From positions 1 through 39,094 of the forward strand of contig JAQUWR010000001.1 in the NCBI GenBank assembly GCA_028692745.1: a DNA stretch of 39,094 nucleotides, read 5' to 3'. Made by a program: the position numbers and the translations under genes. Shown here in pieces: positions 1 through 39,094 of this stretch (position 1 is its first letter; the number at the start of each line of letters is the position of its first letter). The notes under the pieces are model-generated. The model was not told the DNA's origin. It saw only the letters and a list, made by a program, of their open reading frames with translations, and made no database searches. The stretch is from Minisyncoccota bacterium (lineage in GTDB: Bacteria; Patescibacteriota; Minisyncoccia; Minisyncoccales; Minisyncoccaceae).

Positions 1-1
1 C

Positions 2-94
2 ATTCAATTGCCACAGCAATTAAAGATTATAGCTCCCAAATTGAAAGGTGTTCGGAATTTTTTGAACGATAGGGCCATATTCACCTTACTATAA
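2..94 (+). CDS. possible 3' end of a plus-strand gene truncated by the window edge (product unknown)
   Basis: Frame 2 is open from the window edge to TAA at 92-94 (…IQLPQQLKIIAPKLKGVRNFLNDRAIFTLL*). Local GC is somewhat higher than surroundings. Frame 1 is also open to 72, so the reading frame is uncertain. Confidence 0.25.
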   Translation: MQLPQQLKIIAPKLKGVRNFLNDRAIFTLL

Positions 95-112
95 TTTAAA
101 AAATTCTACAAG

Positions 113-715
113 TTACTCTTTGATACCATCTAAATTGATATCGTAAAGTATTTCATCATTAATAAGTCTGTATTTTAATATTTCACTATTATCAAACCAA
201 ATTTTAACTTCTCTTTCCGCTTCTTCTGGTTTGTCAGAACAATGGATAAGATTCCTTACTGCTCTTTGATCAAGATTAGCAATATCATATGAATCAATAG
301 TTAAATCTCCACGAATAGTTCCCACATCAGATGTTAATGGTTCAGTTCCTCCAACTATTTTTTTAACTATTCCTACAGCCTTATTCCCCTCCCAGACCAT
401 TAAAACAACTGGTCCAGCAGTCATGTATGCATATATTGCTCTAATAATATCTTTTCCATATTCAATGGCTGGTTTTTCTATGGGTAGACCTGAATTTTCC
501 ATGTCTTTTACTCTAATCTGACCCTTGCTTTCACACCAAGCATCGTCTTTACTATAATGCTTTTCACATTGTTCTTCTGTTGCAAAAGCAAATTTCATGG
601 CTACTAATTTTAAACCAGTTTTTTCAAAACGTTGAATAATATCTCCCACAAGAGAACGTTGCACTCCATCTGGTTTAATTATTACAAGAGTTCTTTCTTT
701 TTTAAAATCTGCCAT
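113..715 (-). CDS. ndk: nucleoside diphosphate kinase, long form with insertion and C-terminal extension
   Basis: ERTLVIIKPDGVQRSLVGDIIQRFEKTGLKLVAMK and GTIRGDLTIDSYD…NLIHCSD motifs. 200 aa versus about 140 aa for classical NDPK. Confidence 0.92.
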   Translation of the reverse strand: MADFKKERTLVIIKPDGVQRSLVGDIIQRFEKTGLKLVAMKFAFATEEQCEKHYSKDDAWCESKGQIRVKDMENSGLPIEKPAIEYGKDIIRAIYAYMTAGPVVLMVWEGNKAVGIVKKIVGGTEPLTSDVGTIRGDLTIDSYDIANLDQRAVRNLIHCSDKPEEAEREVKIWFDNSEILKYRLINDEILYDINLDGIKE

Positions 716-719
716 ATGT

Positions 720-1535
720 TTACTTACTTATTATTTTTAATTTTTTACCATCAGAAACAACTTTAATGCTTCCGTTAATATCTGTTCTTAATGTTTTAAT
801 ACCAAAATTATCAAGCCTTGTCAAAACATCTTCTGAAGGGTGTCCATACGAATTATTCCCTACTTGAATAATTGCTAGCTCAGGAGAAGTATTTTCTAAA
901 AACTCTATAGATGTTGAATATTTAGACCCATGATGAGCAATTTTTAAAACATCTACATCAACACCAATAATACTTTCTTTTTCAGAAGTAATATCTCCTG
1001 TAAAAAGAAATGAACTTTTATCATAATCCATTTTTAAAACAACTGAAGAATCGTTAGAACTTGGAAAATTATCTCCTTTATCGGGATATAAGACTTCAAA
1101 AATAACATTGGAAAATAATATTTTTGAACCTTTTCTTAAGTTTAAAATTCTTGATTCTTCTTTTTCTATTAATTCTTCCCATTCTTTATTTTCACCAACA
1201 CCGGTCCATACAATATTTTCAATTTCATATTCTTTTAAAACCTGTAAAAGACCGGTTATGTGATCTTTATCGGTATGAGTTAAAACTATCAAGTCAATGG
1301 TTTTGTCCCAAAAAGGCATTTCTTTTGATAGATTTTCTATTATTTTCTCTCTATTAGGTCCACCATCAATTAAAATCTGTTGCTTTAGTGGGGTTTCAAT
1401 AAAAATAGCATCTCCTTGTCCAACATCAAAAAAAATAACTTCTAAATAGTTACTAGAAAAATAATAAACAATAGTGAAAGATAAAATATTTAAAAAGAAA
1501 AGGCATAAAATTATGCCCCATACTTTTTTATTCAT
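720..1535 (-). CDS. ComEC/Rec2-like metallo-beta-lactamase-fold hydrolase with one N-terminal TM segment
   Basis: FFDVGQGDAIFIETP…ILIDGG, LTHTDKDHITGL, LFTGDI, LKIAHHGSKYS motifs. No multi-TM competence domain. Confidence 0.85.
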   Translation of the reverse strand: MNKKVWGIILCLFFLNILSFTIVYYFSSNYLEVIFFDVGQGDAIFIETPLKQQILIDGGPNREKIIENLSKEMPFWDKTIDLIVLTHTDKDHITGLLQVLKEYEIENIVWTGVGENKEWEELIEKEESRILNLRKGSKILFSNVIFEVLYPDKGDNFPSSNDSSVVLKMDYDKSSFLFTGDITSEKESIIGVDVDVLKIAHHGSKYSTSIEFLENTSPELAIIQVGNNSYGHPSEDVLTRLDNFGIKTLRTDINGSIKVVSDGKKLKIISK

Positions 1536-1728
1536 TTTTATTTAATTCAGCAATTAATTTTTTAGAGTCAATACCATATCTGTCGCAAACATCACCCAAT
1601 TCTAATTGCTTCATTTCATACTGAGCAAAAGGACAAGTAACACAGGGTAAACCAAAATCAAGAAGAATCTTTTCTTTCTTTTTGTTTCCCAATAATTTAT
1701 CTAATTTTGTTTTTCTTGTTGTTTTCAT
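1528..1728 (-). CDS. DUF1858-like small CxxC protein
   Basis: LPCVTCPFAQYEMKQLELGDVCDRYGID. Overlaps both neighbouring genes by a few nt. Confidence 0.65.
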   Translation of the reverse strand: MKTTRKTKLDKLLGNKKKEKILLDFGLPCVTCPFAQYEMKQLELGDVCDRYGIDSKKLIAELNKNE

Positions 1729-2705
1729 ATTATTATTCCCCCACCAATCAATTCTTTTCCTTTATAAAAGACTGCTGATTGGCCTGGTGTTATTGCTCTT
1801 TGTGGACTTTTAAATTTTAAAACCTTGTTTTTAGATAATATCGCTTCTACTTCTTTTTGTCCATATCTAATTTTAGCTTTAATTTTTAATGGTAAACCTT
1901 GTTTATTGATCCACTTGATATCTTTTAATTTAACTTCTTTGTTTAATAAAAGCTTTTCATTGCTACTAACAATTAAACGATTTTTCTTAAAATCTTTTTT
2001 AATTACATAATATGGCCCTCCACTTAAACCAATTCCTTTTCTTTGACCAATAGTGTAAAAAAATAAACCATTGTGCTCGCCTAATATTTTTCCTTTTTCA
2101 TCAACTATATCACCTTTAATAAATTTTAGTTTCTTTTTTAAGAATTCATTAGTAGTTCCAGAGATAAAACATATTTCTTGAGATTCTTTATAAGGAAAAA
2201 CAGGAAGCTTTTTATTTTTAGCTTGCTTTATCAAATCTTCTTTAAGTGAGTCTCCTAAAGGAAATAACACTTTATCTAAATTTTTAATCCTCCACAAAAA
2301 ATATGTTTGATCCTTACTCTCATCTTTTGCTTTAAAAATTCTATTATTTTTAATTCGAGCATAATGACCAGTGGCTATAAAATCTGGTTTAAACTTTTTT
2401 GTTTTTTTAATAAACAATTCAAATTTAATTAATTCATTACACATTACGCACGGATTAGGAGTGTTTCCTTTTTTTAATTGTTCTAAAAAATAATCAATAA
2501 TTAATTTTTTAAATTCTTTTCTTACATCAATAACTTTTAAATCAATATTTAATGCTTTAGCGATTTTCTTTGCTTTTTCTAATTGTTCTGTGGGGTTATT
2601 CAAACGCATAAAAACACCAATAACTTCAAATCCTTGGTCTTTTAAAATGCTTGCTGCCATTGCTGAATCTATTCCACCTGATATTGCTAAAACTACTTTT
2701 GTCAT
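1725..2705 (-). CDS. mnmA: tRNA-specific 2-thiouridylase MnmA
   Basis: N-terminal SGGIDSAMAA PP-loop, NPCVMCNELIKF, ATGHYARI, DQTYFLWRI, QEICFI, IGQRKGIGLSGGPYYV. Confidence 0.93.
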   Translation of the reverse strand: MTKVVLAISGGIDSAMAASILKDQGFEVIGVFMRLNNPTEQLEKAKKIAKALNIDLKVIDVRKEFKKLIIDYFLEQLKKGNTPNPCVMCNELIKFELFIKKTKKFKPDFIATGHYARIKNNRIFKAKDESKDQTYFLWRIKNLDKVLFPLGDSLKEDLIKQAKNKKLPVFPYKESQEICFISGTTNEFLKKKLKFIKGDIVDEKGKILGEHNGLFFYTIGQRKGIGLSGGPYYVIKKDFKKNRLIVSSNEKLLLNKEVKLKDIKWINKQGLPLKIKAKIRYGQKEVEAILSKNKVLKFKSPQRAITPGQSAVFYKGKELIGGGIII

Positions 2706-2712
2706 TTTATAA

Positions 2713-2740
2713 AATTAACCCAATGTTACTTGGGTTAATT
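2713..2740 (-). terminator. 11-bp perfect inverted repeat with 6-nt loop, probable intrinsic terminator
   Basis: AATTAACCCAA-TGTTAC-TTGGGTTAATT. On the minus strand it lies just after the ferredoxin stop and is followed by TTTTAT. Confidence 0.7.
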
Positions 2741-2744
2741 ATTA

Positions 2745-2951
2745 TTATTCATCATTGTCTTCTTCTAATTCTACTCCATTTATTTGCTCAATTGCTTCGT
2801 ATGGACATAATTCCTCTCCCCCACATTCTTCGATTTTAGCTGAACTAATTATTTTTGCTTTATCTCCTTCCATTTCAGATCCTTCTGGACAAATAGCTGC
2901 ACAAGTACCACAACCAACACATTTTTCTTTGTTTATTGTATATTCTTTCAT
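2745..2951 (-). CDS. 4Fe-4S ferredoxin (start probably MKEYTINKEK, not the upstream ATG at 2975)
   Basis: CVGCGTCAAICPEG…CPYEAIEQI. The upstream start would overlap the preceding ppa gene. Confidence 0.85.
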   Translation of the reverse strand: MKEYTINKEKCVGCGTCAAICPEGSEMEGDKAKIISSAKIEECGGEELCPYEAIEQINGVELEEDNDE

Positions 2952-2952
2952 G

Positions 2953-3429
2953 TTATTGTTTCTTACTTTTTTCAATTACTTCTTCTGCTTTTTCTTTTGA
3001 TTCAAAACCAGATACTTTTACCCATTTATTTGGTTCTAATCTTTTATATGTTTCAAAAAAATCTTGTATTTCTTTTTTAATATGTTCATCTAAATCATCG
3101 ATACTATTAATATTTTTAAACCTTGGATCAATTTTATCATCTGGCACAGCAATAATTTTGTAATCAAGACCTGATTCATCTTCCATGTTTAACATTCCAA
3201 TAATTTTAACTGAAACAACACAACCAGGAAAAGTAGGATTAGTTGCTAAAACAACCACATCTAATGGATCTCCATCATCAGCTAATGTATTTTCAATAAA
3301 ACCATACTCAAAAGGAAAACATTGAGAAGAATAAAGAGTTCTGTCTAACATTATTCTGTTAGTCTCTTTATCAAGTTCATATTTATTGCGGCTTGCTTTA
3401 GGAATTTCTATAAAAACATTAATTTTCAT
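2953..3429 (-). CDS. ppa: inorganic pyrophosphatase
   Basis: IEIPKASRNKYELDKETNRIMLDR, DGDPLDVVVL, VPDDKIDPRF. Confidence 0.95.
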   Translation of the reverse strand: MKINVFIEIPKASRNKYELDKETNRIMLDRTLYSSQCFPFEYGFIENTLADDGDPLDVVVLATNPTFPGCVVSVKIIGMLNMEDESGLDYKIIAVPDDKIDPRFKNINSIDDLDEHIKKEIQDFFETYKRLEPNKWVKVSGFESKEKAEEVIEKSKKQ

Positions 3430-3488
3430 ATATATTTATTTAATTTTATTATAATACTAATCTTATCTTAAAAATCTTATTAGTCAAC

Positions 3489-4490
3489 CTATTCTGCTTT
3501 CTTTTCTCTTTGCATTAAGTCTCTTACTACTTCTTTAGGGCTCTTTTTTTCATATATTATTTGATATACTCCTCGAGCCAAAGGCATATCAACTCTATAC
3601 TTTTTACTTAATTGATAAACTGCTTCAGAAGTCGTTACTCCTTCAATAATTCCATCTGTTGTTTTAAGTATTTTATCTAAAGTCTCACCCTTGGCAATTC
3701 TTTCTCCAAAGGTTCTATTTCTGCTCTCAGGACTAATACAGGTAGTAGAAAGGTCTCCCAATCCAGCTATTCCAGAAAAGGTCTTTTTCTTTGCTCCTAA
3801 TTTTTGTCCTAATCTTTGTATTTCTACAATTCCCCTAGTTAAAATAGCTGCTTTAGTGTTAGCTCCAAAACCCAATCCATCAGAAATACCAGCTACTACT
3901 GCAATAATATTTTTTAAAGGTCCGCTAATCTCTACCCCAACAATGTCAGAGCTAGTATATACCCTAAAATAGTTATTAGAAAAAATCTCTTGTATATCTT
4001 TTGCTACTTTTTTATTAATCGAAGCAACTACAATTATTGCTGGCATTTTCTTTGCTACCTCAATCGCAATAGTAGGACCAGACAAAACAGCAACTTGAAC
4101 ACTTCCTAGTTCTTCTTTTAAAATTTCTGTCATTCTTTTAAATGTTTTTTGCTCAAGTCCTTTAGCAACATTAATAAAAACCTTTCCTTTTAAAGGAGTC
4201 TTTGTTTGCTTAACTTGCTTAGCAACATCTCTAAAAAACTTTGAAGGAATAGCAAATATTATCCAATCTGATTTTTCAATAGCAATACTTAGATCTTTTT
4301 CAAAATTAATGCTCTGGGGAATCTTAATTCCAGATAAATATTTTTTATTTTCTCTTTTTTTGTCTAATTCTTCCAAATGCTCAGGAAAAGCACTCCAAAT
4401 AAAAACATTATGACCATTTTCCGCAAGAAGAATAGCTAATGTTGTTCCCCAAGCACCATCCCCTAATATTGTAATATTTTTTCTTTTCAT
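3489..4490 (-). CDS. gpsA: glycerol-3-phosphate dehydrogenase (NAD(P)+)
   Basis: ILGDGAWGTTLAILLAENGHNVFIWS, VAKGLE, VLSGPTIAIEVAK, KNIIAVVAGISDGLGFGANTKAA, SGIAGLGDLSTTC. Confidence 0.95.
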   Translation of the reverse strand: MKRKNITILGDGAWGTTLAILLAENGHNVFIWSAFPEHLEELDKKRENKKYLSGIKIPQSINFEKDLSIAIEKSDWIIFAIPSKFFRDVAKQVKQTKTPLKGKVFINVAKGLEQKTFKRMTEILKEELGSVQVAVLSGPTIAIEVAKKMPAIIVVASINKKVAKDIQEIFSNNYFRVYTSSDIVGVEISGPLKNIIAVVAGISDGLGFGANTKAAILTRGIVEIQRLGQKLGAKKKTFSGIAGLGDLSTTCISPESRNRTFGERIAKGETLDKILKTTDGIIEGVTTSEAVYQLSKKYRVDMPLARGVYQIIYEKKSPKEVVRDLMQREKKAE

Positions 4491-4496
4491 AAAAAT

Positions 4497-4525
4497 ATTA
4501 TACCTTTTATATTAATAACTGTCTA
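4497..4525 (-). promoter_or_regulatory. promoter of gpsA, TAGACA-17-TATAAT, ending 6 nt before ATG
   Basis: Minus strand reads TAGACA GTTATTAATATAAAAGG TATAAT ATTTTT ATG. The -35 contains the TAG stop of the upstream helicase gene. Confidence 0.7.
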
Positions 4526-7500
4526 TAATTTTCTATGAGCACAAATATCCTTAAAATCACAATAATTACACTGCCATCCTGGAGTTGGCTTAAAATTACT
4601 TCTCTTGATTTTATTAATTGTTTCTTTTAGTTCTTTTTCTATTTTATCTATTTCTCCTTCTTTGGCACAAAAAGACAAAGAAGATCCATTCTCTAAATAA
4701 AAATAGGTTAATTTTTCTGCTTTAAGACCATAAACCCTTTCTAAGGCTAATTGATATATTAATAATTGTAATTTTTCATCTTTGCTTACTGTTTTCTTGG
4801 GGTTCCCTGTTTTATAGTCAATAATCTCTACAAGTCCATCACCCAAATTATCTATTCTGTCTATTGCTCCAATAAATTGATCTCCGTTTAATTTTAATCC
4901 AAATGTTTTTTCTAGGGCTGGTTCATCATTAATAAAAGCAAGATTTAAACCATTTTGTTTAAAGTTTTCATAAAATAGTTTTAATGATTTTTTTCCTTTA
5001 TCATAGAACTCTTTTCTTATCTTCTCTGATTCATACCAATCATCAGACCATTCTTTATTATAAATATCTATTAATTCGTCTAGAGATGGTATATGATTTT
5101 CTTTCTTTGTTTTTTCTCCCTCCCCAAACAATCCTTTTTGTTCAATCTCCCTATCTTTAACAGCCAAAGCAATAAACTTATGTAAAGTGCTGTGCATTGT
5201 TTTTCCAAAAGTAAAAACAGCCTTACCTCTTGATGGTATTTTTAATATATGTGAAAACTTATATTGCAAAGGACAATTTTTAAAAGCTGTTATTTGAGAA
5301 AAAGAAAAATGATCAGGTAAAAAGTTTTTGATTGTTTTTCCTGAAACATTTGTTTCGTTTGACTCTAACTTGAAACCATTATTCAAAGATTTTCTAAAAC
5401 AAAAATTAGAAGATTTTTTCTTTTCAAGTGCTTCTTTTTTAATTAAATTAGATTCTATTAAAAAAGGTGACGGCTTTTTTAATTCTTTTCCTCCATAATC
5501 TAACCCCCAAGTTAAAAATAGTCCTTTTTTTGCTCTAGTTAAAGCAACATAAAACAACCTTCTTTCTTCCTGAATATGAAAGTCTCCCTGAGGAAGAACC
5601 TCTTTAATTAAATCTTTTGGTATTTCAATTGGAGCTTTTCTTTGATCTGTAGGAAACTTCCTCCTTACTAGATTAACAACAAAAACATATTTAAATTCTA
5701 ATCCCTTAGCTGAATGAACTGTCATTATTTTTACTGCATCAAATTTATCATCCAAACTAGTTTTAAATGATCCTTCTTCCCCAGCATCGATTTCCATTTG
5801 AATTTGCTCAACAAAAGAAATTAAACGAGAATCATTTTGTGTTTGTTCAAATTCTCTAGCCTTTTCATAAAATTGATAAATAATTTCCCATTTTTTTAAG
5901 GTTTCTTCGTCTGCCTTATCTAAATGTTTAGCATAATTTAAATCATTAATAATATGAATAAAAACTTCTCCTACGCTTTTATTTTTTGCTAATTCATAAT
6001 GTTTTTTTAATAATTCTCCTAATTTCCTTAATTTTTCTCTTGTTTCAGCTGTAAACTTATTCATTAAAAACTGACTTTGAATTGCTTCATATAAAGGAAT
6101 ACCTTTTTTATTAGCAAAATGAGTAATTAAAGAAACTTCTTCTGGTTCTAAATTAAAAGGTGACATTCTTAAAATTCTATAAAAACTCATTGAATCATAA
6201 AGATTAATAATAACTCGAAAATAGGAAATAAAATCAAGAATTAAAGGATTAGTGTATAGTCCCTTGGAAGAAAAAAACAAAAAAGGAATACCTGCTTTTT
6301 CAAGACCCCTACTAAATTTATTAGCTGAATCATTAGTCCTACAAAGAATAACAAAGTCTGAAAACTTAGCATCTAAATCAATTTCTTTAATTTCCCAAAT
6401 TTTATTAATTACTCCTGTTATTTCTTCATCTCCTGAGTCAAAACAAAGAAGCTCTATTGTACCATCTTTCTTTTGATTACTTTTAAGTTTTTTATTTATT
6501 TTTGTAAACTTTTTTAAATCAATTCCTTTCTTTTTGGCCTGAATATTTAATTCTTTTATTTCATTTAATTGATATTCTAAACGATTAGGGTTATTTTTTT
6601 GAATAAAATCATATGCTAAATCAAGAATATTTTGAGTTGATCTATAATTCTCAATTAAAACAACTTCTTTGGCATCAGGATAATCTTTCTTAAATCTTAA
6701 AACATTATTAAAAGATGTTCCGCAGAAAGAAAATATACTCTGATCATCATCTAATAAAACATTAATATTATTTCTAGGGCTTGCTAATTTTTGCATTAAT
6801 TCGTATTGCACCCAATTAGTATCTTGAAACTCATCAATTAAAATATATTTAAATTGCTTTCTAAACTTTTCTAAAACATCTTTTCTTTTATCAAAAAGTT
6901 TTATTGTATAATTAATTAAATCACCAAAATCCAATGAACTATTATCAAGTAATAATTTCTGATAAAGATGATATGCCTCAGCGATCTCTTTTAATCTTTC
7001 GTCTTCTTCTATATCATTTAAATCTTTTTTAAGAATATCAATATATTCTAAATAATTTTCAGGATAAATTCCTTCGTTCTTACAATCTGAAAAATGATCA
7101 AGTAAAGCATGAATAAATTTAGTTGGATTACCCATTGGACGGTAATGTTTTAAAAAATGAAACTTATCAAAATTCTTTTTTATTAATATCCATTGAGCTG
7201 GTCTATCTAAAAGCTTATAATCAGTAGGTAATCCTATTAAAAGACCATGATTTTTTAAAACTCTATCGCAAAAAGAATGAAAAGTTGAAATCCAAAAATC
7301 ATAATAATCAAAAGGTAATATGTTTTCTACTCTTTCTTCCATTTCTTGAGCTGCTTTTTCAGTAAAAGTTGTGGCTAAAATTTCATCTGGCTTAACGCCT
7401 TTTTCTTTGATTAAATAAGCAATGCGATTAGTTAAAACAGTTGTTTTTCCTGTTCCAGCCCCAGCTATAACCAAAAGAGGACCTTCTTTAAAACATACAG

Positions 7501-7537
7501 CCTCTTTTTGCTCTTTATTTAGGTTAGATAATTCCAT
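4523..7537 (-). CDS. UvrD/PcrA-like superfamily 1 helicase with C-terminal Fe-S PD-(D/E)XK nuclease domain
   Basis: GPLLVIAGAGTGKTTVLTNRIAYL, LIDEFQDTNWVQ, MTVHSAKGLEFKYVF, RRLFYVALTRAKKGL. C-terminal GAIDRIDNL, EIIDYKTG and CNYCDFKDIC. Confidence 0.92.
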   Translation of the reverse strand: MELSNLNKEQKEAVCFKEGPLLVIAGAGTGKTTVLTNRIAYLIKEKGVKPDEILATTFTEKAAQEMEERVENILPFDYYDFWISTFHSFCDRVLKNHGLLIGLPTDYKLLDRPAQWILIKKNFDKFHFLKHYRPMGNPTKFIHALLDHFSDCKNEGIYPENYLEYIDILKKDLNDIEEDERLKEIAEAYHLYQKLLLDNSSLDFGDLINYTIKLFDKRKDVLEKFRKQFKYILIDEFQDTNWVQYELMQKLASPRNNINVLLDDDQSIFSFCGTSFNNVLRFKKDYPDAKEVVLIENYRSTQNILDLAYDFIQKNNPNRLEYQLNEIKELNIQAKKKGIDLKKFTKINKKLKSNQKKDGTIELLCFDSGDEEITGVINKIWEIKEIDLDAKFSDFVILCRTNDSANKFSRGLEKAGIPFLFFSSKGLYTNPLILDFISYFRVIINLYDSMSFYRILRMSPFNLEPEEVSLITHFANKKGIPLYEAIQSQFLMNKFTAETREKLRKLGELLKKHYELAKNKSVGEVFIHIINDLNYAKHLDKADEETLKKWEIIYQFYEKAREFEQTQNDSRLISFVEQIQMEIDAGEEGSFKTSLDDKFDAVKIMTVHSAKGLEFKYVFVVNLVRRKFPTDQRKAPIEIPKDLIKEVLPQGDFHIQEERRLFYVALTRAKKGLFLTWGLDYGGKELKKPSPFLIESNLIKKEALEKKKSSNFCFRKSLNNGFKLESNETNVSGKTIKNFLPDHFSFSQITAFKNCPLQYKFSHILKIPSRGKAVFTFGKTMHSTLHKFIALAVKDREIEQKGLFGEGEKTKKENHIPSLDELIDIYNKEWSDDWYESEKIRKEFYDKGKKSLKLFYENFKQNGLNLAFINDEPALEKTFGLKLNGDQFIGAIDRIDNLGDGLVEIIDYKTGNPKKTVSKDEKLQLLIYQLALERVYGLKAEKLTYFYLENGSSLSFCAKEGEIDKIEKELKETINKIKRSNFKPTPGWQCNYCDFKDICAHRKL

Positions 7538-7543
7538 AAAGTA

Positions 7544-7572
7544 AGTATATTCTAAAAAAAGAATAAAATCAA
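7544..7572 (-). promoter_or_regulatory. promoter of the helicase gene, TTGATT-17-TATACT, ending 6 nt before ATG
   Basis: Minus strand TTGATT TTATTCTTTTTTTAGAA TATACT TACTTT ATG. Confidence 0.65.
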
Positions 7573-7595
7573 AAAAACATACCCTTGAAAGTATG
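7571..7595 (-). terminator. short hairpin plus U-tract
   Basis: Minus strand GCATAC…GTATG followed by TTTTTTT (5-bp stem CATAC/GTATG). Confidence 0.55.
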
Positions 7596-7609
7596 CTTTT
7601 AAAAATTAT

Positions 7610-7765
7610 TTATTGTTTTCTTTTTTTAATCTCTTCTATTAATTTATCATGAAATTCATCCAATAAATATGGATCTTGTTTTTCTTTAGCTATTTTAACT
7701 GCTTTTTCAATGCCCTCATCAAATGCTATTGAAAGCAGTTCTTCTATTTTTTTATTTTCTTCCAT
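7610..7765 (-). CDS. 51-aa hypothetical protein, not in the ORF track
   Basis: MEENKKIEELLSIAFDEGIEKAVKIAKEKQDPYLLDEFHDKLIEEIKKRKQ*. ATG (CAT at 7763-7765) lies just after the stop of the 102-aa gene; terminator-like hairpin follows. Confidence 0.65.
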   Translation of the reverse strand: MEENKKIEELLSIAFDEGIEKAVKIAKEKQDPYLLDEFHDKLIEEIKKRKQ

Positions 7766-7768
7766 AAA

Positions 7769-8077
7769 CTATTTTATAGATTGAATTATTTCATGTTGAA
7801 AATCCAACAACTCCCTTCTCAAAAGACCCTCAAAGTCAGAAACCTTTTTAGAAAGAATATCTGTTACTTCAAGTTCTTTTCCTTCTCCAATAAGTTTTGC
7901 TAAATTAACTGCATCTTCTTCTGTTAACGTTCCTAAAACCCTTAGAATAATTCTATCATAAACAACCTCGCTCATCTCATCAATAATTTCTTCTTGTTTT
8001 TCTAAAGGTAAATAATCAAGATTTAATTCTTTGATTAAGTCTTTGCATTGTATTGATACTTTTTCTTTTGTAATCAT
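7769..8077 (-). CDS. 102-aa helical hypothetical protein (possibly DUF5663-like)
   Basis: Open frame in a same-strand cluster; helix-rich composition. Family assignment is from memory only. Confidence 0.7.
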   Translation of the reverse strand: MITKEKVSIQCKDLIKELNLDYLPLEKQEEIIDEMSEVVYDRIILRVLGTLTEEDAVNLAKLIGEGKELEVTDILSKKVSDFEGLLRRELLDFQHEIIQSIK

Positions 8078-8091
8078 AATAATTTATTAAT

Positions 8092-9003
8092 TTATATATT
8101 TGGCCTATCCATTGACTCTTCTATTTTTTCTCTTTCTTTTTCTTCCTCTTCTTTTATTTTTTCATACTTTTCTTTTGCCTGCTCTTCACTTGGAATATCC
8201 CTCATGTTAAATGATTCTGTTTTAACATCTAAATCATATTCTATTTCTTTTTTCTTTTTATTAATCTGGTCTTCATCAAAATCCCTATACCTTCCAGCTA
8301 AATTACCGTCTATAGAAATATCTTCCTGTTCTTCGTTACCAATAACAGTATCTTGTTTTTCCTCAAAAAGGTCTTGATCTTTTTGTTCTTCTTCTAAAAT
8401 TACAGGTTTTTCAGGTAAACTTTCTTCTTTAAGATTGTCAGCATCTTGAGGAAATCTATCTTTATGGTCTTTTAAAAATTCATCAGCTACGCCAGATTCT
8501 ATAATTTTTCTTTTTTCTTCTTCTAGATTCATTGATATCTTTTCTGGTATATCATATTGATTTTTCACCTTCTCTTTAGATGGAAAAAATATGTTTTTAA
8601 TTTTATCAAACAATTTTGTTTTTGTAGGTGTTAATTCCTGAACTAATTTTTCTGCTTCTTCTTTTTTTCTACGGATATTTAATTCTAATTCTTTTTTAGC
8701 TATTAATTCTATACTAAAACCACCACCTTCTAAATTTTTTAATGTTTTCTTGTAATCTTCATGTAAAGAATCAAACTCGTTAACTAACAATGTATCTCTT
8801 TTTTTAAGACCAAGCTTAAAAGATAAGCCTTGTTGTTTTTCAAGTTGTTTTTTAATCTCAATCGCTTTTTGTTTTGTATTTAAAAGTTTTTCTATTTCTT
8901 TTTCTAAAACTTCTTCCTTTAAAAAATCCTCTTTTCTTTCTGATCCACCCTCAAACACTACTTCTTTATTTTTTTCTAAATTTTCAACATCTTTATTCTC
9001 CAT
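8092..9003 (-). CDS. 303-aa charged coiled-coil-rich hypothetical protein
   Basis: Credible ORF with own promoter. Shares a QQG…coil module with the 300-aa neighbour. Confidence 0.8.
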   Translation of the reverse strand: MENKDVENLEKNKEVVFEGGSERKEDFLKEEVLEKEIEKLLNTKQKAIEIKKQLEKQQGLSFKLGLKKRDTLLVNEFDSLHEDYKKTLKNLEGGGFSIELIAKKELELNIRRKKEEAEKLVQELTPTKTKLFDKIKNIFFPSKEKVKNQYDIPEKISMNLEEEKRKIIESGVADEFLKDHKDRFPQDADNLKEESLPEKPVILEEEQKDQDLFEEKQDTVIGNEEQEDISIDGNLAGRYRDFDEDQINKKKKEIEYDLDVKTESFNMRDIPSEEQAKEKYEKIKEEEEKEREKIEESMDRPNI

Positions 9004-9029
9004 TTTTTTATACTTTATTATATAAACAT

Positions 9030-9058
9030 ATCATAATACTTTATTATTGTTGGGTCAA
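9030..9058 (-). promoter_or_regulatory. promoter of the 303-aa gene, TTGACC-17-TATGAT
   Basis: Minus strand TTGACC CAACAATAATAAAGTAT TATGAT, about 26 nt before ATG. Confidence 0.6.
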
Positions 9059-9062
9059 TACC

Positions 9063-9965
9063 TTATTTTTTATTATCAGCTTGTGTTCTACTGCTAAAAT
9101 TCTCTACAATAAATTCTTCTTCCTTTGGTTTTTTCTCATTAATATTCTCAAATGGTTTTATTTTTTTAATATTTATTGCTTGTTTTTTATTTATTTCTTC
9201 ATTTTTTTTATCAAAATCAGATGTTTTTATTTTAATATTTCTTAATTCAAACTCTTTTAGAGAATAATCATTTATTTCAAAAGAAAGCTTGTCTCCCTTA
9301 ATTCTTAAACTTTTTCTCTCAATAAGGGCTTCTTTTAAAAGAAAAAAATTAGCATTTTTATCTTTTAAATTAAAAGGAATTGTAAAAAACTCTGAGCGCA
9401 AACCAGAAACCATAAAACTAATTATTCCATTATATGGAACATTTATTGGTAAACCAATAAGGCCAACCCCTATTAATGATTGTGCTCTTTTTTCTTTTGC
9501 TTTATCTTTTAAGGCTAAAAATAGATTTCTTTTTCCTTCGCTTTTATCTTTTATTTCTTCATCATTTTCTCTGTTCAGCTCAATTAAATAATATCTAATC
9601 TTTTTTATTCTTCTTCCTTCTATAAATTCTTCTACCTGATCATTAGAATATCCTGTTTTTCCTCTTATCTTGGCTAATAATTCAGAATATTCATCTCCTG
9701 TTTCTTTTATTTCTTCATCAATATTTAGATTTTTATTTTTCAAATGAAGAACATACATAAATCCTTGTTGTTCTTTTTTTTGCATTAAAAGTCTATTAAG
9801 TCTTTCTTTAATAAGTAAATATCTTTGTATTTCTTTTTGAGAAAGGTCTTCTCCAAAATATGTTTCCCTTAATTTTACTTTATCTCTTTCCCTGTACTCA
9901 TCTCTAAACTCTAAAAACTGGTCTTTATCTTTGTTTTCGTTAAGATTTTTTTGTTCTTCAGCCAT
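9063..9965 (-). CDS. 300-aa charged hypothetical protein
   Basis: Start lies 2 nt from the stop of the VirB4/TraG-like ATPase gene, suggesting translational coupling. Confidence 0.8.
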   Translation of the reverse strand: MAEEQKNLNENKDKDQFLEFRDEYRERDKVKLRETYFGEDLSQKEIQRYLLIKERLNRLLMQKKEQQGFMYVLHLKNKNLNIDEEIKETGDEYSELLAKIRGKTGYSNDQVEEFIEGRRIKKIRYYLIELNRENDEEIKDKSEGKRNLFLALKDKAKEKRAQSLIGVGLIGLPINVPYNGIISFMVSGLRSEFFTIPFNLKDKNANFFLLKEALIERKSLRIKGDKLSFEINDYSLKEFELRNIKIKTSDFDKKNEEINKKQAINIKKIKPFENINEKKPKEEEFIVENFSSRTQADNKK

Positions 9966-9966
9966 G

Positions 9967-12393
9967 TCAATTAAAATTATAATTTATTTTTTCCTTTAAA
10001 ACAGTAATTCTTTTGTTGATTTCTTCATCAACTAACTCTCTATCTCTTCCATAAGTTAAAGAATAGTATTCTTTTATGTCCCATGCTCTTTCTTTGTCTC
10101 CTTGAGACGGTGGATAAGTTTTTACATTAAATGGTTTTGTTGTTTGACCATCAATAATAGGACGGATATAGAAATTAAAATTATCAATGTTTATTAAATC
10201 AATCATTGAAAAAACTGGTTCAAATTCTTTTTTTACAAATTCTGCATCTTCTGCTCCTATTCTAAAAGAAATAACTGTTCCAACATTACCAAAAATACTT
10301 TCTCTTATTTTTGGTATTAATTGTCCAATAAATTGATGAGAAACAGTTAAGCAAAGTCTATACTTTCTAGCCTCTGATAAAATAGTAGAAATGCTTTCTG
10401 TGGCAAAATTATGAAATTCATCAATATATAAATAAAAATCATTCCTTTTTTCTTCTTCAATATCAATCCTTGAAAAAGCAGCCATAGATAATTTACTAGC
10501 AATAATTAAACCCAATAAAGAACTATTTGTTTCTCCAATGCGTCCCTTGCTTAAATTAACAAGAAATATCTTTTTCTGATCAAGAATTTCTCTAAAATTA
10601 AAAGTACTCTTAACTTGTCCTAATATTGGTCTTAAAAAATCGTTTTGAATAAAAGTATCAAATTTAGAGGTAATGTATGGACCCATATTTTTTAATGATG
10701 TTTCTCCTCCTACTTTTTCTGCCTGTTCTGTCCAAAACTCCCTAACCAAAGAATTTCTACATTTAGAAATAAGGTATTTTCTAAAACCACCATCTGTAAA
10801 AACCCTAGGAACCTCCAATAAAGTATATGTTTCAGAAGGATCATCCATCAAAAGCATTAAAGCATTTCTAGTGTATTGTTCAAACATTGGCCCACCGGTT
10901 TGCTTTAAATCATAAATTTTATCAAAAATACTAATTAATTCATTAACAATAAAGGTTTTTTGTTCTGGAAAATTAGGATCATATTCAAGCATGTTAAGAC
11001 CAACTGCTCTTTTCAAAGAAGCTGGATCAAAAATTACAACATCTTCAATTCTTTCCTTGGGTATTTTTCCTAAAATATCTTCAATTAAATCACCATGTGG
11101 ATCTAAAATTCCAACCCCTTCTTTGCGTAAAACATCTTGTTCTATTAAATTAGAAAGCAAAGAAGACTTACCTGTTCCTGTTTGACCAATAATATAAACA
11201 TGTCTTCTTCTGTCTTCTTTTTTAATTCTTATTTCTTTTTTCTCCTCTCTGTACTGATTAAAACCTAATAAAATTCCTTCTTTAGGAATATTAAATGGTG
11301 ACGGAAAAGTCCTCGCCTTTAATCCTTTAATGTTTGGTGTTTTAAGAAAAGGTGTAGAAAAATGAAAAATACTAGTTAACTCTTCTGTATTCAATATAAT
11401 GCTTTGACGAGGATTAAATAACCGAAAACTATAATTATAAAGAAAATCTTTTAATCCTGATTTCCCTAATTTAACTACTGAAAATTCATTAAGATTGGTT
11501 GAAGAAAACTGATCAAAGGCATTGGTAATTTGAGAAAAAACATCATTGCTTTTTTCTTTATCTTTAATCGAAACAACGATTCTAATGTTTGCTTCAAAAC
11601 TTTGTTTACTTATTTTCTCTTCAAGATGTTTTAATAAATCTTCGTCTACTTTTATTTGTTTTTGGTTTTCTTTTTTTTCTGGAGACTTAAAAAAATTAAA
11701 AGGACTAGTTTCCATTAATGCTCCTCCAAAACTTTTTCCCTTGTTAACTTCATTAATTATTTCTTTTGCTCTGGTATGCCAAAAACTTGAAGAATTTCTT
11801 AAAACTACTTGTATAACAGCTTCTTCTTTTTCTTCTAGCTTGGTTAAAACATTAGTAATAATGGATAATGGATCTGTTTCTAAATAATTATAAGTTCTTA
11901 TAGGAAGATATATTGGTTTTTTAAGTTTTAAATATGCACAATTAATTTCTTCGTTTTCTCCAAAAATATTAAAATCATCACTTTTTTCTATTTGAGCATC
12001 TGGAAAAATGCTATATATTTTTTTCTCAATAAAAGTTTCAAATTCTTTAGGCACAGAAACATAAAAACCTATTTCTCCCTTAACTTTAGCAATCTCTAGC
12101 GTAATCCAAGGCAAAACCCCTAAAAATGATTGTTTTTTTAAAGAAATTAAACTTCCATAAAAATCTTCCATTAATCTAATCCAGTCTTTTTCTTGTTTGC
12201 CCGACTGTCTTAGTTCTTCTTCTGTTTTAGGGGGTATTCTTATGGAAAATAATGTAAAAGACATAGAAGCTTTGATTCTTTTGCTTTCAAAAATCTTTAA
12301 GAAAAAAATCCAGAATACAATTATCAAAAATACTAAAACTGATAGTCCTATTATAATATAACCGTATTCTTGAAAATCCAAAAACAAGTTCAT
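9967..12393 (-). CDS. VirB4/TraG/TraD-like (DUF87-type) secretion or conjugation ATPase with N-terminal TM
   Basis: VYIIGQTGTGKSSLLSNLIEQDVLRKEGVGILDPHGDLIEDIL (Walker A), FYLYIDEFHNFATESISTILSEARKYRLCLTVSHQFIGQL (Walker B/TraM-recognition-like). Confidence 0.88.
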   Translation of the reverse strand: MNLFLDFQEYGYIIIGLSVLVFLIIVFWIFFLKIFESKRIKASMSFTLFSIRIPPKTEEELRQSGKQEKDWIRLMEDFYGSLISLKKQSFLGVLPWITLEIAKVKGEIGFYVSVPKEFETFIEKKIYSIFPDAQIEKSDDFNIFGENEEINCAYLKLKKPIYLPIRTYNYLETDPLSIITNVLTKLEEKEEAVIQVVLRNSSSFWHTRAKEIINEVNKGKSFGGALMETSPFNFFKSPEKKENQKQIKVDEDLLKHLEEKISKQSFEANIRIVVSIKDKEKSNDVFSQITNAFDQFSSTNLNEFSVVKLGKSGLKDFLYNYSFRLFNPRQSIILNTEELTSIFHFSTPFLKTPNIKGLKARTFPSPFNIPKEGILLGFNQYREEKKEIRIKKEDRRRHVYIIGQTGTGKSSLLSNLIEQDVLRKEGVGILDPHGDLIEDILGKIPKERIEDVVIFDPASLKRAVGLNMLEYDPNFPEQKTFIVNELISIFDKIYDLKQTGGPMFEQYTRNALMLLMDDPSETYTLLEVPRVFTDGGFRKYLISKCRNSLVREFWTEQAEKVGGETSLKNMGPYITSKFDTFIQNDFLRPILGQVKSTFNFREILDQKKIFLVNLSKGRIGETNSSLLGLIIASKLSMAAFSRIDIEEEKRNDFYLYIDEFHNFATESISTILSEARKYRLCLTVSHQFIGQLIPKIRESIFGNVGTVISFRIGAEDAEFVKKEFEPVFSMIDLINIDNFNFYIRPIIDGQTTKPFNVKTYPPSQGDKERAWDIKEYYSLTYGRDRELVDEEINKRITVLKEKINYNFN

Positions 12394-12399
12394 TAAATT

Positions 12400-12429
12400 A
12401 GTATACCATAAACTTTAAAATAAGAGCAA
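12400..12429 (-). promoter_or_regulatory. promoter of the ATPase gene, TTGCTC-18-TATACT, ending 6 nt before ATG
   Basis: Minus strand TTGCTC TTATTTTAAAGTTTATGG TATACT AATTTA ATG. Confidence 0.6.
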
Positions 12430-12443
12430 GGGTAAAATAAAAA

Positions 12444-12467
12444 AAGATACTAATTGTTTAGTATCTT
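12444..12467 (-). terminator. 10-bp perfect hairpin overlapping the NUDIX stop codon, followed by U-tract
   Basis: AAGATACTAA-TTGT-TTAGTATCTT; minus strand continues TTTTTATTTTA. The stop TAG lies in the stem. Confidence 0.85.
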
Positions 12468-13253
12468 ATCAAAATAAAGAATTATTTTCCATGCATCATG
12501 TACAGCTATTTTTTTATTTCTGACAAATTCTCTAACAGCAGCAATATCATTATCAATAAAAAATACTTCTTCTGATTCTTCGTCAATATTTAATTCTATT
12601 TTCTCTTTTGTTGTAGGAATATTTAAATGACAAGCAATTAATGGCTGTCTAGAACCATAACTATTATAAATAATTCCCAAAAAACTAACCTTAATATTAT
12701 TCATAACAATTCCTGTTTCTTCTAAAAGTTCTCTAAAAATAGTAGAAAAAATAGAATTATCTTTTTCTGGATCAAAATACCCACCCGGAAGAAGAGTAAT
12801 AACCTCTGGATCAAAAGCCGTATTAGCTCTCTTAGCAAATAATATACAGCCATTGGGATTTTTAAGACTAGGCTGAGTTATAGCAATGGCCCCAAAAGAT
12901 ATAGGCAAACATGTTCCCTTGTCTAAAGGAATATTACAAAGGTTAATTTTTTCTTTTCTTTTATTAAAAGTTGAATAAAATTGAGAAAATTTTCCTCTTC
13001 TAAATCTAATTTTTAAAATTCCTTGTTTTTCAGATATCTCCATAATGCTTCCAATAATTCCATCAAAATCATTGGGACTATCTAAAAGATGTTTCTCCCA
13101 TATTTCTTGAATTTTCTTTTCTTTCTTTAAAGAAAATCTAACTTTTTTGTTTTCTTCGATCAAAACAACTTGATTAAAGTTGTCAAATATAACCTGCCCC
13201 AAGAAAAGGTATTTTTCAAGAGAAAGACGTTTTGCAATTTCAAAGTACTTCAT
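12450..13253 (-). CDS. NUDIX hydrolase with long N-terminal region
   Basis: LLPGGYFDPEKDNSIFSTIFRELLEETGI Nudix-like box. Confidence 0.85.
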   Translation of the reverse strand: MKYFEIAKRLSLEKYLFLGQVIFDNFNQVVLIEENKKVRFSLKKEKKIQEIWEKHLLDSPNDFDGIIGSIMEISEKQGILKIRFRRGKFSQFYSTFNKRKEKINLCNIPLDKGTCLPISFGAIAITQPSLKNPNGCILFAKRANTAFDPEVITLLPGGYFDPEKDNSIFSTIFRELLEETGIVMNNIKVSFLGIIYNSYGSRQPLIACHLNIPTTKEKIELNIDEESEEVFFIDNDIAAVREFVRNKKIAVHDAWKIILYFDKILNN

Positions 13254-13257
13254 TTTT

Positions 13258-13295
13258 CACCCCCTACATAGTAATACATTGAGAATTTATGTCAA
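13258..13295 (-). promoter_or_regulatory. promoter TTGACA-16-TACTAT plus strong Shine-Dalgarno-like AGGGGGTG for the NUDIX gene
   Basis: Minus strand TTGACA TAAATTCTCAATGTAT TACTAT GTAGGGGGTGAAAA ATG. The -35 contains the AlkD TGA stop. Confidence 0.6.
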
Positions 13296-13975
13296 GATTT
13301 TAAAATTCTTTTTCTTTCTTGTTCTGGAAGTTTTTCAATAGCATATCTTAACATTGTTCTTGGCATTTTTTTATAATGTTTTTTTAAAAATATTTTCTCC
13401 ATCTCAACATCTCTCTTTCCTATTTCTCTCAACATCCACCCTACTGCTTTATGAATCAAATCGTGCTTATCATTTAAAAGAATCTCTGATATCTTAAGAG
13501 CATCTTTAAAATCATTATTTTTAATAAAGGTAAAGGTAGAGATAATTGCAACCCTTTTCTCCCACAAGTTTTCTGATTTAGCAAAATCATAAAGAATACT
13601 TCTATCCTTGTCTATTAAATAATTTCCAATAATATTAGGAGCTGATAAGTCAACTAAATCCCAGCTATTAATTTTTCTAATATTTTTAATATAAAAATCA
13701 AACACTTTTTCTTCATTATTTTTATACTTAAAAATTAAAATCAACAGAGCTGTTAATCTGTATTCGTGAATATTGCTTTTAATCAATTCTTTTAAATCTT
13801 TAAAAGAAGCTTCTTTAAATTTTTTAGCTACTTCTCTTTGATCGGGAACCCTAATTCCAATAAAAAAATCCCCTTCTCCGTATTCCCCTTTTCCTGTTTT
13901 GAAAAAACGAGCCAATATTCTGGCTTTTTCTTTGTTTGCTTTTTTATTTAATTCTTTTTTTATTTCTTCAATCAT
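13292..13975 (-). CDS. DNA alkylation repair protein (AlkD-like HEAT repeat)
   Basis: GEGDFFIGIRVPDQREVAKKF, NSWDLVDLSAPNIIGNYL, WEKRVAIISTFTFIK, KAVGWMLREIGKRD. Confidence 0.92.
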   Translation of the reverse strand: MIEEIKKELNKKANKEKARILARFFKTGKGEYGEGDFFIGIRVPDQREVAKKFKEASFKDLKELIKSNIHEYRLTALLILIFKYKNNEEKVFDFYIKNIRKINSWDLVDLSAPNIIGNYLIDKDRSILYDFAKSENLWEKRVAIISTFTFIKNNDFKDALKISEILLNDKHDLIHKAVGWMLREIGKRDVEMEKIFLKKHYKKMPRTMLRYAIEKLPEQERKRILKS

Positions 13976-14715
13976 AATTTAAAATAAAAAGAAATCATTG
14001 CTCCAATTAAACAAATAATTCCGAATACAAGGGTAAACATTGAAAAATTAATTTTTTTTGCCCAATCTAATATAAACTTTAAAGAAATTAAACCAAAAAC
14101 AAAACTAAACAATAAGGCAATCCAACCCTGTGAAGCTAAAGTAGGATTTTTAATAAATAAATACAAAGAAGAACCTAAAACAACTGGGACAGAAATTAAA
14201 TATGATTGCTTAAGTATTGTTTCTGGGTCTTTTTCAAAAAAAGAAAGACCAAAAATAGTAGAACCAGAACGAGAAACTCCTGGAATAGCTGATAGCCCTT
14301 GAAGGACCCCGACTATAATTGCAGAATATTTTTTATTGATTCCTATATTAATTTTATTTCCCTGCACAAAAGATGTAAAAAGAAGTCCAATTCCCATAAG
14401 AAACAATAAACCTGATCCCATAATTATATTACCTGAAATTTGATAAAAAACATAACCAATAGCTCCAGAAATAATTGTTACAATTACAAAAAACTTAAAA
14501 AAATCTTTATCCTTTGTTAGGATTAAATCAATCCAGTCTTTATAAAAATAAACTAAAACAGCAAGCATTGTTCCTAAATGAAGAAATATTGCTAAATCTA
14601 AAGGATTTAAGTCTTCAACTAAAAACTTAGAAACTAAAGCTAAGACTCCTTCGCTGGAAACAGGGATCCATTCAAATATTCCTTGAACTATACCTAATAA
14701 AATATATTCCCACAT
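13972..14715 (-). CDS. uppP: undecaprenyl-diphosphatase
   Basis: GIVQGIFEWIPVSSEGVL, LGTMLAVLVYF, AIPGVSRSGSTI. Confidence 0.93.
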   Translation of the reverse strand: MWEYILLGIVQGIFEWIPVSSEGVLALVSKFLVEDLNPLDLAIFLHLGTMLAVLVYFYKDWIDLILTKDKDFFKFFVIVTIISGAIGYVFYQISGNIIMGSGLLFLMGIGLLFTSFVQGNKINIGINKKYSAIIVGVLQGLSAIPGVSRSGSTIFGLSFFEKDPETILKQSYLISVPVVLGSSLYLFIKNPTLASQGWIALLFSFVFGLISLKFILDWAKKINFSMFTLVFGIICLIGAMISFYFKL

Positions 14716-14716
14716 A

Positions 14717-15355
14717 TTATTTTTCTATTCTAATAAAACGATATTTATCAAACTGATCTTTAAAAAATTCGTACTTAGAATAGTTATTTTTTATAATCTT
14801 TTCTATATCTTTTAATTGTTTTTCGTCAAATTCCATAAAAATCACTCCTTTATCTTTTAAAAATAACATTGCTTTTGATAAAAACTCTTTAATTATTTCT
14901 AATCCGTCAAAACCAGAAAATAAAGCAACATGAGGCTCAAATTCTTTGACGTCATCACCAACCTCATTAATCCTACTTAAAGCAACATAAGGGGGATTAG
15001 CTAAAATAAAATCGTATTTTTTATTAATGTTTGAAAAAACATCTGTCTTAATCAATGAGTATCTATGATTATCAATTTTATTTAACTCTAAATTAATTTT
15101 AACTTGTTCTAAAAATAAATCCTCTTTTTCTCCAAAATCACAATAAGAATTATCAATATTTTTAAGAACTGCTAAACCAATACAGCCTGAACCAGAAAAA
15201 AGATCTAAGCAAGTCGAATCTTTTTTTATTTCTTCAATAGCTAAAGAAACCCAATAACTTGTTTCTTCTCTCGGAATAAAGGGTCTCTTTCTCAAATCAA
15301 TCTTTGCTCCTAAAAAATCTTTTTTTCCTTCTTTGTAATCTTCTGGTAATTCCAT
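14717..15355 (-). CDS. PrmC/HemK-like N5-glutamine methyltransferase (start probably MELPED rather than 15391)
   Basis: RKRPFIPREETSYWV, CLDLFSGSGCIGLAVL, FILANPPYVAL. Confidence 0.85.
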   Translation of the reverse strand: MELPEDYKEGKKDFLGAKIDLRKRPFIPREETSYWVSLAIEEIKKDSTCLDLFSGSGCIGLAVLKNIDNSYCDFGEKEDLFLEQVKINLELNKIDNHRYSLIKTDVFSNINKKYDFILANPPYVALSRINEVGDDVKEFEPHVALFSGFDGLEIIKEFLSKAMLFLKDKGVIFMEFDEKQLKDIEKIIKNNYSKYEFFKDQFDKYRFIRIEK

Positions 15356-15356
15356 A

Positions 15357-15806
15357 TTAATTATAAAAAAATAAAGAACAAGCAATACCAATTATTGCCC
15401 CACAAGATATTTCAAAAAGACTATGCCCCAACACTTCCTTAAGCTTTACTAAATCTTTAGTTTCTTTTAAGTTAAGAGATTCTATTATTTTATTTAATGA
15501 TTGAGCTTGTTTACCAGCTGCTCCACGAATTACTCTTGCATCATAAATAATAAAAAAAGCAAAAACAACAGCTATAGCAAACAAACCAGAGTCAAAACCA
15601 TAACTTAAGCCCACAGAACAAGCCATGGCCGAAACAGTAGCACTATGAGACGAAGGAAACCCTCCTGGTAAAGCATATAAATTAAAATTAAATTTACGCT
15701 GTTTAACGGTCAAAACAACAGCTTTTATGGTCTGCGCTAAAAACCATGCTAAAACACTTGCGAGAAGGGTTTGGTTTGAAAGTATTAAAACAATAACGTT
15801 AATCAT
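15357..15806 (-). CDS. DUF212/divergent PAP2 family membrane protein
   Basis: LPGGFPSSHSATVSAMACSVGL, IIYDARVIRGAAGKQAQSLN, LGHSLFEISCGAIIG. Confidence 0.9.
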   Translation of the reverse strand: MINVIVLILSNQTLLASVLAWFLAQTIKAVVLTVKQRKFNFNLYALPGGFPSSHSATVSAMACSVGLSYGFDSGLFAIAVVFAFFIIYDARVIRGAAGKQAQSLNKIIESLNLKETKDLVKLKEVLGHSLFEISCGAIIGIACSLFFYN

Positions 15807-16024
15807 AATTTAATATCAAATATTTTATTTTTTTGTTTTGCTCCTTTCCTTAAAACAACTTTTCCTAAGGGAACATTAAAATGCTTGGATAATAGTTCTT
15901 TAACTTTTTTATTTGCTTCTCCTTTTTCTGGTTTTTCTTTAACTTTTATTTCAAAAGAATCTTCAGTTTTTTTAACAAAATCTTGTTTTTTTGATAAAGG
16001 GTATACTTTTATTTTAATAAGCAT
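15803..16024 (-). CDS. DUF167 (YggU) family protein
   Basis: IKVKEKPEKGEANKKVKELLSKHFNVPLGKVVLRKGAKQKNKIFDI. Confidence 0.88.
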   Translation of the reverse strand: MLIKIKVYPLSKKQDFVKKTEDSFEIKVKEKPEKGEANKKVKELLSKHFNVPLGKVVLRKGAKQKNKIFDIKL

Positions 16025-17244
16025 TATGCAAAATTTAATAATTCTGGATCAAAAACAAGAACTATTCCTAAAATTAAAAGCAAAATTCCAGAAATAAGCT
16101 TAACTATTTTTATATATTTTTGAGAAGATTGAGTAATGCTTAAGGTTTTTACTGCGATAAGAAAAATAATTAAATCATCTAACATATAGAAAAATATATA
16201 AATTGACAAATAAAAATAAAACATAGCTCTATCTACCCCAAGGTCGATCAACATTCCAGTAAAAGCAGCTGGGAAACCCATTGAACAAAAAAGTTCAATC
16301 ATGTTTACTCCAGCAGCAATTATTCCTACGCTTACCAGACTCAAAAAAAGAGGGACTTCTTTTCTTGTCATTTCTTCCATTTTTAATAAAAACTTTCTTT
16401 GGGTTCTAGAAATAATGTCTTTTTTTACTTCTGCTTCACAAAATTTACAAATAACGTCTGAATAATATTCTTTAAGAATCGTAATCGCAAAAAATATTAC
16501 AAAAAGACCAATCAAAGTAGTAATTAATTTAAAATAAGAAAGAGCTAAAAACAAATTAAACCAAGCAGCAATAAATAGAAAATAAACTATTCCAGAAACA
16601 AAAATAAATGTTCCTCCAATTAATAAAATCCTTTTTCTCGTTCCCGAAGAGATTAATGAAGCTAAAAGAAAAGTTAAAGCAGCCATTGCACAAGGATTAA
16701 AACCATCTAAAATTCCAAAAACAATTGCTAATCCTAGTGGCGAAAAATTAGAAACATCAATTATACCAATAAATGGAATGTCTATTTTTCTTTTATCGTC
16801 AACAATACTAGTCTTGTCCTCAATATCACTTTTTTCAGGAGGAGAAACAATCTCTATATTTTTTTTATCTTCAATTATTTGTTTGATATATGACTCTATT
16901 TGTGGTCCTGTATTTGCTCTTTCAAAGCCTATTATATATATTCCTTGTTCAAAAAAAGTAACTGGTACTAGTCCCCAAACATCTTGAGGAACACTATACT
17001 CTTTATACTTCTTTAACATTAGTTCTGTTTTGCCTCCATCAGCTATAGAATGCTTATTAACTTTTATTTCTGGATAATCTGTTTTTATTTCATTTAAAAA
17101 ATCTATTTCTTCGTGACAATGAGAACAAGTGGGCAAATAAAATAAATCAATCTCAACATTTTGAGTTTGTGCAAAAACAAAATCTCCAAAAAATATTCCT
17201 AATAAAACAATAGGAAATATTAAAAATTTAAATCGATTTTTCAT
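16024..17244 (-). CDS. secreted redoxin domain fused to CcdA/DsbD-like transmembrane electron transporter
   Basis: Signal peptide; [21 protein letters not shown] (CxxC); multi-[27 protein letters not shown] and GFPAAFTG. Confidence 0.88.
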
Positions 17245-17711
17245 TTAATTTCTAATAATTCAACTTCAAAAATTAAAGTCGCGTTAGGGGGAATAACTCC
17301 ACCAGCTCCAGCTGAACCATAGCCAAGCTCAGGCGGAATTGTTAATTTTCTTTTTTCTCCAATTTTCATTCCAATAATACCTTGATCCCAGCCTTGTATA
17401 ACTTGACCAACACCAATTTGTAAATTAAAAGGTTCTCCCCTGTCCACGCTAGAATCAAACTTTGTACCATCTTCTAAATATCCCGTATAATGAACACTAA
17501 TAAAATCTCCTTTTTTAACTTCTTGTCCTTGTCCTTGTTCCATTGTTTCTATTTTTAATTCTGGCTTTGATTCCTCGTTACTTTGTTTAACTGCAACAGA
17601 ATCACTTAATGAAGCACTATTTTCCTGTGAGCCCATATTAAGTAAAAAGTAGAAAAAACCACAAACCAAAACAAAAAAAATTATTAAAATAATTATCTCT
17701 AACTTACTCAT
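17241..17711 (-). CDS. membrane-anchored FKBP-type peptidyl-prolyl isomerase
   Basis: [65 protein letters not shown]. Confidence 0.95.
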
Positions 17712-17712
17712 A

Positions 17713-18501
17713 CTACTTTATCTCAAAAACAATATTAACTGTTACTTCTATTTTATTTTCTCCTAAAGCTACTGAAGGACTAGCTACTGATTCTCCCATA
17801 CCAGCAACAGACGATTTTAATGAATAGTCATAAGGAATATAAGTACTTTCTGTAAAACTAATAATGTTTCCTAGTTTTACTCCTAATGTTTGAGCTGTTT
17901 GAGAAGCTTCTGCTTTTGCATCAATAATAGCTTTTGTTCTGGCTTGAGTTTTAAATGCTTCTTCATTTTCAACAATAAAACTTAAATTATTTACCTCATT
18001 AGCTCCCGCACTAACTGCTCCCTCTATCAAACTACTTACTTTTTCAACGTCTCTAATTTTAACTTCTATTGTTTGGTTTGCTTCATAACCTACTAAAACT
18101 CTAGTTCCTGAAGAAGAATAAATATCTAAGCTATCTTTATGCCATTCATATAAAGGAGAAACATTAAAATATGTTGTTTTAATATCTGTTTCACTCACTC
18201 CTTGCTCTTTTAAAAATTCAATAACTGCATTTGATTTTTCAGAATTACCCTTTAGGGCATCTCCTACTTTTTTTTCTTCAGTTATTACTGAAAAAGATAT
18301 TTTAACTAAATTAGGCGTAGCATAAACTGTTCCTTTCTTAGAAATTGTTATTACATTATTGTCTCTGCCAATATAATCAGCTTGTTTTAATTTTTCAGTT
18401 GTTGCAGCTGAATAATAACCAATAAGAACTAGTATAAAAACAATAAATACGATCCCTATTATTTTATAAAGAATTCCACAATTTTTTAATTCTTTTACCA
18501 T
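17713..18501 (-). CDS. SIMPL (DUF541) domain protein with N-terminal TM
   Basis: [29 protein letters not shown]; conserved [30 protein letters not shown]. Confidence 0.9.
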
Positions 18502-18527
18502 AATATTATTTTTATTTATTATTATCT

Positions 18528-18848
18528 TTATGTTATTTTTAAACCGCTCTTGATTTCCTTTTCAGGAACAAGAACAGATAATTTATCTTCGTCTTTTACT
18601 GCCAATATCATTCCCTGGCTCTCTGTTCCAAACATTAGTCTCGGTTCAAGATTAGCAACAATCACAACGTTTTTATTAATTAATTCTTCTGGAGAATAAT
18701 AATTAGCAATTCCTGCAACAATTATTCTTTTTTCTTCACCTAATTCAACCTCTATTTTCAATAATTTTTCAGATTCTTCAATTCTTGAAACAGAAATAAT
18801 CTTTGCTATTCTTAGGTCTATATTTTTAAATTCCTCAAAATTAATCAT
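18528..18848 (-). CDS. standalone tRNA-binding (MetG C-terminal/EMAPII-like) domain protein
   Basis: FKNIDLRIAKIISVSRIEESEKLLKIEVELG, RIIVAGIANYYSPEELINKNVVIVANLEPRLMFGTESQGMILA. Confidence 0.9.
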   Translation of the reverse strand: MINFEEFKNIDLRIAKIISVSRIEESEKLLKIEVELGEEKRIIVAGIANYYSPEELINKNVVIVANLEPRLMFGTESQGMILAVKDEDKLSVLVPEKEIKSGLKIT

Positions 18849-18947
18849 ACAATATTATTTTAATTTCTACAAGCATTGTATTTAAATATTATCACTAAAT
18901 TAATTGATTTTCAATTGTTAAACAATAATTCTTTATATAAAATAAAT

Positions 18948-20000
18948 TTATTTTCCACTTTTTATTTCAATTACATCACCATCTTGTACAACATACTCTT
19001 TTCCTTCTGTTCTTATCATTCCTTTTTCTTTTGCTTTTGCAAATCCTCCACAATCAATTAAATCTTTCCAATTAATTATTTCTGCTTTAATAAAGGTTTC
19101 TTCAAAATCACTATGGATTACTCCTCCTGCTTGCGGAGCTTTATCTCCTTTTTTTATTGTCCAGGCTCTTGTCTCGTCAGGACCAGTTGTTAAAAAAGTA
19201 ATTAAATCAAGAATTTTATAGCTCTCCTTTATTAATTCATTAAGCTTTGATTCTTCTTTAACTCCTAAATCTATTTTATCTTCTTCGCTTAATTCAGCCA
19301 TATCTGATTCTCCCAATATATCTAAAGATACATAATTATTAAAAAAATCTTTAAACTGGTCTACTTCTTGTTTTGATCCATTCAAAAGATACATTCTTGG
19401 CTTAAAGGAAAGCAACTGATATAATTTAATAATCCTTGCTTCTTCTTCAGCCCAATCAGATTCACAAACAAGATCTCCCTTTTTAAGTAATTCGTATGCT
19501 TTCTTTAAAACTTCCATTTCTTTTATTGCTTTTTTATCTCCTGACTTAACTTCTCTTTCTAAAGAATTAATTCTTTTTTCCACGGTTTCCATGTCTTTTA
19601 AAATTAATTCCATATCAAGAATTTCCTTATCTTTAATTGGATTAATTTCAGAGCGAACATTAACAACATCTTCTTTTCTAAAACATCTTAAAACATAAAG
19701 AATTGCATCTACCTCTCTAATGTTTGCTAAAAACTTATTCCCTAATCCTTCTCCCTTGCTAGCTCCTTCAACAAGCCCAGCAATATCAACAAACTCTATT
19801 GTTGTATATATTTTCTTTTGTGAATTTGTTAATTCTGCTAATTTTTCAACTCTTTCGTCTGGAACAGCAACAACCCCAACATTGGGGTCTATTGTACAAA
19901 AAGGATAATTAGCTCTATCTACTTGCTTTTGAGTAATTGCTTGAAACAATGTTGATTTTCCTACATTAGGAAGACCAACAATTCCTATTCTTAATGGCAT
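18948..20000 (-). CDS. ychF: YchF/OLA1 family ATPase
   Basis: IGIVGLPNVGKSTLFQAIT, NYPFCTIDPNVGVVAVPD, FVDIAGLVEGASKGEGLGNKFLANIREVDAI, ETRAWTIKKGDKAPQAGGVIHSDFE. Confidence 0.96.
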   Translation of the reverse strand: MPLRIGIVGLPNVGKSTLFQAITQKQVDRANYPFCTIDPNVGVVAVPDERVEKLAELTNSQKKIYTTIEFVDIAGLVEGASKGEGLGNKFLANIREVDAILYVLRCFRKEDVVNVRSEINPIKDKEILDMELILKDMETVEKRINSLEREVKSGDKKAIKEMEVLKKAYELLKKGDLVCESDWAEEEARIIKLYQLLSFKPRMYLLNGSKQEVDQFKDFFNNYVSLDILGESDMAELSEEDKIDLGVKEESKLNELIKESYKILDLITFLTTGPDETRAWTIKKGDKAPQAGGVIHSDFEETFIKAEIINWKDLIDCGGFAKAKEKGMIRTEGKEYVVQDGDVIEIKSGK

Positions 20001-20818
20001 AATGCTTCTGCTTCTTTTTTTAATTTTTCTAATTGACTTGCTGGTATCTTAGCTTTTTTTGATAATTTTGCAATGTCTATTAATAAAATATCCTTTACTG
20101 TCATTATCTCATGGTTAGAAAAATACTCTACAAAACTTTGATTAAAAGAAGGCAAAACAGTAATTGGATAAAGATTTTTACTTTCAATTAAACGCTCTAA
20201 TCCATTATCTATTGGATAATTCCACCCTAATAATTCTATTCCTTGGCATTCTGCATATTTAATTGCTTTAGTTGTAAATTTGGTATTAGTTATAACTAAT
20301 GGCTTAATTTCTTTTTTAAATCCATTCCCATTCTTAATATCAATAAAAGACGCGTAAACCTTCAAACAAACACCAACATCAATTCTTTCCCCTGAGTGAT
20401 TTCTATACTTACATTCTCCAATTAAAATAGTATTGTTTTTTTCTAACAAAACATCTGTTTCATAGTCAATACATTTTCCCTTAAGCCATTTATTAGTTTT
20501 AACAGTATAGCCATGTTCCCTAAATAAATCTCCTATATATTTTTCAAACAAAAATCCAGTGGGCCCTAATTTTCTCATTCCTTCTTTTAGGCTAAACCTA
20601 ATTGCTGTTTCAATGCTTTCTTTTTTTAATTTACTTTTAATGTTTTTAAAAATCTCTTTTGTGGAAATATCAGGATAAATAATTGCTTCAATCTCATTAC
20701 TAATCTTATGAGCTAATTCTTTAGACCCACCAGACCTTAAAACAGAACGGTAAACCTTTTTTAATGAAAAAGGTTCTCGTTCTCCTTGAACATTTATTAC
20801 ATTAATTAAAGAAGCCAT
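19991..20818 (-). CDS. ATP-cone domain fused to Mrr-like PD-(D/E)XK nuclease domain
   Basis: N-terminal INVQGEREPFSLKKVYRSVLRSGGS; central YETDVLLEKNNTILIGECKYR (D…ECK). Confidence 0.82.
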   Translation of the reverse strand: MASLINVINVQGEREPFSLKKVYRSVLRSGGSKELAHKISNEIEAIIYPDISTKEIFKNIKSKLKKESIETAIRFSLKEGMRKLGPTGFLFEKYIGDLFREHGYTVKTNKWLKGKCIDYETDVLLEKNNTILIGECKYRNHSGERIDVGVCLKVYASFIDIKNGNGFKKEIKPLVITNTKFTTKAIKYAECQGIELLGWNYPIDNGLERLIESKNLYPITVLPSFNQSFVEYFSNHEIMTVKDILLIDIAKLSKKAKIPASQLEKLKKEAEALCH

Positions 20819-20820
20819 AT

Positions 20821-21102
20821 TTATTCAAAAAACTTTTTCTCAATGTTTTTCTTTATTTTTTCGTAATTACTTTCTATTCTTTTAACTTTCATTGCCATGC
20901 CTAGTACTCCCAAACCAACAAAAAATAGCATTGTTCCTAAAATATATACTATAAAAACTAATGTTTCGTTAGGAAAGATAAAAAACACCAAACTAAAAGC
21001 AATTAAAAGTAAACCGATTATAAAAATGCTAATCCAATTACCGCTAAGGTCTTTTACATAATTATCAATAATTGATATTACAAAGAAGTCTTTTTTTTCC
21101 AT
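20821..21102 (-). CDS. small membrane protein
   Basis: Two hydrophobic segments (ISIFIIGLLLIAFSLVFFIF; VFIVYILGTMLFFVGLGVLGMAM); between adjacent same-strand genes. Confidence 0.65.
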   Translation of the reverse strand: MEKKDFFVISIIDNYVKDLSGNWISIFIIGLLLIAFSLVFFIFPNETLVFIVYILGTMLFFVGLGVLGMAMKVKRIESNYEKIKKNIEKKFFE

Positions 21103-21111
21103 ATATTTATA

Positions 21112-21660
21112 TTATTTATTATTAATAAAACAATCTCGACACACTGGCACATAAGTAAATTTACCATCTTCAGGAACTACTGATGGTAAACCCTTAATTA
21201 CTGGTTTATTATTTTTAAATATCTGCGTATAAATTGCTTCTGGGTTTTTACATATCTCACAAACTGCTCTTTTATATTTTACTTTTCGTGGAGCTAATTC
21301 AAATAATCTTTTTATTATAGGAAACATTTTTCCTTTATAATCTAAATCCAGGCCCGAAACAATTACTTTTTTACCTTTTTTAAGTAATTCTTCAATTACC
21401 TCTACTTCTTTGTCAGAAAACATATGAATCTCATCAATTCCTATTACTTTATCTTTTTTATCTAATACTTCTTTCAAAGATCTAATCTTGCTTGCTTTTA
21501 TTGAAACTCCATTTCTTGACCAAACATCTTCATCTCTTTTGTTTTTAATTGGTTGGTATAAATTAAACTTAATGTTTGTATATTTCAAAGGCATAAAATA
21601 ACTAATCAATTCAAAAGATTTTCCGCTTTTCATTGGCCCTAAAATTAAAATTAATTCCAT
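21112..21660 (-). CDS. tdk: thymidine kinase
   Basis: LILGPMKSGKSFELISY, VIGIDEIHMFSD, VSGLDLDYKGKMF, CEIC…CRDC zinc site. Confidence 0.9.
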   Translation of the reverse strand: MELILILGPMKSGKSFELISYFMPLKYTNIKFNLYQPIKNKRDEDVWSRNGVSIKASKIRSLKEVLDKKDKVIGIDEIHMFSDKEVEVIEELLKKGKKVIVSGLDLDYKGKMFPIIKRLFELAPRKVKYKRAVCEICKNPEAIYTQIFKNNKPVIKGLPSVVPEDGKFTYVPVCRDCFINNK

Positions 21661-21662
21661 AA

Positions 21663-21992
21663 TTATCTATTGTCTCCACTACCATGAAGCTCGTTTCTTT
21701 CTTGGCGTGACTTAAGTTTTTCTAAATTCTTCAAAGCAACATCTTCCATTGAAAGGTTTAATTCTGCAGAAAGGTTGGCAATGTACCATAAAACATCTCC
21801 CAATTCTTTTATCAACTCTTGTCTTTTTTCTTCACTTACCTCTCCATTATTATCTCTTATTACTTTTTTAATTTTTTCTGCTACTTCACCTGCTTCTCCG
21901 GCTAAGCCAAGAGTCGGATAAATAAAATTACTTCCTAAATTAGGATAAATAGCTGTTTTTCTTGCTTCTTCTTGATATTCTTTAAATGTCAT
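21663..21992 (-). CDS. MazG-like nucleotide pyrophosphohydrolase
   Basis: LGLAGEAGEVAEKIKKVIRD; ELIKELGDVLWYIANLSAELNLSMEDVA. Confidence 0.9.
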   Translation of the reverse strand: MTFKEYQEEARKTAIYPNLGSNFIYPTLGLAGEAGEVAEKIKKVIRDNNGEVSEEKRQELIKELGDVLWYIANLSAELNLSMEDVALKNLEKLKSRQERNELHGSGDNR

Positions 21993-22497
21993 TTTTTTTA
22001 TTATTATTTATTATCTTTAAAACTAATATTGCTAAAGCTCCTCCTGCTAATGCAGTGAAGAATTGTGGATAACTAAACATTACAGCTACTTTCTGCGCTA
22101 CTGGTTTGGCAAAAATACTTATTGCAAAAGAACTTGTTGCCCATAAAAACAAAAACTTACCCATTGCAGATAATAAAACTGCTAAATACTGATTGTTTCT
22201 TAAATAATCAAAAACTAAAACTAAAATCATGTTACCAATAATAATAAATGGAATTACTGGAGCCATAACAATAGGAAGAAATCCTGTTAATAAAGAAATA
22301 ACACTTGGAAAAAAACATAAAGACAGGGCTGTGTTTCTTCCCAATAAAATAACTGATACAAAAAGGATAAAATTAACTAAAGGTCCTGTAATTATTTGAT
22401 TTTTCAGCAAAGGAGCAAAAACTAAAATACTAGTTAGAATAAATACTTTAGCTAAAAATAACGAATCTATTTTATTTATTGTTTTTACTTTTTCCAT
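21982..22497 (-). CDS. multi-TM membrane protein overlapping the hydrogenase gene
   Basis: Several hydrophobic helices; overlaps the 3' end of the hydA-like gene by 26 nt. Confidence 0.8.
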   Translation of the reverse strand: MEKVKTINKIDSLFLAKVFILTSILVFAPLLKNQIITGPLVNFILFVSVILLGRNTALSLCFFPSVISLLTGFLPIVMAPVIPFIIIGNMILVLVFDYLRNNQYLAVLLSAMGKFLFLWATSSFAISIFAKPVAQKVAVMFSYPQFFTALAGGALAILVLKIINNNKKNDI

Positions 22498-24217
22498 TTT
22501 TTTTTATTATTTTAATATCTTCTTTTTTCTTTTTAGAATACTCTGTGTGACAAATTTTATGAATAATTTCTTTATTATTTAAAAATTCTTCATATAGTTT
22601 TTGAACAACCTTATTATCATCAGCTAAACGAATTTCTTTTTCCTTGTCAATACTATATAATGCTTGAGCTCTTTTACTTCTTATTTCTTTATCTGCAGGA
22701 ACTGGTTGTCCTCCTCCACCAATACATCCCCCAAAGCATGCCATCACCTCAACATAGTCATACTTATTAGGGTTCTTTTTAAGTTCTTCTAAAATATTCT
22801 TAGCGTTACCTAACCCATTAACAATAGCGACCTTCAAAGAAATATCTCCTATTTTTACAGTTGCTTCTTTAACTTCTTCCATTCCCCTAACTTGTTGAAA
22901 ATTAATATCTGCTTTTTTGTTTCCTGTTAATTTTCTAATTGCTGTTCTTAGAGCTGATTCAGTTACTCCACCACTAGCTCCATAAATTATACCGGCACCA
23001 CTTGGTTCTCCTAAAATATGATCTACTTTTTCTTTTTTAACAAAATTTAAATTAATATTATTATTCTTAAACATGCAAGCCAATTCATGAGTTGTTAAAA
23101 CTTTATCAACAGGATTTAATCCTTTAACTTTTAATTCTTTTCTTGTAATTTCATATTTCTTTGATGTACAAGGCATCACTGAAACAACAAAAATATCTTT
23201 AGGGTCAATATTCTCTTTTTTAGAAACATATTCTTTAATTACTCCTCCCATTATAATTTGTGGGGACCTAACTGATGTTAATTGAGGAATAAATTTAGGA
23301 TAATAAAATTCAACAAATTTAACCCAAGCAGGACAACAAGAAGTAAACATTGGTAGTTTCTTTTTGCTCTTTATTCTTTCGATTAATTCTCCTGCTTCTT
23401 CTATTGTTGTAATGTCAGCTCCTGTAGAAACATCAAATACTTTTTTTGCTCCTAATTGTTTAATTGCTCCAACCAGTTTATCTGTAACAACGCTTCCATA
23501 AGGCATTCCAAATTCTTCACCAATACTTGTTCTTATTGAAGGAGCAAATTGAAATACTACATATTTCTTTTTAAATGCTTCTTTAACATCTTCTATTGAA
23601 TCAACTTCCTCAAAAGCAGCAGCTGGACAGTGAACAATACACTGACCACAATAAACACAATCTTTATTTTTATCTTTAGAAGGAACAACCTCAAAAAAAC
23701 AACCTTTTTCTTCTTTTTCTAAAAATCCTACCCCTTGTTTCTTACAAATCTCTATACAATTACCACAATCAATACATTTAGCGCTTTTATATAAAATAGC
23801 TGGTCCAAATTGCATTATTGGATATTCTTTTTTTCTATCTTCAAATTTTCTCAAATCAATACCATATTTTCTAGCTAAAGAAAAAAGTTTACAATTGTAA
23901 TTTTTCATACAATCATTACAATGCTCAACATGCTGAGCAAAAAGCATCTCTAAATTAATCTTTCTTAATTTTGTTATATCTTCCGACTCAGTTGTTATCT
24001 CCATTCCCTCTTCAGCTCTAGTTGAACAAGAAGTAAAAAACCCTTTTTTTCCTTTAATTGAAATTAAGCATAAACGACACCCACCAGAAGGACCAAGATC
24101 AGAATGATAACAAAGACTAGGAATATCTATTCCGTTTTTTTGAGCAACTTCTAAAATTAATTCTCCCTCTTCGCAAATAATTTCCTTATTATCAATTATT
24201 ATTTTTATTTTTTTCAT
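22472..24217 (-). CDS. hydA: [FeFe]-hydrogenase catalytic subunit
   Basis: H-cluster motifs FTSCCPAWVKFVE (L1), MPCTSKKYE (L2), EVMACFGGCIGGGGQP (L3). N-terminal 2Fe-2S, His/Cys 4Fe-4S (HVEHCNDCMKNYNC) and two 4Fe-4S ferredoxin motifs. Confidence 0.96.
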   Translation of the reverse strand: MKKIKIIIDNKEIICEEGELILEVAQKNGIDIPSLCYHSDLGPSGGCRLCLISIKGKKGFFTSCSTRAEEGMEITTESEDITKLRKINLEMLFAQHVEHCNDCMKNYNCKLFSLARKYGIDLRKFEDRKKEYPIMQFGPAILYKSAKCIDCGNCIEICKKQGVGFLEKEEKGCFFEVVPSKDKNKDCVYCGQCIVHCPAAAFEEVDSIEDVKEAFKKKYVVFQFAPSIRTSIGEEFGMPYGSVVTDKLVGAIKQLGAKKVFDVSTGADITTIEEAGELIERIKSKKKLPMFTSCCPAWVKFVEFYYPKFIPQLTSVRSPQIIMGGVIKEYVSKKENIDPKDIFVVSVMPCTSKKYEITRKELKVKGLNPVDKVLTTHELACMFKNNNINLNFVKKEKVDHILGEPSGAGIIYGASGGVTESALRTAIRKLTGNKKADINFQQVRGMEEVKEATVKIGDISLKVAIVNGLGNAKNILEELKKNPNKYDYVEVMACFGGCIGGGGQPVPADKEIRSKRAQALYSIDKEKEIRLADDNKVVQKLYEEFLNNKEIIHKICHTEYSKKKKEDIKIIKKNGKSKNNK

Positions 24218-25200
24218 AAATCAATTTCCATTACTTTCTTTAAAAAACTTCTAAAAGGAACTGGTATTCCTCTTCCCAAAGCACAAAAACTTGTCTCTCT
24301 TAAAGAAAATAATATTTGTTCCATTATTTCTTCATTTAATTTTCTTCTTTTTATCATTTCCATCAAACGATATGTTCCTTCTCTACAAGGCAAACACTTA
24401 TCACAGTTGCCACAAGCAAAAAACTCAATCCATTTTTCCATTAATTTAAAGGGATCTGTTTTAAGCTTATTATAAACCGTAATTGAACCAGCGCCAACAC
24501 AAGGAGTCTTTAATTCTTCTCTTAAAAATATCTCTCCTGCTGCACCTCCACCTGCTTGAATAAAAAAATCAAAACTAGGATAATTTTCTGTTTTCTTTAA
24601 AACTTGCTCCATTGTTAAAGATTCTTCTAATTCATATACTCCTGGATTTAAAACATCCCCATTAATTGAATAAAATCTTGTTTGATTATATTCTCCTTTA
24701 TCAACTTTACTTGCGTAATAAAAAGTTTCTACATTGTTGACCAAAGTAGGACAACCAAATAATCCCTTCTCAGCTAAATAGGGGGGTTTAAATCTTGGCT
24801 CAACCCTATTGCCTTCTATTGATTCACATAAAGCACTTTCTTCTCCTCCAATATATCCTCCTGTTTTTTTAAAAAGATTGATCTTCTTTTTTCCAATAAT
24901 CTTTTTAAGCTTATTAGAATATTTTGAATAATAATCTTTGTTCAAATAAATCCATGCTTCGAAAGCATTAACTGCTTCCATAGCTAAAACTATTCCATTA
25001 ATCATTTCTTCTGGATAATTTTTAATAATATATCCATCTTTAAAAACACAAGGCTCCCCTTCAGAAGCATTACAGATTACATATTTCTTGTCTCCCTTAG
25101 CCTTTTTAACTAAATCCCATTTTAACCACGTGGGAAAGCCTGCGCCTCCACGACCCAATAAATTAGATTCTTTAAGTTTTAAAATTATGTCTTTAGTCAT
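24214..25200 (-). CDS. NuoF/HydB-like flavoprotein subunit, minimal form
   Basis: GRGGAGFPTWLKW, CNASEGEPCVFKD, GGYIGGEESALCESIEGNRVEPRFKPPYLAEKGLFGCPTLVNNVET, CGNCDKCLPCREGTYRL. Confidence 0.93.
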   Translation of the reverse strand: MTKDIILKLKESNLLGRGGAGFPTWLKWDLVKKAKGDKKYVICNASEGEPCVFKDGYIIKNYPEEMINGIVLAMEAVNAFEAWIYLNKDYYSKYSNKLKKIIGKKKINLFKKTGGYIGGEESALCESIEGNRVEPRFKPPYLAEKGLFGCPTLVNNVETFYYASKVDKGEYNQTRFYSINGDVLNPGVYELEESLTMEQVLKKTENYPSFDFFIQAGGGAAGEIFLREELKTPCVGAGSITVYNKLKTDPFKLMEKWIEFFACGNCDKCLPCREGTYRLMEMIKRRKLNEEIMEQILFSLRETSFCALGRGIPVPFRSFLKKVMEIDL

Positions 25201-25225
25201 AAAAAATAGCCCGCCTTAAAAAAAC

Positions 25226-25250
25226 AATAAACCTAAAAGATTTGTTTATT
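25226..25250 (-). promoter_or_regulatory. 7-bp stem-loop followed by U-tract in the hydrogenase operon 5' leader (possible attenuator)
   Basis: Minus strand AATAAAC-AAATCTTTTAG-GTTTATT followed by GTTTTTTT, between the predicted promoter and the hydB-like ATG. Confidence 0.4.
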
Positions 25251-25269
25251 TATTAAATTTTGTAATGCT

Positions 25270-25299
25270 ATTATATCATAAAAAACTTCAAAAATACAA
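25270..25299 (-). promoter_or_regulatory. promoter of the hydrogenase operon, TTGTAT-18-TATAAT
   Basis: Minus strand TTGTAT TTTTGAAGTTTTTTATGA TATAAT, about 60 nt from the ATG at 25200. Confidence 0.6.
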
Positions 25300-25302
25300 C
25301 GA

Positions 25303-25331
25303 TTGCCAAATCACACTAAAAATAGTATGAT
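25303..25331 (+). promoter_or_regulatory. promoter of the aldolase-like gene, TTGCCA-17-TATGAT, ending 8 nt before ATG
   Basis: TTGCCA AATCACACTAAAAATAG TATGAT ATATTCAT ATG(25340). Confidence 0.6.
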
Positions 25332-25339
25332 ATATTCAT

Positions 25340-26143
25340 ATGAAAAACGAACTATTTATTCTCCCTTTTGATCATCGCTCTTCTTTTATTAAAAATGTCC
25401 TTAATTTAGAGAATAAACCTGACAAAAAACAAAAACAAATCATTTCCAACCTTAAAGAAATTATTTTTTATGGTTTTCTTGATTTTGCAAAAAACAAAAA
25501 TAATTTTGGAATTCTTATAGATGAAGAATATGGAACAAATGTTATTAAAAAAGCAAAAGAACTTAATACGCTTATTTCAGTTTCTGTAGAAAAAAGCGGA
25601 AAACAAGAGTTTGAATTTGAATATGGAGATAGATTTAAGGAACACATTAAAAAAGTTGATCCTGACTTTGTTAAAATTCTTGTTAGGTATGATATTACTC
25701 AAAATAATAAAAAACAATTATCTAAATTTGAAAAATTAAATACATTCTGTAAAGAAAATAATTATAAAATAATCTTTGAGTTATTGGTTAAAGATCATAA
25801 AAAAACAGATAAAGCAATCGAAGAAATAAAACAAGCTATTCAACCAGATATTTGGAAACTTGAAGGAGACAATAATTGGTTAAAGGTAATTCCAGTAATA
25901 AATAAAAACTCTCGCATTATAATGCTTGGTAGAGGAGAAAACGTAAAAATGATTGAAAAATGGATTAAAAACGCTACTCCCCATAAAAAAATCATTGGTT
26001 TTGCCATTGGAAGAACAATCTTTCTTAAAACAATAAAAGACTACTATAATAAAAAAATAGAAAAAGAAAAAGCAATAAAACAAATCTCTGAAAACTTTAA
26101 ATATTTTGTTAATTTGTGGAAAAAAGAAAAAAATAATCTTTAA
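25340..26143 (+). CDS. DUF2090/IolC C-terminal-like class I aldolase-type protein
   Basis: LFILPFDHRSSFIKNVL, GILIDEEYGTNVIKKAKE, VKILVRYDI, DIWKLEG, IGFAIGRTIFLKTI. Only clear plus-strand gene. Confidence 0.82.
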   Translation: MKNELFILPFDHRSSFIKNVLNLENKPDKKQKQIISNLKEIIFYGFLDFAKNKNNFGILIDEEYGTNVIKKAKELNTLISVSVEKSGKQEFEFEYGDRFKEHIKKVDPDFVKILVRYDITQNNKKQLSKFEKLNTFCKENNYKIIFELLVKDHKKTDKAIEEIKQAIQPDIWKLEGDNNWLKVIPVINKNSRIIMLGRGENVKMIEKWIKNATPHKKIIGFAIGRTIFLKTIKDYYNKKIEKEKAIKQISENFKYFVNLWKKEKNNL

Positions 26144-27477
26144 ATCTCATAAACCTTGTCAGAAAAAGGAACAATACAATCTAAATTTAATTTTTCTTTA
26201 ATTTTTTGTTCTAAAGCTAAACCAGACTCTTCTTCTCCGTGTACAATAAAAACTGTTTTAGGTTTTGGTTTTTTAATCTCAGAAACCCAGTTAATAATCT
26301 GTTCTTGATCAGCGTGAGAAGAAAAAGAATGAAGAGAAGAAACCCCTGCTCTAACTTTTACTTTTTGATTATCTACAACAACTGTTTTTGCTCCCTCGGC
26401 CAAAGACCTCCCCAAAGTTCCTTCAACCTGAAAAGAAACTAATAATAATTTATTCTTTGAGTTACCTAAATGTTTTTTTAAATATCCTCCTATTCTTCCT
26501 CCTGTACACATTCCACTTCCAGCTAAAATTATTTTTGCTCCTTTTATAGCGCTAATTTTCTTAGACTGATTTGGTTTTCTTACATATTTAAGTCCCCTAA
26601 AATCAAATATATCTTCCCCTCTTTTCATTAATTCAAAAGCTTGTTCATCAAAAGAATTAGCAAAGCTCCTATAAATATCGGTTATCTTAATTGCTAAAGG
26701 ACTATCAAGAAAAACAGGAACAGAAGGAATTTGTCCTTTTACTAAAAAACTCTTTAGTTCAAATATTATTTCTTGACTTCTTTCTAATGCAAACACAGGT
26801 ATCATTAACACTCCGTTATTTTTAACAACTTCATTGATTGCTTGTTTTAAAGCTTGTCTTCCTGATTCTCTTGAATCGTGAGAAGTTGCTCCATAAGTTG
26901 ATTCTACAAAAAGAACATCAGCTCCATCAATAATTTCAGGATTTTTAACAATTGGAGAAGCATTATTTCCTAAATCCCCAGAAAAAATAATCTTTTTTCC
27001 TTCTACAAAAACTTCAAAAACACAAGAACCTAAAACATGCCCAGCATCTTTTAATTTAATTTTTACGTCAGAAGAAACCATTTTTTCTTTATTATATTTT
27101 AAAGAAAAAAAATGATTAGTTGCTTCTAAAACATCTTTTTCAAAATACAAAGGAGAATGTTCTTTCTCCTTTAAAAAAACCTTAGCTGAATCTAAAAGCA
27201 TCGCTTCTGCAATTTGTTTTGTTGGCTCTGTTAAATATACATTACCAGTAAATCCTTCTTTATATAATTTCGGTATTCTTCCACAATGATCAATATGTGA
27301 ATGAGTTAATAAAACAAAATCAATATCACAAGGATCAAATGAGAATATTTCATTTTTAAAGTAAGTTTCATCATCTTGAAACATTCCACAATCAACTAGA
27401 AATTTTGTTTTTTCTGTTTCAACTAAAATACAAGATCCTGTTACCTCTCTACATGCACCATGAAAAGATATTTTCAT
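26140..27477 (-). CDS. MBL-fold beta-CASP RNA-processing exonuclease
   Basis: FHGACREVTGSCILVETEKTKFLVDCGMFQ, LTHSHIDHCGRIPKL, VFSGDLGNN, SGMCTGGRI, SFSSHADQ, VHGEEESGLAL. Confidence 0.94.
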   Translation of the reverse strand: MKISFHGACREVTGSCILVETEKTKFLVDCGMFQDDETYFKNEIFSFDPCDIDFVLLTHSHIDHCGRIPKLYKEGFTGNVYLTEPTKQIAEAMLLDSAKVFLKEKEHSPLYFEKDVLEATNHFFSLKYNKEKMVSSDVKIKLKDAGHVLGSCVFEVFVEGKKIIFSGDLGNNASPIVKNPEIIDGADVLFVESTYGATSHDSRESGRQALKQAINEVVKNNGVLMIPVFALERSQEIIFELKSFLVKGQIPSVPVFLDSPLAIKITDIYRSFANSFDEQAFELMKRGEDIFDFRGLKYVRKPNQSKKISAIKGAKIILAGSGMCTGGRIGGYLKKHLGNSKNKLLLVSFQVEGTLGRSLAEGAKTVVVDNQKVKVRAGVSSLHSFSSHADQEQIINWVSEIKKPKPKTVFIVHGEEESGLALEQKIKEKLNLDCIVPFSDKVYEI

Positions 27478-27479
27478 AA

Positions 27480-28799
27480 TTAAGGCTGAAAGATTGAATC
27501 TGGCAAAAGAATAACATCGTTAACACCAGAAAACTGTTTAGCTGTTTTAATTATTTGATTAGCTAATATTGATACTCTACAAGAACCACCCATAGTAAAA
27601 CCAGGTACTTCTGTAAACTCTAAAGATAAAATTCCGTTCTCTAAATTAGCACCAATTAATTCAAAGTTTTCATTGGGAAACTCTGTTGTAAAACCCTCTT
27701 CTTTTTCTTGTTCTGTGATTTCTCCTTTAATTAATAAATTAATCGTATCTTGAATTGGTGTTTGGCTTAAATTAATCTCTCTTTTAACTGGTAAAACATA
27801 ATCAATTCCGCAACTAATTTCTTTGTCTTCTAATTGATTATAATAATACAATTGAACTTCTGTTTTAGGTATTTGCATTTCCTCCCAATTAATATTTAAA
27901 CTTGCCATTCCCATAGAAATATCAATATTGATTTTTTTATCTTTCAAATCATACTCAGGTGTTTTATATACTTTCTCGCTTTCCATTATCAATCCATTTA
28001 ATACCTTAGAAGACAAACCAGATTCAAGATTTAACCTTACCCCAACATCTTTTGGTAAGGTAATGTTAATTGAGCTTGCTCCAGCATTAATTTTTACATT
28101 AGAGGAAACAATATTTCCCAACTTTAAATCAAGATTAGATGCTCCTGCATCAATATTAATGTTCTCTGCCAAAACTTTCCTTAAGTCAAAATTTAAATCA
28201 GCTGCTCCACCCTGAAAAACAAAATCAATGGGTAATGTATTATTAATACTTAGGGAGAGATTGTTTTTAGGATCATGTTTAAAAAAACTTGCTTTTTCAG
28301 AAGGAAGAACTAAAACAGACTGTAAATTTCCTTTTGTTTTAGAATAAACCTCTAATTCCATAATATTACTAACCAAACTACCAGAAATAAGCTTATAATT
28401 TTCTTCTCCAAAAACATCAATTTCACCCACGCCAACGGTTATTCCTATTTTTGCTTTTGTTACACCTTGCTCTATTTCAACACTTACAGGTGTAGTTTTA
28501 ATCGTAATATCGTTAATTTGATTAGAAAACATTGAAAAAAATATTGTAAATAAAACCAATAACATTGTTATAATTCCTACTATATCAGAAATAATATTTC
28601 TTTTGGTTAAAAGAGATAACCCAAAAAAGATTATAATCAAGGGCCACAAACTAAAAACATTAAAATTAAAAACAATAAGACCTAAAGCTTTTAAAAAATA
28701 AGCAAGGCCTATTAAAATTGCCATTAAACCTGCAAAAGTTTTCATTAAATCAAAATCAGCACCTTTGCATTCTTCAAATTTTTTCTTTTTGTTTTCCAT
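27480..28799 (-). CDS. membrane protein: LiaI/LiaF-like TM region, DUF4097-like beta region, C-terminal GerMN-like domain
   Basis: TM helices (WPLIIIFFGLSLL); repeated INIDAGASNLDLKLG / VKINAGASSINITLP; C-terminal INLLIKGEITEQEKEEGFTTEFP…GGSCRVSILANQIIKTAKQFSGVNDVILLPDSIFQP. Confidence 0.8.
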   Translation of the reverse strand: MENKKKKFEECKGADFDLMKTFAGLMAILIGLAYFLKALGLIVFNFNVFSLWPLIIIFFGLSLLTKRNIISDIVGIITMLLVLFTIFFSMFSNQINDITIKTTPVSVEIEQGVTKAKIGITVGVGEIDVFGEENYKLISGSLVSNIMELEVYSKTKGNLQSVLVLPSEKASFFKHDPKNNLSLSINNTLPIDFVFQGGAADLNFDLRKVLAENINIDAGASNLDLKLGNIVSSNVKINAGASSINITLPKDVGVRLNLESGLSSKVLNGLIMESEKVYKTPEYDLKDKKINIDISMGMASLNINWEEMQIPKTEVQLYYYNQLEDKEISCGIDYVLPVKREINLSQTPIQDTINLLIKGEITEQEKEEGFTTEFPNENFELIGANLENGILSLEFTEVPGFTMGGSCRVSILANQIIKTAKQFSGVNDVILLPDSIFQP

Positions 28800-28800
28800 T

Positions 28801-29223
28801 TTAATTTCTAATTATTTTAATACCAATAAATATTATAACCAACGACCAAAGAACATTCCAACCAATCCAACTTAAAATATCAATTTTCAATAAATTAGAA
28901 AAAAGAATATTTAAACCAAAAATAATTATTATTACGCCAACAATATTTCTTATGTCTTTTGGCCAATTTCCATTTCCTTCCACTTCTTTGGTTGATTGTT
29001 TTGTTCTTTTTTTACTTTCTATATTGTTTCCATTTTTATTGTTTTCTGTTGGCATTAAAATAGCAAGAATTAAATATAAAAATATTCCTGGCCCTGGGAA
29101 AGAAATTACAAGAAATAAAATTCTAATTAACAATGGATCAACTTCAAAATATTCAGCTAATCCACCACAGACTCCAAATATAATTTTATTTTTACTTGAA
29201 CGATATATTTTTTTATTATTCAT
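28801..29223 (-). CDS. PspC domain membrane protein (start likely MNNKKIYRSSKNK, not 29259)
   Basis: KKIYRSSKNKIIFGVCGGLAEYFEVDPLLIRILFLV; further TM helices. Confidence 0.92.
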   Translation of the reverse strand: MNNKKIYRSSKNKIIFGVCGGLAEYFEVDPLLIRILFLVISFPGPGIFLYLILAILMPTENNKNGNNIESKKRTKQSTKEVEGNGNWPKDIRNIVGVIIIIFGLNILFSNLLKIDILSWIGWNVLWSLVIIFIGIKIIRN

Positions 29224-29289
29224 AATAAAATATTTATTATTATTCTTAAATTTTATCACTACTTTTCAATAATATCAAATAAATTTTAT

Positions 29290-30360
29290 TTACTTAAAAT
29301 TAACTGGCAAAGAAAAACTTCTTTCGTTTTCTTCTAAACCACTAGCATTATCATTATAAAAAACTAAAGTTCCTTTTTTTGCTCCATTGGGATTAAAAAA
29401 CAAATAAGACCTGAAATAAACTGGAATTTTCATCCAATATTCTGTTATCTCTAGCGTTGATGAAGCTAAAACGTTATTGTTTTCATCTAACAACTCAACT
29501 CTTCCGCCAACAGCTTCAAAAGGAGCCCAATTATCACCATTAAGATATCCCTCTACTCTTAAAAAATATTTAAGATCTCCTTGAATTGTTGGAGACTCTT
29601 CTATTATTTCTCCTTTTACTGGAGATAAAACATATATTCCTTTATTAATCGAAAAATCATAATCTTTAAAAATATTATCATTCAAATAATCCTTTAATTC
29701 ATTTAAAAGAATAATTGTTTGTTTTTCTCCTGCTGCATATGGAGCAACTTGATAAGGAGGGAAATAGAAAATAAAGGCATTTTCAGTAATAACAAATCTT
29801 TCAAAGTTTTCTATCTTTGGTCCAGCTCCTTCGTTAATCCATTCTTCTACAGCATACTCATCTTTCATTAAATCATTAATAGAATAATCAGATATTTTTT
29901 CTAAATAAGAATCGCTATTAAAGAAATCCCCTAAGCTCATTTTCTTTTTTTCTTCAAGATTATACGTAAAACAAGTTACATAATGATTGCCATGCGCTCC
30001 CCCAGTATATTCTGAAACATTTAACTTAAAACTTATAATATCTTTATAAGCTGTTGAAAAATAACTAACATCAAGAGAATATGGTGCCCCACTAAAAGAA
30101 ACATATTCTAATTCTTTGAATTGACTAATTTGTATATCAATAAAATCTTTAATTTCTTTGTCTATTTCTTCAATTCCTAAAGATGGATAAGAAACAGAAA
30201 TAATTCTTTCTTCGCCTTCTTCTTTTACGCTATTATTAATAACTTCTATTGTTTTTTCTTCTGGTGCATTGGCTTGCTCTATTGGTTTTTCTTTTAATAA
30301 AAACCAAAAACTAGAACCAATAATTAACAATAAAATAACAATTAAAATTTTGTTTTTCAT
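29290..30360 (-). CDS. DUF3298/DUF4163-like (RsiV-type) domain plus C-terminal Gmad2-like domain, membrane anchored
   Basis: YTGGAHGNHYVTCFTYNLEEKKKMSLGDFF; C-terminal GIYVLSPVKGEIIEESPTIQGDL…GTLVFYNDNASGLEENERSFSLPVNFK. Confidence 0.85.
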   Translation of the reverse strand: MKNKILIVILLLIIGSSFWFLLKEKPIEQANAPEEKTIEVINNSVKEEGEERIISVSYPSLGIEEIDKEIKDFIDIQISQFKELEYVSFSGAPYSLDVSYFSTAYKDIISFKLNVSEYTGGAHGNHYVTCFTYNLEEKKKMSLGDFFNSDSYLEKISDYSINDLMKDEYAVEEWINEGAGPKIENFERFVITENAFIFYFPPYQVAPYAAGEKQTIILLNELKDYLNDNIFKDYDFSINKGIYVLSPVKGEIIEESPTIQGDLKYFLRVEGYLNGDNWAPFEAVGGRVELLDENNNVLASSTLEITEYWMKIPVYFRSYLFFNPNGAKKGTLVFYNDNASGLEENERSFSLPVNFK

Positions 30361-30368
30361 ATATATTT

Positions 30369-30396
30369 ATTATACCATATGAAAAAACCTGGTCAA
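30369..30396 (-). promoter_or_regulatory. promoter TTGACC-16-TATAAT, ending 8 nt before ATG, -35 embedded in a terminator hairpin
   Basis: Minus strand TTGACC AGGTTTTTTCATATGG TATAAT AAATATAT ATG. Confidence 0.7.
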
Positions 30397-30406
30397 ACTA
30401 GACCAG
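30382..30406 (-). terminator. intrinsic terminator of the 336-aa repeat-protein gene
   Basis: Minus strand CTGGTC-TAGTTT-GACCAG-G-TTTTTT. Confidence 0.75.
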
Positions 30407-30411
30407 ACTCT

Positions 30412-31422
30412 TTATTCTTTAGGATTAAGAGAGAAATAAAATTCTCCGTTCTTTTGATAAGCAAATCCAACATTATTGTCAAAAATAAATAATCTATTGG
30501 CTAAATCATAAGGACCATATTCTTTATCTTTTATCTGTACGTTCCATAATCCTTGTTTTTGACAAATAAAACCGTAATTATTGTCAGAAACTATTAATTC
30601 ACTGACTTCATCAAAAAATCCAACATCCTTATTATTAATATTAACAATCCATTGATTAGAATTTCTATTAAAATATGAAAAACCAAAACTTTTATTAGAA
30701 ACAGAGATTCTACCTACATCATCATAAGGGCCGTATGTCTTATCTTTTGCTTTAATTTCCATCTTTCCGTTCTTAAAATAACTAAAACCATAATTGGTAT
30801 CAGAAACAGATAAATAAAATATAGGATCAGTATATGGTCCAAACTCTTCTCCAGAAATATTTACATACCAGGCATTTTCTGATTGAGAATAAACAAAACC
30901 AAAGGCTTTATTAGAAATAGCTAAAGCTGAAACATTTTCATAAGGACCATATGTTTTATCTTTTGTTTGCACATATCTTTTTCCTTGATCAAAATATGAG
31001 AAAACATATCCTTTGTCAGATACAGACAAAGACATTATATCACTATAAGGTCCAAGGATTTTTCCTTTTATATTAACATATGCCTTTCCTTCCTTAAAAT
31101 AACTAAACCCATAATTAGAATTAGAAATAGCTAAATAAATAATACTACTATCATAAGGTCCAAGAATCTTTCCTTTTATGTTAACATACCAATTACCTTG
31201 ATCATAATAAGAATAAGCATAACTTTTATCAGCAACAGCAAACTGAATAAATTCATTTGAATTAAATGTTTTACTTATACTTCCAGATGCAATATTTTGA
31301 AAAATCCAAAAACCTAAAACAATTAAAACTAATACTAAAAACACACCTAAAATAGTTTTCTTTTTACTTTTTGGCTTTTCTTTTTTAATTTCTTGAATAT
31401 TGTGAATTCTTAATTCTTCCAT
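30412..31422 (-). CDS. membrane-anchored WG-like repeat protein, probable beta-propeller
   Basis: N-terminal TM; about seven 35-37-aa repeats of the form L.vSd..ygFsYf..g..yv.ikgk.yGPYd.v plus a partial eighth. Confidence 0.8.
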   Translation of the reverse strand: MEELRIHNIQEIKKEKPKSKKKTILGVFLVLVLIVLGFWIFQNIASGSISKTFNSNEFIQFAVADKSYAYSYYDQGNWYVNIKGKILGPYDSSIIYLAISNSNYGFSYFKEGKAYVNIKGKILGPYSDIMSLSVSDKGYVFSYFDQGKRYVQTKDKTYGPYENVSALAISNKAFGFVYSQSENAWYVNISGEEFGPYTDPIFYLSVSDTNYGFSYFKNGKMEIKAKDKTYGPYDDVGRISVSNKSFGFSYFNRNSNQWIVNINNKDVGFFDEVSELIVSDNNYGFICQKQGLWNVQIKDKEYGPYDLANRLFIFDNNVGFAYQKNGEFYFSLNPKE

Positions 31423-31449
31423 TTTTTAAAAAATTATTTTATTATTTAT

Positions 31450-31478
31450 AATATACAATAAAAACAGCATCTGGTCAA
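31450..31478 (-). promoter_or_regulatory. promoter of the 336-aa repeat-protein gene, TTGACC-17-TATATT
   Basis: Minus strand TTGACC AGATGCTGTTTTTATTG TATATT. Confidence 0.65.
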
Positions 31479-31481
31479 TAA

Positions 31482-33287
31482 CTATTCAATTTCTCCATCT
31501 TGATTATATTTCACTAAAAAAGCATCTCCTTTCCCAGCACTAATCATGTTCAATTCTTCTGTTGAATGAAAATCAACTTGATCATAAAACTTTCCTACAA
31601 TTATTGGACTATTGCTTGAGTCTATGGCTAGTCCGTACCCTGATTGAATCTCATCAGCTAAAGAAACATAGCCTCCAAAGTTTCTGGCCCAAACAAAGTC
31701 TTCATCAAAAGAATATTTAGCTAAAAATACATCACTTGCCTCTCCAAAACTATTTGATTGTAAAAAATATACTCCCTTGCCAGCATCAAAATCAACAGTA
31801 TCCTTAAAATATCCCGTAAGAAATATGTTGTTTTCTTTATCTGTTTTAATTTTAAAACAAGAATCATTATATGGTCCCCCTATGCTTTTAGCAAAAACAA
31901 CTTTTCCTTGATTATTAAATTTAACAAAGAAAATATCTGTATTCCCCTTGCTAGTAATCTTGAAGTCTCCTAAGTATAAAGAACTATTAAATTCTCCTGA
32001 AACATAAATATTATTATTTTGATCTAAGTCAATAGCTCCAATATTAACCTTATCTGCCTGAGATCCGCCCCATCTTTTAGAAAAAACAAGTGAAAAATCT
32101 TTATTATATTTAGCTATAAAGCAATCAAAAGAACCAGCTGAAGTTAAAGTTGTGTTACCATCAAGACTTATTTTACCATCAAAAAATCCTGATACGTAAA
32201 TATTTCCATCTTTATCAACTTTTATTGCTTGTCCTTGAGTAATACCTTTTCCAGAAATAGAAATTGCTTTAATAAAATTACCTTGCAAATCAAATTTAGC
32301 AACAAAAGTATCTCTGTCATAAGCAGTAAAAGTATCTGAAAACTTATTTCCATCAGAATCATCTAAATCAATTATATCATCATAGACACCAATCAAGTAT
32401 ACATTTCCATTATCATCAATATCAATGTCCATGCTTTCTTCAAACCTACTATCAGTTAAAGAAAATGGTATGGTTTCAGGGTTACCAAAAGATTTTACCC
32501 ACATTAATTTCCCATCTTTATTATACTTAATTAAAAACGCATCTCTTCCTGTTGAACTATTAATTAGTTTTTCTTGCGCTGTTGGATCAACATCCATTTG
32601 TCCGCCAAAATATCCTGTTAAATAAATATTACCTTCTTTATCTGTTTTAAGAGAATTAACTGTATCTGCTCCAATAGAACCTAAAGAAAATCCCCAAATC
32701 AATCTTCCTCCCTGGGTATATTTTGCTAAATAAATATCAATAGCATTGTTATTAATCGATCCCCCTAAAGAAGTTTTTTCCATAACACCTATTCCAGGAT
32801 CTAAATCAATTGTTCCTTGAAAATAACCAGCAGTAATAATATTTTCGTCATTATCAATTACTATAGATGTTCCTGAATCATTTTTTTCATTTCCAATACT
32901 TATTGTGAATTCTTTATTTCCATTAAATTCAACATCTTCTGGATTAATTTCTAAAACTTTAAACTCTTCCTTAATTGTTTCTGTTAAAGAAGCCTTATAT
33001 TCTCTAGGATTTTCAAATAAATAAAAAGTTGCGCCCAAAACAAACAAAAGAAAAACAATGAACAAAGAACTTGATGCTTTTTTCCCTTTTGATGTTCCCC
33101 ACCCTAAAAAAGCAAAAAACATTGAAAAAAACAAAAAAACAATTAAAGCACTGGTCCATAAATTCATATCAAAAACAATGCCCATAAAATTAACAGGAAG
33201 CCATCCACTTAAAAGAATGCAAATATTTAATAAAATTAAGGCAAAGAAAAAGCCTGATAAAAATTTTGCTAATTCATTCATAACCAC
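31482..33287 (-). CDS. membrane-anchored SBBP-like beta-propeller protein
   Basis: N-terminal TM helices; about seven repeats like GNIYLTGYFGGQMDVDP…DAFLIKYNKDGKLMWVKSFGN. Confidence 0.88.
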   Translation of the reverse strand: MVMNELAKFLSGFFFALILLNICILLSGWLPVNFMGIVFDMNLWTSALIVFLFFSMFFAFLGWGTSKGKKASSSLFIVFLLFVLGATFYLFENPREYKASLTETIKEEFKVLEINPEDVEFNGNKEFTISIGNEKNDSGTSIVIDNDENIITAGYFQGTIDLDPGIGVMEKTSLGGSINNNAIDIYLAKYTQGGRLIWGFSLGSIGADTVNSLKTDKEGNIYLTGYFGGQMDVDPTAQEKLINSSTGRDAFLIKYNKDGKLMWVKSFGNPETIPFSLTDSRFEESMDIDIDDNGNVYLIGVYDDIIDLDDSDGNKFSDTFTAYDRDTFVAKFDLQGNFIKAISISGKGITQGQAIKVDKDGNIYVSGFFDGKISLDGNTTLTSAGSFDCFIAKYNKDFSLVFSKRWGGSQADKVNIGAIDLDQNNNIYVSGEFNSSLYLGDFKITSKGNTDIFFVKFNNQGKVVFAKSIGGPYNDSCFKIKTDKENNIFLTGYFKDTVDFDAGKGVYFLQSNSFGEASDVFLAKYSFDEDFVWARNFGGYVSLADEIQSGYGLAIDSSNSPIIVGKFYDQVDFHSTEELNMISAGKGDAFLVKYNQDGEIE

Positions 33288-34201
33288 TTATTAACATAAA
33301 AAATAATAAAGAAAACAGATGAAATTAAAAATATTAAAGCTAAAATAAATAAAAATGCTAATGGATTTTCTTGAAAAGGAAGACCAATATTCATTCCATA
33401 AATACTAGCAATAATAGTAGGAACTGTTAAAATAATAGTAAAAGAAGTTAAAAGCCTAATTGTTTTATTTAATCTATTAGTAAAAATGGCTTGATATGAT
33501 TCTCTTAAACTTCTAATACTCTTTTCACTAACACTACAAATATCAGCTGATTGCTTAATACTAATAATCATATCTTCTAATAAGTCTGTGTCATAAGAAT
33601 AAAGATGAACATAACCTCCACTTCCTATGGCCTCAAAAACATTTCTCATGGGAAACAATACAGATATATATTGATTAACAATTTCTTCGTTTTTAATTAA
33701 TTCTACAATATCTAAACTCTCTACGTCATCAATCTTTTTCTTTTGATAAAAAACACTCGTTCTAATTTTCTTAATTTGTTTTGTAAAGTTTTTAGAAATT
33801 AAAAGTAAAATAGATATTAACATTTTACTTCTTTGGGTTGTCGAAGGGCTAATACCCTTATCAATCATTGAATTAATTATCTTATTTTTAGAAGGAGATA
33901 TTGTAAAAAAATATCGTGGTGTAACAATTAAAGTTAATAAACTAGTATAAATATCTTCTTTATTTTCTTCTTGTGCGTCTCTCACAAAAATAATAATATT
34001 TTCTCCTTCTCTTTCAATACGAGGTAATTCATAAGGATCCAAAACATCATCTAAATCAGGCATATCTAATCCTGTTAATTTTGCTACATATTCTAAGTCT
34101 TCTTCTTTAGCATTTTCAATATTAATCCAACATCCGTCTTTAACGTCTTTAATCTTTTCTAATTTTTCCTTCTTAACGTCTTTAAAATATAGTTCAATCA
34201 T
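33278..34201 (-). CDS. CorA-family divalent cation transporter
   Basis: C-terminal TM region with IYGMNIGLPF (GMN signature). Confidence 0.93.
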   Translation of the reverse strand: MIELYFKDVKKEKLEKIKDVKDGCWINIENAKEEDLEYVAKLTGLDMPDLDDVLDPYELPRIEREGENIIIFVRDAQEENKEDIYTSLLTLIVTPRYFFTISPSKNKIINSMIDKGISPSTTQRSKMLISILLLISKNFTKQIKKIRTSVFYQKKKIDDVESLDIVELIKNEEIVNQYISVLFPMRNVFEAIGSGGYVHLYSYDTDLLEDMIISIKQSADICSVSEKSIRSLRESYQAIFTNRLNKTIRLLTSFTIILTVPTIIASIYGMNIGLPFQENPLAFLFILALIFLISSVFFIIFYVNKWL

Positions 34202-34655
34202 TTAAAATTTCTAGATCATGACTAATTATTTTGTTTTTATCCTCAAAAATAAACTTACCCTTAAAATTCTTATTTTTTAAAAATAATGGTAACCAATATA
34301 AATCATCTGGCCACATTTCTGAAAAAGGAATGTCTAGTATATCAAACCATTGTGGTTTCATTTCTTCTGTTTCAACTGGAGATCCAGAATAATCACAGGC
34401 CTTAAAAATGTGAACCTCTAATAAACTATTGTCATTTAAAAATTCAAAATCAATAACTCCTTTTTTATTTAAATCTTTAACATTAATTCCTACCTCTTCT
34501 AAAACCTCTCTTTTCGCTGCTTCTTCAATACTTTCTCCTTCTTCAACCTTTCCACCAAAACCATTCCACCTGCCCTCTCCAAAACCTCTCTTTTTCATTC
34601 CTAAAAGAATTTTATTCTCATCAACAATTAAACATAATGTAAGAACCTTCTTCAT
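34194..34655 (-). CDS. NUDIX hydrolase, MTH1-like (start probably ATG at 34655, not GTG at 34661)
   Basis: ILLGMKKRGFGEGRWNGFGGKVEEGESIEEAAKREVLEEVGI. A -10 element lies directly upstream of the ATG. Confidence 0.9.
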   Translation of the reverse strand: MKKVLTLCLIVDENKILLGMKKRGFGEGRWNGFGGKVEEGESIEEAAKREVLEEVGINVKDLNKKGVIDFEFLNDNSLLEVHIFKACDYSGSPVETEEMKPQWFDILDIPFSEMWPDDLYWLPLFLKNKNFKGKFIFEDKNKIISHDLEILND

Positions 34656-34661
34656 TAGCAC

Positions 34662-34690
34662 ATTATACTTTAATTTACATTAAGAGTCAA
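34662..34690 (-). promoter_or_regulatory. promoter of the MTH1-like gene, TTGACT-17-TATAAT, ending 6 nt before ATG
   Basis: Minus strand TTGACT CTTAATGTAAATTAAAG TATAAT GTGCTA ATG. Confidence 0.75.
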
Positions 34691-34714
34691 AACTAAATAA
34701 GTAAAATGATATTT

Positions 34715-34746
34715 AAAACAATAATATAATTTATTTTTATTGTTTT
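34715..34746 (-). terminator. 10-bp AT-rich hairpin overlapping the methyltransferase stop codon
   Basis: AAAACAATAA-(12 nt)-TTATTGTTTT. The TAA stop lies in the stem. Confidence 0.55.
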
Positions 34747-35312
34747 AGGTTTACTATTTTAATTGTTTTTTTAATCGCAAAACTTTGTTTTTCTATTTTT
34801 AATTCTTTTATTAAATCATCTAATCCCTTTAAAGATAAATAATTCCTAAAAGAATTAAAATGATAATTTCCTGCCATTCTTTCTATCATTACAACTAAAA
34901 AAGAAATAAAATTAAAGGGTAAAGGATAATTATAATCAGCAATTACAATTCTTCCGTCTTTTTTAACAACTCTTTTAATTTCTGAAAAAATCATTTTTCT
35001 TAACTTTTCATCTTTTTCGTGTAAAGCTAAAGAAATTGAAACAATATCAAAGTATTCGCTAGGAAAAGGAATGTGTTCAGCATAAGCAACACCAAAATTA
35101 ACTCTACTTTTTCTATTTAAAGCAAACTCAATCATTCTGTTGTCTAAATCTATTCCATAAACAAAATCACTATAATTAGAAAATAAAATTGCTTGAGCTC
35201 CTGTTCCGCAACAAACATCAAGAACTTTATCTTGTTTTTGAATATTAGCCATTTCTAAAACCTTTTTTCTAACACTTTTTAAAAGATTGTCAAAAAAATT
35301 AGCGTAAAACAT
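34737..35312 (-). CDS. class I SAM-dependent methyltransferase
   Basis: DKVLDVCCGTGAQAILFSNYSDFVYGIDLDNRMI; FDIVSISLALHE; RVVKKDGRIVIADYN. Confidence 0.9.
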   Translation of the reverse strand: MFYANFFDNLLKSVRKKVLEMANIQKQDKVLDVCCGTGAQAILFSNYSDFVYGIDLDNRMIEFALNRKSRVNFGVAYAEHIPFPSEYFDIVSISLALHEKDEKLRKMIFSEIKRVVKKDGRIVIADYNYPLPFNFISFLVVMIERMAGNYHFNSFRNYLSLKGLDDLIKELKIEKQSFAIKKTIKIVNLKQ

Positions 35313-35313
35313 T

Positions 35314-36561
35314 TTAATCTTTTCTTAAGGCTTCTATTGGGTCAATGTTGGATGCTTCTCTGGCAGGATAAACTCCAAAAAATAATCCAACCATAACAGA
35401 GAAAAATATTGAAAATATAATGGAACTAAAAGAAATAGAAAACGGCCAACTTAAACCATAAGAATTAGCCACTACATAAATTAAGAAAACTAAAGATACT
35501 GCGGCAATAATACCTAAAACTCCTCCCAGAAAAGTTAAAATTACTGCTTCAGTTAAAAACTGATAAAGAATGTCTTTTCTTTTTGCTCCAATAGATCTTC
35601 TTAAGCCTATCTCAAAGGTTCTTTCTACAACACTTACGTACATTATATTAGTAATCCCTACTCCTCCAACAAGAAGAGATATTGCTGCTAAAACAACTAA
35701 TAATATAGTAATGCCATTGGTTACTGTTTCTGTCATTTCTTTTGCTTCGATCATTGTCATTACTTCAAAATCATCTCTTTCAGGATCATCAATATCATGC
35801 CTTTCTCTCATTAAATAAATTAAATCATCCTTGGTCTGATCTATTTTTTCTACGTCTTTTACTTTAACAGAAACACCAATAACATAATCCGTACCTAATA
35901 ATCTTTTCTGAACTGTTTTTGTTGGAATATATATAATTGAATCCATATCAAAGAAAAGCATTGCCCCTCTTTTTTCTAAAACTCCTGTTACCTTAAATGG
36001 TTTTCCCCTGATATAAACATTTTCTCCTACTGCATCATTATCTCCAAATAACTTTTCTTTAACCGTGTATCCCAAAACAACAACCGAACTCAAAGAATTT
36101 TCTTCATCAATAGTGTAAAATCTTCCTTCTTTAATAGTAATTTTTTCAACCTCTGGAGCTTGAGCCCCATACCCAAAAACTATACATGTTTTTGTTTCTC
36201 CTTGATGCTTTAAAATTTCTTGACTAGTAACATAAGAATAAGATGCCGCAACATTATTTAATTTAGCAATTGCCTCAACGTCAGTATTTTTAAAAGTTGT
36301 CACGCTTACCCCTGTAGCCATATCTGTGGCTGACCCTGAAGAACCACGACCAGGTACCCTTGCTTCAACATTAACAACATCAGACCCATACATATCAATT
36401 TGACCTAAAATCAATTGTTTTAAGCTATCTCCTGATGCAAGCATTACTATTAATGATGCTATACCAATAGCCACAGCAATCATTGTCAAAATCGCTCTTG
36501 ATTTCTGTTTACTCAAGCTTTCAATAGCAACCCTAAAATAATTTAATATATTGTTATTCAT
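35314..36561 (-). CDS. MacB-like ABC transporter permease (start probably MNNNILNYF; ORF track start 36576)
   Basis: RAILTMIAVAIGIASLIVMLASGDSL; GGVGITNIMYVSVVERTFEIGLRRSIGAKRKDILYQFLTEA. Confidence 0.93.
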   Translation of the reverse strand: MNNNILNYFRVAIESLSKQKSRAILTMIAVAIGIASLIVMLASGDSLKQLILGQIDMYGSDVVNVEARVPGRGSSGSATDMATGVSVTTFKNTDVEAIAKLNNVAASYSYVTSQEILKHQGETKTCIVFGYGAQAPEVEKITIKEGRFYTIDEENSLSSVVVLGYTVKEKLFGDNDAVGENVYIRGKPFKVTGVLEKRGAMLFFDMDSIIYIPTKTVQKRLLGTDYVIGVSVKVKDVEKIDQTKDDLIYLMRERHDIDDPERDDFEVMTMIEAKEMTETVTNGITILLVVLAAISLLVGGVGITNIMYVSVVERTFEIGLRRSIGAKRKDILYQFLTEAVILTFLGGVLGIIAAVSLVFLIYVVANSYGLSWPFSISFSSIIFSIFFSVMVGLFFGVYPAREASNIDPIEALRKD

Positions 36562-37792
36562 AACGCAAAGCTTCAATAGGATTTAAACGACTCGCTTTTT
36601 TAGCTGGAGATAATCCAAAAATAATACCAACTGAAATAGAAACAAGTGAAGCAACAATAATCGATGGAACTGAAATAACAAGATCCCATTTAAAATTTAA
36701 AGACTGAGCCACAATAGCAACTAAAACAGAAATTATTAACCCAAGAATAATTCCAATTATTCCACTAATAAAAGTAATGGTAATTGTTTCTAATAAAAAT
36801 TGCATTGTAATGTGATAATTTTTAGCTCCTACTGCTTTTCTTAATCCTATTTCATTAATTCTTTCTTCAACAGTAGCAAGCATAATATTCATAATTCCAA
36901 AACCTCCTACAATTAAAGATATTGCAGAAACAGCAACTAGAAAAAATCTAATTGCCATTGTTACTGTTCCTAAAGCATCTAAAGCTTCTTGTACAGAACG
37001 AACAGTAAAATCATCATCATTAGGATCATCAATATTATGCCTATCTCTTAAAAAATCTTCAACATAACTAATTGTTTTATCAATGTTTTCTGTTTTATCA
37101 ACTTTAATTCTCAACAGACTAATATAATCAACGCCTAGTAAAATATTTTGTGCTGTTTTAATGGGAATAAAAACTTCTTCATCTTGATTTTGAGTTAATC
37201 CTCCTCCTTTTTCTTTAAGAACTCCTATAATTAAAAAATTGCTTTTCTTAACTTTAATTCTTTCTCCAATTGGATCTTGATCTCCAAACAATTTATCAGC
37301 AATCTTATAACCTAAAACTATTACTTTGGCTTGTGAAAGCTCTTCTTCGTCAGTAAAAAATCTTCCTTTTTCAATCTCTGCATTTTCTACATTTAAATAT
37401 TCTGCACTGACTCCATTAAAATTAATATCTGCTTTTTTGTCTTCCCATGAAATTCTATCGTTTCCCTTAACATACATTGCCAATGAATCAATAGAAGAAT
37501 AATTACTATCCAACAAAGCTTTTCCGTCTTCGTATTTTAAACTTGTAACAACAATGCCAAAAGCAGAAGAGGGTGGACCACTTTCTTCTGACTTCCCAGG
37601 GATAACACTAACTAGATTAGAGCCAACACTTTTTACTTCATTTAAAATTAAACTCTCTGCTCCTGAGCCCACAGACATAACCACGATTACTGCCATTACT
37701 CCAATAATAATTCCTAACATTGTCAAAAAAGAACGCATTTTATTGCGAAAAATCATTTTCCAAGAATTATTAATGGCTTCAAAAATATCCAT
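36554..37792 (-). CDS. MacB-like ABC transporter permease
   Basis: RSFLTMLGIIIGVMAVIVVMSVGSGAE; GGFGIMNIMLATVEERINEIGLRKAVGAKNYHITMQFLLE. Confidence 0.94.
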   Translation of the reverse strand: MDIFEAINNSWKMIFRNKMRSFLTMLGIIIGVMAVIVVMSVGSGAESLILNEVKSVGSNLVSVIPGKSEESGPPSSAFGIVVTSLKYEDGKALLDSNYSSIDSLAMYVKGNDRISWEDKKADINFNGVSAEYLNVENAEIEKGRFFTDEEELSQAKVIVLGYKIADKLFGDQDPIGERIKVKKSNFLIIGVLKEKGGGLTQNQDEEVFIPIKTAQNILLGVDYISLLRIKVDKTENIDKTISYVEDFLRDRHNIDDPNDDDFTVRSVQEALDALGTVTMAIRFFLVAVSAISLIVGGFGIMNIMLATVEERINEIGLRKAVGAKNYHITMQFLLETITITFISGIIGIILGLIISVLVAIVAQSLNFKWDLVISVPSIIVASLVSISVGIIFGLSPAKKASRLNPIEALRYE

Positions 37793-37793
37793 A

Positions 37794-38513
37794 TTATTTT
37801 AACAATTCATTGTTGTTTTTGGCTGTTTGCCTTTTTTCTACCAAAGAATCGCTAACTATCAAACCATCTTTAATATATATGATTCTTTGAGCATATTCAG
37901 CTGTATACTTTTCATGAGTAACTAAAACAATTGTATTGCCTTTTTCATTTAATTCTTCTAATAATTTCATTACTTGTAATCCTGATTTTGAATCAAGGTT
38001 TCCTGTTGGCTCATCAGCAAAAATTACTTCCGGATTATTAATTAATGCTCTAGCAATTGCCACTCTTTGTTTCTCTCCTCCAGACAAACGATTAGGCATA
38101 TAATCTAATCTATGACTTAATCCTACTTGCTCTAAAATCTTTTTTGCCTTGATGATTCTTTCTTTTTTAGGCATATCAGTATAAACCAAAGGAAGCATTA
38201 CGTTTTCTAAAACAGATGTTCTATTAAGTAAATTAAAAGATTGAAAAACAAAACCTACTTTACTGTTTCTCATTTCTGCTAACTTGTCATCATCTAACTT
38301 GTTTACGTCTTTATTTTCAAATAAATATTGTCCAGAACTAGGCTTATCTAAAAAACTTAAAATATACATTAGTGTTGATTTTCCAGATCCAGAAGGTCCC
38401 ATTATAGAAACAAATTCCCCCTTCTTAATATCAAAACTTACCCCGTTTAAAACTTTTGTAACAACATCTTCTACTTTAAATTCTTTTTTAAGATCTTTGA
38501 TTGAAATTAACAT
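37794..38513 (-). CDS. LolD/MacB-type ABC transporter ATPase
   Basis: VSIMGPSGSGKSTLMYILSFLDKPSSG, VGFVFQSFNLLNRTSVLENVMLPL, LSGGEKQRVAIARALINNPEVIFADEPTGNLDS. Confidence 0.97.
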   Translation of the reverse strand: MLISIKDLKKEFKVEDVVTKVLNGVSFDIKKGEFVSIMGPSGSGKSTLMYILSFLDKPSSGQYLFENKDVNKLDDDKLAEMRNSKVGFVFQSFNLLNRTSVLENVMLPLVYTDMPKKERIIKAKKILEQVGLSHRLDYMPNRLSGGEKQRVAIARALINNPEVIFADEPTGNLDSKSGLQVMKLLEELNEKGNTIVLVTHEKYTAEYAQRIIYIKDGLIVSDSLVEKRQTAKNNNELLK

Positions 38514-38515
38514 AA

Positions 38516-39094
38516 TTATTTTAATGCTTTTAAAACTATTTCATCTCCTTCATTTACTCCAGAAATAATTTCTACTAATCCATTATCCCCTTTTATTCCT
38601 AAAATTACATCTTTTTCAACAACAGTATCTCCTTCTAAAGCTCTAACATATTTTTGATCTTGGTCTTTAGAAAGCACTGCTCTATTTTGAAGATATAAAA
38701 TATTTTCTCTGTAATCTGTTTCAATTAAAACATTAGTAGTCATGCCAGGTTTCACTCTTTCGTCGTTATTATCATCTAAACTTACTTTTACCTTATAATA
38801 AACAACTCCTTGAATATCTGTTGATGCTGGATCGATATTAATTACTTTACCTACAAATTTAACGTCTTTTCCTAAAGCATCTAAAGTTATTTCTGCTTCA
38901 TCGTTTAATGAAATTTTAACTACATCTGTTTCTGGAACATCAACATCAATTTCATAATGAGGAGAAAGTATTTCTATCATTGTTTCTGCGCTAGTTATTG
39001 ATTCTCCTGATTTTTTATTGACTTTTGTTACAATTCCACTAATTGGAGCATAAATTATTGCTTTATTTCTATTAGCTTTAGCTTGATCTAGCGC
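38516..39094 (-). CDS. MacA/HlyD-like periplasmic adaptor, 5' end truncated by the window
   Basis: DEAEITLDALGKDVKFVGKVINIDPASTDIQGVVYYKVKVSLDDNNDERVKPGMTTNVLIET. Reading frame stays open past 38980 to the window edge. Confidence 0.9.
   Translation of the reverse strand, partial: ALDQAKANRNKAIIYAPISGIVTKVNKKSGESITSAETMIEILSPHYEIDVDVPETDVVKISLNDEAEITLDALGKDVKFVGKVINIDPASTDIQGVVYYKVKVSLDDNNDERVKPGMTTNVLIETDYRENILYLQNRAVLSKDQDQKYVRALEGDTVVEKDVILGIKGDNGLVEIISGVNEGDEIVLKALK

Follow-up and report, generated by a model that had tools for sequence, protein, structure and literature searches.

A chromosomal VirD4/TrwB-type coupling protein and its putative dedicated partner in Patescibacteria

The window (the whole 39,094-nucleotide stretch of DNA that was analysed, from a Minisyncoccota bacterium) carries an operon of five ORFs on the minus strand. 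The ATPase belongs to the first of two coupling-protein families, called A and B below, and the smallest ORF to a family called FHD.

12393-9967, minus: ATPase ORF, 808 aa, a family-A T4CP
12301..12357, minus: predicted N-terminal TM helix of the ATPase, aa 13-31 (Kyte-Doolittle 3.16 over 19 residues)
11164..11187, minus: Walker A, GQTGTGKS, aa 403-410 (G403, G406, G408 and K409 invariant in alignment A3)
10414..10434, minus: Walker B region, aa 654-660 (D658 and E659 invariant in alignment A3)
9965-9063, minus: 300-aa partner ORF, charged and coiled-coil-like with a weakly hydrophobic hairpin (QSLIGVGLIGLPINVP...), homologs of which follow the ATPase
9003-8092, minus: 303-aa protein ORF, a truncated paralog of the 300-aa protein by hhalign, lacking the hydrophobic hairpin
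8077-7769, minus: 102-aa protein ORF, five-helix and DUF5663-like (12-member alignment A6)
7765-7610, minus: 51-aa FHD ORF, the last gene of the operon, in which the family is cut down to its core domain (alignments A1/A2)
7646..7660, minus: signature DEFHD of the 51-aa protein, aa 36-40 (FHD family alignments)
7573-7600, minus: hairpin with a U-tract, by folding a probable weak intrinsic operon terminator

The original prediction is confirmed for all five ORFs and for the terminal hairpin, except that the ATPase and the 300-aa ORF are separated by 1 nt rather than 2 nt. Compared with the conserved neighbour species, every ORF that could be tested is under purifying selection, the dN/dS of the ATPase being 0.10 and those of its partners 0.28 (300-aa protein), 0.19 (102-aa protein) and 0.46 (303-aa protein, against a 177-aa counterpart). 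For the 51-aa ORF dS is saturated, and pN is 0.13 against a pS of 0.74. The hairpin 3' of the last ORF has an MFE of -9.7 kcal/mol (z = -4.48) and is overlooked by a consensus terminator scanner because the scanner demands three G-C pairs. No tRNA lies within the window.

The ATPase had been described as a membrane-anchored, secretion- or conjugation-type enzyme, which is correct, and as VirB4-like, which is not: the enzyme is a coupling protein (T4CP) of the VirD4/TrwB type. The Pfam models TrwB_AAD_bind (34.3 bits, cut-off 20.5) and DUF87 (32.2 bits, cut-off 23.2) are both passed, TraG-D_C falls just under its cut-off (21.3 against 22 bits) and TraD models also match. VirB4 models match only marginally (TIGR00929, 19.8 bits against a cut-off of 643), and PF19044 selects another protein of the same genome, on contig C14. 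FtsK/SpoIIIE identity was rejected (PF01580, 15.1 against 24 bits), as was replacement of FtsK, a true FtsK being encoded separately on contig C15. Among the HerA models only the shared DUF87 domain passes (HerA_C, 12.5 against 22 bits). Phage matches, mainly from Bacillus phages, are 23-24% identical; a viral origin was also rejected, the matches in viral contigs being five distant loci with 29-35% identity over the motor domain only.

The domain order is an N-terminal TM helix, an N-domain of ~300 aa and a RecA-type motor. Walker A and B are intact in the window protein and invariant across the 41 family-A homologs of alignment A3. An AF2 model of a fused homolog (not of the window protein itself; pLDDT 88.9) has TrwB as its best domain-level match in Foldseek (E ~1e-12, TMt 0.63-0.67) and also matches Cag-beta, the DotL T4CC and HerA; VirB4 aligns over the full length of the model but with a low TM. 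No sequence similarity was detected between the N-domain and the N-terminus of VirB4/TrsD. Family A shares with the TrwB/VirD4 T4CPs the motor fold and sequence family, the invariant Walker residues and, in most members, the N-terminal TM helix. It differs from them in the N-domain that separates TM helix and motor, in being unlinked to relaxase or T4SS genes and in having natural TM-less fusions to FHD.

The original prediction treated the ORFs downstream of the ATPase as uncharacterised partners. Conservation of the neighbourhood holds for the 51-aa ORF, which lies beside the ATPase or is fused to it in several classes; the other three proteins are limited to the family of the window and one related family. 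Homologs of the 300-aa protein (385-614 aa) lie directly 3' of the ATPase in relatives within the family of the window, and the 300-aa protein matches these larger forms with a profile probability of 98%. The 303-aa protein aligns with the 300-aa family over 114 columns (hhalign probability 94.8), and its position in G003 is occupied by a 177-aa counterpart. The 102-aa protein scores 16.7 bits with PF18908 (DUF5663), below the cut-off of 23.7, but its homologs at the same locus in G003 and G011 pass the gathering score; its AF2 model has a pLDDT of 85.5, with no structure match in the PDB. No match to a nuclease family was found among the operon partner genes. The conserved partner is therefore the 51-aa ORF, at first sight the least important of the set.

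The 51-aa protein is a short member of the small FHD family, with the motif LLDxFHDxL and with D36, H39 and D40 invariant (alignments A1/A2). FHD is present in one copy per genome in 222 of 286 genomes of the class, and its co-occurrence with family A over these 286 genomes is 216/21/6/43. It lies directly upstream of the ATPase on the same strand in 113 of 116 placed matches, 99 being within 200 nt, and further classes of Patescibacteria have the pair as well. Natural FHD-ATPase fusions occur in 22 proteins examined; the FHD module takes the place of the membrane anchor in these, and those measured have no strong TM helix. A mixed alignment of FHD and ATPase (A4) was discarded owing to misplaced short rows, and the natural fusions were used instead. 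Adjacency, co-occurrence and fusions point to FHD, by genetic association, as a conserved dedicated partner of the family-A ATPase, and the fusions indirectly support a physical interaction. No convincing sequence match to solved chains was found for FHD, and no homology was detected with the DUF5663-like protein, the c29 small proteins or the ABY1 upstream protein.

The genomes contain two T4CP families: A, the fused type of the window (~800 aa), and B, which is split. Family B is near-universal and sits at a housekeeping locus. Family A occurs class-wide, as a rule in one copy per genome, but is absent from about 40% of the order sample despite a near-universal VirB4; the T4SS therefore does not need family A, and family B could be its own T4CP. 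The ancestral neighbourhood of family A is a housekeeping one (a GtrA-like protein, dnaX and serS), and family A was not found linked to virB4 in the genomes. In the genome of the window itself, which was searched and read in stretches, a T4SS was found, unlinked to the ATPase: it lies beside dnaA on another contig (C14 for VirB4 and PrgI) and comprises VirB4 (CD1110 family, 358.8 bits, cut-off 325), a TrsD-like protein, PrgI/VirB3 and a probable VirB6 of 672 aa. VirB4 is present in 58 of 60 relatives. No relaxase was found with PF03432 (0 of 60 relatives, with a positive search control); a search for Replic_Relax relaxases gave no match, nor did its control, so that this second search says little by itself.

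The reading that we prefer, and to which we give about an even chance of being right, is that the locus encodes a chromosomal family-A T4CP with FHD as a dedicated auxiliary protein, probably feeding substrate to the T4SS encoded elsewhere, and three lineage-specific extras. The ATPase would form a hexameric ring at the inner membrane face, anchored there by its TM helix or, where TM-less fusions occur, through the FHD module. FHD may bind the cytosolic N-domain and tether or regulate the ring or recruit substrate, much like CagZ or DotM/DotN with other T4CPs, and the complex would then pass its substrate to the VirB4/PrgI/VirB6-type T4SS beside dnaA; as there is no relaxase, a protein substrate would be likelier than DNA. 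The 300-, 303- and 102-aa proteins may be family-specific additions, serving as further adaptors or as substrates. That T4CPs can have auxiliary partners is well established (PMC12857230); CagZ, for example, is a small regulator of the T4CP Cag-beta (PMC9886983), and FHD resembles CagZ, and DotM/DotN of DotL, in being, putatively, a dedicated extra protein for a T4CP (PMC9886983, PMC12857230). Several observations count against this reading: the missing linkage to virB4, the absence of family A from about 40% of the order sample (with family B as a possible T4CP of the T4SS), the housekeeping ancestral neighbourhood and the absence of FHD in G001 and G002, which have the ATPase. The TM-less fusions also count against it, being unexpected for an obligate membrane T4CP; deletion of the TMD inactivates TrwB, PcfC and MobB (PMC7431656).

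A possible but less likely alternative is that family A is an exapted motor, a T4CP-derived DNA pump acting on the cell's own DNA in the manner of HerA or FtsK, with FHD as its regulator and no role in secretion. This agrees with the neighbourhood that includes dnaX, the lack of virB4 linkage, the structural similarity to HerA and a large clade without the membrane anchor, and exaptation is suggested in PMC12102498. It agrees less well with the separate FtsK, the strong N-terminal TM helix kept by most members, a motor nearest to TrwB rather than HerA or FtsK and operon genes that include no nuclease partner.

Stand-alone DNA exchange or import by the ATPase and a membrane-hairpin protein, without VirB components (as in Ced of the Sulfolobales or TraB-type transfer), is improbable. 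A weak similarity to CedD (19.6 bits, cut-off 600) and homologs over the full length, carried by plasmids of Bacillus and haloarchaea and in Bacillus adjacent to conjugation genes and a relaxase-like gene, speak for it. On Bacillus plasmids such as NZ_CP154917, the DUF87 ATPases encoded beside Replic_Relax genes show homology in both the N-domain and the motor (23.6% identity, 85% of the query covered). These ATPases differ in their surroundings of conjugation genes and a relaxase-like gene; the patescibacterial genes form a single-copy pair on the chromosome and have no such neighbours. Against this reading, there is no conserved polytopic membrane partner, no relaxase was found, and outside the window's family the hairpin protein is known from a single relative. 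That all five genes form a new minimal translocation machine, as originally proposed, is very unlikely: they do share a single operon that ends in a terminator hairpin, but the 300-, 303- and 102-aa proteins are limited to two families and so cannot form the heart of a minimal machine of general use; the 303-aa protein is a truncated paralog of its 300-aa neighbour, FHD and the 303-aa protein are both absent in G001 and G002, and the genome encodes elsewhere a T4SS core that includes a VirB4. Least credible of all is that the locus is what remains of an integrated conjugative element: T4CP ancestry and the plasmid homologs could be cited for this, but the purifying selection is strong, no relaxase was found, and the gene is class-wide, usually single-copy and set in a conserved chromosomal context, which already suggests vertical inheritance.

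More tentatively, and with slightly less confidence than we give to the exapted motor, family A and FHD might be a phylum-ancestral two-component coupling complex that is the missing substrate receptor of the host-interaction T4SS. FHD would then be an integral tether or receptor that can stand in for the membrane anchor, and in other lineages (ABY1) its place would be taken by a small helical protein unrelated to it. In one genetically tractable species the patescibacterial T4SS is essential for epibiotic growth, and its cluster has no recognisable coupling protein or relaxase (PMC10633639). Family A is very probably among the 5,713 patescibacterial VirD4 homologs of Quinonero-Coronel et al. 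(2025; PMC12102498), which are mostly far from virB4 (only 148 lie near it) and, like family A, without a relaxase; exaptation is raised there. The part of that paper used here describes no division into fused and split families, small partner, gene pairing or fusion. The present analysis divides the VirD4 homologs into two families and assigns to family A a small conserved partner; the natural fusions are evidence that FHD and the family-A ATPase work as a pair. This pair provides concrete genes for asking what, if anything, passes through the T4SS.

The original prediction described the ATPase of the window as VirB4/TraG-like. Pfam and NCBIfam place it with the TrwB/VirD4/TraD coupling proteins and DUF87, which rules out a VirB4, and TrwB provided the sole solved relatives recovered by sequence search; on this placement we classify the ATPase as a type IV coupling protein (T4CP). 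The five ORFs (808, 300, 303, 102 and 51 amino acids) lie on the minus strand at 12393-7610 and form one operon, as had been predicted, although the genes for the ATPase and the 300-aa protein are 1 nt apart, not 2 nt. The operon ends as follows.

7600-7573, minus strand: stable hairpin with a U-tract (MFE -9.7, z -4.5)

The ORFs of the operon are real genes. Against the orthologous locus of a same-genus species (G003, L038), dN/dS shows purifying selection, with values of 0.10 for the ATPase, 0.19 for the 102-aa protein and 0.28 for the 300-aa protein, and weak purifying selection for the 303-aa protein (0.46); the 51-aa ORF has a pN of 0.13 versus a pS of 0.74. Immediately past the operon (4523-7537) lies a gene for a UvrD/AddA-like helicase with a PD-(D/E)XK nuclease domain, which is kept as a neighbour at many loci of the window's family.

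The T4CPs of 60 relatives fall into two families: the window's family A (fused, about 800 aa), found in about 35 of the 60, and family B (split), which is present in nearly all of these genomes and near-universal in the order. The N-domains of the two families are homologous, as are the motors (hhalign probabilities of 99.96 and 100). The window's own genome (553 kb, 30 contigs) also carries a family B T4CP.

10088-13063 of locus L058 (contig C17): second T4CP, an N-domain gene and a motor gene (441 + 548 aa)

The family B loci inspected have a housekeeping context (secD, secF and a sigma/HARE-HTH gene, and mostly also pgk, a DHH gene, an RNase H-like gene, murJ and lepA). Further afield, the ATPase has homologues of about 24% identity on plasmids, full-length in Bacillus and split in haloarchaea. 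In one case, Bacillus subtilis plasmid NZ_CP154917 (L085), a DUF87 ATPase homologous to the family A T4CP across N-domain and motor is encoded immediately 5' of a replication-relaxation gene and conjugation genes.

The 51-aa ORF aligns to the C-terminal core of proteins of 113-158 aa that adjoin the ATPase in distant families. In this family, FHD (motif LLDxFHDxL), Asp36, His39 and Asp40 are invariant in the alignment and Gly18, Ala22, Phe38 and Leu42 nearly so. FHD occurs in 30 of the 60 relatives, one copy per genome, with family A present in 29 of these 30, and in 222 of 286 genomes of the class. Counting a genome as family A-positive by its best match to the profile of a 41-member ATPase alignment (E < 1e-200, assigned by hand), 216 of the 286 have both, 21 family A only, six FHD only and 43 neither (Fisher 1e-28, a descriptive value and not a strict probability, as species are not independent). 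Where the ATPase is placed and the FHD hit has coordinates (116 hits), FHD lies directly upstream of the ATPase on the same strand in 113 cases, 99 of them within 200 nt. Among 20 loci fetched class-wide around FHD hits, FHD is just upstream in 17 (two with one small ORF intervening) and fused to the ATPase in two; in the last it was seen by genome search and is missing from the ORF map. Among named genomes, the pair is found in Portnoybacteria, Moranbacteria, Yanofskybacteria, Staskawiczbacteria, Wolfebacteria and others, and also outside the class; in two f131 loci FHD has its own C-terminal TM helix. No description of the family was found in the openly accessible literature searched; undescribed partners had rightly been suspected.

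FHD is kept beside the ATPase across the class. The 300-aa protein is encoded just after the ATPase only in the window's family and in a single related one. It is a member of a rapidly evolving protein family (300-614 aa, about 40% charged residues) with a hydrophobic Gly/Pro-rich hairpin, which is weak in the window's genus (hydropathy 1.2-1.5 versus 1.65-2.3 in others). The 303-aa protein is a truncated paralogue: it matches only the N-terminal half of this family (probability 94.8, 114 columns) and has no hairpin. The 102-aa protein is five-helical and DUF5663-like, and a structure search returned no structural relatives; DUF5663 matches occur in ten of the 60 genomes, mostly at the ATPase locus. 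In the window's genus FHD has either shrunk to its core or, in G001 and G002, disappeared, and new partners have arisen; the window locus is therefore an atypical, and perhaps a changing, member.

At L056, L062, L065 and L066, which come from other distant families, two genes lie after that of the ATPase, one for a large and variable charged protein (476-609 aa) and one for a helical protein of ~75 aa (c29). The layout resembles that of the window's 300-aa and 102-aa genes; c29 has no detectable homology to the 102-aa protein. A 233-382 aa family with a conserved DD...VCAxDEV pattern (c30), possibly nuclease-like, adjoins the family A ATPase in several distant families (L048, L053, L064 and L067).

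The FHD core also stands at the N-terminus of 22 ATPases (divergent in L195), including those of Nomurabacteria, Taylorbacteria, Campbellbacteria and two other lineages. As a strong TM helix is lacking in these fusions (hydropathy over 19 residues peaks at ≤1.62, mostly near 1, versus 1.9-3.7 in nearly all unfused full-length ATPases), the FHD module stands in for the membrane anchor. The shortest fusion (823 aa) was modelled with AlphaFold2 (pLDDT 88.9, pTM 0.76), and the model has three FHD helices, an α/β N-domain and the motor. Foldseek matched it to TrwB (TMt 0.63-0.67) and to Cag-beta, DotL and HerA; the VirB4 TrwK aligned along the whole length with low TM.

In Uhr-, Falkow-, Magasanik-, Komeili- and Kerfeldbacteria a different conserved small helical protein is encoded directly upstream of the ATPase (L167, L169, L173, L179, L182, L186, L201 and other ABY1 loci). 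Its motif is IPGVNKFFLEQEAKIKxD (longer form GEETAxKI...IPGVNKFFLEQEAKIKxDKI); it has no Pfam or NCBIfam match and no relation to FHD by profile comparison, and the family is undescribed. Since an unrelated protein fills the same slot as FHD, the position upstream of this T4CP seems to require a dedicated small protein.

The five genes had been proposed as a minimal translocation machine. They are not a self-contained machine. The genome has a T4SS with its own VirB4.

8164-14872 of locus L084 (contig C14, 20001-37090): T4SS locus beside dnaA, with VirB4, a TrsD-like protein, PrgI, a 147-aa DUF1493-like protein and a 672-aa protein

The VirB4 (593 aa) scores 358.8 bits with the CD1110 family (cut-off 325) and PrgI/VirB3 falls slightly under its Pfam cut-off. 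The 672-aa protein, with several hydrophobic stretches and no Pfam match, is probably VirB6. VirB4 is present in 58 of the 60 relatives, and PF03432 relaxases in none (profile search with a working positive control), in keeping with the lack of a relaxase noted in the window. Published Patescibacterial T4SSs lie near dnaA, have no relaxases and have T4CPs distant from virB4 (PMC12102498); the C14 locus agrees, for example in its proximity to dnaA.

Auxiliary proteins often work alongside T4CPs (PMC12857230), and Cag-beta is kept monomeric by CagZ (PMC9886983). FHD is best read, on our analysis, as a T4CP auxiliary protein, which may act on the cytosolic N-domain by tethering or regulating the ATPase or by receiving its substrate. 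The case for family A feeding the T4SS is weakened by its lack of linkage to the T4SS locus and by the wider distribution of family B; an exapted motor, with family A doing another job, is the main rival, though somewhat less likely. The conserved novelty of the locus is its smallest gene, the 51-aa FHD, and we infer that a T4CP-FHD complex would feed the T4SS beside dnaA.
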